Shown: in pieces, positions 1 through 64,000 of the stretch | How the letters are laid out: each line of letters starts with the position of its first letter | How positions within the stretch are numbered: the stretch's first letter is position 1 | Notes under the pieces: model-generated | What the model was told of the DNA's origin: nothing | Databases searched by the model: none | The model's input: the letters and a program-made list of their open reading frames with translations, nothing else | NCBI RefSeq assembly: GCF_016863315.1 | Contig: NZ_BOOQ01000041.1 | Span: 62,001-126,000 of the forward strand | Length of the DNA: 64,000 nucleotides | DNA from: Planotetraspora silvatica | GTDB taxonomy: Bacteria > Actinomycetota > Actinomycetes > Streptosporangiales > Streptosporangiaceae | Direction of reading: 5' to 3' | Program-made: the position numbers and the translations under genes

Positions 1-2571
1 CGGTGCGAGGACGGGCTGATCGACCGCGGCATGGCCCGCTCGCGCGACGCCAGGGACCGTCTCGCCGCCGAGCTGGACATCATCGAGAAGAAGCGCTTGT
101 CCGGATATTTCATCTCAGTGGCTGGCATCACGGACATGATCCGTTCGATGGGCATCCGCTGCGCGATCCGGGGCTCCGGCGCGGGCAGCCTGGTCAACCA
201 TCTCATCGGCATCGGCGAGGTGAACCCCCTCGAGCACGGCCTGCTGATGGAGCGTTTCCTCTCCGAGGGGCGCCGCGGCCTGCCCGACATCGACGTCGAC
301 GTGGAGTCCGCCCGCCGCCTCGACTGCTACCGGGCCATCCTCGGCCGGTACGGCGAGACGCGCGTGGCCTGCGTCTCCATGATGGAGACCTACCGCGCCC
401 GCAGCGCGCTCCGCGACGTGGGAGCGGCCATGGGCCTGCCGCCGCATGAGATCGACGTCATCGCCAAGGCGTTCCCGCACGTCAGGGCCAAGCAGATCCG
501 CGCAGCCCTGTCCGACCTGCCCGAGTTGCGCGACAGCGGGCTGAACGACCGGTCGCTGCAGAACATGTTCCGGCTGGCGGAGAGGCTCGACGGGCTGCCC
601 CGGCACATCGCGCTCCACCCGTGCGGGGTGCTGATCGGCAACTCCACCCTCCGCGACCGGACGCCCGTGGAGCGCAGCCTGCTCGACTTCCCGATGTCGC
701 AGTTCGACAAGGACGACGTCGAGGAGGCCGGCCTGCTCAAGCTCGACGTGCTCGGCGTGCGCATGCAGTCGTCGCTGGCCTACTCGCTGCGGGAGATCGA
801 GAGGGTCGACGGCCGGAAGATCGACCTGGACGCCGTCCCCCATGACGACCAGCCCACCTACGACATGATCCGCATCGGCCGCACGCTCGGCTGTTTCCAG
901 ATCGAGTCGCCGGGCCAGCGGGAGCTGGTGGCCAAGCTCGAGCCCCGGACCATGCACGACCTGATCGTGGACATCTCGCTGTTCCGGCCGGGGCCGGTCA
1001 ACTCCGACATGGTCACCCCCTACCTGGAGGCCAGGCACGGCTACCGCGAGCCGTACTACCCGCACGAGAGGCTGAGGGATGCGCTCCGGGAGACCAACGG
1101 GGTGGTCGTCTTCCACGAACAGGTCCTGAAGATCATCCATGTGATGACGGGGGAGGACCTGTCGTTCGCGGAGAAGATGCGCCGCACCCTCGGGACCCCG
1201 GCGGGCCGGGAGGTCGTCCGGTCGTGGTTCGTGCCGCTCGCCCGGAAGAAAGGCTTCGACGCCGCCGCGGTCGACAAGGCGTGGAAGGTGCTCGACGCGT
1301 TCGGCGGGTTCGGGTTCTGCAAGGCGCACGCGGCGGCGTTCGCGCTGCCCACCTACCAGTCGGCCTGGCTCAAGCGGCACCACGCGGCCGCCTTCTTCGC
1401 CGGAGTGCTCACTCACGAGCCCGGCATGTACCCCAACCGCGTGATCCTCGACGAGGCCCGCCAGTGCGGGGTCGACATCCTTCCGCTGGACATCAACCGC
1501 TCGGGCCGGGAATGGCTCGTGGAGCGGACGGGTCCCGTCGCGCCCGGCCGGCCGGGCGAGCTCAGGATCGGTGAGATCGGGCGCGGGTACGGCCTGCGTG
1601 TGCCGTTCTCCGCGGTCAAGGGGGCGAGCGACGCGGAGGTCGACCGGATGGTCGCGGGCCGGCCGTACACCTCGATGGCCGACTTCTGGGAACGGGCCCG
1701 CCCCTCGCGTCCGACGGCCGAGCGGATCGTCGAGGTCGGCGGCCTCGACGCGCTGTACGGCCTGCGGCCGGGCGAGCCCCGATGGCGTCCCGGCGAGCTG
1801 ACGCGGCGCGACCTGATCGCCCAGGTGGGCGCCCTGGACCGGGCGTCCTCGACGGGCGTGAGCGCGTCCGGAGCGGCCGTGCAGCTTCCGATGGGATTCA
1901 CCGAGCAGGTCACGCCGGGGGAGTTGCCGGAGATGACCGAGGCCGAGGCGGTCGAGGCGGAGCTGTCGATCCTCGGCATGGACGTCAGCCGTCACGTGAT
2001 CGGCTTCCACGACGAGCTTCTCGACGCCATCGGCGTGACCAGGTCGAAGGACCTGCTGAAGCGGCGCAACGGGGCGGAGATCCTGGTCGCGGGGGTGAAG
2101 GTGGCCACCCAGACCCCGGCCGTGCGCTCGGGTCAGCGGGTCATCTTCGCGACACTCGACGACTCGACCGGCCCGATCGACCTGACGTTCTTCGAGTCGG
2201 TGCAGGCGCACACCGCGGCCACGGTGTTCGGGTCGTGGCTCCTGCTGGCCCGGGGTGTGGTCAGGCGCACCGGTGGGAGGGCCGTCTCGCTGCGGGCCGT
2301 CCACTGCTGGAACCTGCACGACCTCGACCGGCTGTGGCGGGCCGAGGGCATCGGCGCCGTCCGCGCCGTGCTGAACGAGCCGCCTTCTTCCGGCACGGGT
2401 GTGGGCGGGCGGCCCATCGAGTACGGCAACGGCTTCCGGCTCTCGCCCTACTCCGATATCGGGCCGACTCCCGGGGCGCGGGAAGGACGGATCCGCGGCC
2501 ATCCGGCGGAGCCCCAGCGCCGGCTCTGGCATGCCAGCTCGGGCAGCTCCGGCCCGGCGCCCGGGCGGTGA
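1..2571 (+). CDS. dnaE2: Error-prone DNA polymerase DnaE2 (ImuC), 5' end missing
   Basis: This is the C-terminal 856 residues of a C-family DNA polymerase III alpha-type subunit; the reading frame is open at base 1, so the PHP domain and start lie outside the window. The palm motif PDIDVD is at 283-300 and supplies catalytic aspartates. An OB-fold segment lies near 2080-2300, and the protein ends in a LWHASSGSSG tail that I associate with DnaE2 rather than replicative DnaE1. DnaE2 works with ImuA'/ImuB in SOS-induced translesion synthesis and mutagenesis; those partners would be upstream, off the window. Its last 124 bases overlap the convergent DUF4328 gene. Confidence 0.93.
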   Translation, partial: RCEDGLIDRGMARSRDARDRLAAELDIIEKKRLSGYFISVAGITDMIRSMGIRCAIRGSGAGSLVNHLIGIGEVNPLEHGLLMERFLSEGRRGLPDIDVDVESARRLDCYRAILGRYGETRVACVSMMETYRARSALRDVGAAMGLPPHEIDVIAKAFPHVRAKQIRAALSDLPELRDSGLNDRSLQNMFRLAERLDGLPRHIALHPCGVLIGNSTLRDRTPVERSLLDFPMSQFDKDDVEEAGLLKLDVLGVRMQSSLAYSLREIERVDGRKIDLDAVPHDDQPTYDMIRIGRTLGCFQIESPGQRELVAKLEPRTMHDLIVDISLFRPGPVNSDMVTPYLEARHGYREPYYPHERLRDALRETNGVVVFHEQVLKIIHVMTGEDLSFAEKMRRTLGTPAGREVVRSWFVPLARKKGFDAAAVDKAWKVLDAFGGFGFCKAHAAAFALPTYQSAWLKRHHAAAFFAGVLTHEPGMYPNRVILDEARQCGVDILPLDINRSGREWLVERTGPVAPGRPGELRIGEIGRGYGLRVPFSAVKGASDAEVDRMVAGRPYTSMADFWERARPSRPTAERIVEVGGLDALYGLRPGEPRWRPGELTRRDLIAQVGALDRASSTGVSASGAAVQLPMGFTEQVTPGELPEMTEAEAVEAELSILGMDVSRHVIGFHDELLDAIGVTRSKDLLKRRNGAEILVAGVKVATQTPAVRSGQRVIFATLDDSTGPIDLTFFESVQAHTAATVFGSWLLLARGVVRRTGGRAVSLRAVHCWNLHDLDRLWRAEGIGAVRAVLNEPPSSGTGVGGRPIEYGNGFRLSPYSDIGPTPGAREGRIRGHPAEPQRRLWHASSGSSGPAPGR

Positions 2572-3389
2572 CGGTCTCGGACGGCGGGCTCCGCGTTCGG
2601 GCCGGAACTCGGGCCGGAGTTCGGGCCGGAGCTCGACGAGAAGACGTAGCTCGAGTGATGCGCCGGCGGACGGGCCTGGAGCCGCCGCTCCCGGAGCTCA
2701 GGGAACTGGTGGTCACGAGCCATCGGCGAGCGCCTGGTCTCCCCGAGAACGGTGATCTCCCGGACGGTGGCCGCGCAGAGAATGGCGGCGACGATCGTGG
2801 CGCCCAACTGGGGCAGGCCCGCGCCGGTCAGCCCGGCGTGCCCTGGCCGTACGAACACCAGGAACAGCGCCACCAGCCAGCTCGCCCACCAGCAGGCCCC
2901 AAGGAGGAGCCAGCGGGCGCGGCCGTCCTGGCCGGCCCCGGCGGGCCGCCGACCGGCGTCGCTCCAGGTGATCCCGGTGCGGCCCCCTCCGTCGCGGGAG
3001 GCTCCGCTCTCGCCGGCGTCGCGCCAGGCGCGGTCGGCCAGGACGAGCGGGGCCACCAGGTTGACCACGGGCACGAACCAGGCCGCGACGATCCCCAGCC
3101 GGGAGGCGCCGGGCAGGGCGCGACGCAGCCAGGTCAGATAGGCCGCTCCCGCCGCGATGGTCGCGATGGTCAGCGCCATCATCAGGATCGCGAACACCGT
3201 CACCGCGCCCGCCACCTGACGTGCTCCGGGCGCGTCGGGGTTTCCGCCGAATCCGGCGATCTGCTGGGCCAGCCGGTGCCCACGGGCCTCTTCGAAGACC
3301 ACCAGCGCGGCCATCGCGACGACCTGGAGCGTGAGCCAGGCATACACGCCGGAGGCCGCACGGCTCACGGGTGACGAGGTCGACCACAT
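2448..3389 (-). CDS. DUF4328-type multi-pass membrane protein
   Basis: The 313-residue protein has about five hydrophobic helices (roughly residues 14-36, 62-88, 96-118, 162-182, 192-208) and the FVPVVNLVAPL segment typical of DUF4328 proteins; no biochemical function is known. The ATG follows a GGGGGGAG ribosome site. The last hundred residues are a hydrophilic tail containing SGPNSGPSSGPN repeats. The end of this tail is encoded antisense to the last 124 bases of dnaE2, so the tail could be a read-on extension rather than a selected domain. The membrane part is well supported; the exact end is less certain. Confidence 0.75.
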   Translation of the reverse strand: MWSTSSPVSRAASGVYAWLTLQVVAMAALVVFEEARGHRLAQQIAGFGGNPDAPGARQVAGAVTVFAILMMALTIATIAAGAAYLTWLRRALPGASRLGIVAAWFVPVVNLVAPLVLADRAWRDAGESGASRDGGGRTGITWSDAGRRPAGAGQDGRARWLLLGACWWASWLVALFLVFVRPGHAGLTGAGLPQLGATIVAAILCAATVREITVLGETRRSPMARDHQFPELRERRLQARPPAHHSSYVFSSSSGPNSGPSSGPNAEPAVRDRHRPGAGPELPELACQSRRWGSAGWPRIRPSRAPGVGPISE

Positions 3390-3668
3390 GTGATTCTCCC
3401 CCCGGCGTGCGCGGAACTTGTCTCACTCCTATCCCGTCAGTGATCCTCTTAATCAGGTGAAGTCGTCCGGCCGGGCGCCGGAGGGGACACTCGCCGGCCG
3501 ACGCGCTGTCCGGACCCGTCACCGTCGGCTCGTGCCCACGGCGTCCACGGGACGATGTCCCCACTGGACGCCCAGAGCGGCCACTATGCTGCCGCCTAGC
3601 CACAAGCGCGTATGTATCTAGCCAAAACGGGCCGACTACGCGATGTCTGACAATTTCACTGCAGATGG

Positions 3669-5879
3669 GTGATCACACTGAGCAGCCGGGAGACCTCGCC
3701 GAGCCGCATCCCCGGAGCAGGCGGGGACTCGGAACCCGCTTCGCCAGGGCATCTGCTGCTGGAGGGGCCCTCCGGCCGTGCCGCGGCATCGATGACCGCT
3801 CCCGAGGGTGCGCCCTCCGGAGCGGACGAGAGACCTTCGAGCCGTTTCCGCGGCGACATCGAAGGGCTCCGCGCGGTCGCCGTCGGGCTGGTGCTGCTCT
3901 ACCACGCGGGAGTCTCCTTCCTTCCCGGTGGATTCGTCGGCGTCGACGTCTTCTTCGTCATCTCGGGATTCCTGATCACCACTCAGCTCGTGTCGGAGAT
4001 GGGCAGGACCGGGACGATCTCACTCGTCCGGTTCTACGCCCGGCGGGCGAAGCGGCTGTTGCCGGCCGCGGGCATCGTCCTGCTGGTGACCGCGGTGCTG
4101 GCACGCTTCTTCATTCCGTCGACGCGGTGGAACGAGATCGGCGGGGACATCGTCGGCTCGGCTCTCTACGTGGTGAACTGGCGTTTCGCCGACCGGTCGG
4201 TGGACTATCTGGCCGAGGACTCCCAGCCTTCTCCGGTGCAGCACTTCTGGTCGCTGGCGGTGGAGGAGCAGTTCTACCTGGTGTGGCCGCTGCTGATCCT
4301 CGCCGCCATCGTGGTCGCGAAGATGATGCGCAGGGGGAGGAAGCCGACGCTCTGGGTGGGGCTCGCCCTGGTGATCATCCCGTCGTTCGCCTGGTCGCTG
4401 AGCGAGACGGCGAACGTCCCGGCCCGCGCGTACTTCGAGACGACCACCCGCATGTGGGAACTGGGCATCGGCGCGGCGGTGGCCCTCGCCGCGGGGGCGT
4501 TCACCCGGCTGCCACGCGGCCTGGCGATCGGCGTCGGCTGGGGCGGTCTGACCGCGATCGCCGCGGCCGGGTTGCTCATCACCACCGAGACGCCATGGCC
4601 CGGCTACGCCGCCGCCTTGCCGACGATCGGAGCCGCGGCGGTCATCGCGGCCGGATTCTCGGTGACCAGAGGAGGGCCGGCGTCGCTCCTCGCTCTGCGG
4701 CCCCTCCGCTGGATCGGCGGCCTGTCGTACTCGCTCTACCTGTGGCACTGGCCGCTGCTCGTGGCGGCGACCGCATACCTGGGCGGGCTGTCGACGACGC
4801 GCGGCCTGATCGTGGCAGGCGTCTCGATCATCCCGGCCTGGCTGACCGCCCGCGCCGTGGAGAACCCCCTCCGGCACTCCGCGGCCATCGCACGCTCGTC
4901 GCGGCTCGCTCTCAGCATGGGCGTCAACTTCACCCTCGTGGGCGTGGCCGCCGGCCTGGTCCTGCTGCTGGGCGTCACGGCCTCGCAGGCGCCGGCCGGT
5001 GCCGTCGCGCAGGGCGCGGCGGTCCTCGGTGACAAGCCGCGTGACGCCCCGGCCGGAGCCGTGGTGGACCACGTCGCGTGGATGACACCGACTCCCGCCG
5101 AGGCGGCGGCCGACGTCCCGGCGGCGTACGCCGACGGATGTCAGCAGGTCACGAACAAGACCGAGGTGGCCACCTGCGAATACGGAGACCGGGGCGGACA
5201 GGTCGACGTGGCCGTGGTCGGCGACTCCAAGATGGTCCAGTGGATGCCGGCGTTGCAGCCGATCGCCGAACAGAACGGCTGGCATGTGGTCACGTACTTC
5301 AAGTCCGCGTGCGCCTTCTCCCTGGCGACGACCCGATACGACGGCAAGCCGTACCAGTCGTGCCGCGACTGGACCGATGAGGTGCGCCGGCGGCTGAAGT
5401 CGGACCCGCCGGACTTCGTGATCACCTCGCAGGGACAGGGCAACGCGCTCGACGCCGGCGGCAAGGAGACCCAGAAGGCCATGACCGCCGGTCTGCGTGG
5501 CGCCTGGTCCGAGCTCACGTCGCTGGGGACGAAGGTCGTGGTGGTGGCCGACAACGCGCCCCCCGGCATCAACGTCTACGAGTGTGTGGAGAAGAACCCC
5601 GAGAAGTTGTCGGCCTGCGCGTTCGACCGCGCGCGATATGCCGGGAGTGCGGCGCCCACCCAGCATCTGGCCGTCAAGGGCCAGCCGAACGTGCGGATCG
5701 TCGACCTGTTCGACGCCATCTGTCCCGCCGAGCGGTGCGCGCCCGTGATCGGCAACGTGCTCGTCTACCGCCAGGGGTCGCACATCACGGCGACGTACGT
5801 CAAGTCGCTGACCGCGCAGCTTGCCGCGGCCCTGTCGAAGGCGAAACTTCCCGCCACGTATCAGCCGGGAGCGAGCTGA
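3669..5879 (+). CDS. Acyltransferase 3 family protein with C-terminal SGNH domain
   Basis: This 736-residue OafA/OatA-like membrane protein probably transfers acyl groups to a surface polysaccharide or peptidoglycan. The N-terminal half begins with the acyltransferase-3 signature (FRGDIEGLRAVAV, then YHAG) and has about ten hydrophobic helices. The C-terminal half is an extracytoplasmic SGNH domain with the nucleophile in GDSK (Ser520). The catalytic block reads RQGSHIT, so Gln702 stands where the family normally has Asp three residues before His705. The GTG at 3669 lacks a clear ribosome site; an in-frame ATG at 3792, just before the conserved region, is an alternative start. Confidence 0.85.
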   Translation: MITLSSRETSPSRIPGAGGDSEPASPGHLLLEGPSGRAAASMTAPEGAPSGADERPSSRFRGDIEGLRAVAVGLVLLYHAGVSFLPGGFVGVDVFFVISGFLITTQLVSEMGRTGTISLVRFYARRAKRLLPAAGIVLLVTAVLARFFIPSTRWNEIGGDIVGSALYVVNWRFADRSVDYLAEDSQPSPVQHFWSLAVEEQFYLVWPLLILAAIVVAKMMRRGRKPTLWVGLALVIIPSFAWSLSETANVPARAYFETTTRMWELGIGAAVALAAGAFTRLPRGLAIGVGWGGLTAIAAAGLLITTETPWPGYAAALPTIGAAAVIAAGFSVTRGGPASLLALRPLRWIGGLSYSLYLWHWPLLVAATAYLGGLSTTRGLIVAGVSIIPAWLTARAVENPLRHSAAIARSSRLALSMGVNFTLVGVAAGLVLLLGVTASQAPAGAVAQGAAVLGDKPRDAPAGAVVDHVAWMTPTPAEAAADVPAAYADGCQQVTNKTEVATCEYGDRGGQVDVAVVGDSKMVQWMPALQPIAEQNGWHVVTYFKSACAFSLATTRYDGKPYQSCRDWTDEVRRRLKSDPPDFVITSQGQGNALDAGGKETQKAMTAGLRGAWSELTSLGTKVVVVADNAPPGINVYECVEKNPEKLSACAFDRARYAGSAAPTQHLAVKGQPNVRIVDLFDAICPAERCAPVIGNVLVYRQGSHITATYVKSLTAQLAAALSKAKLPATYQPGAS

Positions 5880-5894
5880 GGCGCCCGCCTCAGC
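5875..5894. terminator. Short stem-loop shared by two convergent stop codons
   Basis: GCTGAGGC and GCCTCAGC form an 8-bp stem with a 4-base loop. The left arm contains the stop codon of the acyltransferase and the right arm contains the stop codon of the convergent DUF5990 gene. No U-tract follows, as is common for actinomycete terminators. Function is inferred. Confidence 0.5.
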
Positions 5895-6342
5895 CGGCGG
5901 TCCATTCGATGCGCGGAGGCCGTACGGCGGCGCAGAGCGGCTCGCCCTTGCCGTCGGTGAGCCGGAGGCGCCCGAGGAGCCGTCCTGAGCGGACCGCGGC
6001 GTCGACGGTCTCCGCGTCGACGGCGTCGAGCATCAGCTTCGCCCGGCGGAACATGCTGAAGACGCCCGCGTCGTCGACCGTGCCCCAGGACAGGTAGATG
6101 AACCGGCCGCCGGGACGGCCCTGGATGTGGGGACCCCTGAGGTCGACGCCGCCCGGCGTGGGGGCAACTGTGCACTCCAGCGTCCAGGCCGCCGAGGTCG
6201 CGTCACCGGGATGGAGGTCGAGCGGTTCGTCGCGGCGGTCCCGCCGCTGGACGCCGACATGGATGCCGGAGTAGCCGGGGAAGCCGTCACCGGGCGGGCA
6301 CGTGCGGCCGGGCAGGTCCGACGCTTCGATGTGGATCCACAC
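5890..6342 (-). CDS. DUF5990 family protein
   Basis: This is a 150-residue soluble protein beginning MWIHIEASDLPGRTC, with the conserved FIYLSWGTVDD core and MFRRAKLML segment typical of DUF5990 proteins of actinomycetes. No function is known for the family and no catalytic motif can be recognised. It lies 60 bases downstream of the LLM oxidoreductase on the same strand and could be cotranscribed with it. Its 3' end meets the acyltransferase gene tail to tail in a small hairpin. Confidence 0.75.
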   Translation of the reverse strand: MWIHIEASDLPGRTCPPGDGFPGYSGIHVGVQRRDRRDEPLDLHPGDATSAAWTLECTVAPTPGGVDLRGPHIQGRPGGRFIYLSWGTVDDAGVFSMFRRAKLMLDAVDAETVDAAVRSGRLLGRLRLTDGKGEPLCAAVRPPRIEWTAG

Positions 6343-6402
6343 GCCGCAATCATCCGCCTCGGGACGACCGCCCGCTAACCGACCGCCTTAACCGACCGTC
6401 TG

Positions 6403-7416
6403 CTAACCGAGCACCAGGTCCCGGATGTCCCTCAGCGTGGGCTCGTCGCGCGGGCCCATGACCAGCAGGTTCGTCACCGGGCTCTTGCGCCACAGTTCGA
6501 GCCGTTCGCGGATGCGGCCGATGGGACCGACCAGGGAGATGCCGTCGGCGAGTTCGTCGGGGATCGCGGCGAACGCCTCGTCCCTGCGCCCCGCCAGATA
6601 GAGCGCCTGGATCCGCTCCGCGGCTTCGGCGTACCCCATCCGGCCCACGATGTCGGCGTGGAAGTTGCGCGCCTTGGCGCCCATGCCGCCGATGTAGAGG
6701 GTGAGCATCATCTTCACCCCGTCGATGGCGGCGCGCACGTCGTCGGTCACGATGACGTTCACCATGGCCGCGATGTCGAAGGCGGGTGCCGCGCCGGCGA
6801 GCGCCTCGCCGTACATCGCCTCGATCTTCTCGGGGAAGACGAAGAGCGGGAGCCAGCCCTGGGCGACCTCGGTGGCGAGCGCGACGTTCTTCGGGCCCTC
6901 CGCGCCGAGGTAGACGGGGATGTCGTCCCGGAGGGGATGAGTGATCAGCTTGAGCGGCTTGCCCAGGCCGCCGGGCAGCGGCAGGGGATAGTGCGGTCCC
7001 GGAGCGGTGACGGGCTCCTCCCGCCGCCAGACCTTCCGCATGATCTCGACGTACTCACGGGTTCTCGCGAGAGGCCGGGGGAACGGCTGGCCGTACCAGC
7101 CCTCGACCACCTGGGGCCCTGACGCGCCCACGCCGAGCAGCAGTCGCCCGCCGGTGAGGTGGTCGAGCGTCATCGCGGTCATCGCGGTGGTGACGGGAGG
7201 CCGCGCGGACAACTGGGCGACGCTGGTGCCGAGCTTGATCCTGCTGGTGCGCGCGCCGTACCAGGCGAGGGGGGTGAAGGCGTCGCTTCCGTAGGCCTCG
7301 GCCGTCCACACCGACTCGTAGCCGAGCCGTTCGGCCGTCTGGACCAGCTCGGTCGCGTCGTCCGCGTTCCGCTGCCAGTATCCGAGGTTCAGTCCCAGTC
7401 TGAGATCGTCCGCCAC
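6403..7416 (-). CDS. LLM-class, probably F420-dependent oxidoreductase (Rv3520c-like)
   Basis: The 337-residue protein is a luciferase-like TIM-barrel enzyme: LGLNLGYW at the N terminus, TAEAYGSDAFTPL, LGTSVAQLSAR, SGPQVVEGWYGQ and LGAEGPKNVALA. From memory it resembles mycobacterial Rv3520c, a predicted F420-dependent oxidoreductase of the cholesterol regulon. The substrate is unknown. The GTG start has no clear Shine-Dalgarno sequence. A KstR-type palindrome ends 9 bases upstream of it, which suggests control by a sterol/lipid-catabolism TetR repressor. The GntR gene ends only 19 bases upstream, so read-through from it is also possible. Confidence 0.87.
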   Translation of the reverse strand: MADDLRLGLNLGYWQRNADDATELVQTAERLGYESVWTAEAYGSDAFTPLAWYGARTSRIKLGTSVAQLSARPPVTTAMTAMTLDHLTGGRLLLGVGASGPQVVEGWYGQPFPRPLARTREYVEIMRKVWRREEPVTAPGPHYPLPLPGGLGKPLKLITHPLRDDIPVYLGAEGPKNVALATEVAQGWLPLFVFPEKIEAMYGEALAGAAPAFDIAAMVNVIVTDDVRAAIDGVKMMLTLYIGGMGAKARNFHADIVGRMGYAEAAERIQALYLAGRRDEAFAAIPDELADGISLVGPIGRIRERLELWRKSPVTNLLVMGPRDEPTLRDIRDLVLG

Positions 7417-7424
7417 GCCACAAG

Positions 7425-7438
7425 TAGAACACGTTCTA
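7425..7438. promoter_or_regulatory. KstR-type operator
   Basis: TAGAACACGTTCTA has perfect 6-bp inverted arms and fits the published KstR consensus TnnAACnnGTTnnA at every fixed position. It lies just upstream of the LLM oxidoreductase start and overlaps the stop codon of the GntR gene. KstR binding is inferred; no kstR gene is in the window. Confidence 0.6.
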
Positions 7439-8149
7439 GCCGAGTCGGCCAGCCGAAGGCGGATATGCGCGCTCCAGATGCACGGTTATCGCCTCCATCG
7501 CCGTCGCGGCGTCGCCGTCCCTGATCGCGCCGTAGATCCGGCGATGGTCGGCCTGGAGATCCCCGGTGTCGCCCAGCCGTACGACGGCGTCGATGGCGAA
7601 GCGCTGGACGGCCCCGCGCAGCGCCTGCATGATCGCCGACGTGAGCCGGTTGCCCGAGGCCTCGGCGATGGCGGCGTGGAAGGCGATGTCGTGCTCCACG
7701 AACTCCTCCGGGCTCCGCGCCGCGTCCATGGCCGCGAGGGCTTGCGCCATGGACTCCAGCCCCGTCCGCGAACGGGCCGCGTGCTCGGCGGACCACTGCT
7801 CGATCATCAGCCGGGTGTCGACCACCTCGCGCATCGACAGCGTGGCCAGGCCGAGGTGCAGGCGCAGCAGGCCGGTGAGCGCGCTGCCGGGCCGCGAGGT
7901 CAGTACGGCTCCCGCGTCCGGGCCACGTCCCACCTGCGACGACACCACACCCAGACTCTCCAGCACGCGGAGGGCCTCGCGGACGGACGACCGGCTCACC
8001 CCCAGTTGCTCGGCGAGTTGGCGTTCACCCGGCAGTCGGTCGCCCACGGTGAGGCCGTCGGCCGCGATCCGCTCCTCGATCCGCGCGAGGACTCCCTCGA
8101 AGGCGCGCACGCGAGCGGGGTTCTGCGCCTGCCCGCCGGACTCGCTCAC
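7436..8149 (-). CDS. lldR: FadR/GntR-family regulator of the lactate operon (LldR/LutR type)
   Basis: This 237-residue transcription factor has an N-terminal winged helix (GERQLAEQLGVSRSSVREAL, about residues 27-60) and a C-terminal all-helical FCD ligand domain containing the metal/ligand motif spread over RLMIEQW, EHDIAFH and ADHRRIYGAI. The frame extends further upstream, but the GTG at 8149 is preceded by GAGGAGG and starts directly before the HTH. It is divergent from lutABC across 88 bases that carry two TGGTCTGACCA operators, so it most likely senses L-lactate and represses lutABC and itself. Confidence 0.87.
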   Translation of the reverse strand: MSESGGQAQNPARVRAFEGVLARIEERIAADGLTVGDRLPGERQLAEQLGVSRSSVREALRVLESLGVVSSQVGRGPDAGAVLTSRPGSALTGLLRLHLGLATLSMREVVDTRLMIEQWSAEHAARSRTGLESMAQALAAMDAARSPEEFVEHDIAFHAAIAEASGNRLTSAIMQALRGAVQRFAIDAVVRLGDTGDLQADHRRIYGAIRDGDAATAMEAITVHLERAYPPSAGRLG

Positions 8150-8194
8150 GGGGCCTCCTCGGTCTCGCGTGGTACGGATGTGATGATGGATGTA

Positions 8195-8220
8195 TGGTCT
8201 GACCATATTTGGTCTGACCA
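8195..8220. promoter_or_regulatory. Two tandem LldR-type operators
   Basis: Two identical copies of the palindrome TGGTCTGACCA occur at 8195-8205 and 8210-8220, with centres 15 bp apart. Both fit the LldR consensus TNGTNNNACNA described for Corynebacterium. They lie between the divergent regulator and lutA, 17 bases before the lutA start, where bound repressor would block transcription of lutABC. Confidence 0.78.
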
Positions 8221-8237
8221 TACACGCGGGAGGGCAT

Positions 8238-8990
8238 GTGCGGGTCGCCCTGTTCATCACCTGTGTCAACGACACGCTTTTTCCGGGCACCGGGAAGGCG
8301 GTCGTGACCCTGCTCCGGAGGCTCGGCGTCGACGTCGACTTCCCGGAGGCGCAGACCTGTTGCGGGCAGATGCACCTCAACACCGGCTACCGCGAGGAGG
8401 GCGCACGGCTGGCGCACCACTTCGTGGACGTGTTCCGCGGCTACGACGCCGTCGTCGTCCCCTCGGGGTCGTGCGGCGCGATGGTGCGGGAGCAGTACCC
8501 CAAACTGGCGGACGGCGGCGCCTTCGCTGAGGCGGTGGCCGCGACGGTCCCGCGGGTGTACGACCTGTCGGAGTTCCTGATCGACGTGCTCGGGGTCACC
8601 GATGTCGGCGCCTACTTCCCCCACCGGGTCACATACCATCCGACCTGCCACTCGCTCCGGGGGCTCCACCTGGGTGACCGGCCGAGAAGGCTGCTCGAGC
8701 AGGTCAAGGGCCTGGAGCTCGTCCCGTTGCCGGGTGCTGAGGAGTGTTGCGGCTTCGGCGGCACCTTTGCTGTGAAAAATCCGGATATATCGGCGGCCAT
8801 GTGCGGCGACAAGGTCCGCAACGTGCTGGACACGGGCGCCGAGGTGCTCTGCGCGGCCGACAACTCCTGCCTGATGCACATCGGCGGAACGCTCACCCGT
8901 CAGAAGGCGGGCGTGCGGGTCATGCATCTCGCCGAGATCCTGGCGTCCACCGCACCGGGCGACACCCACGAACGGGGGGACTCGCGATGA
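8238..8990 (+). CDS. lutA: Lactate utilisation protein A (Fe-S oxidoreductase subunit)
   Basis: The 250-residue LutA/LldE protein belongs to the CCG-domain family. It carries QTCCGQMHLNTG near residue 40, a YHPTCHSLRG segment, and EECCGFGGTFAVKNP in the C-terminal half, which are the usual cysteine-rich ligand motifs. With LutB and LutC it oxidises L-lactate to pyruvate in the cytoplasm. The frame is open upstream, but the GTG at 8238 is preceded by GGGAGGG and gives the usual N terminus. An earlier ATG in frame would lie inside the operators. The stop overlaps the lutB start (ATGA). Confidence 0.93.
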   Translation: MRVALFITCVNDTLFPGTGKAVVTLLRRLGVDVDFPEAQTCCGQMHLNTGYREEGARLAHHFVDVFRGYDAVVVPSGSCGAMVREQYPKLADGGAFAEAVAATVPRVYDLSEFLIDVLGVTDVGAYFPHRVTYHPTCHSLRGLHLGDRPRRLLEQVKGLELVPLPGAEECCGFGGTFAVKNPDISAAMCGDKVRNVLDTGAEVLCAADNSCLMHIGGTLTRQKAGVRVMHLAEILASTAPGDTHERGDSR

Positions 8991-10429
8991 GCCGCACCTT
9001 CCTCGGCATGCCGGGAACCGTCTCCATGATGGGCTACTCCGGCAAGGAGGGCTTCCCCGAGAACGCCGCGAAAGCCGTGCGGAACTCCCAGCTCAGGTTC
9101 AACCTGCGCAAGGCGACCGGGACGATCCGCGGCAGGCGGGCGAGCGTCGTGGGGGAGCTGCCCGACTGGCCGGACCTGCGCCAGGCCGGCAAGGCGATCA
9201 AGGACCACACCCTCCGCAATCTCGACACCTACCTCGTCCAGCTCGAGGAGGCCGTCACGAAGGCCGGCGGCCACGTGCACTGGGCCCGTGACGCCGCCGA
9301 GGCCAACAGGATCGTCACCGACCTCGTCAAGGCCACGGGCGAGACGCAGGTGGTCAAGGTCAAGTCGATGGCCACTCAGGAGATCGGGCTCAACGAGGCC
9401 CTGCACGACGAGGGCATCACCGCGTACGAGACGGACCTGGCCGAGCTGATCGTCCAGCTCGGGGACGACTGGCCCTCCCACATCCTGGTCCCGGCCATCC
9501 ACCGGAACCGGTCGGAGATCCGCGAGATCTTCGTCCGGCACATGTCCGAGTGGGGCCGTCCCGCGCCGGAGAAGCTCACCGACGACCCCGCGGCCCTGGC
9601 CGAGGCCGCCCGCCTGCACCTGCGGGAACGCTTCCTGGCCACCAAGGTGGCCATCTCCGGGGCCAACTTCATGGTCGCGGAGACCGGGACGCTGGTCGTG
9701 CTGGAGTCCGAGGGCAACGGCCGGATGTGCCTGACCCTCCCGGAGACGCTGATCAGCGTGGTGGGCATCGAGAAGCTGCTGCCGACCTGGCGCGATCTCG
9801 AGGTGTTCCTCCAACTGCTGCCCAGAAGCTCGACCGGCGAGCGGATGAATCCGTACACCTCGATGTGGACCGGCGCGACCGAAGGCCAGGAGTTCCACCT
9901 CGTCCTGCTCGACAACGGCCGCACCCGCGTGCTCGCCGACGACCTCGGCCGCCAGGCGCTGCGCTGCATTCGCTGCTCGGCCTGCCTCAACGTCTGCCCC
10001 GTCTACGAACGCTCAGGCGGTCACGCGTACGGATCGGTATATCCGGGGCCGATCGGTGCGATCCTCACGCCGCAGCTTCGCGGGATGGAGTCCGAGCTCG
10101 ACCGGTCGCTGCCGTACGCCAGCTCGCTCTGCGGCGCGTGCTACGAGGTGTGCCCGGTCGCCATCGACATCCCGTCGGTCCTGGTCGAGCTGCGCGGCCG
10201 GAGCCGTCACCCGGTGGCGGAACGCGCGGGCATGGCCGCCGCCGGGTGGGTCCTCAACCGGTCGGGGCGACTGGCCCGGGCCCAGCGGATGGGCGGCCGG
10301 ATGCGCCGCCTCGTCCCGAAGCGGCTGCCGGGGCCGCTCGGCGGGTGGACCGACACCCGCGACCTCCCCGACATCCCGAAGGAGTCGTTCCGCGACTGGT
10401 GGAACCGTACGGACGGAGGCTCACGATGA
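8987..10429 (+). CDS. lutB: Lactate utilisation protein B (4Fe-4S protein)
   Basis: This 480-residue LutB/LldF protein combines an N-terminal LUD domain with a ferredoxin-like C-terminal region. Two 4Fe-4S motifs are visible: CIRCSACLNVCPVY starting at Cys327 and CGACYEVCPVAI further on. It passes electrons from lactate oxidation within the LutABC complex. The start was set at the ATG at 8987 because it overlaps the lutA stop and follows GGGGGGA. The gene in turn overlaps lutC by an ATGA, so the three proteins are translationally coupled. Confidence 0.93.
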   Translation: MSRTFLGMPGTVSMMGYSGKEGFPENAAKAVRNSQLRFNLRKATGTIRGRRASVVGELPDWPDLRQAGKAIKDHTLRNLDTYLVQLEEAVTKAGGHVHWARDAAEANRIVTDLVKATGETQVVKVKSMATQEIGLNEALHDEGITAYETDLAELIVQLGDDWPSHILVPAIHRNRSEIREIFVRHMSEWGRPAPEKLTDDPAALAEAARLHLRERFLATKVAISGANFMVAETGTLVVLESEGNGRMCLTLPETLISVVGIEKLLPTWRDLEVFLQLLPRSSTGERMNPYTSMWTGATEGQEFHLVLLDNGRTRVLADDLGRQALRCIRCSACLNVCPVYERSGGHAYGSVYPGPIGAILTPQLRGMESELDRSLPYASSLCGACYEVCPVAIDIPSVLVELRGRSRHPVAERAGMAAAGWVLNRSGRLARAQRMGGRMRRLVPKRLPGPLGGWTDTRDLPDIPKESFRDWWNRTDGGSR

Positions 10430-11052
10430 GCGCCCGCGATGTGATCCTCGCGCGCGTCCGCGCCGCGGTCGAGGGCGTCCCCGACGTCGAGATCCCCCGG
10501 TCCTACCGCGGTGCCGCTCCCGCCTCCGAGGGGCTGGTGGACCTGCTGGCGGAGCGTGTGCGCCACTACAAGGCCGCCGTCCACGTCGTGGAGGAGGCCG
10601 GGGTCGCGGAACTCGTCGCCGCGTCGCTGGCCGAGCGCCGCGCCCGGCGGCTCGTCGTGCCAGAGGGGTTCCCGGAGCCCTGGCTGCCGGCCCAGGGCTT
10701 CGAACGGATCGGCGACGAGCCGAGGCTGAGCGCGTCCGACCTCGACACGGCCGACGGGATCCTGACGACGTGCGCCGTCGCGATAGCGGAGACGGGGACG
10801 ATCGTGCTGGACGCCGGGGCGGGTCAGGGCCGGCGGGCGCTGACGCTCCTGCCGGACTTCCACCTGTGCGTCGTACGGCAGGACCAGATCGTGGCGAACG
10901 TCCCCGACGCCGTCGCCCGCCTCGACCCGGCGCGCCCCCTGACCTGGATCAGCGGCCCGTCCGCCACCAGTGACATCGAGCTCAACCGGGTCGAGGGCGT
11001 CCACGGCCCCCGGATCCTCGAGGTGGTCATCGTGACCCCGGCCGCCACCTGA
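10426..11052 (+). CDS. lutC: Lactate utilisation protein C (LUD domain)
   Basis: The 208-residue LutC/LldG protein is a single LUD domain with the conserved ADGILTTCAVAIAETGT segment and the LLPDFHLCVV strand. It is the third subunit of the L-lactate oxidation complex and has no cofactor motif of its own that I can see. Its ATG overlaps the lutB stop and follows GGAGG. The operon ends here; a convergent DUF2795 gene begins 9 bases downstream. Confidence 0.92.
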   Translation: MSARDVILARVRAAVEGVPDVEIPRSYRGAAPASEGLVDLLAERVRHYKAAVHVVEEAGVAELVAASLAERRARRLVVPEGFPEPWLPAQGFERIGDEPRLSASDLDTADGILTTCAVAIAETGTIVLDAGAGQGRRALTLLPDFHLCVVRQDQIVANVPDAVARLDPARPLTWISGPSATSDIELNRVEGVHGPRILEVVIVTPAAT

Positions 11053-11061
11053 CGGCCGCCT

Positions 11062-11475
11062 TCACCAGTGGCGTTGCACCCCCAGCCCGAGCGCCTCGGC
11101 GACCTGGCCGACGTTCTGGTACCTGAGGTCGGGCAGGTCGCGTACGGCCCGCAGCACGGCGTCGGGGGCGTTCTTGGCCTCGGCGTGGGTGAGGAGGTCG
11201 TGCGCGGCCGCCGGGTAGCGGGCGTCGCTGAGCCATTTCGCGAGGTTGCTGCGGCGTTCCACGTCAGCGGGCGTGATGCCGATCGGGGTGCCGGGCTCGT
11301 GGCCGGGGGGCGTCGTGCGGGGTGTCAGGTCGTCCTCCGGCAGTTGTGCGGGCTCGGGTTCCCTCCATTCCTCGGCGTGGGTCGTCCCGGCGCCGCGCAC
11401 GAGGCCCCCGGTCTCGTGTTTCCGCTCATCCTCGAGACGAGGGCCGTGCTCGGCGCTGCCACGTTGGATACTCAT
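11062..11475 (-). CDS. DUF2795 domain protein
   Basis: This is a 137-residue small soluble protein. The first 65 residues are charged, Pro- and Glu-rich and probably disordered. The C-terminal half (from ITPADVERRSNLAKWL to DLRYQNVGQVAEAL) matches the DUF2795 helical fold, which is widespread in actinomycetes and has no settled function. It is divergent from the tandem GNAT gene and convergent with lutC, so context does not assign a role. Confidence 0.75.
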   Translation of the reverse strand: MSIQRGSAEHGPRLEDERKHETGGLVRGAGTTHAEEWREPEPAQLPEDDLTPRTTPPGHEPGTPIGITPADVERRSNLAKWLSDARYPAAAHDLLTHAEAKNAPDAVLRAVRDLPDLRYQNVGQVAEALGLGVQRHW

Positions 11476-11619
11476 GACCTCACCTCCCGAATAGGGTCAT
11501 GAGGTGCCTCGTACCCGGCCGGGCCGCCCCAAACATCGGCGACGGCCTGCCCGGAACGTGCGCAGGCCCTGGTGGGCGAAGAAACAGACGAGGAATCGGC
11601 ATCCCCCTGGAGTGGCGCT

Positions 11620-12696
11620 GTGTTCGACGAGCAGCTGACGATCAACACCGAACGACTGGTCCTGCGGCCGTTCGGACCCCAGGACGCCGTCATGGTCCGG
11701 ACGGTCATCAACGAGGGGGCGTACTCCACCGCGCTGCCGCCCGGCGCCCCCGGGCATCCGGCGGGGATACCGCAGTGGTTGTCCCAGGGCGTCCATGAGC
11801 TGTGGCGCTCCGGTCAGGGGATCCACCTCGCCATGGAGACCTCAGGGGCCCTCGTCGGTGCGATCAGCCTGTTCAAGACCCAGTGGGGCGCCGCCACGTC
11901 GGAGGTGGGGTACGGCGTGCATCCGGCGTACCGCGGCCGGGGCTACGCGACCGAGGCCGTCAGGGGTCTGACCGGCCGCCTGCTCCGTCCGGACGCCCTG
12001 CGCCGGATCGAGTTGCGGGCCAACGCCGACAACGTCGCGTCCATCCGGGTGGCGGAGAAGGCCGGCTTCACCCGCGAGGGGCTGCTGCGCGGTGCGGGGT
12101 TCGAGGACGACGGCCCGCACGACCTGGTGGTCTTCGGCATGCTCCGCGGCGACACCAGCGTGGAGCGCCGTCTGGAGAGCGACCGGCTGATCCTGCGGCC
12201 TTTCGTCAAGCGCGACGCCTTCGACCTGCTGGCCGCGGTGCGGGACGACGCCGAGATCGGCCGCTGGATGCCGTGGGCGGAGGGCTTCACGCTCGAGCGC
12301 GCGCTCGACTGGTGCACCCGTGTCGCGCACCCCGCAGGCGCGGCCATCGGCGGCAATTTCGCCATCGAGCCGCGGGAGGGCGGGCGCCTGGCCGGCGCCA
12401 TCGGCATCCAGCGCGAGGACCATGAGCGGGGCGACGTCGAGGTCGGGTACTGGATCTCGCCCTGGGCCCGGCGGCAGGGATACGCGGCGGAGGCGACCAG
12501 GATCGTCACCGCGCACCTGCTCGACGCGGGGTTCCACCGCGTTCACCTGCTGGTCGCGACGGGTAACCACGCCAGTCAGGCGGTCGCCAGAAGGGCCGGT
12601 TTCATCGAGGAGGGCATCCTGCGCAAGGCGCTTCCCGTGCATGGCGGGCGGGCCGATGCCGTACTGTTCAGTGTCCTTAAAGGGGAAATTAAGTGA
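11620..12696 (+). CDS. Tandem GNAT acetyltransferase (two RimJ/RimL-type domains)
   Basis: The 358-residue protein contains two GNAT domains in series. Domain 1 (about 5-165) begins with NTERLVLRPF and has the acetyl-CoA loop HPAYRGRGYATEA. Domain 2 (about 175-358) begins with ESDRLILRPF and has SPWARRQGYAAEA. Each domain alone resembles ribosomal-protein or small-molecule N-acetyltransferases, so this looks like an internal duplication or fusion; the substrate is unknown. The GTG at 11620 is preferred because TGGAG lies 7 bases upstream; an in-frame GTG at 11572 has no ribosome site. A run of A and T follows the stop. Confidence 0.85.
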   Translation: MFDEQLTINTERLVLRPFGPQDAVMVRTVINEGAYSTALPPGAPGHPAGIPQWLSQGVHELWRSGQGIHLAMETSGALVGAISLFKTQWGAATSEVGYGVHPAYRGRGYATEAVRGLTGRLLRPDALRRIELRANADNVASIRVAEKAGFTREGLLRGAGFEDDGPHDLVVFGMLRGDTSVERRLESDRLILRPFVKRDAFDLLAAVRDDAEIGRWMPWAEGFTLERALDWCTRVAHPAGAAIGGNFAIEPREGGRLAGAIGIQREDHERGDVEVGYWISPWARRQGYAAEATRIVTAHLLDAGFHRVHLLVATGNHASQAVARRAGFIEEGILRKALPVHGGRADAVLFSVLKGEIK

Positions 12697-12821
12697 GAAA
12701 AGGTAAAAAATTTCCTCGCCACCTGGGCCTATCGGTCAAGAGGCGCCCATGATTGGGCCCGGAGGGTTATCCTCACGAGCCGGATCACGTCTCCGCAGGT
12801 CAAGGCATGGGAGATCAGTAA

Positions 12822-13826
12822 ATGAAACCGCCGCTGTTGCTCATCGGTCACGGTACCCACGATGAGACCGGCGTGGCCGAGTTCGGCAGAGTCGTGCACC
12901 GCCTCCGCTGCCGCCTCGACGCACTGCCCGCGGAGGTGAGCGGCGGTTTCATCACCAACGCCCGCCCTCCGCTGAGTGAATCCGTCTCCTCTCTCGTGGC
13001 ACGTGGGCACCACCACGTGATCGCGGTGCCCCTGAGCCTCACCGGCGACCGTCACGCCCTCGGCGACGTCCCCGGCACGATGGCGCTCGAACAGGAGCGG
13101 CACCCGACGCTCGAATACGACCTCGGCCGGCCACTGGGCGCCGACCCCCGCGTGCTCGGCATCCTCGCGGAGCGGCTCGCGGACGCCCGCGCGGAGATGC
13201 CCAGGCTGGTGACCGACGAGGTGCCCGAGTTCATCGGCCCGGCGGAGACCGCCGTGGTGCTGGTCGGCCACGGCTCCGCCGATCCCGAGGTGAACGCCGA
13301 GGTCCACCGGGTATCCCGGCTCTTCTGGGAGACGCACGCGCCCGACCTGCTCACGGTCGAGACGGCCTACGTCTCGCACTCCCGTCCCGGGGTCCCCGGC
13401 GGTCTGGAGCGCTGCCGCAGGCTCGGCGCCAAGCGGGTGATCGTCCTGCCGTACATCCTGTTCGCCGGGGCTGTGCTGGAGCGCATCTGGGCGCAGGCCC
13501 TTGCCTACGGCGCCAACCACGAGGGTATCGACATCCGCTGCGCCGAGGTCATCGGCGACTGCGAAGGCCTCGCCGACGTCGTGATCGACCGTTACGAGGA
13601 GGCCCTCGCCGGCGCGGGTGATTGGCCGGCGTCGCGCCGCTACCATGACATGCTCACGATCGAATCGCCCGTGCGCGCCAGGCTCGTCGTGTCCCCCGAC
13701 GCGGAAGCAGGCGCCGACCGCGAGCCCGGCCTCGACGCGGAGATCGGCGCCGAACTCGAGGCGGAGTTCGACGCGGAGATCGAGCCGGGGCTCGATGCCG
13801 GGACGGGGATCCCCAGCGCCGTCTGA
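12822..13826 (+). CDS. cbiX: Sirohydrochlorin chelatase, two-domain CbiX type
   Basis: The 334-residue protein has two CbiX-like chelatase repeats. The first starts with LLLIGHGTHDE (active-site His near residue 10); the second starts with VLVGHGSADPEVN near residue 146 and has LPYILFAGAVLERI. It inserts Co2+ or Fe2+ into sirohydrochlorin for cobalamin or siroheme. The last 35-40 residues are an acidic, repetitive Glu/Asp/Ala tail (DAEIGAELEAEFDAEIE) outside the fold. It lies 10 bases upstream of cobT and near cysG, which supports a corrinoid role. I looked for a cobalamin riboswitch in the 125 bases upstream and did not see one. Confidence 0.88.
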   Translation: MKPPLLLIGHGTHDETGVAEFGRVVHRLRCRLDALPAEVSGGFITNARPPLSESVSSLVARGHHHVIAVPLSLTGDRHALGDVPGTMALEQERHPTLEYDLGRPLGADPRVLGILAERLADARAEMPRLVTDEVPEFIGPAETAVVLVGHGSADPEVNAEVHRVSRLFWETHAPDLLTVETAYVSHSRPGVPGGLERCRRLGAKRVIVLPYILFAGAVLERIWAQALAYGANHEGIDIRCAEVIGDCEGLADVVIDRYEEALAGAGDWPASRRYHDMLTIESPVRARLVVSPDAEAGADREPGLDAEIGAELEAEFDAEIEPGLDAGTGIPSAV

Positions 13827-13836
13827 AGGAGTGAGC

Positions 13837-14922
13837 ATGACCCTGCTCGACGCGACAGTCGCCGCCATCTGGCCGGTCGACCCGGTCGCGATGGCTGAGG
13901 CACGAACTCATCAGGACCGTCTCACGAAGCCGCGGGGCTCCCTCGGCGCCCTCGAGGACGTCGCGGTACGGCTCGCCGGAGTCGCCGCGTCCTGCCCCCC
14001 GCCGCTCCCCGTGCCCGCCGCGCTGGCGATCTTCGCCGCCGACCACGGGGTCCACGCCCAGGGGGTCAGCCCCTGGCCGCAGGAGGTCACCGCCCAGATG
14101 GTGGCCAACTTCGCCGCGGGAGGCGCCGTCGCCAACGCGTTCGCCGCGCAGGTCGGCGCATCGGTGACGGTGGTCGACGTCGGGGTGGCCGCGGATCTGC
14201 CCTCGATGCCCGGAGTGTCGTCCCGCAAGGTCGCGTACGGCACGGCGGACCTGTCCCAGGGCCCCGCGATGACACGCGAGCAGGCCCTCCAGGCGCTCGC
14301 CGCCGGCATCGAGACCGCGGGGGATCTCGTCGCGGCAGGCAACCGCTGCCTGATCACCGGTGACATGGGAATCGCCAACACCACCGCCTCGGCCGCACTG
14401 ATCAGCGTGTTCACCGGCCGTGACCCGGCGTCCGCCACAGGGCGCGGCACCGGCGTGGACGACGCCATGTACCAGCACAAGATCGATGTGGTCCGCCGTG
14501 CGCTCACGGCCAACGGCTACGCGGAGGCGGGAGCCGTACCGCAGGGGCAGGACGCCGTCCTCCAGGCGCTCGCGGCCGTCGGCGGGTTCGAGCACGCGGG
14601 GATCGCCGGGCTGATCCTCGGCGCGGCGGCGGCCCGGGTGCCCGTCATCCTCGACGGCGTGATCGCGGGAGCGGCCGCCCTCGTCGCGACGGCGCTCGCC
14701 CCCGAGGCGGCGGGCTACTGCGTCGCCGGCCACCGCTCGGCCGAGCCCGGCCACTCGGTGGCGCTCTCCTACCTCGGGCTCCGCCCCCTGGTCGACCTCG
14801 AGCTCCGTCTCGGGGAGGGCACGGGCGGGCTGCTCGCGCATCCGCTTGTCAGCGCCGCGGTGCGGGTCATGCACGACGTGGCCACGTTCGACTCCGCAGG
14901 GGTGGCGGACAAGGAGCGTTGA
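13837..14922 (+). CDS. cobT: Nicotinate-nucleotide-dimethylbenzimidazole phosphoribosyltransferase
   Basis: This 361-residue CobT forms alpha-ribazole phosphate for the lower ligand of cobalamin. The family signature is clear: TKPRGSLGALE, FAADHGVHAQGVSPWPQEVT, TGDMGIANTT, GRGTGVDD and the C-terminal GEGTGG, whose Glu is the catalytic base. The ATG at 13837 follows GAAGGAG and is 10 bases after cbiX, so the two genes are one operon. The open frame upstream of this ATG only overlaps cbiX and was discarded. Confidence 0.95.
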   Translation: MTLLDATVAAIWPVDPVAMAEARTHQDRLTKPRGSLGALEDVAVRLAGVAASCPPPLPVPAALAIFAADHGVHAQGVSPWPQEVTAQMVANFAAGGAVANAFAAQVGASVTVVDVGVAADLPSMPGVSSRKVAYGTADLSQGPAMTREQALQALAAGIETAGDLVAAGNRCLITGDMGIANTTASAALISVFTGRDPASATGRGTGVDDAMYQHKIDVVRRALTANGYAEAGAVPQGQDAVLQALAAVGGFEHAGIAGLILGAAAARVPVILDGVIAGAAALVATALAPEAAGYCVAGHRSAEPGHSVALSYLGLRPLVDLELRLGEGTGGLLAHPLVSAAVRVMHDVATFDSAGVADKER

Positions 14923-15047
14923 CTCCCGGAATCCACCCATGACCTGATGGACTACCGATAAGTCTCATCCGGTGAGTGCCGTCACAGGTCAACGGGTAGG
15001 TTTGCCTCTTAACAGATCACGCTTGACGCATTAGGGAGACTGGGGTC

Positions 15048-16280
15048 ATGGCGCCCTACCTGCTCGGCCTCCGCCTCGACGGGCGGCGGGTGCTCGTCGT
15101 CGGGGGCGGACACGTCGCCCAGCGACGGGTTCCCACGCTGCTCGACGCCGGAGCGTCGGTCACCCTGGTCTCGCCGAGTGTCACCCCGGCGCTCGACGAC
15201 CTCATCGCCGACGGCCGGGTGACGTGGGAGCGGCGGCCGTACCAGGTCGGCGATTGCGACGGCGCCTGGCTGGTGCACGCCTGTACGAATCACCGCGAGG
15301 TCAACACGGCGATCGCCGCGGAGGCCGACGCCAAGCGCATCTGGTGTGTGCGGGCCGACGACAAGGACGCCTCCGCCGCCTGGACTCCGGCCAGCGGCCG
15401 GGTGGACGAGGTGAGCGTCGCCATCACCGCCGGGGGCGACCCCCGCCGGGCCGCGGGGATCCGCGACGCCGTCGTCGGCGCCCTGCGCGACGGCACCGTC
15501 GACGCCCGCCGCCACCGCACCAAGCCCGTCGGCGTCGCGCTCGTCGGCGGAGGTCCCGGCGATCCGGGCCTGATCACCGTCAGGGGCCGCCAGTTGCTGG
15601 CCCAGGCCGACGTCGTCGTCGCCGACCGCCTCGCACCGCGGGCCCTGCTCGACGAACTGCCCGCCGATGTCGAGCTCATCGACGCCGCGAAGATCCCTTA
15701 CGGCCGCGCACTCGCCCAAGATAAGATCAACGAGCTGCTCATCGAGCATGCCCGCAAGGGCAAGTTCGTGGTCCGGCTGAAGGGTGGCGACTCCTTCGTC
15801 TTCGGCCGCGGCGGCGAGGAGATGATCGCGTGCGCGAAGGCGGGCATCCCCGTGACCGTGGTCCCGGGCATCACGAGCGCCGTCGCCGTTCCCGCGTCCG
15901 CAGGCGTCCCCGTCACGCACAGAGGGGTCAGCCAGGAGTTCCACGTGATCTCCGTGCACGTGGCTCCGGACGACCCCCGATCCACCGTCGACTGGCCCGG
16001 ACTGGCGAGGTCGCAGGGGACTTTGGTGCTGCTGATGGGAGTTGAGCGCATCGGGCAGCTCGCCCGAACGCTGATTCGAGACGGACGTTCGCCGGAAACT
16101 CCCGTAATGGTGGTACAGGACGGTACTCTTCCCACCCAGCGAGCTGTCATCGCCACGCTCTCCACGGTGGCGGAACGAGTGACCGCGGCGGGGATACGGC
16201 CGCCTGCGATCGTGATCGTCGGCGAGGTCGTCAGAGTCGGCCAGGAGATCGAGATGGTGCGAGCGGAGCGGGTCCCGTGA
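15048..16280 (+). CDS. cysG: Siroheme synthase / uroporphyrinogen-III C-methyltransferase fusion (CysG-like)
   Basis: The 410-residue protein fuses an N-terminal NAD-dependent precorrin-2 dehydrogenase/ferrochelatase domain ([20 protein letters not shown], residues 1-150) to a SUMT methyltransferase domain ([18 protein letters not shown] from about residue 163, then [14 protein letters not shown] and [13 protein letters not shown]). It makes precorrin-2 and siroheme from uroporphyrinogen III. It follows cbiX and cobT after 125 bases, so it probably has its own promoter. Its stop codon overlaps the GTG of the next gene (GTGA), coupling a tetrapyrrole gene to a dynamin-like GTPase pair. Confidence 0.93.
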
Positions 16281-18535
16281 AATCGGCTGCCAAGAACACG
16301 CCCGACCCCGAGGCCGTCGAGCAGTCCGGCGAGACCGTGGAGCCGGTCATCGAAGGGCAGCCCGAGAGGCCGGGGGAACAGACCATCACGTTCCGCTCGA
16401 TCCGTGATGAGGATCCTGGCGGACCCGAGCCGGACGAAGGGCCGGACGACGAAGGGCCGGACGCCGGGGGGCCCGGCCTGGCGGAGTCCGGCGCGGTGGA
16501 GTTCGGCGCGGTGCAGTCCGACGCGGGCGGCGCCTCCGGCGACGAGCGGGACGGCGGTGCGGATTCCGCCGGAAGCGCCGGCTCCCCGGACGCGCCCGAA
16601 GCCTCCTCGCCGGACGCGCCCGAAGCCTCCTCGCCGGACGCTCCTGAAGCCTCCTCGCCGGACGCTCCTGAAGCCTCCTCGCCGGACGGGCCCGAAGCCT
16701 CTTTCTTAGACGGGCCCGATGCCTCGGGCGAGACCTCCGGCGGGACGGATCCTCCGGGCGAGCCCGCCGACGAGGAGGTCTCCGAGCCGTCGGGGGAGCC
16801 CGACGGCGATGGGTCCCCTGAAGGGACCTCGTCCCCCAACGGCGGACCCGTGCGGGAGATGCCGCTGCCCGAGCCGGTGTCCGCTGCGCTGACCGCCGCA
16901 CTCGCCCAGCTTCGCGTGGCCGTGAAGGGCCTCCACTTCGGCCTCGACGTGCCCGGCTCCGACGAGGCGCGCAAGACCCAGAACGCCGTGCTGGCCCAGA
17001 TCGACGACTACGTCATCCCGCGTGTCCACATGAGCACGGCCCCCGCACTGATCGTCGTGGCCGGTTCCACCGGAGCGGGCAAGTCCACCCTGGTCAACAC
17101 GCTGGCCGCGCAGAACGTGACGAAGACGGGCGTGCGGCGCCCGACCACCGGAACCCCCGTGCTCGCCTGCCACCCCGACGACTACGAGTGGTTCGCCAAG
17201 GGCGACCTGCTCGGCGGCCTGACCAGGGTCGACAAGCTGAGCGAGGACACGGGACCGGATTCCGTCGTGCTCGTGCCGACCCCCCGGCTGCCGCAGGGGG
17301 TGGCACTCCTCGACACACCGGACATCGACTCCGTCGTCGAGGAACACCAGGACATCGCTCACCGCATGCTCGACGCGGCCGACCTGTGGGTGTTCGTCAC
17401 CACCGCCGCCCGGTACGCCGACGCGCCGTCCTGGGGACTCCTGCGTCGCGCTAAGGAACGTGGAGCGCGCCTGGTCATCGTCCTGTCCCGGGTCCCGATG
17501 AAGTCCCGCGACGTCATCGTCAAGCACTTCGGCCGAATGCTCGACGAGTACGGCCTGGCCGACGTCGAGAGGTTCGTCATCAACGAGACGGCCGTACGCG
17601 AGGGACGGCTGGCCGACGAGGAGGTCACCGACCTCCGCCTGTGGATGGCGGAGTTGTCGGTCGACGACGAGGCTCGCGCCGAGGCCGTGCAGGCGACGCT
17701 GAACGGCGTGTTCGACAGCTTCAGAACCCGCCTGCCCGCCCTGGCCAGGCATCTGGAGACGCAGGTGGCGCTCCGTGCGGACCTGCGCTCCGACGTCGAC
17801 TCGGCCTACATGGCGGCACTCGCGGAGATCGACGAGGCGACCAGGAACGGCTCGCTGCTCAGAGGCGAGGTGCTCGCCCGCTGGCAGGACTTCGCCGGCT
17901 CCGGCGATCTCATGCGCACCCTCCAGTTGCGGCGCGGCGGAAAGGCCCAGCACAAGGGCCCGGAACGGCTCCGCGCTCTGAAGTCCGCCCTGCGCACCGG
18001 CCTCGAGTCGGTGATCACCTCGGCGGCGCAGCGCGCGGCGGAGGAGGTCGTCGTCCGGTGGCGCCAGCGCGCCGGCGCCGGGGACCGGCTCGCCGCCACC
18101 CCCGGGCTCGGCCGTCCCTCCGACGAGGTCGTGCGGAGGACCGCGCGGACCATCACGGCGTGGCAGGACCACGTGACCGAGCTGATCAGGACCGAGGGCG
18201 TCACCAAGCGGTCCGTGGCCAGGCTGGTCTCCTTCGACGTCGAGTCCCTGTCCCTGATCTTCACCGTCGGGCTGCTCGGCTACGGCACCACCGACGTCTC
18301 GGTGGGCGCCGGCAACAGCGCCCTGCCCCAGCGGCTGCTGCGCGGTCTGCTCGGCGCGGAGTCCCTGCGCAGCATCAGCGCCAAGGCCCGCAGCGATCTC
18401 CGCGCGCGGATCGGTCTGCTCTTCGACGAGGAGACCCTGCGCTACGTCGACGAGCTCGACAGCGCCGGGATCCCCGACGAGGCCGCCGCCACCCGGCTCT
18501 ACCAGGCCACGTACAACCTCGAGGTCGCACGATGA
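16277..18535 (+). CDS. Dynamin-like GTPase with long acidic N-terminal tail
   Basis: This 752-residue protein has a disordered, acidic N-terminal region of about 195 residues, including six 8-residue SPDAPEAS-type repeats, and then a dynamin-family GTPase domain. G1 is GSTGAGKST, the switch I region is RRPTTGTP, G3 is DTPDID; the G4 motif is not canonical (VLSRVP). A helical region follows to the C terminus with a hydrophobic segment near [12 protein letters not shown]. It forms a pair with the next GTPase. Such pairs in sporulating actinomycetes resemble DynA/DynB, which stabilise FtsZ rings in sporulation septation; that role here is inferred. The GTG start overlaps the cysG stop. Confidence 0.82.
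16583..16726 (+). repeat. Six in-frame 24-bp tandem repeats encoding SPDAPEAS-type units
   Basis: Six consecutive 24-base units encode four SPDAPEAS copies, one SPDGPEAS and one diverged FLDGPDAS. They lie in the disordered N-terminal tail of the first GTPase. Unit number is likely to vary between strains through slippage. Confidence 0.85.
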
Positions 18536-18572
18536 CTCCGGCGACGTTCCCCGGCACCACGGTGGGAGATCG

Positions 18573-20204
18573 ATGAGCACTGTCAGCACCGCCGAGACGC
18601 GGCACGGGCTGGGCACTCGGCTCGCCGCCCTCGCCAGGATCGTCGAGCTCGGCCAGGGCAGGATCGACCCCGCGCTGATCACCGAGGCCGCCCAGCTGCT
18701 CCTGCGGGCGGGTGACCGCCTCAAACTCTCCCCTGACCACACCGTGGTGGCCCTCGCCGGAGGGACGGGCAGCGGAAAGTCGTCCCTGTTCAACTCGATC
18801 TCCGGGCTGGAGCTGTCACCCATCGGGGTGCGCAGGCCGACCACCGCCCGCACCCACGCCTGCGTGTGGGGCCTGGAAGGCGCGGGGCCCCTGCTCGACT
18901 GGCTGCAGATCCAGTGGCGGCACCGGTTCGCCCGGGCGAGCGCGCTCGACAAGGGCGAAAGCCAGCTCCACGGGCTCATCCTGCTCGACCTGCCCGACCA
19001 CGACTCGATTCGGGCGCTCACCGACCCGGAGGCCAACCGGCTGATCCAGGTCGCCGACCTCGTCGTGTGGGTGCTCGACCCCCAGAAGTACGCCGACGCG
19101 TCCGTGCACCGGCGCTACGTGACCGACCTCGCCGGGCACGACGCCGTGACGGTCTTCGTGCTCAACCAGTCCGACCGGTTGAGTCACGAGGAGCAGGCCG
19201 AGTGCGTCGCCGACCTCGAGGACCTGCTCAAGCGCGAGGGGGTGACCGACCCGCAGGTCGTCGCCACGTCCGCTCTCACGGGCAAGGGCATCGACGGGCT
19301 CAAGGCCGTGCTCGCCGAGTCGGTGTCCACCCGGCGGGCGGCCTATCAGCGACTGGAGGCCGACCTCGACCGGCTCATGGCGCGCCTGGCGAAGAACGTG
19401 CCCGACCTGCTGCACGTCGACCCCACGGTCGACGGCGCCCGCAAGGCCGGCCTCACCGACGCCCTGTGCGACGCGGTGGGTGTCTCAGCCCTCGGCGAGG
19501 CGATGGAGAACGTCTACGGCGTCCGCTCGGTCGACTGGGTCGGCTGGCCGTACGCGCGGTGGGCCGCGAAGTTCCGGCGCGACCCGCTGAGCAGCCTCAA
19601 GCTCGGTGCCGTGAAGGACGACATCCGCAGCCTCGTGGGCAGCGCGGTCAGCGCCCAGCCCGCCGAGGTGGACAACGCCGTCCAGGCCCTCGCCGACGGT
19701 CTCACCGCCGGGATGCCGGAGGTCTGGCAGAACGGTGTCCGTCAGGCGGCACGGGGACGGTCGGCGCAGTTGCCCAAGGCGCTGTCCGACGAGTTGTCCG
19801 AGGTCGCGCCGCCGCTCGACCGGGTGCCCGGCTGGTGGTGGCTGTTGAAGATCTGGCAGTACGTGCTGGTCGCGCTCTTCGTGGTGGGGCTGGCCTGGAT
19901 CGGCTCGATCCTCGCGTACGGCGTGTTCAAGGTCGGCAAGCCTCCCCTGAACGTTCTCGGTGACCTCGGAGCCCTGCCCTGGGTGGGGCTGATGCTGGTC
20001 AGCGTCCTCGGCCTGGGCATCCTGTCGGCCGTGGCGAGCCGGAACTTCGTCATCCTGGGCGCGAGCAACGAGCGCGACCGCCTAGAGCGTGACATGCGCC
20101 GCCGGGTGACGACGGTCGCGCAGGAGACGGTGATCCAACCGGTCGAGCGTGAACTGCAGCGCTACAACGACTACTTCGCCGCGATCACCGAAGCCAAACG
20201 CTGA
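18573..20204 (+). CDS. Dynamin-like membrane GTPase (YfjP type)
   Basis: The 543-residue partner of the preceding GTPase has a complete G domain: GGTGSGKSS (G1), RRPTTARTH (switch I), LLDLPDHDS (G3), VLNQSD (G4) and ATSALTGKGID (G5). Near the C terminus two transmembrane helices are visible, one around WQYVLVALFVVGLAWIGSI and one around LPWVGLMLVSVLGLGILS. They are followed by a short helical tail. This architecture (soluble GTPase plus membrane GTPase) matches bacterial dynamin pairs such as DynA/DynB; membrane remodelling at division septa is the likely role. It starts 37 bases after its partner behind GGGAG, so both are one transcript with cysG. Confidence 0.85.
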   Translation: MSTVSTAETRHGLGTRLAALARIVELGQGRIDPALITEAAQLLLRAGDRLKLSPDHTVVALAGGTGSGKSSLFNSISGLELSPIGVRRPTTARTHACVWGLEGAGPLLDWLQIQWRHRFARASALDKGESQLHGLILLDLPDHDSIRALTDPEANRLIQVADLVVWVLDPQKYADASVHRRYVTDLAGHDAVTVFVLNQSDRLSHEEQAECVADLEDLLKREGVTDPQVVATSALTGKGIDGLKAVLAESVSTRRAAYQRLEADLDRLMARLAKNVPDLLHVDPTVDGARKAGLTDALCDAVGVSALGEAMENVYGVRSVDWVGWPYARWAAKFRRDPLSSLKLGAVKDDIRSLVGSAVSAQPAEVDNAVQALADGLTAGMPEVWQNGVRQAARGRSAQLPKALSDELSEVAPPLDRVPGWWWLLKIWQYVLVALFVVGLAWIGSILAYGVFKVGKPPLNVLGDLGALPWVGLMLVSVLGLGILSAVASRNFVILGASNERDRLERDMRRRVTTVAQETVIQPVERELQRYNDYFAAITEAKR

Positions 20205-20214
20205 CCCACTTGCC

Positions 20215-20459
20215 CGTGATCATGCACAGGTTCGGGAATGTGCCCCCCGACCTGCTCATACGTGAGCCGTGATCACGCACAGGTTCGGCGATATGCGCTT
20301 CGACCTGCGATAACACCGGGCGTGATCATGCACAGATTCGGAGACGCGGTCGTTGACCTGCGTAAACGTTATTCGTGATCATGCATCAATTCGGGTGATT
20401 GCAAGTTGACCTGTGGTGACATCGGTCGTGATCATGCATGGACCGCTCGATCACGATGG
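20215..20459. repeat. Array of five units with an exact 53-bp period
   Basis: The heptamer CGTGATC occurs at 20215, 20268, 20321, 20374 and 20427, always 53 bp apart. Units 1-4 also keep CAYGCA directly after it, TTCGG at offset 17-21 and GACCTG at offset 35-40, while the remaining bases differ freely. Unit 5 keeps only the first 13 bases or so. The array fills the space between the dynamin-like gene and the convergent LCP gene. Fifty-three bp is close to five helical turns, so the motifs would lie on one DNA face. Function is unknown. Confidence 0.85.
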
Positions 20460-20462
20460 CGC

Positions 20463-20498
20463 AGGGCCCGCATCCGCCCCTGTCCGAATGCGGGCCTT
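20463..20498. terminator. Bidirectional terminator hairpin
   Basis: AGGGCCCGCAT and ATGCGGGCCTT form an 11-bp stem with one G-U pair and a 14-base loop. It lies between the convergent GTPase and LCP genes, next to the 53-bp array. Confidence 0.55.
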
Positions 20499-20590
20499 CC
20501 ACCCGGCGCCCGTCGTACGGCCGGCACCGTCGTACGGCCGCGTGAGTCAGCCGTCAGACGGCGCGAGCCGTATGGGCGCTCCGGCCTCGT

Positions 20591-21661
20591 TCACCGGGCC
20601 TTCTTGCGGGCCTTCTTCGGTGGCGTGCCGCCCAAGCTGGTGAAGAGCTTGTCGGCTGCCGGTTGCTTCAAGTCGACCCGGTTGGGGTCGGGCTGCCAAG
20701 GACGCCACGGAACGGTGACGAAACGGAAGTCCTGTGATGTGACCCCGGCCAGGCTCTGGGCGATGCCCGCCATCTCCTGCAGGTCGAGCGCGGGGGTCGC
20801 CTTGATCGCTTTGCTGGTTTCGCGGAGAAAGGCGTAGAGGCGGGCCGGGTCGGTCAGCTCCGACGTGGCCTTCTTGAACATCGAGCTCAGGAACTGCTGC
20901 TGCCGTTCGATCCGGCTCAGGTCCGACCCGTCGCCCAGACTGTGGCGGGTTCGCACGTAGGCCAGCGCCTGATCGCCTTGCACGACATGCTTCCCCGCAG
21001 GGAGATCGAGGCCCGCGGCCTTGTCCTTGACGGCCTTTGGCAGCGTGATCTCGACTCCGCCCAGGGCGTCCACCATTCGCTTGAGCCCATCGAACTCGAT
21101 CTCCACCACTTGATCGATCCGGATACCCGTGATCGACTCGACGGTCGTCTCCGTGCAGGAGGAGCCGCCTTCCGCGAACGCCGAGTTGATGAGGCCCAGG
21201 TGGGTCGGAATGCTCTCACCTTTCAGGCCCTTGCACGACGGGATCTGAACCATGAGGTCACGGGGGAGGGCGACGACTGTGATCTTCTTACGGTCGGCAG
21301 GCAGATGCGCGAGCATCATCGTGTCGGTCCTGGCGCTGTCCGGGCCGGGCTTTCCGAAAGCTTGGGGCCGTCGCCGGTCGACGCCCAGGACCAGCAGGTT
21401 GAGCTCCTCGACCGGCCGGGCGGCCGGGTCGGTCACGGGTGTCTTCGCCGATCGGGGGTGGACGATCATCGTCGGCACGACGATGGCGGCGACCGTGACC
21501 ACGGCCGCGAGCCCGACCAACGCCCAGCCGCGCATGAGGCGGGGGAGACGGCGGTGCGGGCGGGCGCCTTCGAGAAGTCGCTGCCGCTGGCGTACGAGTG
21601 ACGGAGGGGGCTCGTGCTCCAGGGTGTGCCCGAGGTCGCGGAGCATCGTCAGATCGTCCAT
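20591..21661 (-). CDS. LytR-CpsA-Psr (LCP) family protein with anti-sigma-like N terminus
   Basis: This 356-residue membrane protein has a cytoplasmic N-terminal segment of about 50 residues (MDDLTMLRDLGHTLEHEPPP), one transmembrane helix (ALVGLAAVVTVAAIVV) and an extracytoplasmic LCP domain with LLVLGVDRR, RTDTMMLAHL, ALPRDLMV and AYVRTRHS. LCP enzymes attach undecaprenyl-linked glycopolymers to peptidoglycan. The start ATG is one base after the stop of an ECF sigma gene (TGACATG) and follows GAGGAG. The N-terminal segment resembles that of predicted ECF anti-sigma proteins, so the protein may combine both roles; that part is inference. The C terminus is lysine-rich. Confidence 0.85.
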   Translation of the reverse strand: MDDLTMLRDLGHTLEHEPPPSLVRQRQRLLEGARPHRRLPRLMRGWALVGLAAVVTVAAIVVPTMIVHPRSAKTPVTDPAARPVEELNLLVLGVDRRRPQAFGKPGPDSARTDTMMLAHLPADRKKITVVALPRDLMVQIPSCKGLKGESIPTHLGLINSAFAEGGSSCTETTVESITGIRIDQVVEIEFDGLKRMVDALGGVEITLPKAVKDKAAGLDLPAGKHVVQGDQALAYVRTRHSLGDGSDLSRIERQQQFLSSMFKKATSELTDPARLYAFLRETSKAIKATPALDLQEMAGIAQSLAGVTSQDFRFVTVPWRPWQPDPNRVDLKQPAADKLFTSLGGTPPKKARKKAR

Positions 21662-21662
21662 G

Positions 21663-22244
21663 TCAGTTCTCCTCGCGCATCGGGTTGCTGTCACCGAGCA
21701 CGGCGCGGACCTTGCGCCTGGCCCGGTTGAGCCGGGACCGCACGGTGCCTATCGGCACGCCCAGCGCCTGGGCGACCTCCTCGTACGACAGGTCGCTCCA
21801 GGCGACCAGTAACAGGACGTTGCGATCCCTGGCGGGGAGCCCGGCCAGGGCGCGGGCGAGCAGCGGTCGCGCCGCCCGTGCGGTGACCCCGGCGGCCACC
21901 CGGTCGTCGTCGCTGTCGGCGACGTCCTCGATCGGGCTGCGTTGCAGAGCCCGGTAGTGCGCGGCCTCCGTACGGCGATGCCGGGAGACGAGGTTCGTGA
22001 TGATGCCGAACAGCCACGGCCGGGCGTCGGCGTACGACAGGTCATAGCCAGACCTGCCGGCGAAGGCCACGAGGAACGTCTCGCCGACGAGGTCCTCGGC
22101 GATCTCCGGACCCATGCGCCGGGACACGTAGCGATAGAGCATGCCGGAATAGCGGTCGAACAGGACCGCGAAGGCCTCTGGCTCGGTCCGCGAGTCGGCT
22201 ATCAGGTCGGAGTCCCGTGGTAGGGCTGCGGTTGGAACAGTCAT
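21663..22244 (-). CDS. ECF RNA polymerase sigma factor
   Basis: The 193-residue protein has sigma region 2 (AFAVLFDRYSGMLYRYV, then ETFLVAFAGR and RPWLFGIITNLV) and sigma region 4 (LPARDRNVLLLVAWSDLSYEEV, with the HTH ALGVPIGTVRSRLNRAR). It should redirect RNA polymerase in response to an envelope or extracytoplasmic signal. The ATG at 22244 was chosen because the protein then begins just before region 2; the ribosome site is weak. It is translationally coupled to the downstream LCP gene, its most likely regulator or main output. Confidence 0.87.
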   Translation of the reverse strand: MTVPTAALPRDSDLIADSRTEPEAFAVLFDRYSGMLYRYVSRRMGPEIAEDLVGETFLVAFAGRSGYDLSYADARPWLFGIITNLVSRHRRTEAAHYRALQRSPIEDVADSDDDRVAAGVTARAARPLLARALAGLPARDRNVLLLVAWSDLSYEEVAQALGVPIGTVRSRLNRARRKVRAVLGDSNPMREEN

Positions 22245-22445
22245 CGCGGGCACCGTTGCATGAAACGCGGCCTTTCGTGGGTTACGGGGGGCACCGATGT
22301 CTTGCCACTGCGGCCCGTTCGGGTTCACGCCCGTCCACAGGCCGCCGGCAATCCCCAGAACGCCGTTCGGAAGCCTAGGGCCCGTGGGCGGCGGGCCACT
22401 GTGTCATCGGAGTCCGGCGAGTGCCCGGACCCTGGAAGGCGCGTC

Positions 22446-23057
22446 ATGAGCGACATCTACGTCACGTTGAGCGGGAACGTCACCGACGACCCACGGCAGT
22501 ACCAGTTCAAGGACGGCGCCCGCGTCACCTCGATGCGGATGGCCGTCAACAGGCGGGTCCTCGACCAGCAGACCAACACCTGGCAGACCAGGGACACCAC
22601 CTATTACACGGTCCGCTGCTATCGGGGCCTGGCCGACAACGTCCATCAGTCGGTCGCCAAGGGCCAGCCTGTCGTCGTGTACGGCAGGCTGCGGATCAAG
22701 CAGTTCGAGCGCGAGGGGGAACACCGGTTCTGGGCCGAGATCGAGGCCGTCTCCGTCGGTCATGACCTGAAGTGGGGCATCGCCACGTTCGAGAAGCCGG
22801 TCCGCACCTATTCCGGTGTCGTCGCCGGCGACGACCGGCAGGGCATGGAGGACGCCACCAGGGAATGGGAGCTCGCCACGCCCGCGGCGTCGAGAGGGCA
22901 CCTGCAGGAGGGGTTGAGGGCCCTGGAGGGCGGAGGGGCGGAAGGGGAAGCGGACAGCGCTGAGCGCCCTGAGATCGGCGAGGCCGTGGAGAACCATGAA
23001 CAGGAGGGGGACGACGGGGCCGCTGATTCCTGGCTCACGGGCACCCGGGCGGCGTAG
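22446..23057 (+). CDS. ssb: Single-stranded DNA-binding protein, second-copy type
   Basis: This 203-residue OB-fold protein starts MSDIYVTLSGNVTDDP and contains the SSB pattern DTTYYTVRCYRGLADNV and KGQPVVVYGRL. It binds single-stranded DNA as a tetramer. The ATG at 22446 follows GGAAGG. The gene is not in the usual rpsF-ssb-rpsR context, and the C terminus (SWLTGTRAA) lacks the acidic DDDIPF tip that recruits replication partners. This suggests a specialised SsbB-like paralogue, as seen in actinomycete sporulation or natural DNA uptake, rather than the essential SSB. Confidence 0.88.
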   Translation: MSDIYVTLSGNVTDDPRQYQFKDGARVTSMRMAVNRRVLDQQTNTWQTRDTTYYTVRCYRGLADNVHQSVAKGQPVVVYGRLRIKQFEREGEHRFWAEIEAVSVGHDLKWGIATFEKPVRTYSGVVAGDDRQGMEDATREWELATPAASRGHLQEGLRALEGGGAEGEADSAERPEIGEAVENHEQEGDDGAADSWLTGTRAA

Positions 23058-23086
23058 CGGCGCGTCGGTCATCCGACAGTGTGGAG

Positions 23087-23114
23087 GGGCATCGGCCGTG
23101 CGCGGCCGGTGCCC
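23087..23114 (+). terminator. Terminator hairpin after ssb
   Basis: GGGCATCGGCCG and CGGCCGGTGCCC form a 12-bp stem (one G-U pair) with the 4-base loop TGCG, 30 bases after the ssb stop. Confidence 0.65.
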
Positions 23115-23365
23115 ATTACTGGGGAGTTTCCGGGGATCGGCCGATGGCGACTACCGCGTCGCTGCAAGAGCACCAACTCAGGTCCAGGTCACACCCCGCA
23201 CCATGGCTGCTCCTTTCCCAACAGCCCGCTCCGAATGAAGCGGATTTCCACCGGATAGGTCTCCGGCCAAATCGCCACAGACCTACCCCTAGGCCATCAG
23301 ATGCAGATAGCCACCGTGCCAAGGTAGCGGTTCCCGTCGCGCGCCGCACACTCCGCAACTATTGT

Positions 23366-23380
23366 GTTACACATCGTGAG
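23366..23380 (+). promoter_or_regulatory. BldD-like box upstream of the GGDEF gene
   Basis: The 15-mer GTTACACATCGTGAG matches the BldD consensus nTnACnC(A/T)GnGTnAn at eight of nine fixed positions; the central G is T here. It starts 44 bases and ends 30 bases before the GGDEF start. It overlaps a perfect 11-bp palindrome TGTGTTACACA at 23363-23373. The rest of the 350-base gap after ssb shows nothing else I recognise. Confidence 0.5.
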
Positions 23381-23409
23381 ACGCCGTTTTGGTTGCGTTG
23401 GGGGGCGGG

Positions 23410-24711
23410 ATGACGGGGCCCAGTCATACCTCGGCCAAGCCGCGAGAAGCGATCCTCTCGCGAGGCCGGTGGCCCCTGCTCGCCCTGCCGCGCCCACTCA
23501 AGACCTATCTGTGCGGGATCATCGCCCTCGACCTGGTCGCCATCTGCGTCATCGCGGTACGGACCGATCTGCGCGGCCATGATCTCCTCACGTTCGCGGC
23601 GCTGACGTTCTGCGGCGTCGTCTGCATCGAGGCGACACGCCGGCTGGGCATGCCCGCCGGAGTCTCCCGGGACCTGTTGTCGGCCTGGTGGCTTCCTGCG
23701 GCGCTCCTGCTGCCCCCGCTCTACGCCCTGCTCGCCCCGATACCCCTGCAGTTCCTGCTCCAGGCCCGGGTGCGGGCGACGGTTCTCTACCGGCGGGTGT
23801 TCAGCGCGGCGGCGATCGGCCTCGCGGCCTGCGCGGCGTCCGCGGCCTTCCACGGATGGATCGGTGATCCGGCCCTGCTGAGCGGCGGCGGTGCCGGGCC
23901 CATCGCGGTCGCCATCGCCTGCGCGGTCCTGTTCACCATCCTCAACACGGCACTGATCGCCGTCGCCGCGCACACCGCCGATCCGAAGAGCCGCTGGAGC
24001 GCGGTCCTGTGGGATCGGGAGCGGCTCCTGCTCGACGCGGTGGAGCTGTGCCTTGGAGTGCTGGTCGCCGTGGTCTGCGGGCTCAATCTGGGGCTGCTGC
24101 TTCTCGTGCTCCCGCCGGTCGTGCTCCTGCAGCGCAGCCTGCTGCACGCCCAGCTCCAGGCGGCCGCCCGCACCGACCCGAAGACCGGGCTGCTCAACGC
24201 GGCGGCCTGGCAGCTCGAGGCGGACACGGAGATCGTCCGGGCTCAGCGGACCGGCGAGACGCTCGCCTTGATCATCGTCGACATCGACCACTTCAAGCGG
24301 GTGAACGACACTCACGGGCACTTGGTCGGCGACCAGGTGCTGATCGAGGTCGCCGCCACCCTGCGGAGCCAGTTGCGTGAGTACGACGTGGTGGGCCGGT
24401 TCGGCGGGGAGGAGTTCGTGGTCCTGCTCCCGCGCGCCGACCTCACCGAGGCCCGCAGGATCGCCGAACGCCTCCGCACCCGGGTGGGCCGGATGGCCGT
24501 GGCCGCCGACCATGTGATGGTGTCGGTCACCGTCTCGGCCGGCGTCGCCATCATGAACACGCACGGCGCGGACCTGATCGAGCTGCTCGCGGCCGCCGAC
24601 CTGGCCCTCTACCGGGCCAAGGCGCTGGGCCGGGACCGGATCTGCCTTCCGGCGACCCCGATTCCCCCGCGCCAACGTGGAGCGGACGGCACCACCGGCG
24701 CGATCCCCTAG
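23410..24711 (+). CDS. Membrane-anchored GGDEF diguanylate cyclase
   Basis: The 433-residue protein has about six to seven N-terminal hydrophobic helices (residues 25-235) followed by a GGDEF domain. The active motif is GGEEF, within VVGRFGGEEFVVLLPRADL. An RxxD inhibitory site (REYD) sits five residues before it, as in product-inhibited cyclases. It should make cyclic di-GMP from two GTP; there is no EAL domain. The ATG at 23410 follows GGGGGGCGGG; a TTG 21 bases upstream is less likely. In Streptomyces such genes are BldD targets that set the timing of sporulation, which fits the box upstream. Confidence 0.9.
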   Translation: MTGPSHTSAKPREAILSRGRWPLLALPRPLKTYLCGIIALDLVAICVIAVRTDLRGHDLLTFAALTFCGVVCIEATRRLGMPAGVSRDLLSAWWLPAALLLPPLYALLAPIPLQFLLQARVRATVLYRRVFSAAAIGLAACAASAAFHGWIGDPALLSGGGAGPIAVAIACAVLFTILNTALIAVAAHTADPKSRWSAVLWDRERLLLDAVELCLGVLVAVVCGLNLGLLLLVLPPVVLLQRSLLHAQLQAAARTDPKTGLLNAAAWQLEADTEIVRAQRTGETLALIIVDIDHFKRVNDTHGHLVGDQVLIEVAATLRSQLREYDVVGRFGGEEFVVLLPRADLTEARRIAERLRTRVGRMAVAADHVMVSVTVSAGVAIMNTHGADLIELLAAADLALYRAKALGRDRICLPATPIPPRQRGADGTTGAIP

Positions 24712-24721
24712 TCTTAGGGGC

Positions 24722-26386
<1,665 letters not shown>

Positions 26387-26420
26387 GGCAGCGAGCCACC
26401 CGCGGATGAACCCGTGGGTC

Positions 26421-26451
26421 CACGGCCGGGACGTCAATCGTCCCGGCCGTG
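26421..26451. terminator. Bidirectional terminator hairpin
   Basis: A perfect 13-bp stem, CACGGCCGGGACG with CGTCCCGGCCGTG, and a 5-base TCAAT loop lie between the convergent ettA and alpha-glucosidase genes. Confidence 0.75.
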
Positions 26452-26496
26452 ACCATCATCGGTCCTGGAGCGGCACCGGTCGTCGACCGTCGGCGG

Positions 26497-28050
26497 TCAT
26501 CCCGCGGTGAGGAGCCAGGCCGCCGTGTCCGGCGGGAGGTCCTGCCCGTCGATGAGGCCACTGGAGATCAGTACCTGTTCGTGCGGCGGGAGCCGTACGG
26601 GATCGGTCCCGCAGTTGATCGCACAGACCAGCCGGCCACGGGAGAAGAACAGGGCGTCGCCCGGCGCTTCCAGCCAGGCCATCGCATCCGGCAGGGTCCC
26701 CCGGAGGGTACGGCGGGCGGCCAGGGCCCTCCGGTAGAACGCCAGCGTCGAGGACGGGTCGGCGGACTGCCGCTCGGCGGTGAGCCCGGCCCACTCCGCC
26801 GGTTGGGGGAGCCAGGAACCTCCGGTCCCGAATCCGTACGGCGGGGCCGTACCCGCCCACGGAATCGGGACGCGGCAGCCGTCCCGGCCGAGAACCTCGC
26901 CCTTGGAGCGGAAGAAGATGGGGTCCTGGCGGGCTTCCGGGGGAAGGTTCTTCACCTCGGGTAAGCCCAATTCCTCCCCCTGGTAGAGATATGCCGACCC
27001 GGGGAGGGCGAGCATCGCCAGCAGAGCGGCGTGACCACGGGCGAGGCCGATGGACGGGTCGGGCGCGCCCTCGCCGTACCGAGTGGTGTGCCGGACGACG
27101 TCATGGTTGGACAACACCCAGGTGGGCGCGGGAACGGCATGCAGGGTCTCGTCGATGACCTTGCGGAACGCCGTCGCCGACCACGGCGCCTCGAGCCAGG
27201 CGAAGTTGAAGCTCTGGTGGAGCTCGTCCGGCCGCACGTAGAGGGCGAGGTCCTCGGCCGAGTCGGTCCAGACCTCGCCGACGGCCGCTCGCACGCCGGG
27301 ATAGGAATCGAGCACCCGCCGCCAGTCGCGGTAGATGTCGTGGACCTCCGGCCGGCTCCAGATCGGGGACTTCGCGCCGAACCCGGGGTCGGTGTCGGGC
27401 AGGCCGGGCGCTTTGATGAGGCCCATCGCCACGTCGATCCGGAATCCGTCGATCCCGCGATCCAGCCAGAAGCGCAGGACGTCGAGGAACTCCTGGCGGA
27501 CCTCGGGATTGCGCCAGTTGAAGTCGGGCTGCTCCGGTGCGAACAAGTGGAGATACCACTGCCCGTCGGCCACCTGCGTCCAGGCGGGCCCCCCGAACAC
27601 CGAGACCCAATTGTTGGGCTCCTGGCGGGCGCCGTCCTCGGTCGACGGCGTCACGTCGCGGAACATGTAGCGGTCGCGCTCCTCGGAGCCCCGGGGAGCC
27701 GCCAGGGCCTTCTGGAACCACGGGTGCGCGGAGGAACTGTGGTTGGGGACGATGTCCACCATCAGCCGCAGGCCGTGGGCATGGGCGTCCGCCACGAGGG
27801 CGTCGAAGTCGGCGAGCGACCCGAAGAGCGGGTCGACGTCGCGGTAGTCGGCGACGTCGTAGCCGCCGTCGGCCATGGGGGAGGGGTAGAAGGGCGTCAG
27901 CCAGATCGCGTCGACACCCAGTGCCGCCAGGTACGGCAGGCGGCTCCGGATTCCGGCCAGATCACCCACGCCGTCACCGGAGGCGTCGGCGAAACTGCGG
28001 ACATAGATCTCGTAGACGACGGCGTCGCGCCACCAGGGGGAGTCTTCCAT
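26497..28050 (-). CDS. GH13 alpha-glucosidase / oligo-1,6-glucosidase
   Basis: This 517-residue cytoplasmic glycoside hydrolase has a GH13 barrel. The conserved regions are DIVPNHSS (region I), GFRIDVAMG with the nucleophile Asp (region II), VGEVWTD with the acid Glu (region III) and LSNHDVVRH (region IV). It starts with WWRDAVVYEIYVRSFAD, as usual for alpha-1,4- and alpha-1,6-glucosidases, and would release glucose from maltose or isomalto-oligosaccharides. No signal peptide is visible. It lies 30 bases downstream of the globin gene and is probably cotranscribed with it. Confidence 0.9.
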   Translation of the reverse strand: MEDSPWWRDAVVYEIYVRSFADASGDGVGDLAGIRSRLPYLAALGVDAIWLTPFYPSPMADGGYDVADYRDVDPLFGSLADFDALVADAHAHGLRLMVDIVPNHSSSAHPWFQKALAAPRGSEERDRYMFRDVTPSTEDGARQEPNNWVSVFGGPAWTQVADGQWYLHLFAPEQPDFNWRNPEVRQEFLDVLRFWLDRGIDGFRIDVAMGLIKAPGLPDTDPGFGAKSPIWSRPEVHDIYRDWRRVLDSYPGVRAAVGEVWTDSAEDLALYVRPDELHQSFNFAWLEAPWSATAFRKVIDETLHAVPAPTWVLSNHDVVRHTTRYGEGAPDPSIGLARGHAALLAMLALPGSAYLYQGEELGLPEVKNLPPEARQDPIFFRSKGEVLGRDGCRVPIPWAGTAPPYGFGTGGSWLPQPAEWAGLTAERQSADPSSTLAFYRRALAARRTLRGTLPDAMAWLEAPGDALFFSRGRLVCAINCGTDPVRLPPHEQVLISSGLIDGQDLPPDTAAWLLTAG

Positions 28051-28080
28051 GGGTGAATCGCTGCCCGTCGTTTCCCTGAG

Positions 28081-28464
28081 TTATGCGTTGATCATGCTGT
28101 GGGCGGCGTAGACGAGGTAGTCCCACAACCGCTTCTCCTGCTCCGGCGGCAGGTCCAGCGTCTGCACGGCGTCGCCCATGTGCTTGAGCCACGCGTCCCG
28201 CTGGGGCTCGCCGATCACGAACGGCGCGTGCCGCATGCGCAGCCGGGGATGGCCGCGCTGCTGGCTGTAGTCGTTGGGGCCGCCCCAGTACTGGACGAGG
28301 AACATGCGCAGGCGCTCCTCGGCTCCGTCGAGGTCGTCCTCGGGATAGAGGGGCCGCAGCAAGGGATCTTCGACCACGCCCTCATAGAACCTGTGGACCA
28401 GTCGCTGGAAGGTCTCCTCGCCACCGACGGCCTCGAAGAAGGAGTCGGTCTGCTCGCTTGTCAC
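28081..28464 (-). CDS. glbO: Group II truncated haemoglobin (GlbO type)
   Basis: The 127-residue protein has the two-over-two truncated-globin pattern: [32 protein letters not shown], then [11 protein letters not shown] with the proximal His and AWLKHM with the conserved G8 Trp. Group II globins bind oxygen and assist aerobic respiration or protection against reactive nitrogen species. The start is GTG. It heads a possible two-gene transcript with the alpha-glucosidase, a pairing also common in other actinomycetes as far as I recall. Confidence 0.92.
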
Positions 28465-28499
28465 GGTTCAAGCCTAGGTCAGGTGGAGGCCCGGTCAGT

Positions 28500-29516
28500 T
28501 CACGCGGCGGGGCTGGCGAACGCCAGGCCCCTCTCGTCGAAGGCCCGCTTGATGCGCAGGCGGAGCTCGCGTGCGACCTCGAGACGCGTGGCGGGCACGG
28601 TCTTGACGCTGAGCCGGAAGATGATGGTCGTCCCTGAGATCTGCTCGAGCCCGTAGACCTGCGGCTCTTCGACGATCATGGTGTCGCGGATGTCGGGGTC
28701 GGCCCAGACCTCCGCGGCGATGCCCTTGAGTAACTCGCGGACCGCCGAGACGTCCGCCTCGTAAGGAACCGGAATGTCGATGAGGGCCCGCGACCAGCCC
28801 TGGGACTCGTTGCCCACCCGCGTGATCGTGCCGTTGCGGATGTACCAGACCGTGCCGTCCGCGTCCCGGAGGCGGGTGATCCGCAGCGTCACCGCCTCGA
28901 CCGTGCCGGTGGCCACCCCGGTGTCGATCACGTCGCCCACACCGTATTGATCCTCCAGCAGCATGAACATGCCGGCGATGAAGTCCTTGACCAGTTCCTG
29001 GGCGCCGAAGCCGACGGCGACGCCGATGATGCCGACGCTGGTCAGCAGTGGAGCGAGCTCCACTCCGAGCCGCGCCATGATCATCAGGGCGGCGGTGCCG
29101 AGGATGACCACCGAGGCGAGGCTCCGCAACACCGAGCCCATCGTCTCGGCCCGCTGCCTGCGCCGCTCGGTGAGGATCGCCGACGTGGCGTCGGCGGCGA
29201 TGAGGGTCTTGTTCCTGAGCCGCTCCGGCAGCACGCCCTCGCTCGCCCGGAGGGTGACCCGGGTGATCAGCCGGTGCGACACGCTCCGCACGATGAGCGC
29301 GATGACGAGGATCAGCCCCAGCGCGAGGATGACGTCCGCGGCACCGGCCGCAAGGGGCACCCACGGGGGATAGCCCTTCGCCGGGACGATCGCGTTGAGG
29401 AGCGAGCAGAGGACTCCGTTGCTCTGCTCACAGTTCTTCATCAACGTCGCCGTCATGTTGCTGGGGTCCGAGACGGACAGCCGGAGGCTGGGCGTGATGG
29501 ACGTCAGCGGGAACAA
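28500..29516 (-). CDS. Small-conductance mechanosensitive channel (MscS family)
   Basis: The 338-residue protein has three N-terminal membrane helices. The third, pore-lining one is followed by the diagnostic GIIGVAVGFGAQELVKDF and MFMLLEDQYGVGD. A cytoplasmic beta and alpha/beta vestibule domain follows (residues 170-338). It releases solutes on hypo-osmotic shock. The predicted start is a TTG at 29516 behind GAGGGGG; in-frame ATGs at 29450 and shortly after are alternatives. It is followed on the same strand by the globin gene after 35 bases. Confidence 0.9.
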   Translation of the reverse strand: MFPLTSITPSLRLSVSDPSNMTATLMKNCEQSNGVLCSLLNAIVPAKGYPPWVPLAAGAADVILALGLILVIALIVRSVSHRLITRVTLRASEGVLPERLRNKTLIAADATSAILTERRRQRAETMGSVLRSLASVVILGTAALMIMARLGVELAPLLTSVGIIGVAVGFGAQELVKDFIAGMFMLLEDQYGVGDVIDTGVATGTVEAVTLRITRLRDADGTVWYIRNGTITRVGNESQGWSRALIDIPVPYEADVSAVRELLKGIAAEVWADPDIRDTMIVEEPQVYGLEQISGTTIIFRLSVKTVPATRLEVARELRLRIKRAFDERGLAFASPAA

Positions 29517-29992
29517 TAGGTGGATCCCCCTCGGATCGGTTCGGTGACAGCAGCAGGCAGGGAAAACCTAACCCATGCCGCCGACCGAACCGGCCACCGT
29601 CACATCGCCGGGGAAGACGGAAGCGTCCATCGATCCGGGGCCGCGGAGGGCGGACCGGGAACGCTCCAGTGACGTGAGGCAGGGCTGGGACACGCACCCG
29701 GAAGCATGTCCCTGGCCGTTCTCCGAGAGGGGGATCCCCCCGATAGCCCTCCAGTTCGACCTCGTCGGTCGTGCCGGACGGCAGTCCGATGTGTACGGCC
29801 GGTCATGCGCGCCGCCCTTCGGGTCGGGGCGGCGCCTGCCGTACATGTGCCTGAGCGGGTGACGCGGAACCGGCGGGGTGCCACAACGCTCCGTTGGGAA
29901 CGTTCCGCACCGGGCACCCCGCCGGCCCCACGTAGCCGCGGTGGGGGGCGGCGGCCGGCGTGGCTGAGCGTCATCCGGTCCACCGCCTTCGC
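29517..29992. other. 476-base gap without a supported gene
   Basis: No reading frame here has a ribosome site or recognisable protein. The mscS promoter must lie at the left end on the minus strand. The right part holds the hairpin described separately. I see no tRNA, repeat or transposon remnant. Confidence 0.6.
29870..29925 (-). terminator. Large hairpin, probable terminator of the 86-residue gene
   Basis: CCGGCGGGGTGCC (29870-29882) and GGCACCCCGCCGG (29913-29925) are perfect 13-bp arms around a 30-base loop that itself contains a small GGAACGTTCC palindrome. It lies 67 bases downstream of the minus-strand gene ending at 29993. Confidence 0.6.
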
Positions 29993-30253
29993 CTACTCGC
30001 TCACCGCGGCGAGCACGCGGGCGACCTTGGTGGCCGCACCGGCGGGATCGTCGGCCTGATGCATCCGCTCCCCCCAAGACCACCAGTAGTCGGCGGCCTG
30101 GCAGACCACGTTCTCGGTGAGGCTGGTCGCGTTCGGGTTGATGACACGCACGTAGGCGCGTCCCGAGGGTGCGCGCACGACACGTGCGCTCAGCCCCCGG
30201 GCACCGAGCTCAGAGACCAGTCGCTCCAGTCGTCGCACATCGTCCTCGGCCAC
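29993..30253 (-). CDS. Small conserved hypothetical protein (86 residues)
   Basis: This small soluble protein starts MAEDDVRRLERLVSELG. It appears to have a helix, a beta segment (SARVVRAPSGRAYVRV), and helices around AADYWWSWGERMH and AATKVARVLAA. The GTG at 30253 was chosen because AAGGAGGAGG precedes it; the longer frame has no ribosome site. It is divergent from the HTH/TPR regulator, which may control it or require it. I do not recognise a named family. Confidence 0.72.
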   Translation of the reverse strand: MAEDDVRRLERLVSELGARGLSARVVRAPSGRAYVRVINPNATSLTENVVCQAADYWWSWGERMHQADDPAGAATKVARVLAAVSE

Positions 30254-30389
30254 CTCGCGTCCTCCTCCTTGATTTCGGCTTCGACCCGAATTGCGCGGTT
30301 TGCAATCCTGCATCTTCGGCCTGGTGCGCCCACCATGACTCACCGAACTGAATGGGTCAACGAGTGCAAGAGGGCCCTGTGGTGGAGGA

Positions 30390-30404
30390 AACCCCAAGTG
30401 GGTT
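30390..30404. promoter_or_regulatory. Inverted repeat in the divergent promoter region
   Basis: AACCCCAAGTGGGTT has 5-bp inverted arms and is followed 8 bases later by a second AACCCC. It lies in the 339-base gap between the divergent 86-residue gene and the HTH/TPR gene. This is where an autoregulatory operator would be expected. No other structure stands out in the gap. Confidence 0.35.
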
Positions 30405-30592
30405 GAAAGAAACCCCCTACCGGAGGACGATCCTTAGTCAGCACGTTCAGTCCTGGGGCTTGGCCAGATAACGCTTGGGCCATCATTATTAGGTAGGCGG
30501 AGCGCGACATCCGTGTCACACTCCGTTAACAGATGAGGACCGGTCGGGACACGTGAGCGGCGAGCGCGGCCGGTCACGAGAGAGGGGCCGGA

Positions 30593-32182
30593 ATGTCCGG
30601 CAGGCAGCACAGGGAGACGGAGATCGCCCGTCAGGTCCGGGCTCGTGGCCTGGCGGCCGGGCGTGGCCTGGCTCTGATCGCCGACGAGATCCACGAGGTG
30701 TGCGGACCGCAGTTCGGCACCACGAAGATCAAGTCGCATCGTCTCTCGAACGGCATCGCCCTCGCCGATGTGATCGAACAGGTGCGAGCCCTGTTCGAGA
30801 GGGACGGCAAGCCCGTGCCCGGCATCGGTGAGACTCTTCTGTCCGCGTACGAGTCGGGCATGAAGAGGCCTGGCCCCGAGTATCTTCACTACCTGTGTTC
30901 GGTCTACCGGGTCGAGCCGGCCGCCTTGGGATTCGAAGGTCCCTGCATCTGCGGTCATGCCCACCTGGCGCCCGGCGGTCCCGGTGGTGGGGAGTCGAAA
31001 GAAGACCGACCCGACACTTCCCCCGGGCTGCGTCAACTGCTGGTCTCTCCGGACGGCGGCTGCCCTCCCACCGACGGGGGCGAGGAGGACGAAAACGTGC
31101 TACGCAGGACGCTGTTGAAGCTTCTCGCCGGCAGTGCTGGTGTCACTGCCGGCGTCGGCATGGACAGCCAGTTGCTCGGCGCGGTGGACAACGTCCGGCG
31201 GAAGATGGACGACACCATGGTGTCGGCCACCGTTTCCCCGGCGATGCTCGACCAGTGGGAGCAGTCCACCACCGGCTTCGGCCGGCAATATATGAACACT
31301 CCGCCCCTACGGCTCCTCTGCGACGTCCTGCTGGAGTTCTCCACGGTCCGCAAGGCCATGGAGCGCCGCCAGCCCGTCGACGTGCAGGAACGGCTGTGCC
31401 GGATGGCCGCCCAGCTCTCCGGGCTGTGCGGCATGATCATGATCGACCTCGGCGACCACCGCCTGGCCCGCTCGTTCTTCCGCACCGGGCGCACCGCCGC
31501 CGACGAGACCGGTGACCGCGCGCTCCGCGCCTGGGTCACCGCTCGTGAGGCACTGGTGCCGCTCTACTACGGCGACCCGCGCGAGGCGCTGTCGCTGGCG
31601 AAGAAGAGCCGCGACATGGCGGGGCACACTCCCTGTGCGGCCAGGACGATGGCACCCGTCGTCGAGGCCAGGGCCCTGGCGATGCTGGCGGGTGCCAACG
31701 GGTCCCGGCAGGACGTGGTGGAGCAGGCGAAGCGGGCGCTGCACCGGGCCAGACAGGCTTTCTCCCAGATGAGCACGGACGATCAGGAGGACGCGGCCTT
31801 CGGATACACCGAGCGCCAGCTCTACTTCTACCAGGGCGACGTCCTGGTGAAGCTGGGCCAGACGCTGGAGGCCGACGTGGTCCTGGAACAGGCGCTCGGC
31901 AAGTATTCGGGCGAGGATCTCCTCGACCAGTCGCTCATCCGGTTCGACCGCGCGATGTGCCGCTTCATCGAGGGTGACGTCGACGAGGCGCTGCACATGG
32001 CCAGGCAGGCCGTCGAGGCCTTCGCTCCCGACGACATCCCCCAACTGGCCATGCGACCGGCCGCCGAGCTGATCAAGGTCATCCAGGCCAAGTACGGCGA
32101 CCTGCCACAACTGCGGGCCTTCCGTGAGAGTCTCATGCCCGGGGAGTCCAACTCGCCGGCACCCGGCGTCGACGTCCTGTGA
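30593..32182 (+). CDS. HTH transcriptional regulator with TPR-like C-terminal region (NsdA-like)
   Basis: The 529-residue protein has an N-terminal helix-turn-helix region (IADEIHEVCG, TTKIKSHRLSNGIALADVIEQV, then LLSAYESGMKRPGPEYLHYL), a CICGHAH motif near residue 120, and a long helical TPR-like C-terminal half. It resembles the large HTH/TPR regulators of streptomycetes such as NsdA, which repress development and antibiotic production; orthology is not established. Residues around 175-195 contain an RRTLLKLLAGSAGVTAG stretch, a twin-arginine-plus-hydrophobic pattern often present inside this regulator class. The start ATG follows GAGAGGGG. The GNAT gene 22 bases downstream is probably cotranscribed. 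Confidence 0.75.
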   Translation: MSGRQHRETEIARQVRARGLAAGRGLALIADEIHEVCGPQFGTTKIKSHRLSNGIALADVIEQVRALFERDGKPVPGIGETLLSAYESGMKRPGPEYLHYLCSVYRVEPAALGFEGPCICGHAHLAPGGPGGGESKEDRPDTSPGLRQLLVSPDGGCPPTDGGEEDENVLRRTLLKLLAGSAGVTAGVGMDSQLLGAVDNVRRKMDDTMVSATVSPAMLDQWEQSTTGFGRQYMNTPPLRLLCDVLLEFSTVRKAMERRQPVDVQERLCRMAAQLSGLCGMIMIDLGDHRLARSFFRTGRTAADETGDRALRAWVTAREALVPLYYGDPREALSLAKKSRDMAGHTPCAARTMAPVVEARALAMLAGANGSRQDVVEQAKRALHRARQAFSQMSTDDQEDAAFGYTERQLYFYQGDVLVKLGQTLEADVVLEQALGKYSGEDLLDQSLIRFDRAMCRFIEGDVDEALHMARQAVEAFAPDDIPQLAMRPAAELIKVIQAKYGDLPQLRAFRESLMPGESNSPAPGVDVL

Positions 32183-32204
32183 CGGGACTTGTGAAGGGCA
32201 CGAC

Positions 32205-32708
32205 ATGGTGGCGGTCCTGAAGATCCGGCAGTACCGCTGGTCCGATCTCGATGCGGTCTGGACGCTGCATCAGATCGGCCTGGCCCAGGTGGGTCTCCTG
32301 CCGGGCGACGGCGTCTACTACGACGACGACTTCCCGAGGATCAGTGAGGTCTACCTGGCGGATCGCGGCGACTTCCTCATCGGCGAGGTGGCCGGTTCGG
32401 GAATCGTCGCGATGGGGGGCCTGCGCCGGGTCGACGACCAGACGGCGGAGATGTGCAGGCTCCGGGTGCATCCGGAGTACCAGCGCCGGGGCTACGGCGC
32501 CCAGATCATGGAGGCGCTGGAGCAGCGGGCCGGCCGGCTCGGCTACACACTGCTGCGCGGTGACACCACTCTGCAACAGGTCGCAGCTCTGGAGCTCTAC
32601 CGCAAGTCGGGTTGGCGTGAGCTCCGCAGGGAGGTCCGAGGCGACACCGTGGTGCTTTATGGCGAAAAGCGACTGAATGCCGAGGTTTCGCGACTTTTCA
32701 GCCGATAG
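32205..32708 (+). CDS. GNAT family N-acetyltransferase
   Basis: This 167-residue single-domain acetyltransferase has the acetyl-CoA loop VHPEYQRRGYGAQI and the C-terminal ALELYRKSGW motif. The substrate is unknown. The ATG at 32205 is behind GAAGG, 22 bases after the HTH/TPR regulator stop; a GTG immediately after it is equally possible. It is upstream of the peptide/TPR locus but separated from it by an 80-base AT-rich gap. Confidence 0.85.
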   Translation: MVAVLKIRQYRWSDLDAVWTLHQIGLAQVGLLPGDGVYYDDDFPRISEVYLADRGDFLIGEVAGSGIVAMGGLRRVDDQTAEMCRLRVHPEYQRRGYGAQIMEALEQRAGRLGYTLLRGDTTLQQVAALELYRKSGWRELRREVRGDTVVLYGEKRLNAEVSRLFSR

Positions 32709-32764
32709 AGAATGCCTTTGAGGCCTTGGCGGATCGCTGATTTGTACCAATACTTGTGCCTTAT

Positions 32765-32775
32765 CCGTTAAACGG
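32765..32775. promoter_or_regulatory. Palindrome upstream of the short peptide gene
   Basis: CCGTTAAACGG is a perfect odd palindrome located 13 bases before the peptide start, in an unusually AT-rich 80-base stretch. A weak sigma-70-like pair TTGGCG-N17-AATACT lies upstream of it. TCCGTTAA recurs at 30522-30529 before the HTH/TPR gene. It could be an operator; this is inference. Confidence 0.35.
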
Positions 32776-32788
32776 GGAAAGAGGCATA

Positions 32789-32863
32789 ATGAAGAAGATC
32801 ATTGTCCGCAAGCCCGGCACGATGAAGCTCACAGGAACATCGAGCGTCATCCACAAGGGGTGA
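32789..32863 (+). CDS. 24-residue basic peptide translationally coupled to a TPR protein
   Basis: A 25-codon frame starts at an ATG 4 bases after AAAGAGG and encodes a lysine-rich peptide beginning MKKIIVRKPGTMKLT and ending SSVIHKG. Its TGA overlaps the GTG of the downstream TPR gene (GTGA), the same coupling used between true operon genes here. It has no signal peptide, Cys or membrane segment. The K/R-rich start followed by a P-G-x-x-x-L-T segment and a short Ser/Thr-rich tail would suit a RiPP precursor or a signalling peptide. It could also be only a leader that sets translation of the TPR gene. I do not recognise the family. Confidence 0.55.
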   Translation: MKKIIVRKPGTMKLTGTSSVIHKG

Positions 32864-34866
32864 AGGAGAACCTTCGCCACATCTGGGTTCGGGGGAACCT
32901 CTCCCGCGATCGCGTGTCGGCGCTCCGCTCCCTGGAGTTGCCCGCCCTCCTGACGCCTGTGATCAACGGGCATCGACGGCTGCGCGGTCCGTACTCGATC
33001 GGCAGCGTCATTTTGCGCGAGCTTGTGCCGGTCGCATTGGAGCGTTCCCCTGACCTGGTGGCACGACACGACATCGAGATCCGCGCCGCCGCGCCGGATC
33101 TGCGGCACCTGGTGCCCCCACGGCGGGAGCCCATCGAGGCCCGCCTGCCGGAGAACGAGCGGATCCTCGTGCCGGCCCCGCGCCGGACGTTGCGCATCGC
33201 CAACGGGCTCGCCGAGTTCATCCGCGACTGCCTGCCCGGCCCGCGCGCACTGGTCGTGGACAACCTCCATCAGGCGGATCCCACCGACCGCGAACTGCTG
33301 ACCGTGCTGGCGCGTCGGGTGGGGCGGCTCACCCTCGTGGTGGGCTCCCCGGAGCGGCCGTTCAGCGGGTCGGGCGAACCGGTCGTCGTCGACGCCGCCG
33401 CCCAGGAGGGCGACGCCGGCGGCTCACCCGAGGACTACGTGATCTCGGACGGCACCTCCGACGACTCCCCGGCCTATCAGGCGTATCTCGCCCTCTCCCC
33501 GGACGAACGGGCGAACCTGCATGATCGGCGGGCCGCCGAGCTGACCGGCGAGTTCGCGCTGGGGGCCGTGCCGTACCACCTGGAGCACGGCAGCGACCCC
33601 GAGGCCGCGGTGCGGGCCTTGTGGAAGGCCGTGGACCACTGCATCACCGAGGGGTTCCTGGACGCCGTGGCCGAACTGGGCCCGCGTGGCCTGCGCCTCG
33701 CCGAGAGCGGCTCCGATCTCTGGTGGCGGTTCACGCAGCGCACGGCGACCGCGCTGGGCGGACTGGGCCGCCGTGAGCGGGCCCTGGACCTCTACGAGCA
33801 GGCGCGGCGCGAGAGCATGGACCCGGTCGTCCACGCGGCCTCCGCGTACGGCACGGCCATGCTGGACGCCCGCCATCCCGACCCGGAGAAGCGGGATCTG
33901 GGCCGGGCCACCGGCTGGATCAACGAGGCTGTGGCGATCTCCACACTGCTGCCCGACCGGCGTGAACGGGCCTTCAAGCTCGGGTTCGACCAGAACGGCC
34001 GTGCGCTGATCGAGCTCCGGCAGGGCCGGGTCGCGTCCGCTCTCCATCTCGTGGAGTCGGCGATCGACCTCGCGGAGCGCGACCTGCCCGAGGGCGCGCA
34101 CCCGGTACATCGCATGGTCCTGTTCGCCAATCGCGCGCAGTTGCTCGCGCGGACCGGCCGGGCCAAGGACGCGCTGCGCGATCTCGACCGGGCCATCGCC
34201 ATCGATCCCTGCTTCCCCGACCACTACCTCGACCGGGGCAACCTGCTACTGGAGCTCGGCCGCCCGGACGACGCGCTGGCCGACTACGAGACCGCGATGC
34301 GGGTGAGCCCGCCGCTGCCCGAGGCGTACTACAACCGGGCCGAGCTGCGCCTGGCGGCCGGCGACCTGGAAGCGGCAAGGGCCGACCTCGATCACGTGCT
34401 GGAGCTGGACCCGGGCTACCTCAACGCGTACGTGAACCGCGCCGGGATCCTGGAGATGCTGGGCGAGCACGACGCGGCTCGCGGGGACGTGGCGGCGGGA
34501 CTGGCCCTCGACCCCGGGAATGCCCACCTGCACGGCGTCCTCGGCCAGCTGGAGACGGCGGCCGGCCGGTTCGCGGATGCCAGGAAGGCGTTCGACGTGG
34601 CGGTGGAGGCCGATCCCGGCCTGGCGTCGGCCTGGGCCAACCGGGCCATCCTGCGTTACGAGAGCGGGGACGCGGCCGGCGCCGTCGACGATCTCACCCG
34701 GGCGATCGAGCTGGGGGACGATTCCGCGCTCTACTTCAACCGGGCCACCGCCCTGGACGCCCTGGGACGTGCGCAGGAGGCCGGGCTCGACCTGCGCCGG
34801 GCCCGTGATCTCGCGCCGGACGACCCCGACATCCGGGAGGCGCTCGAACGGCACGCGGCCGGCTGA
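32860..34866 (+). CDS. TPR-repeat protein with ATPase-like N-terminal domain lacking a Walker A motif
   Basis: The 668-residue protein has an N-terminal domain (1-200) that resembles STAND-type ATPases of LuxR/AfsR regulators. GPYSIGSVILRELVP is followed by a Walker B-like ALVVDNLHQADPTD (Asp134), but no GxxxxGK(S/T) loop occurs anywhere. Residues 250-420 are helical repeats, and 430-668 contain about seven canonical TPRs (for example YLDRGNLLLELGRPDDAL). No DNA-binding domain is visible. It is probably a peptide- or protein-binding scaffold. The GTG start overlaps the stop of the 24-residue peptide gene, so the two are likely functional partners. The function is unknown. Confidence 0.72.
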   Translation: MKENLRHIWVRGNLSRDRVSALRSLELPALLTPVINGHRRLRGPYSIGSVILRELVPVALERSPDLVARHDIEIRAAAPDLRHLVPPRREPIEARLPENERILVPAPRRTLRIANGLAEFIRDCLPGPRALVVDNLHQADPTDRELLTVLARRVGRLTLVVGSPERPFSGSGEPVVVDAAAQEGDAGGSPEDYVISDGTSDDSPAYQAYLALSPDERANLHDRRAAELTGEFALGAVPYHLEHGSDPEAAVRALWKAVDHCITEGFLDAVAELGPRGLRLAESGSDLWWRFTQRTATALGGLGRRERALDLYEQARRESMDPVVHAASAYGTAMLDARHPDPEKRDLGRATGWINEAVAISTLLPDRRERAFKLGFDQNGRALIELRQGRVASALHLVESAIDLAERDLPEGAHPVHRMVLFANRAQLLARTGRAKDALRDLDRAIAIDPCFPDHYLDRGNLLLELGRPDDALADYETAMRVSPPLPEAYYNRAELRLAAGDLEAARADLDHVLELDPGYLNAYVNRAGILEMLGEHDAARGDVAAGLALDPGNAHLHGVLGQLETAAGRFADARKAFDVAVEADPGLASAWANRAILRYESGDAAGAVDDLTRAIELGDDSALYFNRATALDALGRAQEAGLDLRRARDLAPDDPDIREALERHAAG

Positions 34867-34958
34867 TCGGGTGTCGGACCAAGGTCGCCCCCGGCCGTCG
34901 CAGGCGGTACCCCTAGGCTGGGTCGAGTCGTAACGCACCCCTCGCCGAGGACCAATGT

Positions 34959-35807
34959 ATGAGTGCTGAGTATGTGCTGACCCTGTCCTGCCCGGACCGT
35001 CCCGGAGTGGTCGCCGCCGTCTCCGGGATCCTGGCGGGGCATGACTGCAATATCACCGAGAGCCAGCAGTTCGGCGACCCGATCGCGCACCGCTTCTTCA
35101 TGCGCGTGCAGTTCGTCAGCGGGCTGGGGCTCGACGAGCTCCGTACGGCTTTCGCCGTGCTCATTCCGGAGTTCGGTATGGAGCTTCAGCTGTTCGACCG
35201 AGCCGTGAAGACGCGGGCGCTCGTGCTGGTCAGCAAGTTCGACCACTGCCTCAACGATCTTCTTTACCGGGTGCGCTCCGGCCTGCTGGCCGTCGACATC
35301 GTCGGTGTGGCCTCCAACCACCCCGACCTGCGGCCGCTGACCCAGTCGTACGGAGTCGACTACCACCACCTCCCGGTCACGCCCGACACCCGGGCGAAGC
35401 AGGAGGCCGAGATCCTCACCCTGGTCGACCACTACCAGGCCGACGTGGTCGTGCTCGCCCGCTACATGCAGGTGCTGTCCGACGACGTGTGCGCGAAGCT
35501 CGCCGGGCGGATGATCAACATCCACCACTCGTTCCTGCCGTCGTTCAAGGGCGCCAAGCCGTACCACCAGGCGCACTCGCGCGGGGTCAAGCTGATCGGC
35601 GCGACCGCGCACTACGTGACCACGGACCTCGACGAGGGGCCGATCATCGAGCAGGAGGTCGCCCGGGTGAACCACACGCATTCCCCGGACGACCTGGTCG
35701 CGCTGGGCCGTGACGTCGAGAGCCGGGCCCTGGCCCGGGCCGTCGGCTGGCACGCGGAGCACCGCGTGCTGCTCGACGGCCACAAGACGGTCATCTTCCC
35801 GCGCTGA
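34959..35807 (+). CDS. purU: Formyltetrahydrofolate deformylase
   Basis: This 282-residue protein has an N-terminal ACT domain (LTLSCPDRPGVVAAVSG, residues 5-85) and a formyltransferase-like hydrolase domain. The catalytic Asn-His-Asp set lies in MINIHHSFLPSFKGAKPYHQ and VTTDLDEGPIIEQ. It hydrolyses 10-formyl-THF to THF and formate, balancing one-carbon pools and supplying formate for PurT. The ATG follows GAGGA. Its last 17 bases overlap the end of the convergent prolyl oligopeptidase gene. Confidence 0.95.
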   Translation: MSAEYVLTLSCPDRPGVVAAVSGILAGHDCNITESQQFGDPIAHRFFMRVQFVSGLGLDELRTAFAVLIPEFGMELQLFDRAVKTRALVLVSKFDHCLNDLLYRVRSGLLAVDIVGVASNHPDLRPLTQSYGVDYHHLPVTPDTRAKQEAEILTLVDHYQADVVVLARYMQVLSDDVCAKLAGRMINIHHSFLPSFKGAKPYHQAHSRGVKLIGATAHYVTTDLDEGPIIEQEVARVNHTHSPDDLVALGRDVESRALARAVGWHAEHRVLLDGHKTVIFPR

Positions 35808-37863
35808 CCTCCAGGCCCGTGTGACGGGCCAGGAAGGCGAGCTGGTCGGCCGCGAGCTCCACGGACTTGCTCACGGCACGGGCGCCGTGGCCGACCTCGG
35901 TCTCGTTGCGCAGGAGGATCGGGCGGTCCCCGGCCTGGGCGTGCTGGAGGGCCGCCGCCGTCTTCCAGGCGTGCAGCGGGTGCACCCGCGTGTCCGAGCC
36001 GAAGACGGTGAACAACGTGGCCGGGTAGGACACGCCCTCGCGGATGCGGTGGTAGGGCGAGTAGCCCCACAACCAGCCGAACTCCTCGGGGACGTCGGCC
36101 GAGCCGTACTCGACGTTCCAGGTCGCGCCGAGGCCGAACTTCTCGTAGCGGATCATGTCGAGCAGCGGGGCGGAGCACACCACCGCCGCGTACAGGTCGG
36201 GCCGCTGGGTCAGGGCCGCGCCCACGAGGAGGCCCCCGTTGGAGCCGCCGGAGATCGCGAGCCGGTCGGAGCTGGTCACGCCCGTCTCGATCAGATGCTC
36301 GGCCGCCGCGTGGAGATCGTCGAAGACGTTCTGCTTGTTGCCGAGCATGCCCGCGCGATGCCAGCGCTCGCCCTCCTCGCCGCCGCCGCGAAGCTGCGCG
36401 ATGGCGTAGACGCCGCCGGCCTCGACCCAGGCCAGCGTCGACGCGGAGAACCCGGGGGTCATCGAGATGCCGAAGCCGCCGTAGCCGTACAGGATGGTGG
36501 GCCGGGGCCCCGAGCCCTCACGGGAGACGACGAGCATGTGGACCTCGGTGCCGTCCTTGGAGCGGTAGACGACCTGCTCCGTGCGCACCTGCGGCACCTC
36601 GACGGCGCCGGGCGGAGCCTCCCAGAGGGTGGTCTCGCCGGTCAGCACGTCGAACCGGTGGACGGCCGTGGGGGTGACGTTGTCCGTGTAGCTGAACCAG
36701 GCCTCGTGGCCGCCTTCGGGGCGCTCGACGATTCCGCCGATGGAGCCCAGCCCGGGCACCGGGACCTGTCCGACCCGGTCGCCGCTCTCCAGGGCGTGGA
36801 TGGAGATCTCGGAGATCGCGTGCCTGGTCCAGCCGACGAGCATGACGGGCTCGGCCGCCTCGTCGAGGATGGCGAAGTCGGACAGCACGGCCTCGTCGTC
36901 CTCGGGGACCAGATCCCGCCAGTGCTCGCGGGTGGGCGTCTCCGGTGAGGTGACGCAGATCCTGCCGCGCGGGGCGTCGAGGTCGGTGAAGACGTAGAGC
37001 CTGCCGTCCCTGCCGAACAGCAGCCCGGTCTGGGCGTCCACATCCTGCTGGACGGTGACCAGTTCCGGGGCCTCGGCCGGCGACGCCTCCAGGTCGGCCA
37101 CCCACAGGTCGTTGCGCGGAGCCGTGCCGCGTGACGCGGAGATCGACAGCCACCGGCCGTCACGGGAGACCGAGGCACCGTAGTAGTTGGTCTTCTCCAG
37201 GCCGTCACCGAAGATCATCACGTCGTCGTCGGGCGACTGCCCGACCTTGTGGAGGTAGACGCGGCGGTGGAACTGCTCCTCGCCTTCGGGAACGGCGGAG
37301 GGGGCCAGCCTGCGGACGTAGTAGAACGCCTCGCCTCCGGGAAGCCAGGCGATGGGGGAGTAGCGGCACCGGTCGATCGGGCCCTCGATGACCGTCCCGT
37401 CGGCGACGTCGATCACATAGAGCATCGACTCCTCGTCGCCGCCCACCGAGATCTGGTAGGCCAGCCGGTCGCCCTCCTTGTCCGGCTGGTAGGCGTCCAG
37501 CGTGGTGAGGCCGGCCGGGTCGAGGACGGTGGGGTCGAGCAGCACCCGCTCGCCCCGGGCGTCGCCGACGTAGAGGACCGGATGTTCCTGATCGGGAGTC
37601 CGGCGGGTGAAGAAGCGGCGATCACCGCGCCACACGGGCGTCCCGATCGAACCCGACTTCAGCAACGCGGCGACGCGGTCGCGCAGATGGTCGCGGCCGG
37701 GAAGGTCGGTGCTCCTGAACAGCGCGTCCTGCGCGTCCAGCCATTCCTTGGTCGCCGGGTCGTCCGGGTCCTCCAGCCACCGGTACGGATCCGGGACCGG
37801 AGTCCCGTGCAGGTCGTCGACGATCTCGTCACGGTGCGCGAGCGGATGGGGCTGTCGGGTCAT
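35791..37863 (-). CDS. Prolyl oligopeptidase family serine peptidase (S9A)
   Basis: The 690-residue cytoplasmic enzyme has the S9A layout. It opens with a short helical start (DPYRWLEDPDDPATKEWLDAQ split over the first helix), followed by a seven-bladed propeller (about 70-420) and a C-terminal alpha/beta hydrolase domain. The nucleophile is in SGGSNGGLLV, the Asp in FGSDTRVHPLHAWK and the His in EVGHGA. It cleaves short peptides after proline. No signal peptide is visible. It is convergent with purU with a 17-base overlap. Confidence 0.93.
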   Translation of the reverse strand: MTRQPHPLAHRDEIVDDLHGTPVPDPYRWLEDPDDPATKEWLDAQDALFRSTDLPGRDHLRDRVAALLKSGSIGTPVWRGDRRFFTRRTPDQEHPVLYVGDARGERVLLDPTVLDPAGLTTLDAYQPDKEGDRLAYQISVGGDEESMLYVIDVADGTVIEGPIDRCRYSPIAWLPGGEAFYYVRRLAPSAVPEGEEQFHRRVYLHKVGQSPDDDVMIFGDGLEKTNYYGASVSRDGRWLSISASRGTAPRNDLWVADLEASPAEAPELVTVQQDVDAQTGLLFGRDGRLYVFTDLDAPRGRICVTSPETPTREHWRDLVPEDDEAVLSDFAILDEAAEPVMLVGWTRHAISEISIHALESGDRVGQVPVPGLGSIGGIVERPEGGHEAWFSYTDNVTPTAVHRFDVLTGETTLWEAPPGAVEVPQVRTEQVVYRSKDGTEVHMLVVSREGSGPRPTILYGYGGFGISMTPGFSASTLAWVEAGGVYAIAQLRGGGEEGERWHRAGMLGNKQNVFDDLHAAAEHLIETGVTSSDRLAISGGSNGGLLVGAALTQRPDLYAAVVCSAPLLDMIRYEKFGLGATWNVEYGSADVPEEFGWLWGYSPYHRIREGVSYPATLFTVFGSDTRVHPLHAWKTAAALQHAQAGDRPILLRNETEVGHGARAVSKSVELAADQLAFLARHTGLEVSAGR

Positions 37864-38239
37864 GCTCGCACTTTAAAGCAGTTGGCGGCTGGGAGCGTAC
37901 ACACGTCCTCACTCGGCCAAGACGGGAGTAAAGGGACGTCAGTCTGGGCATAACGGGCATCAGGCGTCCCAATCGTCGACTCCCGGCCAGGTTATGGGGT
38001 GGCGGAGTGGCCGCTCTTAAGGCCACACTTTGGTGAAGGGCGGGCCGTGGTGACCATCCGCTGGACCGTCCGGCGGAGGTCCTTGTGACGGATGCATCCG
38101 GGTCCCAACCGACGGGCCCACAACCAGGGCGCACAGCCGTGCCGGTGACTGGAGTCCCCGGCTATCCGGTGCCGACGTGTGTGACGGTCACTCCAGGCTG
38201 TTCCACGCCGACTTCTGAGATAGCTGTGGAGGCCGGCTG
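37864..38239. other. 376-base divergent gap
   Basis: The gap must contain promoters for the prolyl oligopeptidase (left) and the HNH gene (right). A weak 7-bp hairpin (CTGGAGT at 38149 and ACTCCAG at 38190) lies before the HNH gene. I see no tRNA and no riboswitch I can name. Confidence 0.4.
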
Positions 38240-38749
38240 ATGCGCCAAGTCCTACTTCTCAATGCCACCTACGAGCCGCTCACCACGCTCGCCCTGCACC
38301 GGGCAGTCATCCTGGTGCTGAGGGAGAAAGCGGAGGTCGTGCATCGTGACGGGCGAGGCGCGGTGCTTCGCTCGGCCACCCGCACGCTCGACGTGCCCTC
38401 GGTGATCCGGCTACGCCGATATGTTCGAATCCCCTACCGGTCCAGGATCCCGCTCACGCGCGCCGCGCTGATGCGCCGTGACGATTTCCGCTGCGCCTAC
38501 TGCGGGCAGCGGGCCGAGACCATCGACCATGTCATTCCTCGATCCAAGGGAGGCCCCCACACCTGGGAGAACTGCGTCGCTTCCTGCATGCCGTGCAATC
38601 ACAGCAAGGCCGACAGACTGCTGGAGGACCTGGGGTGGACGCTTCGCGTCGCCCCGGTGGTGCCACACGGCGTCCACTGGCGGCTCATCGGCGCGCAGTT
38701 CGATGGAGACCCCCAGTGGGCGCCCTACCTGACGGAGTCCGCGGCATGA
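38240..38749 (+). CDS. HNH endonuclease family protein
   Basis: The 169-residue protein has an N-terminal beta-rich region (MRQVLLLNATYEPLTTL) typical of the conserved actinobacterial HNH protein, followed by a zinc-bound HNH domain: CAYCG, TIDHVIPRSKGG, WENCVASCMPCNHSKADR. The two CxxC pairs bind structural zinc, and His, Asn and His form the nuclease core. It is chromosomal, has no phage neighbours and belongs to a family found as a single copy in most actinomycetes, so a housekeeping DNA-processing role is more likely than a homing role. GTGGAGG precedes the ATG. Confidence 0.9.
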   Translation: MRQVLLLNATYEPLTTLALHRAVILVLREKAEVVHRDGRGAVLRSATRTLDVPSVIRLRRYVRIPYRSRIPLTRAALMRRDDFRCAYCGQRAETIDHVIPRSKGGPHTWENCVASCMPCNHSKADRLLEDLGWTLRVAPVVPHGVHWRLIGAQFDGDPQWAPYLTESAA

Positions 38750-38759
38750 CGATGGCCGG

Positions 38760-39575
38760 ATGAACTGGACGTTCACCGCCGACGCAGAGGAGTACGCGGC
38801 GGCGGCGGAGCCATGGCTGCTCCGTGACCCGGTGCGCAACACGGTCCCGCTGACCGTCCTGCGCGGGTTGCGGAGCGGCCAGTTCGCGGAGGACCCGCTG
38901 ATGGGCTGGCTGTCCGACGACGATTCCGTCGCCGGAGCGGTGAGCCACACCCCGCCCTACCCCCTGCTCCTCGGTGGCGTCCCGCTTGGAAGCCTGCCGT
39001 CGCTGGCTGCTGGTCTCATCGAGCTCGACCGGGCGATTCCCGGGGTCAGCGGACCGCTCGTCCTGGTGGAGGCCTTCGCCCGGGAGTGGTGGCGGCCCGA
39101 GGCGGGACGCCGTTCCGAGCGTCTCTACCGGCTCGGCTCCCTCGCGCCCTGCACCGTCCCGGGCAAGCCCCGTACGGCTGTCGCGTCCGACCTCCCGGAG
39201 GCCACGCGGTGGTTCGTCGCCTTCCAGAACGAGGCCGAGGTGGATGTCGAGGCCGACCCCACGCCGGTGGTCTCGGCCCGGATCAACCGTGAGGAGCTGA
39301 TCTGGTGGGAGGACGGAGACCGGCCGGTCGCGCTCGCCGCGGTGTCCTCACCCATCGCGGGGATGTCCCGGGTCGGGCCCGTCTACACACCGCCTGAGCT
39401 GCGACGACGGGGGTACGGCTCGGCGGTGACGCATGCGGTCACGCACAAGGCCCTCGATGACGGCGCCGCCGAGGTCCTGCTGTTCACCGACCTGGACAAC
39501 CCCACCTCGAACTCGATCTACCAGAGCCTCGGCTACCGGCCGGTCGAGGACTACGCCTCGATCCGTTTCGGCTAG
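38760..39575 (+). CDS. GNAT family N-acetyltransferase, two-part
   Basis: The 271-residue protein has an N-terminal region (1-140) with weak GNAT-like character and a C-terminal GNAT domain. The latter carries VGPVYTPPELRRRGYGSAV (acetyl-CoA loop) and LFTDLDNPTSNSIYQSLGYRP. Similar proteins acetylate small molecules, but the substrate is not known. It begins 10 bases after the HNH gene with only a weak ribosome site and is probably cotranscribed with it and with the FmdB gene that follows. Confidence 0.87.
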   Translation: MNWTFTADAEEYAAAAEPWLLRDPVRNTVPLTVLRGLRSGQFAEDPLMGWLSDDDSVAGAVSHTPPYPLLLGGVPLGSLPSLAAGLIELDRAIPGVSGPLVLVEAFAREWWRPEAGRRSERLYRLGSLAPCTVPGKPRTAVASDLPEATRWFVAFQNEAEVDVEADPTPVVSARINREELIWWEDGDRPVALAAVSSPIAGMSRVGPVYTPPELRRRGYGSAVTHAVTHKALDDGAAEVLLFTDLDNPTSNSIYQSLGYRPVEDYASIRFG

Positions 39576-39601
39576 AAGCGGGCGAGCCGTACCCTGAGGG
39601 C

Positions 39602-39811
39602 ATGCCGCGTTACGACTACCGCTGCCGCGCCTGCGGATCGACGTTCGAGCTCAACCGGCCCATGGCCGAGTCCAACGCCCCGGCGGCCTGCCCGTCGGGA
39701 CACGACGACACCGTGAAGCTGCTGTCCACGGTCGCGGTCACGGGCAAGGCCGCCGCCGCGCCTCGCCCCGCGTCCGGCGGAGGTTGTTGCGGCGGCGGTT
39801 GCTGCGGCTAG
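39602..39811 (+). CDS. FmdB-type zinc ribbon protein
   Basis: This 69-residue protein starts MPRYDYRCRACGSTFEL and has one CxxC pair and a later CPSGHDD, the FmdB regulatory zinc-ribbon pattern. The C-terminal tail is glycine- and cysteine-rich (GGGCCGGGCCG), which could bind further metal. GAGGG precedes the ATG. A 28-base segment from its 3' end is repeated just beyond the stop codon. Confidence 0.85.
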   Translation: MPRYDYRCRACGSTFELNRPMAESNAPAACPSGHDDTVKLLSTVAVTGKAAAAPRPASGGGCCGGGCCG

Positions 39812-39838
39812 CCCCGCGTCCGGCGGCGGTTGCTGCGG
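39765..39838 (+). repeat. 28-base direct repeat at the 3' end of the FmdB gene
   Basis: The segment starting GCCCCGCGTCCGGCGG at 39765-39792 recurs at 39811-39838 with two mismatches, a 46-base offset. The first copy codes for the Gly/Cys tail; the second copy begins at the last base of the stop codon. This looks like a recent tandem duplication and stop shift. Confidence 0.75.
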
Positions 39839-39854
39839 CCGGCCCTGCGCGGGC

Positions 39855-40337
39855 TCAGGCCGCGGCGCGGCGCTGGAAGGGCAGGTAGCGCTCGGCCAGA
39901 TGCGGCCGGGCCGGCACGTCCGTCGGTTCGACCGAGACGATCCGGTCGAACCGGAAGGCCCGGATTCCCCGGCGCATCCGGCACCAGCCCACCAGATACC
40001 AGTAATCGCGGTGGACCAGGCAGGTCACCGGCTCGACGTCGCGGACGGTGAGCCGGCCGCCGGCATCGAGGTACTGCAGGCGGATCACCAGCCGTGCGCT
40101 GATGGCGTTCGCCACGGCCCTGGCGCGCCGGGCGACGTCGGGGGGCAGCGGCGTGGTGAGGGTCGACAGGGTGGTGGCGATGACGTCGTCGTCCAGGTCG
40201 AGGTGCTCGAACGCGTGACGGAGCCCGCGACGGGCGGTCACGGACTGTGGCCCTGCCCCCAGATGAGCGAGGGACAGGGCCAGAGCGGCGAGTTCAGCGG
40301 TCGTCAGCGGTGCCGGGTGCCTTGTGACGTTGGCCAT
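39855..40337 (-). CDS. WYL-domain protein lacking the N-terminal HTH
   Basis: The 160-residue protein matches the C-terminal part of YafY/DeoR-like WYL regulators: LRHAFEHLDLDDDV, then the WYL core RLQYLDAGGRLTVRDVEPV, HRDYWYLVGWCRMRRGIRAFRFDRI. The usual N-terminal winged helix (about 60-100 residues) is missing. Only 56 bases separate the start from ilvD, so no HTH can be encoded there. It may be a stand-alone ligand sensor or a shortened remnant. The reading frame is intact and starts at an ATG preceded by CAAGGT. Confidence 0.75.
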   Translation of the reverse strand: MANVTRHPAPLTTAELAALALSLAHLGAGPQSVTARRGLRHAFEHLDLDDDVIATTLSTLTTPLPPDVARRARAVANAISARLVIRLQYLDAGGRLTVRDVEPVTCLVHRDYWYLVGWCRMRRGIRAFRFDRIVSVEPTDVPARPHLAERYLPFQRRAAA

Positions 40338-40393
40338 ACCTTGACGATAACCTGCACCACCGACATTTTTCCGAACGAATTATCGTAATCCGG

Positions 40394-42232
40394 CTACCGG
40401 GACAGCTGCGTGAGGTCGCGGGACGCCCCGGTGGAGGCCGAGGTCGTCATGGCCGCGTACGCCTGCAGGGCCACGGAGACCGGACGGTGCCGGTCGCGCG
40501 GGCGGAAGCCGCCGAGGTCGGCGAGCAGCCGCTCCCGCCGGCCGGCGAGCTCGTCGTCGGCCACCTTCAGCTCGATGGAACGGCCCGGGATGTCGATCTC
40601 GACGGTGTCGCCGTCCTCCACCAGGGCGATCAGGCCGCCTTCGGCCGCCTCGGGTGAGGCGTGGCCGATGGACAGGCCGGACGTCCCGCCGGAGAACCGG
40701 CCGTCGGTGACCAGGGCACATGCCTTGCCCAGGCCCTTGCCCTTGAGGAAGCTCGTCGGGTAGAGCATCTCCTGCATGCCGGGGCCGCCCTTGGGGCCCT
40801 CGTAGCGGATGACGACCACGTCACCGGCCTTGACCTTGCCGCCGAGGATGCCGTCGACCGCGTCCTCCTGGGACTCGAACACGACCGCGGGGCCGGAGAA
40901 CCGCCAGACCGACTCGTCGACCCCGGCCGTCTTCACGATGCAGCCGTCGGGGGCGATGTTGCCGTACAGCACGGCCAGGCCGCCGTCACGGGTGTAGGCG
41001 TGCTCCGAGTCGCGGATGCAGCCGTCGGCCCGGTCGAGGTCGAGCGAGTCCCACCGGGCGCTCTGCGAGTAGGCCTTCACGGTCCGGACGTTCCCCGGAG
41101 CCGCGTGCCACAACTCCATCGCCTCGTCGGTGACCGTCGGGGACTTGGGGTCCCACTGCGAGAGGTGGTCGCCGAGAGAGGCGGAGTGGATGCTGTGGAC
41201 GCCGCGCTGCAGGAGCCCCGCCCGGTCGAGCTCGCCCAGGATCGCGGGGATGCCGCCCGCGCGGTGCACGTCCTCGACGTGGTACTTCGCGGTGGCCGGC
41301 GCGACCTTGCACAGGCACGGCACGCGCAGCGAGACCTCGTTGATCTCCTTGAGCCCGAAGTCGACCCCCGCCTCCCTGGCGGCCGCGAGCAGGTGGAGGA
41401 TCGTGTTGGTCGAGCCGCCCATCGCGACGTCGAGGGCCATGGCGTTCTCGAAGGCGTCGCGGGTGGCGATGTTCTTCGGCAGGACCGACTCGTCGTCCTG
41501 CTCGTAGTAGCGCTTGGTGATCTCGACCACCGTGCGGCCGGCCTCTTCGAAGAGCGCCTTTCGGGCGGTGTGGGTGGCCAGGACGGTCCCGTTTCCCGGC
41601 AGGGCCAGTCCGATCGCCTCGGTGAGGCAGTTCATCGAGTTGGCGGTGAACATCCCGCTGCAGGACCCGCAGGTCGGGCAGGCGTTCTCCTCCATCTCCA
41701 GGAGGTCGGCGTCGGAGACGCTGTCGTCTGCCGCGGCGATCATCGGGTCGATCAGGTCGAGCTTGCGGCCGGGCGTCTTGCCGGCCTCCATGGGGCCGCC
41801 GGAGACGAAGACCGTCGGGATGTTCAGCCGGAAGGCGGCCAGCAGCATGCCGGGCGTGATCTTGTCGCAGTTGGAGATGCAGATCAGCGCGTCCGCGCAG
41901 TGCGCGTTGACCATGTACTCGACCGCGTCCGCGATCAGCTCGCGGGACGGCAGCGAGTAGAGCATGCCGCCGTGGCCCATCGCGATGCCGTCGTCGACCG
42001 CGATCGTGTTGAACTCGCGGGGGATCGCGCCGGCCTCGCGGACCGCCGCGGCCACCACGTCGCCCACCTCGCGCAGGTGCACGTGGCCGGGGACGAACTG
42101 GGTGAAGCTGTTGGCCACCGCGATGATCGGTTTGCCGAAGTCGGCGCCCGCTACACCCGTCGCCCGGAGCAGCGCCCGGGCACCGGCCATGTTCCTGCCG
42201 TGTGTGACCGTACGAGACCTGAGGGCGGGCAT
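40394..42232 (-). CDS. ilvD: Dihydroxy-acid dehydratase
   Basis: This 612-residue IlvD converts dihydroxy-acids to 2-oxo acids in isoleucine, valine and pantothenate synthesis. Fe-S ligands lie in [11 protein letters not shown] and [15 protein letters not shown]. Other family motifs are [26 protein letters not shown] and [19 protein letters not shown] with the catalytic Ser. The length is normal. It stands alone here, away from ilvBNC, followed 56 bases on by the WYL gene on the same strand. Confidence 0.96.
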
Positions 42233-42306
42233 GGCCTGACTCCCATCAGAAGACTATGAGTCTTCAAATGGTACGGCGCTCGCCCGACTGCTGAGACCCC
42301 GGTCCA

Positions 42307-43134
42307 CTACTCGGGATATCGCGGAGGAAGGACCCGGTCGGCCGCCCGGTAGATCGACTCGACCTCCGCGGTCGTGAGCGACCTCTCCCGCTTGGTGATC
42401 CACTTGCGGACCATGCTGCCGGAGAAGACGTCCACCTCGCGGATGTTGAGGATCCGCCACGGGATCGCCGGGCCGTAGATCGCGAGCGAGGGGACGACCG
42501 TGACCTCGCGGCCGAGGGCCTTGCTGATCAGGTCGCTGGCCTGCGAGGCCTCCCACCGGGCCTCGTCGAGCCTGGGCTTGCGGTTGAACGGCCCGTGGAA
42601 GAGCTTGCGATGCGACTGCACCCGGACCGGAAGCCTCCGGTCCCACTTCTCGGAGTCCACCGCGTACACGCCGGTGGGGCCGACGACCAGGTGGTCGATC
42701 TGGGCCTCGCTCCCGGGGATCGCGCGCGCGTGCAGGGTCCGGTAGCCGCTCCGCTCCAGCTTCTTGAGCTGGCCCTCCGTGCGCCGCTCCGCTGCGGAGG
42801 CACGTCGCCACGCGGGGATCGAGGAGACCGTCCGCGCCCGGTAGACCGTGTCGGCCACCGCCGCGAGGATCGCGAAGGTGACGCCGATCCGCCAGCTCGC
42901 CAGCAGAACGCCCGTGACGACGCCGACGCCCAGCGCGATCAGCACACGTAGACGCAGATGGCGGTAACGGGGATGCTGGAGCAGGCTCTTGACGGACGCA
43001 CGCTCGACAGGCGCATAGGTAGACGCTGGAGCGTCAGGTGCTGTCGGTGCTCGCTCCGACGTGTGGTCACTGACCCAGATGGGTGACGTATCGTGACCGT
43101 CTTCTGGCGCTAGACCGGTATCCACATCACTCAC
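42307..43134 (-). CDS. NERD (nuclease-related) domain membrane protein
   Basis: The 275-residue protein has a charged N-terminal region, two adjacent membrane segments (LRVLIALGVGVVTGVLLAS and GVTFAILAAVADTVY, about residues 60-98) and a C-terminal NERD domain. That domain starts RRTEGQLKKLERSGYR and contains GSEAQIDHLVVGPTGVYAVDSEKW split over two strands. NERD domains are related to restriction-like nucleases but activity is rarely shown; the IDHLVV and DSEKW residues match the nuclease-like core. The start is GTG. A DNA-repair or defence role cannot be assigned from context. Confidence 0.83.
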   Translation of the reverse strand: MSDVDTGLAPEDGHDTSPIWVSDHTSERAPTAPDAPASTYAPVERASVKSLLQHPRYRHLRLRVLIALGVGVVTGVLLASWRIGVTFAILAAVADTVYRARTVSSIPAWRRASAAERRTEGQLKKLERSGYRTLHARAIPGSEAQIDHLVVGPTGVYAVDSEKWDRRLPVRVQSHRKLFHGPFNRKPRLDEARWEASQASDLISKALGREVTVVPSLAIYGPAIPWRILNIREVDVFSGSMVRKWITKRERSLTTAEVESIYRAADRVLPPRYPE

Positions 43135-43268
43135 GGTAGTTGAGGTGTCGGCAGGTGCCTAGTGTTGGATGGTTCATACTTTTGTGGCCTGCTTGAGCTG
43201 ATTCGCCGTCGTCCAAGCCGGGTATCTTCTCTAGATATCTTGGCCTCTTCGGCCTACCGTTCAGTAGC

Positions 43269-44696
43269 GTGGCGCACATTCATGATCTTACCGCCCTCGA
43301 GCAGGCGGCAGCCGTACGAACGCGGGAACTGTCCCCGGTGGAGATCACCGAGCACTACCTGGAACGTGCCGGACGGCTCGACCGCGCCGTAGGCGCATTC
43401 GTCACCCTCACCGCCGATCGGGCACTCGAGCAGGCGCGTGAACAGGAGGCACGGATCGTGGGCGAGGAGGCCGGCGACCTGCCGCCCCTGCTCGGGGTCC
43501 CGGTGCCCATCAAGGACCTCAACTTCGTGAAGGACGTGCCGATCCACTTCGGCTCGGCGACCTACGAGGGGTTCGTCGCGCCGGTGGACGACAGCGTGGT
43601 CGAGCGTCTCAGGGACGCGGGCACGATCATGCTGGGCAAGACCAGCACGCCGGAGTTCGGGTTGCCGTGCTACACCGAGACCTACGTGAGCGAGCCGGCG
43701 CGCACGCCCTGGGACCTGTCCAGATCCGCGGGCGGGTCGAGCGGGGGAGCGGCGGCCGCCGTCGCGGCCGGACTCGCCCCCGCGGCTCAGGGCAGCGACG
43801 GCGCCGGCTCGATCCGGATCCCCGCGTCACTCTGCGGCCTGTACGGCATCAAGCCGACGAGGGGCCGGATCTCGTACGCGCCGATCGTCCCCGACCTCGC
43901 GGGGCTGTCGACCAACGGGCCGATCACCAGGAACGTCGCCGACGCCGCGGCCCTGCTCGACGTGATGGCGCACAACAACCCCGGGGACCTCTACTGGGCG
44001 CCGCCGCCGGCGCTGGGATCGTTCTCCGCCTACGTGGGCAGGGAACCCGGCCGGCTGCGGATCGCGCGCTACGCCACTCCCGCGGTTCCCGGCGCGCAGG
44101 TCGACCCCGACGTGCTCGCGGCCTACGAGAGCGCGTCGGCCGTCCTCGAGTCGCTCGGCCACGACGTCGAGGAGATCGCGCCGCCGTTCGGGGAGGACAT
44201 GGTCCCGGAGTTCGAGAAGTTGTGGTTCAGCTTCGCCTGCATGCACCCCGTCTCCAAGGAGATGGAACCGAAGCTGCGCCCGCTCACCGCGTGGCTGCGC
44301 GAGCGCGGTCAGGCCGTCCCCGCGCCCGCCTTCCTCCAGGCGCAGTCGGCGCTGCAACTGGCCACCAGGTTCGCGTCGCTGGTCACCGATCAGTACGACG
44401 CCGTGCTGACTCCCACGGTCACCCGGCTGCCCGTGCCGGTGGGCTGGTTCGAGGACGTCGACTCCCCGGAGGAGACCTTCGAGCGGATGAAGGGCTTCGC
44501 CCCCTTCGCCGCGATGTACAACGTCAGCGGCCAGCCGGCCGTCAACCTCCCGCTCTACTGGACGCCGGACGGACTGCCCGTCGGCGTCATGCTCGGGGGG
44601 CGTTTCGGCGACGAGGGCACGCTCATCTCGCTGTCCGCCCAGGTCGAGGCGTCCGTGGGCGGCTTCTGGGGTGACCGGCGGCCGCCGGTCTGGTGA
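43269..44696 (+). CDS. Amidase signature family enzyme
   Basis: This 475-residue hydrolase has the Ser-cisSer-Lys triad of the amidase family: the Lys in VPIKDLNF (about residue 80), and the serines in RSAGGSSGGAAAAVAAG and GSDGAGSIRIPASL. It would hydrolyse a small amide; the substrate is unknown. The GTG start has no Shine-Dalgarno sequence and follows an AT-rich stretch, which is compatible with a leaderless transcript. It is convergent with the next gene with only 13 bases between. Confidence 0.9.
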   Translation: MAHIHDLTALEQAAAVRTRELSPVEITEHYLERAGRLDRAVGAFVTLTADRALEQAREQEARIVGEEAGDLPPLLGVPVPIKDLNFVKDVPIHFGSATYEGFVAPVDDSVVERLRDAGTIMLGKTSTPEFGLPCYTETYVSEPARTPWDLSRSAGGSSGGAAAAVAAGLAPAAQGSDGAGSIRIPASLCGLYGIKPTRGRISYAPIVPDLAGLSTNGPITRNVADAAALLDVMAHNNPGDLYWAPPPALGSFSAYVGREPGRLRIARYATPAVPGAQVDPDVLAAYESASAVLESLGHDVEEIAPPFGEDMVPEFEKLWFSFACMHPVSKEMEPKLRPLTAWLRERGQAVPAPAFLQAQSALQLATRFASLVTDQYDAVLTPTVTRLPVPVGWFEDVDSPEETFERMKGFAPFAAMYNVSGQPAVNLPLYWTPDGLPVGVMLGGRFGDEGTLISLSAQVEASVGGFWGDRRPPVW

Positions 44697-44709
44697 CGAG
44701 AGGCCGCCG

Positions 44710-45678
44710 TCACCCGAGCAGGCTCACGAGGTGGGACGACACGTCGGCCAGCAGGCTGCCCGGGACCACGGGGGAGGCGGCGACGGCCGACATGAGGCTG
44801 GGCAGCCCGGGCAGCGGGAAGCCGTCGTCGCTCGTCGCCTGATGCCCGACGGGATTCTTGTCCAGGGCCGTACGGCTGCGCCCCCACGCGTCGAGGACCT
44901 CCTCGGCCGAGGGGACGCCGAACCCGTGACCGACGGGCGCGGCGTGGCGCAGCCGTACGAGCGGGCTCTGCGCGAAGGCGAGCGCCACCCGGCAGCGGAG
45001 GGTCAGGTCGTCGAGGTCGGGGACCCAGGACAGCGCGGTGCACGGGTTCCTGCACCGGGCCGCGCAGGTGGCGAGGGCGCCGGCGACCTGGCTGTGCTGC
45101 CGGTCGAGATACGCCCGCCAGCCGGTTCCCGGCTCGGCCGCGACGCGTAGCGTCCGCTCGGCCGCCGACTGCTCGGCCCTGGTGTGCTGGCACATCCGGT
45201 CGCCGATCGTCCCGAACCGGCTCCCCGGTCCGGTCAACGCCTCCGGCCATCGGGCCGGGTCGCCCGCGTGACCGAGCGCGGGCTCGATGGCCAGCAGCGG
45301 CAGGTACTCGCTGGCGATGTGGACGGCCGCGATCATGGAGCTGAGCTCGCGGCGGGCCCAGCGGATCCCGATCACCTCGAGGAGCAGCGCGTACGCCGGG
45401 CGCATCGACTCCAGCGCCCCGCGCGGCTGCTCCCTCGGCGTCTGCGGCAGGTGACAGTCGCTCGCGCGCCGGCGCAGATCGGCCGGGACGGCCTGCGCGT
45501 CGACGTCGGCGGCGAAGTCCTCGGCGTCGAGGGTCAGCAGCAGCCGGCCGAACTCGCAGACCGAGCTCACCATGGCCGCCGTTTCGCGGTCCTTCAGCAC
45601 CGCCGGGGCGAGGGCCCCGACGTCGCCGAAGGAGTACCGCCGTGCCAGGGCGATCAGCAGGTCCCGCGCCGAGTCCAC
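44710..45678 (-). CDS. Hypothetical protein (322 residues)
   Basis: I do not recognise a family. The protein is soluble, mostly helical and rich in Ala, Leu and Arg, with scattered cysteines, and has no signal peptide or membrane segment. The reading frame has strong third-position GC, as in neighbouring genes, and is complete. It begins 10 bases after the DUF2207 gene and so is probably the last gene of a lemA-DUF2207 transcript. The GTG start has a weak ribosome site. Confidence 0.65.
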   Translation of the reverse strand: MDSARDLLIALARRYSFGDVGALAPAVLKDRETAAMVSSVCEFGRLLLTLDAEDFAADVDAQAVPADLRRRASDCHLPQTPREQPRGALESMRPAYALLLEVIGIRWARRELSSMIAAVHIASEYLPLLAIEPALGHAGDPARWPEALTGPGSRFGTIGDRMCQHTRAEQSAAERTLRVAAEPGTGWRAYLDRQHSQVAGALATCAARCRNPCTALSWVPDLDDLTLRCRVALAFAQSPLVRLRHAAPVGHGFGVPSAEEVLDAWGRSRTALDKNPVGHQATSDDGFPLPGLPSLMSAVAASPVVPGSLLADVSSHLVSLLG

Positions 45679-45688
45679 CGGCGGCCTA

Positions 45689-47545
45689 TCAGGACGGGCC
45701 GAGCCGGGTGACCGCCGCGCGGGCCAGGGCGATCAGCGGATCGGGCGGCGGCGGCCCGTCGGGCGTCGACACGTTGATGGCGAAGGTGCCCTGGTCCGTC
45801 GTGGCCGACACGACGCCGGGGTAGAGCATCGCCTGCCTGCCCACCCCCTGGACCGGCTTGCCCTCGACGCGGGTCAGCATATGCCCGAGGACCATCAGGT
45901 AGCGGGAGCGCTTGCCGGCCGCGGCGTGCACGTCGACCGTCCAACCCGAGCCCGTCGTGTACCGGCACGAGTTGACGTGGAACCAGGCGGGGGCGAGCGG
46001 CGTGCCGCTGTACGGCCCGGCTGAGCCGACGTCGATGCCCAGCGCGTTCTTGAGATCGGCGGGCGTCACGAGATCGGCCGGGCGCACGTCGCCTTCGCGG
46101 GCGGGCGCGTCGGGCCGGGCCGGCCGTTCGAAGATCTTGACCTCGCCGAGGTGCTCGGGCGCGTTGACCTTGTGCTCTCCGGTGTCGTTGTAGGCGGTGT
46201 CGCGGGGCCGGGCGGGTTCGAGGACCTCGACCTTCCTGATCCAGCCCAGCTTCTTGCCGGCGACGACTCTCACGAGGTCACCCTCGTTGAGAGGCCCGTA
46301 CAGCTCCGAGGGGAGACCGTAGGCGAGCACCTCCCGCGCGTGGCCCTCGTCGATGGCGCAGAAGTACTGGGGGTTCGAGGGGCTGTCGCCGCTCGACTCC
46401 CCGAACTTCCGCAGCCGGACGATCTGCCCCTGGATGACGGTGTTCCCGGAGTAGTCGATGATCGCGTAGATGATCGGGATCGCGGCGATGGTCCCGGCGA
46501 CCAGCATCGGCGTGGGCGCGAGGAGCGCGTCCGGCCAGAACCCGTAAGCCGTGGCGACGCCCAGCAGGATGAACACCCAGACCCCGATCATCATCCCCGC
46601 GAGCAGGCCGTAACCGATGATCGCCAGCGGTTTGCGGCCCCAGAACCTGCGTGAGCGGTAGCGCACGTGGACGGGGTGCCACATGCCGCCGTAGTCGGAC
46701 CAGGCCCGGCTGTCGTCGGCGGGAGTGGTGATAGGCAGGCTCGTCACGGCGCGGGGCGCGAGGCCGAGAGCCGCGGCGTAGGCTAGGTGCCGGCCCCAGA
46801 TCGTCACGGACGCGGCGGGCTGCTCGCCGAAGCGCCCGGTGGCGGAGAGGTGATCCCGCACGCCGAGCCACCGGCCCGCGATCTCGGCGCCGCGCTTGGT
46901 GCCGCGCTCGCCGTTGAGCTTGCTCATCAGGCCGGCGAGCAGGAGGAAGCAGAAGAACCCCGCTGCGACGCCGGGACTGCCCTCCTCGTCGGAGGCGTTC
47001 GCCGCGGCGTGGGAGACCTCCGCCGTGATCCCGACCAGCACGGCGACGGCGACCGCCGTCGTGGTGAGGAACGCGGCCTGCGCCCTGCTCCAGCGGGGAC
47101 GGGACAGGCCCTGCGCGCGGGCTTCGACGATCACCTTCTTGCGGAAGCTCTTCCACCAGCGGGAGATGTCGCGTGAGCCCTCGGCGAGGGCGCCGGTCGC
47201 GACGACGCCGTCCACGGCGAGCGAGCGGACGTGTTCGTAGACGAGCCTCTCGTAGGCGTTGAGGTCGCCGGGGTCGCGGCGGAGCCGTACGAGCGAGAGC
47301 TCCGGGCCGATCTCCTCGATGGCGAGCGCGCCCTTCGCGGCGAGGTCGAGCACGGTGGCCGAAGCGGCCTCACTGGTCAGCCGCCAGTCTCCGGTGACCA
47401 GGTCGACGATGGCGGGGGACTCCTCGCTCAGCGCTCCGGTGGCCGGCCCGGCCTTGACCTCAGGGGTCCGCGTCGCCATGGCGAGGGCGAGCAGAACCAG
47501 CAGCCACAGGCCGACGGCCAGGGCTGCGGCGATCCACATGATCAT
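45689..47545 (-). CDS. DUF2207-like large membrane protein
   Basis: The 618-residue protein starts with one membrane helix (WIAAALAVGLWLLVLLALAMA), a winged-helix-like soluble part (AIVDLVTGDWRL, ATVLDLAAKGALAIEE, AYERLVYEHV), then helix pairs around 165-215 and 320-380, and a C-terminal soluble domain. The central part is the pattern of DUF2207 proteins that regularly accompany LemA. Its start is 2 bases after the lemA stop, so the two are translationally linked. Function is unknown; a cell-envelope role is likely for LemA/DUF2207 pairs. Confidence 0.78.
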   Translation of the reverse strand: MIMWIAAALAVGLWLLVLLALAMATRTPEVKAGPATGALSEESPAIVDLVTGDWRLTSEAASATVLDLAAKGALAIEEIGPELSLVRLRRDPGDLNAYERLVYEHVRSLAVDGVVATGALAEGSRDISRWWKSFRKKVIVEARAQGLSRPRWSRAQAAFLTTTAVAVAVLVGITAEVSHAAANASDEEGSPGVAAGFFCFLLLAGLMSKLNGERGTKRGAEIAGRWLGVRDHLSATGRFGEQPAASVTIWGRHLAYAAALGLAPRAVTSLPITTPADDSRAWSDYGGMWHPVHVRYRSRRFWGRKPLAIIGYGLLAGMMIGVWVFILLGVATAYGFWPDALLAPTPMLVAGTIAAIPIIYAIIDYSGNTVIQGQIVRLRKFGESSGDSPSNPQYFCAIDEGHAREVLAYGLPSELYGPLNEGDLVRVVAGKKLGWIRKVEVLEPARPRDTAYNDTGEHKVNAPEHLGEVKIFERPARPDAPAREGDVRPADLVTPADLKNALGIDVGSAGPYSGTPLAPAWFHVNSCRYTTGSGWTVDVHAAAGKRSRYLMVLGHMLTRVEGKPVQGVGRQAMLYPGVVSATTDQGTFAINVSTPDGPPPPDPLIALARAAVTRLGPS

Positions 47546-47547
47546 GG

Positions 47548-48099
47548 CTAGAACCGCACCTGGACCGAGCCGAGCTCCTCGCCGGGGACCTGGAAGTAGA
47601 CCCTCTCGGAGAAGCCCGTCATGCCCGCGACGATGTTGGCGGGAACGGTCTGGATCGCGTTGTTGTAGGTCAGGACGGCGTCGTTGTAGTACTGGCGCGA
47701 GTAGGCGATCCGGTTCTCCGTGGTCGCCAGCTCATCCTGGAGCTCCGCGAAGTTGTGGCTGGCCTTGAGGTCGGGGTAGGCCTCCGCGACGGCGAAAAGG
47801 CTCTTGAGGGCCCCGGAGAGCGCGTTCTCGGCCACGGCCCGATCGGTGGGGCCCTGCGCGTTGATGGCCGCCGACCGGGCGGCGGTCACGGCCTCGATGG
47901 TCTGCCGCTCATGGGCGGCGTAGCCCTTCACGGTCTCGACCAGGTTGGGGATCAGGTCGTAGCGGCGCTTGAGCTGCACATCGATCTGCGCCCAGGCGTT
48001 GTCCACGGCGTTACGGGTGCGTACGAGGCGGTTGTAATGGGAGACGATCATCACGGCCAGCACGGCCACGATGGCGATGACGACGATCAAGGGGATCAT
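47548..48099 (-). CDS. lemA: LemA family protein
   Basis: This 183-residue protein has one N-terminal membrane anchor ([18 protein letters not shown]) and a four-helix LemA domain with [38 protein letters not shown] and the C-terminal FQVPGEE. LemA proteins are membrane-anchored and of unknown biochemistry. It is the first gene of the lemA-DUF2207-hypothetical group. The stem-loop upstream belongs to the preceding pepN gene. Confidence 0.92.
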
Positions 48100-48201
48100 G
48101 GGAGGCCTCCTGGAGGGACGGTAGACCGGGAAGTTCTGTGCTGTAAACGATCGCTATGTCATCGTGTGGAGCTTGCATCCGGCTTGCGCGAGGCTTTCAC
48201 G

Positions 48202-48234
48202 CCGAAGGCCACGGTGCGAAACCGTGGCCTTCGG
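48202..48234 (-). terminator. Strong terminator hairpin after pepN
   Basis: CCGAAGGCCACGGT and ACCGTGGCCTTCGG form a perfect 14-bp stem with the loop GCGAA, 26 bases downstream of the pepN stop and upstream of lemA on the same strand. Confidence 0.78.
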
Positions 48235-48259
48235 GGACTTCCTGGGTGAGTGGAGTGCG

Positions 48260-50824
48260 CTATTCGGCGGCGTCCCTCTCCCTGGCCCGCAGAGCCCGGC
48301 CGACGCCGTCGGCGCCCTCCAGCAGCAGCCGGCGCAACGCGTTCGGAGGCTGCGCGCCGGCGATGTGGTCCTGGGTCTTCGCCACCGTGTCGGCGCTGAT
48401 CAGCAGGGCCGGGTAGCACCCGACGACGAAGTTCTGCGCGGAGTCGAAGGTCCACTCGGCCCAGATCCGCTCGACCTCGTCCAGGTACTTGTCGCCGTAC
48501 GGCTCGAGCAGCTCGACGTGGTGGGGGTCCATGAAGCCGAGGATCGTCGAGCGGAGCACCGCGCCGCTCAGCCGGCCCCCGGTGATGGCGGCCCATGTCT
48601 CGGCCTTGGCCTCGGGGGTGGGGATGGCGGCCTTGCTGAGCGCGGCGGAGCGCTCGCCGGTGGCCGTGGCGTCCCGCGCCAGTTCGGCGTCGATGTCGGC
48701 CGTGCCGAGCACTCCGCCGGAGGTCAGCGCGTGGGTCAGCGTCCAGCGCAGGTCGGTGTCGACGGCCAGCCCCTCGGGCACGCCGGTGCCGTCGAGGATG
48801 CCGCGCACGAAGGCCAGGTCGTCCGCCGACGTCGCGACCCCGGTGAAGGCGTTGACGTAGGCGAGCTGGTGGTCCGACCCCGGCTCCGCCGCGCCGATCA
48901 GGTTCCGCAGCGCGGTGGCGAGCTGGGCGAGGCCGGTGGCCCGCCATGCCGGGTCGCCGTACTGCTGGATCGCGAGGCGCGCCTGCCGGAGCACGGCCTG
49001 CACGACGGTGATGTCACGCACGGAGTCGATGCCCGAGACCACGAGCGCGACGTAGTCACGGGTGGCCATCTCGGCGTCGCGAGTCATGTCCCAGGCCGCC
49101 GACCAGCACAGCGCGCGGGGCAGGGACTCCTGGAACGCGGCGATGCCGCCGTTCACCAGGGTCGACAGCGACCGCGGGTCGAGCCGGACCTTGGCGTAGG
49201 TGAGGTCGTCGTCGTTGACGAGCACGAGGTCGGGCTGTGCCTCGCCGACCAGCTCGGTGACGGCCGTGCGGGCGCCGACGATGTCGAGCTCGACCCGGCG
49301 GGTGCGGGTCAGGACGCCGCCGTCCAGCGAGTAGAGGCCGATCGCGACCCGGTGCGAGCGGAGCGTCGGGTGCTCCTGCGGCGCCTCCTGGAGCACGTCG
49401 AAGGTCAGGAAGCGGCCCTCGTCGTCGGTGGTGAAAGACGGGCGCAGCGTGTTGACCCAGGAGGTCTCCAGCCATTCCTTCGACCAGGACGACAGGTCGC
49501 GGCCCGACGTGCGCTCCAGAGCGGAGAGCAGGTCCTGCAGGGTGGTGTTGCCCCAGGCGTGCTCGTTGAAGTAGTCGCGGACGCCGGCGAGGAAGTTCTC
49601 CAGGCCCACGTAGGCGACGAGCTGCTTGAGGACGGAGGCGCCCTTGGCGTACGTGATGCCGTCGAAGTTGACCTCGACGGCCTGCATGTCGGGTATGTCC
49701 GCCGCGATCGGGTGGGTGGAGGGCAGCTGGTCCTGCCGGTACGCCCACGACTTCTCGACGTTGGCGAACGTGGTCCACGCGCCCTGGCCCCAGCGCGTGG
49801 CCTCGGCCTGGCAGAGCACCGACATGTAGGTGGCGAACGACTCGTTCAGCCACAGGTCGTCCCACCAGCGCATGGTGACCAGGTCACCGAACCACATGTG
49901 CGCCATCTCGTGCAGGATCGTCTCCGCGCGGCGCTCCACGACGGCGTCGGTCACCCGCGAGCGGAAGACGTAGTCCTCGAGGAACGTCACGGCGCCGGCG
50001 TTCTCCATCGCGCCGGCGTTGAACTCCGGCACGAAGAGCTGGTCGTACTTCCCGAACGGGTAGCGCAGCCCGAAGACCCGGTGGAAGAAGTCGAAACCCT
50101 GCTTGGTGATCTCGAAGATGTTGTCCGCGTCGAGGTGCTGGGCGAGGGAGCGCCGCACGTAGACGCCGAGCGGGATGCCGTCGTGCTCGTCGCGCACCAC
50201 GGCGTACGGCCCCGCGATCAGGGCGGTGATGTAGGTCGACATCACCGGCGTGGGCGGGAAGTGCCACCGCCGCGCGGCCTGGAGGGTGCCGTGCCGGCCG
50301 TGGTGCTCGTCGAGCCCCGACACCGAGTCGGGGGCGGCGTTGGAGACGACCTCCCAGGCGGCCGGCGCGAGGACGGTCAGCTCGAAGGTGGCCTTGAGGT
50401 CCGGCTGGTCGAAGCAGGCGTACATCCGGTGGGCGTCGGCCGTCTCGAACTGGCTGTGCAGGTAGACCTGCTGGTCGACCGGGTCGACGAAACGGTGGAG
50501 ACCCTCACCGGTGCGCATGTAGGACGCGTCGGCGTCGATGCGCAGCTCGTTGTGCTCGGCGAGGCCGGGCAGCGGGATCCGTCCCTTGTCCGCGTCGTAG
50601 GTCGCCGGGTCGAGGTCCGCGCCGTTCAGCACGACCTTGCGGACGTGCGCCCCGTGCAGGTCGATGAAGGTGTCGGCTCCCGGCCGGCTGGAGGTGAAGT
50701 GGACGGTCGTGATGCTCTCGAACCGGTCCTCCCCCTCGGTGAGGTCGAGCTCGACCTCATACGACTGGACCGTCAGCAACCGGGCTCGCTCCCGAGCCTC
50801 TTCACGCGTCAGATTGCCTGCCAC
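48260..50824 (-). CDS. pepN: Aminopeptidase N (M1 zinc metallopeptidase)
   Basis: This 854-residue M1 peptidase removes N-terminal residues from peptides in the cytoplasm. The exopeptidase motif is GAMENAGAVTF, the zinc site is HEMAHMWFGDLVTMRWWDDLW with the third ligand in LNESFA, and the ERAP1-like helical C-terminal domain fills the last 320 residues. The frame is open for 60 codons further upstream, but the GTG at 50824, preceded by AGGAG, gives the usual MAGNLTREEARERARLL start. It ends at a strong hairpin and is divergent from the nitroreductase gene. Confidence 0.95.
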   Translation of the reverse strand: MAGNLTREEARERARLLTVQSYEVELDLTEGEDRFESITTVHFTSSRPGADTFIDLHGAHVRKVVLNGADLDPATYDADKGRIPLPGLAEHNELRIDADASYMRTGEGLHRFVDPVDQQVYLHSQFETADAHRMYACFDQPDLKATFELTVLAPAAWEVVSNAAPDSVSGLDEHHGRHGTLQAARRWHFPPTPVMSTYITALIAGPYAVVRDEHDGIPLGVYVRRSLAQHLDADNIFEITKQGFDFFHRVFGLRYPFGKYDQLFVPEFNAGAMENAGAVTFLEDYVFRSRVTDAVVERRAETILHEMAHMWFGDLVTMRWWDDLWLNESFATYMSVLCQAEATRWGQGAWTTFANVEKSWAYRQDQLPSTHPIAADIPDMQAVEVNFDGITYAKGASVLKQLVAYVGLENFLAGVRDYFNEHAWGNTTLQDLLSALERTSGRDLSSWSKEWLETSWVNTLRPSFTTDDEGRFLTFDVLQEAPQEHPTLRSHRVAIGLYSLDGGVLTRTRRVELDIVGARTAVTELVGEAQPDLVLVNDDDLTYAKVRLDPRSLSTLVNGGIAAFQESLPRALCWSAAWDMTRDAEMATRDYVALVVSGIDSVRDITVVQAVLRQARLAIQQYGDPAWRATGLAQLATALRNLIGAAEPGSDHQLAYVNAFTGVATSADDLAFVRGILDGTGVPEGLAVDTDLRWTLTHALTSGGVLGTADIDAELARDATATGERSAALSKAAIPTPEAKAETWAAITGGRLSGAVLRSTILGFMDPHHVELLEPYGDKYLDEVERIWAEWTFDSAQNFVVGCYPALLISADTVAKTQDHIAGAQPPNALRRLLLEGADGVGRALRARERDAAE

Positions 50825-50936
50825 ACCTGCTCCTTGTGAACCACATCGCCCCGATCCCCTACGCCCCGTCGCGAGAGGGTTGCCTGAATCCTGCCATGCC
50901 TCGCTGACAACCCGGGATTCAAGATGTCCCCTACCT

Positions 50937-50964
50937 GGAATATCAGGAAGCCGAAGCCCGGTTG
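50937..50964 (+). promoter_or_regulatory. SigR/SigH-type promoter
   Basis: GGAAT (50937-50941), a 19-base spacer and GTTG (50961-50964) match the SigR/SigH consensus GGAAT-N18/19-GTT of the thiol-stress regulon. Transcription would start around 50970, about 30 bases before the downstream ATG at 51004. Confidence 0.65.
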
Positions 50965-51003
50965 ACGATAATGGAAGGACATTCTGGTGGAGAGGGTGGC
51001 ACA

Positions 51004-51618
51004 ATGTCCGATCGAACGCGCGCCGATTTCTGGTTCGACCCCTCGTGCCCCTGGGCGTGGATCACTTCACGGTGGATCCTCGAGGTGGAGAAGGTCCGCC
51101 CCGTCGAGGTGCACTGGCACATCATGAGCCTGGCCGTCCTCAACGAGGACGAGGACAAGGACGTCTCCGCGGAATACCGCGAGCGCTCCAAGAAGACCCT
51201 CGGCCCGGTCCGCGTGATCGCGGCGGCCGCGCGGAAACACGGTGACCAGGTCCTCGGCGATCTCTACACCGAACTCGGCACCCGCTTCCACGACGAGGGC
51301 AGGACACGCGACCGCGAGACGATCGAGGAGGCGCTCGCCGCCGCCGGGCTCGAACGCGACCTCGCCGGCGCCCTGGACAGCGACGAGTACGACGAGGCGA
51401 TCCGCGCCTCCCACGCGGAGGGCATCGGGCTGGTCGGCCAGGAGGTCGGCACTCCGGTGATCGCCGTGGAGGGAGCCGCGTTCTTCGGCCCCGTGGTCTC
51501 GCCCATCCCGCGCGGCGAGGCGGCCGCCCGGCTGTGGGACGGCGTCCTCCTCGTCTCCGGCACCGACGGCTTCTTCGAGCTGAAGCGTTCCCGGACAAGA
51601 AAGCCCGTCTTCTCCTGA
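51004..51618 (+). CDS. Mycothiol-dependent nitroreductase of the Rv2466c family (DsbA fold)
   Basis: This 204-residue thioredoxin-fold protein starts MSDRTRADFWFDPSCPWAWI, with CPWA at the active-site position near residue 13. The conserved VGTPVIAVEG cis-Pro loop lies near residue 155. Rv2466c proteins use mycothiol to reduce electrophiles and nitro compounds under oxidative stress. The SigR-type promoter upstream fits, since Rv2466c is in the SigH regulon. The ATG at 51004 follows GGAGAGGG; an earlier in-frame start would lie inside or before the predicted promoter. Confidence 0.9.
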   Translation: MSDRTRADFWFDPSCPWAWITSRWILEVEKVRPVEVHWHIMSLAVLNEDEDKDVSAEYRERSKKTLGPVRVIAAAARKHGDQVLGDLYTELGTRFHDEGRTRDRETIEEALAAAGLERDLAGALDSDEYDEAIRASHAEGIGLVGQEVGTPVIAVEGAAFFGPVVSPIPRGEAAARLWDGVLLVSGTDGFFELKRSRTRKPVFS

Positions 51619-51744
51619 CTGGCGGAAGTGGACCTTGTGGAGTAACACTTGGCTCGAGGGGTCCGCGCCTCCGGTGAACGTCTTTTCCGGCATGCGTGGC
51701 CCGAACCGTCGCGATATGACAGCCGCCGCGCAAGGATGAGGTTC

Positions 51745-53151
51745 ATGCGTCACCTTTACGTGAATGGAGCCTGGATTCCTTCGGCCTCCGGCGAGGGCGT
51801 CGACGTCGTCAATCCGGCGACGGAAGAGGTCATCGAGACGGTCCCCGCCGGATGGCCGGGAGACGTCGACACGGCGGTGACCGCGGCCCGCGCGGCCTTC
51901 CCCTCCTGGTCCGGTACGGCTCCCGCCGAGCGCGCCAAGTTCCTGGCCGCCGCCGCGGGCCTGCTCGAGGAACGGGCCAAGGACGTCGCCGCGACGATCG
52001 CCGCGGACATGGGCTCGCCGCTCGGCTTCGCGTTGAAGGTGCAGACGCTGATGCCCGCCGGAGTGCTCGCCTCCTACGGCGACCTCGCCGAGAGCTACGA
52101 CTTCGACGCGGGCCGGGTGGGAAACTCCCAGGTCGTCAGGGAACCCGTGGGCGTGGTCGGTGCGATCACGCCATGGAACTACCCGCTCCACCAGGTGATC
52201 TGCAAGGTCGCCCCGGCGCTCGCCGCCGGCTGCACGGTGGTGCTCAAGCCGAGTGAGGTGGCCCCCCTCGCCGCCTACGCGCTGGCCGACATCTTCCACG
52301 AGGTCGGCCTGCCGCCGGGCGTCTTCAACATGGTGAGCGGGTACGGGCCGGTGGTCGGCGAGGCGATCGCCTCCCATCCCGGCATCGACATGGTCTCGTT
52401 CACCGGTTCGACCCGCGCGGGCAGGCGCGTGGCCGCGCTCGCGGCCCAGACGGTCAAACGGGTCGCCCTCGAACTCGGCGGGAAGTCGGCGAACGTGATC
52501 CTGCCCGACGCCGACATGGAGACCGCCGTCAAGGCGGGCGTCGCCAACGCCTTCATCAACTCCGGGCAGACGTGTTCCGCGTGGAGTCGCATGCTCGTCC
52601 ACTGGGACCAGTACGACGACGCGGTCCGGCTCGCCGTGGACATCGCCCGCGGGTACACGACGGGTGATCCCCTCGCCGAGGGCACGCGTCTCGGGCCGGT
52701 CGTGTCCGCCGCCCAGCGCGACCGGGTGATCCGCTACATCAACCTGGGCCAGGAGGAGGGCGCCCGTCTCGTGCTCGGCGGCACGGACAACCCTCTCGAC
52801 CGGGGCTACTTCGTCGAGCCGACGATCTTCGCCGGCGTCTCGCCCGGCATGTCGATCGAGCAGGAGGAGATCTTCGGGCCGGTCCTGGCCGTCGTGCCGT
52901 TCGCCACGGAGGACGAGGCCGTCACGATCGCCAACGGCACGCCGTACGGCCTGGCGGGCGCGGTGTGGGCGGGCACCGAGGACAAGGCCATGTCGGTGGC
53001 GCGGCGGCTGCGGACGGGCCAGGTGCACGTCAACGGCGGCCGCTTCAACCCGCTGGCGCCCTTCGGCGGCTACAAGCAGTCAGGCGTCGGCAGGGAACTC
53101 GGGCAGTTCGGCCTGGAGGAGTACCTGGAGGTCAAGGCCCTCCACCTGTGA
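51745..53151 (+). CDS. NAD(P)-dependent aldehyde dehydrogenase
   Basis: This 468-residue enzyme has the ALDH Rossmann and catalytic domains: [28 protein letters not shown], the general base in [10 protein letters not shown] and the nucleophile Cys in [20 protein letters not shown] and the C-terminal [14 protein letters not shown] are also present. It oxidises an aldehyde to the acid; the specific substrate cannot be read from sequence. The start was placed at the ATG at 51745 behind AAGGATGAGG; an ATG three codons earlier overlaps that ribosome site. Confidence 0.93.
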
Positions 53152-53161
53152 CCGCCGGGGC

Positions 53162-53650
53162 CTAGGGGGCCTGCAGGAGGATCTTCCTGCGCTCGTCCTT
53201 GGCCAGCCTGTCGACGTAGAGGGTGCCCTCGAGGTGGTCGAACTCGTGCTGGAAACAGCGCGCCAGCATCCCGCGGGCCTTGACCTCGACCGGGCGGCCG
53301 AGTCTGTCGAGGCCGCGGATCGTCGCCCCCGCGGCCCGGCCGGTCGGCGCGTAGAGCGGCTTACCGGTCTGCTTGCCGGGGACCGACAGGCAGCCCTCCT
53401 CCTCGACGACCTCTTCGGGGTCGTCGATGGTCAGCTCCGGGTTGATCACGTGGCCCTTGCGGTTGCTGATGTCGTAGACGAACAGCCGCCTGGCGACGCC
53501 GACCTGGGGGCCGGCCAGGCCCACGCCGTCGGCCGCGTACATCACCGAGAACATCTCGTCGATCAGGCGCCGCAGTTCGCGGTCGAAATCCGTCACCGGT
53601 TCCGCGGGCGTGCGCAGGACCGGGTCGCCGACGTAACGGATCTCGTGCAT
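53162..53650 (-). CDS. def: Peptide deformylase
   Basis: The 162-residue enzyme removes the formyl group from nascent proteins. The three motifs are GVGLAGPQVG, EEEGCLSVPG with the metal-binding Cys, and QHEFDHLEG with the two metal His and catalytic Glu. The ATG at 53650 follows GGAG and gives the usual HEIRYVGDPVLR start; the longer frame adds an unlikely Arg/Gly-rich leader. It is convergent with the aldehyde dehydrogenase and divergent from rpiB. Confidence 0.94.
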   Translation of the reverse strand: MHEIRYVGDPVLRTPAEPVTDFDRELRRLIDEMFSVMYAADGVGLAGPQVGVARRLFVYDISNRKGHVINPELTIDDPEEVVEEEGCLSVPGKQTGKPLYAPTGRAAGATIRGLDRLGRPVEVKARGMLARCFQHEFDHLEGTLYVDRLAKDERRKILLQAP

Positions 53651-53781
53651 GACGCTCCTGCCTGCTCCGCGGCCCCGTCCTCGTCCGCGCGGGTACATGT
53701 AAGGACCCAGATAGGGTCACGTCTCTTACTGTAATGCAGCCCCCGGTCGTGTCGCCCGGACGAACCTGCGAAACTTGGCCT

Positions 53782-54249
53782 GTGCGTGTCTACATCGGCT
53801 CCGATCATGCCGGCTTCGAACTCAAGAACCACCTGGTCGCCTGGCTCAAGGAGCGGGGCCACGAGGTGGAGGACTGCGGGCCCTCCGTCTACGACGCGGA
53901 GGACGACTACCCGCCCTTCATCCTGCGCACCGCGCGCGGGGTCGCCGACGAGCCCGGCAGCCTGGGCATCGTGATCGGCGGTTCGGGCAACGGCGAGCAG
54001 ATCGCCGCCAACAAGGTGCCCGGCATCCGGTCGGCCCTCGTCTGGAGCGACGACACCGCGCGGCTCAGCCGGGAGCACAACGACGCCAACGTGATCAGCG
54101 TGGGCGCGCGGATGCACCCGCTCGAGGACGCCGTGCGGTTCGTGGAGCTGTTCCTCGCGACGCCGTTCTCGGGACAGGAGCGGCACTCCCGCCGGATCGA
54201 GGAACTCGCCCGGTTCGAGGCGACAGGCGTGCTGCCGCCTCTGCCCTAG
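53782..54249 (+). CDS. rpiB: Ribose-5-phosphate isomerase B
   Basis: This 155-residue RpiB interconverts ribose-5-phosphate and ribulose-5-phosphate. It starts MRVYIGSDHAGFELKNHL with the phosphate-binding Asp and His. IVIGGSGNGEQIAANKV follows; the position that is Cys in many RpiB proteins is Ser here, as in actinobacterial ones. It ends after NDANVISVGARMHP. The GTG at 53782 has no Shine-Dalgarno sequence, so a leaderless transcript is possible. It is divergent from def. Confidence 0.93.
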   Translation: MRVYIGSDHAGFELKNHLVAWLKERGHEVEDCGPSVYDAEDDYPPFILRTARGVADEPGSLGIVIGGSGNGEQIAANKVPGIRSALVWSDDTARLSREHNDANVISVGARMHPLEDAVRFVELFLATPFSGQERHSRRIEELARFEATGVLPPLP

Positions 54250-54452
54250 GGAGTGTCCCGCCGGTTCGGGCCGTTCCCCGGCCCGGGAACGGTCGCGCCG
54301 TTCGTCTCCCTGCCCCGGCGAGTCTCCCGCCGGGGCGTCTCGTCGCGGAGGGGCTGCCGGTCGGCGGCGTCCTGCTGCTCCTCCGTCGGGCGTGACACGT
54401 CCCGTGCCCGCATCGCCGTCATCGCCGTGATCTGCAAGCTTTGCAGTGCCAT
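54246..54452 (-). CDS. Possible small hypothetical protein (68 residues)
   Basis: The frame starts MALQSLQITAMTAMRARDVS and then becomes a charged, Arg/Glu/Pro-rich tail with no fold visible. It begins 9 bases after the Eis-like gene on the same strand, which favours a real gene. Against it are a poorly spaced GGAG, and the rpiB hairpin inside its coding region. Treat it as a weak candidate. Confidence 0.33.
   Translation of the reverse strand: MALQSLQITAMTAMRARDVSRPTEEQQDAADRQPLRDETPRRETRRGRETNGATVPGPGNGPNRRDTP
54271..54292 (+). terminator. Hairpin after rpiB
   Basis: CCGTTCCC and GGGAACGG form an 8-bp stem with a 6-base loop, 21 bases after the rpiB stop. Confidence 0.45.
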
Positions 54453-54461
54453 GCTCCGAGC

Positions 54462-55688
54462 CTAGAAGACGAGACCCGTCCACGGCTTCGGGTCCCAGGA
54501 CATCGCGGTGGACAGCTCACGCAGCGCGCCTTCGCGGTGTTCCCGGACGATCCCCGCTCCCGCGAGTGCGGTGAGCGGCCGTCCGCCGAGGTAGGCCGCG
54601 CCGAGCACGGTCACGGGCAGGGTCAGGTCGGCGGGGTCGTCGGTCCGCTCGCACGACGCCTTGGCGGTGGTGAGCCGCCACCGGCCGGCGTTCCAGGGGC
54701 AGACGTCGTCCTCGACCTCGATGACCAGGTCGGCGGGCGCCGCGTAGGACCGGGAGGCGAGGGCGCGGTCGACGTCCACGATGCGGACCCACAGCTCGTC
54801 CAGCCAGCCCGCGTTGAGATTGCGGGGCTCGGCGAGCAGATGGATGATCGGGTCGTCCACGGGCCGGCTCCAGGCGAAGACCCTGGAGCACAGGTCCCGA
54901 TCCAGGACGCTGCGCCAGAGCATGGCGTACGCCGCGGGGTCCGAGGCGAACAATTCCTTCAGCCGGACTTCGCCGTCAGGCACGTCGTGGTCGGTGTGGC
55001 CGGACTTCACCCGGAAGAGGGCGTAACCCCGGGGCCCGTCGTCGTCCTCCGCGATCACGCAGCGGAGCGGGCCGGCGCCGCCGCGGTCGTGATCCTCGTC
55101 GGGCAGGACCTCGACGCGCCACCGCGCGTCCGACCTCGCGTACATGCCGGGACGTTGAGTCCACACGGACTCGAAGACCTTCCGGAGCTGGGGAAGCTCG
55201 TCCGCGGGCTTGGCCACGCGGAGGCGCAGCGCCGGGTCGGCGGGGGCGCTCTTGACGAACTCCGACCCGCGCTTCGGGATGCGCACGAAGATGGCGTCCG
55301 CCGCCCTGCCGTACCCGAACCGGCCGTAGATCGCGGCCTCCGACGCGTAGAGCGCGGCGACGGCCTCGCCGTTGTCGTGCAGGTCGTGAAGCTGACGGGT
55401 CATCAGGGCGGAGAGCACGCCGCGGCGGCGATGGGAGGCCAGCACTCCGACGGCGGTGACTCCGGCCACCGGGATCGGCCCTCCGGGGACCGTCATCGTG
55501 AAGGTGATCGCGGCGGCGCAGCCGACCATGAGATCGCCGTCGAAGGCGGCCAGCGATCGGTCGATCTCGGCCACTTCCCGCCAGCGGTCGGCCGCCGCCG
55601 GCGGATACGAGGAGTTGAACGCTTCGTAGTCGATGGCGGCGAACGCCGGCCATTCGGACTCGGTAATGGGGCGAACCTGGACAGTCAC
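54462..55688 (-). CDS. Eis-like GNAT acetyltransferase with SCP2-type C-terminal domain
   Basis: The 408-residue protein has the three-part Eis layout. An N-terminal GNAT domain holds VGVLASHRRRGVLSAL and the SEAAIYGRFGYGRA segment with the general-acid Tyr. A second GNAT-like domain follows (about 160-280), then a sterol-carrier-like C-terminal domain ending in WTGLVF with a C-terminal Phe carboxylate. Eis proteins acetylate amines on aminoglycosides or lysines; the natural substrate is unknown, and drug resistance should not be assumed. Confidence 0.92.
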   Translation of the reverse strand: MTVQVRPITESEWPAFAAIDYEAFNSSYPPAAADRWREVAEIDRSLAAFDGDLMVGCAAAITFTMTVPGGPIPVAGVTAVGVLASHRRRGVLSALMTRQLHDLHDNGEAVAALYASEAAIYGRFGYGRAADAIFVRIPKRGSEFVKSAPADPALRLRVAKPADELPQLRKVFESVWTQRPGMYARSDARWRVEVLPDEDHDRGGAGPLRCVIAEDDDGPRGYALFRVKSGHTDHDVPDGEVRLKELFASDPAAYAMLWRSVLDRDLCSRVFAWSRPVDDPIIHLLAEPRNLNAGWLDELWVRIVDVDRALASRSYAAPADLVIEVEDDVCPWNAGRWRLTTAKASCERTDDPADLTLPVTVLGAAYLGGRPLTALAGAGIVREHREGALRELSTAMSWDPKPWTGLVF

Positions 55689-55805
55689 CCATTCACACTA
55701 GGAGCGCCCTGTGATCGACAGCCACCCAATATACGTGCTTGATGATCAAGGTCTTGGTCAAGTGGGTGCCTTCATGCGGGTTGGGCGGATACAGTCGAGC
55801 TCATC

Positions 55806-56918
55806 ATGAGTTCCCGTCCGGCGCCGCTGATTCCTCCACGGCTGCGCGCGTTCCTGGGACGCGTACCGCTGTTGGTGCCGCTTGTCCGTTCTGTGCGGAA
55901 ACTCTCGTCCAACGACCGCAGCCTGCTGATCGCGCTGGTCGTCGTCTCCCTGCTCATCGGGATCCTCGACGCGGAGGTCTCCGCCTACTGGTTCTCGCCC
56001 TCGCTGCTCATCCTGGTCACCCTCATGGGCGGCCTCCAGCTGCGGTTGCGCAGCCTGGCCGTATTGCTGTGCGCCGTCGCGCTCTCCCTGTCGTACACGG
56101 GTGCGATCAGGGGGATCGAGAGCGTCGGTGCGGGCCTGCTGATAACGATGGGCTTCACGGCCGTGCTCGCGTGGCTGATGGCCCGCACCCGCGGCAAGCT
56201 CGGTGTGCAGGGCCTCCGCGGCGACGCGATGCTCCTGGAGTTGCGCGACCGGCTGAAGCGGCAGAGCGAACTGCCGCCGCTCCCCAAGGAATGGGGCAGC
56301 AAGGTGGTCCTCAAGCAGGCGGGCGGCTCGTCCTTCGGCGGCGACTTCGTGGTGTCCATGCGCGAGGGGGACCACGTCGAGATCGCGGTCGTGGACGTCT
56401 CCGGCAAGGGCGTGGACGCGGGGACGCGGGCGCTCATGTTGTCCGGGACGTTCGGCGGCCTGCTCGGGTCGGTCCGGGACTTCCTGGCCGCCTGCAACAC
56501 CTATCTCCACCGGCAACTCGGTGACGAGGGGTTCGTCACCGCGGTTCACCTGACCCTCGACCTGTCGACCGGCGAGTACAAGATCACCTCTGCCGGTCAT
56601 CCGCCCGTGGTGAAGTTCGACGCGGGCACCGGCACGTGGCGGGTCTCGACGGCCAAGGGCGTCGTCCTCGGAGTGGTTCCCGATCTGCACTGCGAGCCCG
56701 ACAGTGGGGTGCTCCGCAAGGGCGACGCGCTCATGCTCTTCACCGACGGGCTCATCGAGCAGCCGGGGCGCGACATCGACGCCGGGCTCGACCGGCTGCT
56801 GGGGGAGGCCGAGCGGCTCCTGCCCTCGGGGTTCCGTGACCGCGCCCGCCAGCTCGTCCAGTCGATGACGTCCGGGCACAACGACGACTGCGCCCTGGTC
56901 CTCATCTGGCGTCCCTGA
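55806..56918 (+). CDS. Membrane PP2C/SpoIIE-type serine phosphatase
   Basis: The 370-residue protein has about four membrane helices (residues 40-125) followed by a coiled linker and a SpoIIE/RsbU-type phosphatase domain. The metal-binding residues lie in GGSSFGGDFV, VVDVSGKGVDAG, FTDGLIEQPG and HNDDCALVLI. It should dephosphorylate an anti-anti-sigma factor or similar protein in partner-switching control. No such partner lies in the window. It is 146 bases upstream of the LanKC gene on the same strand, so the two could be linked. Confidence 0.9.
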   Translation: MSSRPAPLIPPRLRAFLGRVPLLVPLVRSVRKLSSNDRSLLIALVVVSLLIGILDAEVSAYWFSPSLLILVTLMGGLQLRLRSLAVLLCAVALSLSYTGAIRGIESVGAGLLITMGFTAVLAWLMARTRGKLGVQGLRGDAMLLELRDRLKRQSELPPLPKEWGSKVVLKQAGGSSFGGDFVVSMREGDHVEIAVVDVSGKGVDAGTRALMLSGTFGGLLGSVRDFLAACNTYLHRQLGDEGFVTAVHLTLDLSTGEYKITSAGHPPVVKFDAGTGTWRVSTAKGVVLGVVPDLHCEPDSGVLRKGDALMLFTDGLIEQPGRDIDAGLDRLLGEAERLLPSGFRDRARQLVQSMTSGHNDDCALVLIWRP

Positions 56919-57064
56919 GCGCCGGGCCGGAGAGGCCGCGACAGGGCGACAATCATCACTCCATGTAATCTCCCATGCGCGTATCGTGTGCCAGGTCATC
57001 GGCCGCGCTCGCGGCCCTGTGTCTCGGTACGGCCGGCGCCGAACGGCCTGAAATGGGGCGGATC

Positions 57065-59563
57065 GTGGAGAAGCACTACGAGCTTTACTGTCTCGCCGAT
57101 CCGACCTTCTACGACTCGCCGCTCGCCGGTCCCGACGACCCCGGCTTCGAGCTGGCCCATCGCACGGTGCCGGGTGGATGGGCGCGGACGCGCAAACCCG
57201 GTGCGGTGGCCTACCGGCCCCTGACCGCGACGCCGCCCGGCCAGGGCTGGAAGATCCTCATTTCGGCACGCATCGAGGAGGCGCCCGAGGTCCTGGCGAA
57301 GGTGGGGGAGCACTGCCTCGAACGGGAGCTCGCCTTCGGCTTCGTCCGGACACGGCCGATCCTGCATCTGAACAACGCCGAGCACGCCGACCGCGGATCG
57401 AGCGGGACGTTCATCACCGTCCATCCGGCCGGTGAGGCGGAGCTGGAGACGGCGCTGGCCGAGCTCGACGGCATTCTCGGCGGTCATCGTGGTCCCGCCG
57501 TCCCCGGCGGGCTGAGGTACGGCAAGGGCCCCGTCTACGTGCGATACGACGGGGAGGAGGGTGGCGCGGGCCTCTCGCCGCAGGACGGGGCAGGGGCCGC
57601 GGACCGCTCTGAGCCGAGCTTCACCTTGCCGTCCCACGTGACGCCGCCCGCGTTCCTTCTTCCGTACATGGCCGGTCATGACGATCCGGCCGCCGACGTG
57701 CCGTACCGCGTGGAAAGCGTGCTGCGCCGGACCAACGGCGGCGCGGTCTACCTCGCGACCGACGCTCGCACGGGCGAGCGGGTGGTGCTCAAGGAGGCGC
57801 ACCCCGACGCGGGTCTGGACGAGGCCGGCACCGACGCCGTCGCCCGTCTGTCCCACGAGCGGCAGGTGCTCGAACGGCTCGCCGGCCTCGGCGTGGCCCC
57901 CGAGCTCAGGGCGTACTTCACGCAGGGATCACGTCACTATCTGGCGACGAACCGGGTCACCGGGGAGCCGTTGAGCGAGGTGTTCGCCTCCCGTCACCCG
58001 CTCGGCGGCGCGGGGGAGGCCGACCTCGAGGGCTACGTGGAGTGGGCCACGGAGATCTGCGCCACGGTCGAGGACGCCGTCATGAAGCTCCACATGAACG
58101 GGCTCGTCCTGCGCGACCTCGACATGTCGTCGTTCATCGTCCGGCCGGACGGCGGCGTCACGGTGGTCGGCCTCGAGGCGGCCCAGCCGGTGCTCGAGGC
58201 GACCGGAACCGGTTTCGCGGGCTCCGGTTTCGGGGCCCCGCTGGGAACCGTCGGCTTTGACGTCGACCGGTTCGCCCTGGCCTGTCTGCGCTTCGCCCTC
58301 TTCCTCCCGCTCACCGAGCTGTTCCTCCTCGACCGGGGGAAGGCCGCCGAGCTGGCCGAGGCGATCCGCCGGAGTTTCCCCCTCAAGGAGGGGTTCCTGC
58401 GGCCCGCGGTCCGCATCGTGAGCGGCGGCGAGACAAGGCTCGCTCCGTCGCTGGACGGCTGGCGCCAGATGCGGTCGTCGATGGCGCGGGCGATCCTGGC
58501 GTCCGCCACGCCGGAGCGCACCGATCGGCTCTTCCCCGGCGACATCGCCCAGTTCGAGTCCGGCGGCCTCGGATTCGCCCACGGCGCGGCGGGCGTGCTG
58601 TACGCCCTGCACGTGACGGGCGCCGGCCGCTATCCCGATCACGAGGAGTGGCTGCTGAGCCGGGCGCTGAACGGCGCGCGCGGCGGCAGGCCCGGCTTCT
58701 ACGACGGCATGCACGGGGTGGCGCACACCCTGGCGAACCTCGGCCATCACCAGGCCGCGCTGGAGGTCCTCGAGGCCGCCGGGCGCGACCGCCCGCCGGT
58801 GCAGGCGACCGACCTGTACGGCGGGCTCGCCGGCATCGGACTCAACCAGATCTACCTCGGCGAGCTGGACAAGGCGCTCGGCACGGCGAGCACGCTGGCC
58901 GAGCGTCTCCCCGGGCAGGCCCCCGGCGGCACCGGCCTGATGTACGGGGCATCAGGGCCGGCGTTGCTGTTCCTCCGGCTGTATGAGAAGACGGGCGACG
59001 TGCAGTGGCTCGACCAGGCCGAGGCCGCGCTCCGGCTCGACCTGGGCCGCTGCGCCGTCCAGGCCGACGGGTCGCTACGGGTGACCGAGGGCAGGCGGGT
59101 CCTGGCCGGCCTCGACCGGGGCAGCGTGGGCATCTCCTGGGTGCTGGGCGAGCTCCTGCGCTACCGAGCCGACCCCGGGCTCTCGGCCGCGCGGCAGCGG
59201 CTCGACCGCGCGGCGCGGTCGCTCTTCCACCGCCAGCCGGGGCTGTTCACCGGGCGGGCCGGAGCCCTCGCCTACCTGTGCAGGGAACGCGCGGGCGGCT
59301 GGGGGCTCGAGGACCCCGAGGCCGGCCGCCAGCTCGCCGCGCTGTCATGGCACTCGATGACGTACCAGGGGCACCTGGCCTTCCCCGGTGAACGACTGCT
59401 GCGCCTGTCCATGGACCTGGCCACAGGAACGGCGGGGGTGTTGCTCGCGGTCGGCGGCGCGCTCCACGGTGAACCCGTCGGCCTGCCCTTCCTGAGCGGC
59501 GCGATGCCGGCGAGCAGGCAGGACGCCGCCGCGGTGGAGACGTCGCGAGCCGATCGCGGGTGA
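57065..59563 (+). CDS. Class III lanthionine synthetase LanKC, degenerate kinase domain
   Basis: This 832-residue protein has the three LanKC domains. The N-terminal lyase domain starts MEKHYELYCLADPTFYDSP and holds NNAEHADRGSSGTF. A Ser/Thr kinase domain spans about 205-470, and a LanC-like cyclase domain lies at about 500-810 (FYDGMHGVAHTL, DLYGGLAGIGLNQ, ATGTAGVLL) without the Zn ligands, as is normal for class III. The catalytic loop reads RDLDMSSF: Asp351 is kept but Ser356 replaces Asn. The DFG-type Asp is Gly369 in VVGLEAAQP. No precursor peptide gene is nearby. The GTG start matches the family N terminus; an ATG at 57053 is the alternative. Confidence 0.88.
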   Translation: MEKHYELYCLADPTFYDSPLAGPDDPGFELAHRTVPGGWARTRKPGAVAYRPLTATPPGQGWKILISARIEEAPEVLAKVGEHCLERELAFGFVRTRPILHLNNAEHADRGSSGTFITVHPAGEAELETALAELDGILGGHRGPAVPGGLRYGKGPVYVRYDGEEGGAGLSPQDGAGAADRSEPSFTLPSHVTPPAFLLPYMAGHDDPAADVPYRVESVLRRTNGGAVYLATDARTGERVVLKEAHPDAGLDEAGTDAVARLSHERQVLERLAGLGVAPELRAYFTQGSRHYLATNRVTGEPLSEVFASRHPLGGAGEADLEGYVEWATEICATVEDAVMKLHMNGLVLRDLDMSSFIVRPDGGVTVVGLEAAQPVLEATGTGFAGSGFGAPLGTVGFDVDRFALACLRFALFLPLTELFLLDRGKAAELAEAIRRSFPLKEGFLRPAVRIVSGGETRLAPSLDGWRQMRSSMARAILASATPERTDRLFPGDIAQFESGGLGFAHGAAGVLYALHVTGAGRYPDHEEWLLSRALNGARGGRPGFYDGMHGVAHTLANLGHHQAALEVLEAAGRDRPPVQATDLYGGLAGIGLNQIYLGELDKALGTASTLAERLPGQAPGGTGLMYGASGPALLFLRLYEKTGDVQWLDQAEAALRLDLGRCAVQADGSLRVTEGRRVLAGLDRGSVGISWVLGELLRYRADPGLSAARQRLDRAARSLFHRQPGLFTGRAGALAYLCRERAGGWGLEDPEAGRQLAALSWHSMTYQGHLAFPGERLLRLSMDLATGTAGVLLAVGGALHGEPVGLPFLSGAMPASRQDAAAVETSRADRG

Positions 59564-59570
59564 ACCCCGG

Positions 59571-60176
59571 CTACAACCAGCCCGCGTCGGCGGCGATCCG
59601 GACGGCGTCGACGCGGTTGCGGGCCCCGGTCTTGCAGATGATCCGCGACAGGTGGTTGCGGACCGTGCCGACCGACAGGCCGAGCTGGTCGGCCATCTCC
59701 TTCGACCGGGCACCGCCCGCGGCAAGACGCAGGACGTGGAGCTCGCGAGGGGTCAGCGGATTGTCCGCCGCCTCGATCGCGGCGACCGCGAGGTCGGGAT
59801 CGACCACGCGGTGTCCCGAGTTGATCCGGCGGATCCCGTGGGCGAGCTGTTCCGGCGCCACCTGAATGCTCATGTAACCGAGGACGCCCGCCGCGAAGGC
59901 CCGTTTCACGTGTCCGGGATTGGGCTGGCCCGACAGGATCATGACCCGGCAGCGGGGCACCTTCTCACCCAGCCGGGCGGCCGCGCTGAGCCCGTCGACC
60001 CCGGGCAGGTCGACATCGATGACCGCGGCGTCGGGCTGGAGGTCGAGGGCCGTCGGGACGATGTCCTCGGCCGAGCCGACGTCCGCCACCACCTCGAGAT
60101 CACTTTCGCCGTCGAGCGATGCCACCAGGCCTCGCCGTACCAATGGAAGGTGTTCGGCAACCAGGATCCGGATCAA
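59571..60176 (-). CDS. NarL/LuxR-type response regulator with atypical receiver (DesR/RamR-like)
   Basis: The 201-residue protein has a receiver domain and a C-terminal LuxR-type HTH (NPLTPRELHVLRLAAGGARSKEMADQL split, then SVGTVRNHLSRI). The phosphoacceptor Asp is kept in VIDVDLPG. The acid pocket reads VAEH instead of AED, and the conserved Lys is missing (VLGYMSIQ). The start is a TTG at 60176 behind GGGGAG, giving MIRILVAEHLPLVRRGL; the longer frame has no ribosome site. No histidine kinase is adjacent. It is convergent with LanKC with 7 bases between, recalling the ramC-ramR pairing of streptomycetes. Confidence 0.9.
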   Translation of the reverse strand: MIRILVAEHLPLVRRGLVASLDGESDLEVVADVGSAEDIVPTALDLQPDAAVIDVDLPGVDGLSAAARLGEKVPRCRVMILSGQPNPGHVKRAFAAGVLGYMSIQVAPEQLAHGIRRINSGHRVVDPDLAVAAIEAADNPLTPRELHVLRLAAGGARSKEMADQLGLSVGTVRNHLSRIICKTGARNRVDAVRIAADAGWL

Positions 60177-60366
60177 GACGCTCCCCTCTGCGCGGTCTCT
60201 CACAGGGTGATCGAGTGGATGCATACTGTCAACGAAGTGTCCCGTTCCGGTCAGCCTCCCGCAACCCGAACCGTCGCGGGCTCGGCTCGGGAGGCGATGT
60301 CGTGGGCTACCCTCGAATGGTGCGATGTCTGGCAGGGCACTATCTCCGACTTGAGGGGACGCGCTG

Positions 60367-61671
60367 ATGATCCTGCTCTCGTTGGCCGGGTTCGTGATCG
60401 TCTTCGTCGGTTTGCTGCTCTCGATCGGGCTGCATGAGATCGGTCATCTCGTGCCCGCCAAGATCTTCAAGGTGCGGGTCACCCAGTACATGGTCGGTTT
60501 CGGGCCGACGATGTGGTCGCGCAGGCGCGGGGAGACCGAGTACGGCGTGAAGTGGCTTCCCATCGGGGGCTACATCCGGATGGTCGGCATGTTGCCGCCG
60601 CGCCCGAACGACGATCCGACCAAGCTGCGCAGCATCTCGACCGGTCCGTGGCAGGGCCTCATCGAGAACGCGCGGGCCGTGGCGTCGGAGGAGATCCGCC
60701 CCGGTGACGAGGACCGGGTCTTCTACCGCAAGCCGTGGTGGCAGAAGACGATCATCATGTTCGGCGGCCCGGCGATGAACTTCGTTCTCGCCTTCCTGCT
60801 GTTCGCGGTCGTGTTCATCGGTTTCGGCGTGCAGATGCCCCAGCCCGTCGTGGCGACGGTGTCGAGGTGCGTGATGCCGACGACGGAAGTGGACAAGCGG
60901 GACTGCCGGCCGGGCGATCCGGCCACCCCCGCGGCCCAGGCGGGGCTGCGCCCCGGTGACCGCATCGTGTCGGTCGGGGGAGTCGCGGTGAAGTCCTGGG
61001 ACGAGACCACGCGCCGGATCCGCGACCTCGGCGCCGGGGCGACCACGCTGGGCATCGACCGGGCCGGCAAGACGCTGACGGTCGGCGTGAACCTCATCGC
61101 GCAGGACATGCCGGTGCCCGACGAGCCCTCGAAGATCCAGAAGAATGTGGGCTTCCTCGGTGTGGCGCCCGTCAGCGTCCTCGAGAGGCCCGGTCCCGGC
61201 TATGTGCTCGGCCGGATGTGGGACTTCACCGAGACCACGGCGGCGGCGATGGTCAACATCCCGAAGAAGATGGTGGGCGTCTGGCAGGCGGCCTTCTCCG
61301 GTGAGAAGCGCGACCCCAACGGGCCGATCGGCATCGTGGGGGCCGGCCGCATCGGCGGGGAGATCGCCACATCGGACCTGTCCGCGGAAAACAAGATCAT
61401 TATCTTCGTCAACCTGCTCGCGGGGCTCAACCTCGCCGTCGGGATGTTCAACCTCATCCCGCTGCTGCCGCTCGACGGAGGGCACATCCTCGGCGGGTTG
61501 TGGGAGGGCCTCAAGCGGGGGATCGCCCGGGTACGGCGGCGGCCCATCCCCGGATACGTCGACGTGGCCAAGGCCCTGCCGCTGACCTACGCGATGGCGG
61601 CGGTGCTGCTCGTCATGGGCGGCCTGCTCATCTACGCCGACCTGGTCAACCCGATTCGCATCTCGGGCTGA
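60367..61671 (+). CDS. rseP: Site-2 intramembrane zinc protease RseP (M50)
   Basis: The 434-residue protein has the M50B layout: the HEIGH zinc motif in the first helix (near residue 24), a PDZ domain in the middle (AGLRPGDRIVSVGGVAVKSWD) and the third zinc ligand in IPLLPLDGGHI. Four membrane helices are visible. It cleaves anti-sigma factors within the membrane after a first cut. GAGGGGA precedes the ATG. In many actinomycetes it sits between dxr and ispG, but neither is present here, so the gene appears relocated. Confidence 0.93.
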   Translation: MILLSLAGFVIVFVGLLLSIGLHEIGHLVPAKIFKVRVTQYMVGFGPTMWSRRRGETEYGVKWLPIGGYIRMVGMLPPRPNDDPTKLRSISTGPWQGLIENARAVASEEIRPGDEDRVFYRKPWWQKTIIMFGGPAMNFVLAFLLFAVVFIGFGVQMPQPVVATVSRCVMPTTEVDKRDCRPGDPATPAAQAGLRPGDRIVSVGGVAVKSWDETTRRIRDLGAGATTLGIDRAGKTLTVGVNLIAQDMPVPDEPSKIQKNVGFLGVAPVSVLERPGPGYVLGRMWDFTETTAAAMVNIPKKMVGVWQAAFSGEKRDPNGPIGIVGAGRIGGEIATSDLSAENKIIIFVNLLAGLNLAVGMFNLIPLLPLDGGHILGGLWEGLKRGIARVRRRPIPGYVDVAKALPLTYAMAAVLLVMGGLLIYADLVNPIRISG

Positions 61672-61703
61672 CCCACGCGTCAGCCCGTCGCGTCGCCGCT
61701 GGG

Positions 61704-61727
61704 CGGGGTCACTCTCCGGTGACCCCG
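61704..61727. terminator. Hairpin between convergent rseP and DinB genes
   Basis: CGGGGTCAC and GTGACCCCG form a 9-bp stem with a 6-base loop. It lies after rseP and includes the last codons of the DinB gene. Confidence 0.5.
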
Positions 61728-62218
61728 TCGATCTGCTCACGGATGAGGTCCGCGTGGCCGTTGTGCCGTGCGTACTCCTCGATCATGTGGACGAGGATCC
61801 AGCGATGGGAGACGGTGACACCGCGCGCCTGACGCCTGGCGAGCGTGTCGAGGTCGGGGTGGGCGGCGGTGACCGCCCGTGCGGCGTCCACCTCGGCCCT
61901 CCAGGCGGCGAACGCCTCGTCGGCGGACGCGGTGTCGACGTTGTCGAATTCCCCGTCGGGGTCCTCGAGGCTGAAGTGGATGGGCTCGACGTCCTCGCCG
62001 TTCAGCCGCCTGCGGAACCAGGTGCGCTCGACGTCGGCCATGTGGCGGACCAGGCCGAGCAGCGACAACGTCGACGGGGGCACCGGGCGCAGGCGCAACT
62101 GTTCCTCGGTCAGGCCGTCGCACTTCACCGCGAGGGTCTCGCGGTGCCAGTTGAGCCAGGAGATCAGCATCTCCCGCTCGTTCGCGACCGGGGGTGGATC
62201 GATTCGCTTTTCCGTCAT
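61709..62218 (-). CDS. DinB superfamily (DUF664) protein
   Basis: The 169-residue helical protein has the three metal-site histidines of the DinB-like fold: SWLNWHRETL, SLLGLVRHMADVERTWF and HMIEEYARHNGHADLIRE. DUF664/MST proteins of this fold in actinomycetes are often mycothiol- or bacillithiol-dependent transferases, but the substrate here is unknown. It is convergent with rseP and upstream of no other gene on its strand within 60 bases. Confidence 0.9.
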   Translation of the reverse strand: MTEKRIDPPPVANEREMLISWLNWHRETLAVKCDGLTEEQLRLRPVPPSTLSLLGLVRHMADVERTWFRRRLNGEDVEPIHFSLEDPDGEFDNVDTASADEAFAAWRAEVDAARAVTAAHPDLDTLARRQARGVTVSHRWILVHMIEEYARHNGHADLIREQIDGVTGE

Positions 62219-62287
62219 GCCTGGATCCTGCCGGGACGGCGCGGCGGTGTCATGTCGTTTTCCCGCCGGTGAGCGGGCGGGCAGCCG

Positions 62288-63226
62288 TCACACGACGCCG
62301 GTGAGCTGCGAGGTCTTCAGCACCACCAGGACGACCAGCAGGGCGAGCACGGCGCCGACGCCGGCGAGATGCCGGTTGCGCGGCAGGTGGGCCAGGCAGA
62401 GCGCGACCGCGCCGCCCGCGAGCAGGCCGCCCAGATGCCCCTCCCAGGAGGAGAATCCCGCGGAGATGACCATCCAGATGAGGAACGTCACGATGAGCCG
62501 GGTCGCACCGGCCGGATCATGGTTGAGCCGCCTGCTGAAGACGAAGTAGGCGACGGCGAGCCCGAAGACCGCACCGGAGGCGCCGACCGCGGCCTGGTCC
62601 GGCGAGATCAGGTACGCGAGCGCCGACCCGCCCAGCCCGGACACCAGGTAGAGGGCGATGAATCGCAGCCTGCCGAGCACCTCCTCGACCACCCGGCCCA
62701 GGGTCCAGAGCCAGTACATGTTGAAGACGACATGCAGGATCGCGAGCGGTCCCTGGGTCGGCTGCAGGTGCAGGAAGGTCGAGGTGATGAGGCGGTACCA
62801 CTCCCCGAAGGCGACGCCGACGGGCTGGAGACCGGAGCCGTCCCCGTACAGGCGGGCGAACTCCTGCTGGTAGAGGTATTGCCGGCCGTCCGGGCCCAGA
62901 AGGCCGATGCCCAGGTTGCCGAACCGGTCGACGATCCCGGGGAAAGCCAGCTCCGCGATGTAGGCCAGCACGTTGACCGTGATCAGGGCGTAGGTCACGG
63001 CGGGCACCGCGGACACCTTGCCGCCGAACACCGTGCGTGCCTGCCGTACGGACTTGTTGCCCTCGCGGACGCACTCGACGCACTGGTGGCCCACCGCCGC
63101 GTCCCGCATGCAGTCGGGGCAGATGTAGCGGTCACACCTGGTGCACCGGAGGTAGGTCTCCTTCTTGGGATGCCGGTAACAGGTGGGGGCCTCGGCCTGC
63201 GCGGGCGCCGAAACCTGATCTTCCAT
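62288..63226 (-). CDS. Rhomboid family intramembrane serine protease with N-terminal zinc finger
   Basis: This 312-residue protein has an N-terminal B-box-like zinc finger (CYRHPKKETYLRCTRCDRY, ICPDCM, GHQCVEC) and six to seven membrane helices. The catalytic Ser is in VGASGAVFG and the His in SWEGHLGGLLAG. Rhomboids cut membrane proteins within the bilayer; the substrate is unknown. The ATG at 63226 follows GAGGTGAG; an ATG four codons earlier has no spacing for it. Confidence 0.92.
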   Translation of the reverse strand: MEDQVSAPAQAEAPTCYRHPKKETYLRCTRCDRYICPDCMRDAAVGHQCVECVREGNKSVRQARTVFGGKVSAVPAVTYALITVNVLAYIAELAFPGIVDRFGNLGIGLLGPDGRQYLYQQEFARLYGDGSGLQPVGVAFGEWYRLITSTFLHLQPTQGPLAILHVVFNMYWLWTLGRVVEEVLGRLRFIALYLVSGLGGSALAYLISPDQAAVGASGAVFGLAVAYFVFSRRLNHDPAGATRLIVTFLIWMVISAGFSSWEGHLGGLLAGGAVALCLAHLPRNRHLAGVGAVLALLVVLVVLKTSQLTGVV

Positions 63227-63336
63227 GTGCGTTCTCACCTCATGCGGGGCCGGGGGGCGTGGCGGGCGCAGCGAGGGTATCGGGCCGGAGCCGGGGAAAG
63301 GGGCTACGGAAGATCACAAGACGTGAACAAGGGGGT

Positions 63337-63388
63337 GATCACGCGGGTGTGCGGGCCGCGGGGGCTTGGCTCGCACACCCGCGTGATC
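63337..63388 (-). terminator. Perfect 17-bp inverted repeat, probable terminator
   Basis: GATCACGCGGGTGTGCG (63337-63353) and CGCACACCCGCGTGATC (63372-63388) are perfect 17-bp arms around an 18-base GC-rich loop. It lies 52 bases downstream of the minus-strand peptidase gene and 111 bases upstream of the rhomboid start. No other feature is visible in this gap. Confidence 0.65.
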
Positions 63389-63439
63389 GTGGGGGTGGGA
63401 CAGATGGTCTGTGGTCGCATCGAGCTCACTGAATCAAGC

Positions 63440-64000
63440 TCAGTGCATCGAGATGTGAACGTGGTCGTAGTGGTTGGCGGTGATCCCGCCGCGGTCGGCC
63501 ATGCTCCGCCAGCCGGGGCTGCCGAGGTTGTAGATGCGCTGCTGCCAGATCACGTACATGACGCCCAGCTTGGGGCCGTTCTTGATGGCCCACGCGGCGA
63601 GGTCGTCGCCGAGGGCCTTCATGTCGGCGCTCGGCATCGAGCCGCCCGAGCTCATCATGAAGTCGCACGCGCGGCCGAGCGGGTGCTCGCCGCTGCTCTC
63701 GTTGCGGTAGCAGCCGACGGTGTAGCGCAGGTCGAAGTTCTTTTCGACCTCGCTCTTCATCAACCGCATCCGGGGAGTGATGTTGTCGGCGCCGCTGGGC
63801 AGTTCCGGAGCCCAGGAGCCGTTGGCGAGCCTGCCGGGGGCGAGGGGGATCAGCTCGTCGAGCTTGTCCTTGATCTGGCCGATGAGTTTCTGGGCGTCCT
63901 TGCGCTGTTCGGTCACCTTGGCGGACTGCGCGGTGAGCCGCTCCGTCAACGCCTCGGCGGCGTCGGAGGCCTGCCGGCGGTCCGCCTCGATCTGCGAGAA
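63440..64000 (-). CDS. Secreted coiled-coil cell-wall peptidase, N terminus missing
   Basis: The frame is open through the right edge, so this is the C-terminal 186 residues. The visible N-terminal part is a coiled coil with many Lys, Gln and Glu. The C-terminal domain (from DNITPRMRLMKSEVEKNF to NHYDHVHISMH) matches the ARB-07466-like domain of actinomycete wall proteins. RYTVGCYRN, HPLGRACDFMM and HYDHVHIS resemble the zinc site of M15/LAS-type peptidases. It probably acts on peptidoglycan outside the cell; the expected signal peptide is beyond the window. Confidence 0.85.
   Translation of the reverse strand, partial: FSQIEADRRQASDAAEALTERLTAQSAKVTEQRKDAQKLIGQIKDKLDELIPLAPGRLANGSWAPELPSGADNITPRMRLMKSEVEKNFDLRYTVGCYRNESSGEHPLGRACDFMMSSGGSMPSADMKALGDDLAAWAIKNGPKLGVMYVIWQQRIYNLGSPGWRSMADRGGITANHYDHVHISMH

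Follow-up and report, generated by a model that had tools for sequence, protein, structure and literature searches.

What is a reading frame of 24 codons for, when its stop codon overlaps the start of a much longer gene? A locus in the window, by which we mean the whole 64,000-nucleotide stretch of the Planotetraspora silvatica contig analysed here, raises this question. The first-pass annotation described a Lys-rich peptide encoded directly ahead of a TPR protein, proposed a peptide-receptor or peptide-scaffold system, and named RRNPP/Rgg signalling and RiPPs as settings in which similar peptides are known.

The peptide gene and the TPR gene overlap

Reading the frames of the window confirmed a 24-residue peptide, MKKIIVRKPGTMKLTGTSSVIHKG, with 5 Lys, 1 Arg and 1 His, whose stop codon overlaps the GTG of a 668-residue TPR protein (Table 1). 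A ribosome site had also been claimed before the ATG, and the purine-rich GGGGAAAGAGG does lie immediately 5' of it.

Table 1. Features of the peptide/TPR locus, in window coordinates
Feature	Coordinates	Strand	Basis or remark
NsdA-family TPR-like regulator gene	30593..32182	+	NF053720, 150.9 bits against a cut-off of 75; context only
GNAT acetyltransferase gene	32205..32708	+	PF00583 above cut-off; just 5' of the pair; context only
Promoter-like pair TTGGCG (32726-32731), 17 nt, AATACT (32749-32754)	32726..32754	+	Conservation in the 10-sequence alignment
Palindrome CCGTT-A-AACGG	32765..32775	.	In a variable stretch of the 10-sequence alignment
Peptide gene with stop (ATG 32789, TGA 32861-32863)	32789..32863	+	Putative leader ~1-16, group-specific C-terminus ~17-24
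GTGA shared by the peptide stop and the TPR start (GTG 32860-32862)	32860..32863	+	Predicted translational coupling
668-aa TPR protein	32860..34866	+	ORF and Pfam/NCBIfam scans
N-domain, matching the C-terminal part of AAA_16	32875..33330	+	PF13191; no Walker A by eye
TPR repeats, ~residues 417-662	34108..34845	+	Pfam, seven TPR_2 stretches

We aligned the sequence upstream of the peptide gene with that of nine relatives. TTGGC is invariant in all ten sequences, and the AATACT-like hexamer is well kept, its ATA being invariant. Conserved in this way, the two elements probably form a promoter that belongs to the pair, a function that we assign from conservation; a generic sigma-70 consensus scan detected no promoter upstream of the peptide gene. 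The palindrome noted by the first-pass annotation before the pair does exist, but it lies in a stretch that varies among the ten sequences, and we rejected it as an operator for this reason.

The peptide is conserved upstream of TPR homologues

The first-pass annotation had suggested searching for the peptide upstream of TPR homologues and examining its conservation at the codon level, on the argument that TPR genes lacking it, or a frame that accumulates stops and frameshifts, would mark it as a random leader. We found the peptide upstream of the TPR gene in 27 of the 28 loci retrieved with the window TPR protein, the exception (L058) being a bare TPR match, and in 28 of the 30 loci retrieved with a profile of the TPR N-domain. 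Of these 28, 25 show it directly; for the other three, L199, L200 and L213, the longer stretches L189, L111 and L185 were needed to reveal it. The two N-domain loci without a peptide are L212, a weak and doubtful match in genome G209, and L221, which has a TnpB-like gene immediately upstream. When 17 loci of the IHKG group, to which the window peptide belongs, were compared pair by pair, an overall pN/pS of 0.196 revealed purifying selection on the peptide, and four other peptide groups gave values of 0.34, 0.24, 0.12 and 0.21. Peptide and TPR gene are a conserved family of pairs. Looking for contrary cases among the loci examined turned up TPR genes that lack an upstream peptide at L129 and L294, whose genomes carry it elsewhere, at L221/L296, at L291 and at the doubtful L212. 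No Pfam or NCBIfam family matched the peptides that were tried.

At L221/L296 (contig 79 of G349), the TnpB-like gene occupies the place where the peptide would be expected. At L119, a broken peptide frame lies beside a TPR gene reduced to fragments, a case of joint decay and the one decayed frame seen. Genes in relatives were called with a simple GC-based caller that makes evident errors, and the names urease, agmatine deiminase, hutH, smc, ftsY, pcrA, sucC, SARP, OYE, PurU and TnpB stand for what we take these neighbours to be from reading their sequences.

Tight linkage of the two genes is dispensable

Two architectures occur. Peptide and TPR gene are adjacent in type I, the architecture of the window; in type II, a membrane HExxH protein of ~420 aa is encoded between them, which separates the two genes by 1.3-1.6 kb. 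We scanned 107 loci, a set with duplicates that was assembled from TPR or peptide matches, so that its proportions are no survey: 97 have the peptide and a downstream TPR gene, with a stop-start overlap in 59 and none in 38. The GTGA overlap is kept in most of the window's group. Nine loci have a peptide match without a TPR gene just downstream, eight of them with an intact frame and the other being L119, and L129 has a TPR gene without a peptide. All eight genomes with an intact orphan peptide (G009, G020, G095, G295, G437, G492, G501 and G508) carry at least one N-domain match elsewhere. In G020 and G437, which hold a single peptide match and a single N-domain match each, the two matches lie on different long contigs and no peptide was found beside the TPR gene. 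Because both genomes keep the two genes on different contigs, a partnership in trans is suggested; that the G437 peptide starts 43 nt after another TPR-like ORF calls for caution with such a reading.

The settings of orphan peptides differ. At L121 (4494-5682), the orphan peptide has a longer C-terminus, and 43 nt separate it from a different TPR-like ORF that precedes it. At L177 and L178, the peptide VKKVIVHKPGTVQLKG.ASPRHTGG follows shortly after ftsY, with no TPR gene downstream.

These arrangements bear on another explanation of the pair, a cis-acting leader ORF with no role beyond the coupling or control of TPR translation. The GTGA overlap of the window's group would fit, and the window peptide does sit just upstream, as such a leader must, but relatives with distant, orphan or far-apart peptides depart from this position. 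A leader of this kind is also at odds with the non-overlapping loci, with the separation in type II, and with eight intact peptides that have no adjacent TPR gene, and selection acts on the amino acids. We rejected a pure leader ORF on amino-acid selection, the non-overlapping loci and the far-apart genes, and rate this explanation as barely tenable.

Distribution among genomes

The distribution was surveyed in a family sample and a class sample, with only part of the N-domain loci of the family inspected. The N-domain occurs in 70 of the 150 genomes of the family sample, a peptide match at E 0.05 or less in 73 and both in 69; the N-domain genome without a listed peptide match, G035, has MKVIKIRKAGPVRLTSPACTTYHAPG by local profile. 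Four family genomes with a peptide match and no N-domain (E 0.003-0.04) look like chance matches. Among the 394 genomes of the class sample, the N-domain was found in 20, a peptide match at E 0.05 or less in 34 and both in 19, and the 15 genomes with a peptide match and no N-domain have E-values from 7e-4 to 0.05. Peptide-profile E-values weaker than ~1e-3 fail to separate true from chance matches, and weak matches at the right place occur in G017, G485, G135 and G286; the profile and the peptide groups were built from the same sequences that they describe. A phylum sample of 346 genomes yielded only G000, G135 and a weaker match, G666, at whose place no peptide was seen. Within these samples, the system belongs essentially to the window's own class. 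The closest relatives of the window TPR protein lie in the same genus, with 97% identity to that of P. mira and 83-92% to those of three other named Planotetraspora species.

Peptide groups share an N-terminus and follow the TPR tree

The peptides have a common N-terminus, M-K/R-K-I/V/M-x-V/I-x-K/R-x-x-x-x-x-L, followed by ends that are specific to groups: IHKG (SSVIHKG in the window), PKHVG (SPKHVG), AKHLP (SAKHLP), PRHxx and AKHEG-like ends. Type II ends include ACSIYKN, FSCWPF and CYCYGCCCCGG. In 34 hand-picked peptides, identity between groups was 0.51 over positions 2-15 and 0.23 over positions 17-24, and within type II it was 0.80 for the N-terminal and 0.30 for the C-terminal part. Among these representatives, the C-terminus hardly varies inside most type I groups, which sets it apart from many RiPP cores.

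We mapped the seven peptide labels onto a tree built from 80 TPR proteins by a quick maximum-likelihood method; the type II label is defined by the HExxH gene and not by the peptide. The labels require 6 changes in all, the minimum possible; shuffled labels require 40.1 on average, and none of 200 shuffles was as low as 6. Taken singly, the PRH and AKHx labels need 2 changes each. Such agreement can arise from linkage alone, and what it shows is a long history of common inheritance, not contact. Together with codon-level selection, the presence of the peptide beside most TPR homologues and the retention of both genes where they are distant, the co-phylogeny argues for the peptide-receptor or peptide-scaffold pair that the first-pass annotation had proposed.

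A distant TPR clade has an upstream peptide of its own, M[RK]KMT[VI]RRK..[LV]RLLSGARRLW[IF]EWCW, in five of the six loci inspected out of eight listed (L288, L289, L290, L292 and L293; absent in L291). The Trp/Cys-rich WIEWCW or WFEWCW ends at these five loci resemble modifiable cores.

The TPR protein and the neighbouring genes

Seven TPR_2 stretches of the TPR protein match Pfam with an E of 2e-32. The N-terminal 150 residues match PF13191 in 13 of 15 family members; the window member aligns to positions 100-159 of the 167 in the profile with an E of 3.5e-5 and 24.8 bits, under the gathering score of 32.6. No P-loop or Walker A is visible by eye in the N-domain, and a comparison of its profile with solved structures gave nothing useful (best E 0.34, an arginine deiminase). 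The protein is probably a degenerate STAND/AAA-like domain joined to TPRs. Pfam and NCBIfam returned TPR, BTAD-like TPR and AAA_16-like matches only, and no HTH match.

The degenerate AAA_16 plus TPR architecture, the patchy occurrence in the family sample and the metallopeptidase-like partner in type II would be in keeping with a module of conflict or of toxin-antitoxin-like type: the peptide would act as toxin or alarm, and the STAND-like TPR protein would serve as sensor or guard. This explanation has to contend with the eight peptides that persist without an adjacent TPR gene. Furthermore, no vWA, MoxR or FxSxx family match was obtained for four window proteins, and PADLOC, run on three proteins, gave TPR-region or weak matches only; on the PADLOC result we rejected a known defence system. 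We regard a conflict module as improbable.

Two genes upstream of the pair lies the NsdA-family regulator; read by eye, its N-terminus resembles an XRE-type HTH and is followed by TPR-like repeats. The regulator is present at most IHKG loci, and no NsdA or GNAT match was found at the loci of the KHVG, KHLP, PRH and type II groups. Since GNAT orthologues occur in several genomes whose peptide is elsewhere or absent, both neighbours are probably outside the system; GNAT and NsdA were rejected as dedicated partners on these orthologues and on the missing matches in the other groups.

In RRNPP systems, the receptor combines an HTH (or phosphatase) domain with TPRs, and the pro-peptide is exported and carries a hydrophobic segment or signal. 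RRNPP-type quorum sensing, in which the peptide would be exported, re-imported and sensed by the TPR protein or by the NsdA-family regulator, is one form that the signalling mentioned by the first-pass annotation could take. As in RRNPP and Rgg-SHP systems, a short basic peptide is encoded beside a TPR protein, and the recurrence of the regulator at IHKG loci could be read in the same sense. However, the candidate receptor has no HTH match, and the peptide, inspected by eye, lacks a hydrophobic segment and has a gene that overlaps the TPR gene. At loci of the other groups, no match to the regulator was found, and GNAT orthologues also turn up at a distance from the peptide. This reading found no support, and we consider quorum sensing of this type very unlikely.

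Enzymes beside the pair in relatives

The HExxH motif of the type II membrane protein is invariant in ten of ten aligned sequences. Four of the ten match M50 below the cut-off, and two are weakly PqqD-like (NCBIfam E 0.052; probability 44% in a profile comparison); solved structures gave no match to the HExxH profile. In Paractinoplanes ferrugineus (L057), a type II peptide stands directly after TfuA and radical SAM genes, both above the cut-off, of which the B12-binding match of the radical SAM gene falls slightly short; one YcaO gene is adjacent and a second lies ~10 kb further. This setting is the strongest RiPP link, although it is a single locus. Ten other type II genomes (G009, G015, G017, G034, G035, G049, G135, G200, G286 and G401) were searched for YcaO, which occurs in eight, always on another contig or megabases away, and is missing from two; in G015 and G049, contig ends near the module hide more distant neighbours. 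Among the matches listed, a radical SAM match lies ~11 kb upstream of the type II module of G009 (contig 12, 134503-134943). A Streptomyces plasmid has the type II gene order, with its peptide annotated as a 57-aa hypothetical.

This P. ferrugineus cluster (L057/L246) also encodes a 161-aa ORF that resembles, by eye, nitrile-hydratase-type leader precursors, and it is possibly an uncharacterised RiPP cluster. Relatives of the HExxH protein adjoin a gene annotated as ThiF family at L282 (6832-9230) and a protein that looks by eye PqqD-ThiF/E1-type at L253 (6316-8602, reverse-complement coordinates of the locus). These two-gene sets are another candidate for peptide processing.

Type I pairs stand in at least four settings, unrelated to one another, with gene names given by eye: NsdA-GNAT...PurU, urease/agmatine deiminase or hutH, smc-ftsY, and pcrA...sucC. 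No enzyme common to them was seen in the loci inspected, and a modifying enzyme was not found next to the window pair. In the window's genome, searches gave no match to Pfam PqqD or to YcaO and no type II HExxH homologue at E 1e-20; its 16 radical SAM matches include none on the window contig C41 among those listed. Because the type II N-domains escape Pfam PqqD too, the missing PqqD match leaves room for a divergent RRE.

The main rival to a RiPP-type reading treats the peptide as a small subunit of the TPR protein or a ligand built into it, unmodified in either case, with the complex assembled co-translationally. The stop-start overlap in 59 loci, the conservation of the whole peptide within groups, the want of a shared enzyme at type I loci and of PqqD and YcaO matches in the window's genome all agree with it, and for the locus in the window it is no less simple an account. 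What it accommodates poorly is a common N-terminus with C-termini that diverge between groups, a membrane HExxH protein encoded between the two genes in type II, and one locus set in a YcaO/TfuA/radical SAM cluster. We consider an unmodified ligand or subunit a serious possibility, if on balance an unlikely one.

A RiPP-like module as the preferred explanation

We tentatively prefer, at somewhat less than an even chance, to regard the two genes as one module made of a RiPP-type leader-core precursor and a peptide-binding TPR scaffold. The basic N-terminal segment would be the recognition part of the precursor, and the short group-specific C-terminal segment (TSSVIHKG in the window) its active part. 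The soluble TPR scaffold, with its pseudo-ATPase-like N-domain, would bind the peptide through the shared segment and either present it to an enzyme that processes or modifies it or retain it as a ligand. As the pair stands alone in the window genome, any enzyme would act there in trans; in type II, the membrane metalloprotease-like protein would cut or export the peptide. Because the C-terminus is almost invariant within a group, an internal signal or cofactor-like peptide is a more likely product than a variable antimicrobial.

The RiPP idea of the first-pass annotation draws support from relatives, the type II loci and above all L057, but none from the window locus itself. The predicted precursor is under selection as a protein and conserved across genera, and modifying enzymes are encoded with the precursor at L057, whereas none was seen beside the window pair. 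We call the pair RiPP-like and do not file it as a RiPP member because no such enzyme was seen beside it. A broader and more doubtful proposal is that the degenerate STAND/TPR protein serves as a general leader-binding maturation partner for many cores (IHKG, PKHVG, AKHLP, PRH, CSIYKN, FSCWPF and EWCW); these would form a new class of actinomycete peptides, of which stand-alone two-gene versions may be kept as housekeeping-like signals.

The nearest described systems that we found are actinobacterial peptide-processing systems, in which, according to the retrieved portions of Kaur et al. 2020 (PMC7159879), FxSxx-COOH and related precursors occur with a zincin-like metallopeptidase and an AP-ATPase/TPR protein, and for which a conflict role is proposed. 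The pair studied here resembles them, as far as these portions describe them, in its small precursor and NTPase-like/TPR partner, and type II relatives add a metallopeptidase-like protein. It differs from the systems so described in that the window peptide has no FxSxx, RxD or acidic C-terminal motif, that the peptides have 24-33 aa in most loci, and that the NTPase domain is reduced to its C-terminal part; the defining motifs given in these portions are missing here. No radical SAM, vWA or zincin-like metallopeptidase component was seen beside the window pair. With the thioamidated peptides of YcaO/TfuA systems, the pair has in common a precursor of putative leader-core type and one type II relative beside YcaO, TfuA and radical SAM genes, but the window pair has no visible modifying enzyme and no YcaO was seen near the other type II loci; matching of terms against the retrieved part of a paper on these peptides (PMC6511847) gave nothing. 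Among the literature matches listed, we recognised no publication that describes the peptide/TPR pair.

What began as a guess from one genome is now a defined family of peptides that regularly occur with a TPR protein, and 70 of the 150 genomes sampled in the bacterial family have it. The pair is conserved in many soil actinomycetes, stands in some relatives beside genes of kinds that cleave or modify peptides, and so has the look of a peptide system that had escaped recognition. Should the TPR protein bind the shared segment, it would represent a recognition module distinct from the PqqD-type RRE and would offer a handle for finding further peptides, including those with Cys/Trp-rich EWCW ends or those beside YcaO/TfuA. 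The role of short conserved peptides inside filamentous actinomycetes becomes testable with this pair.
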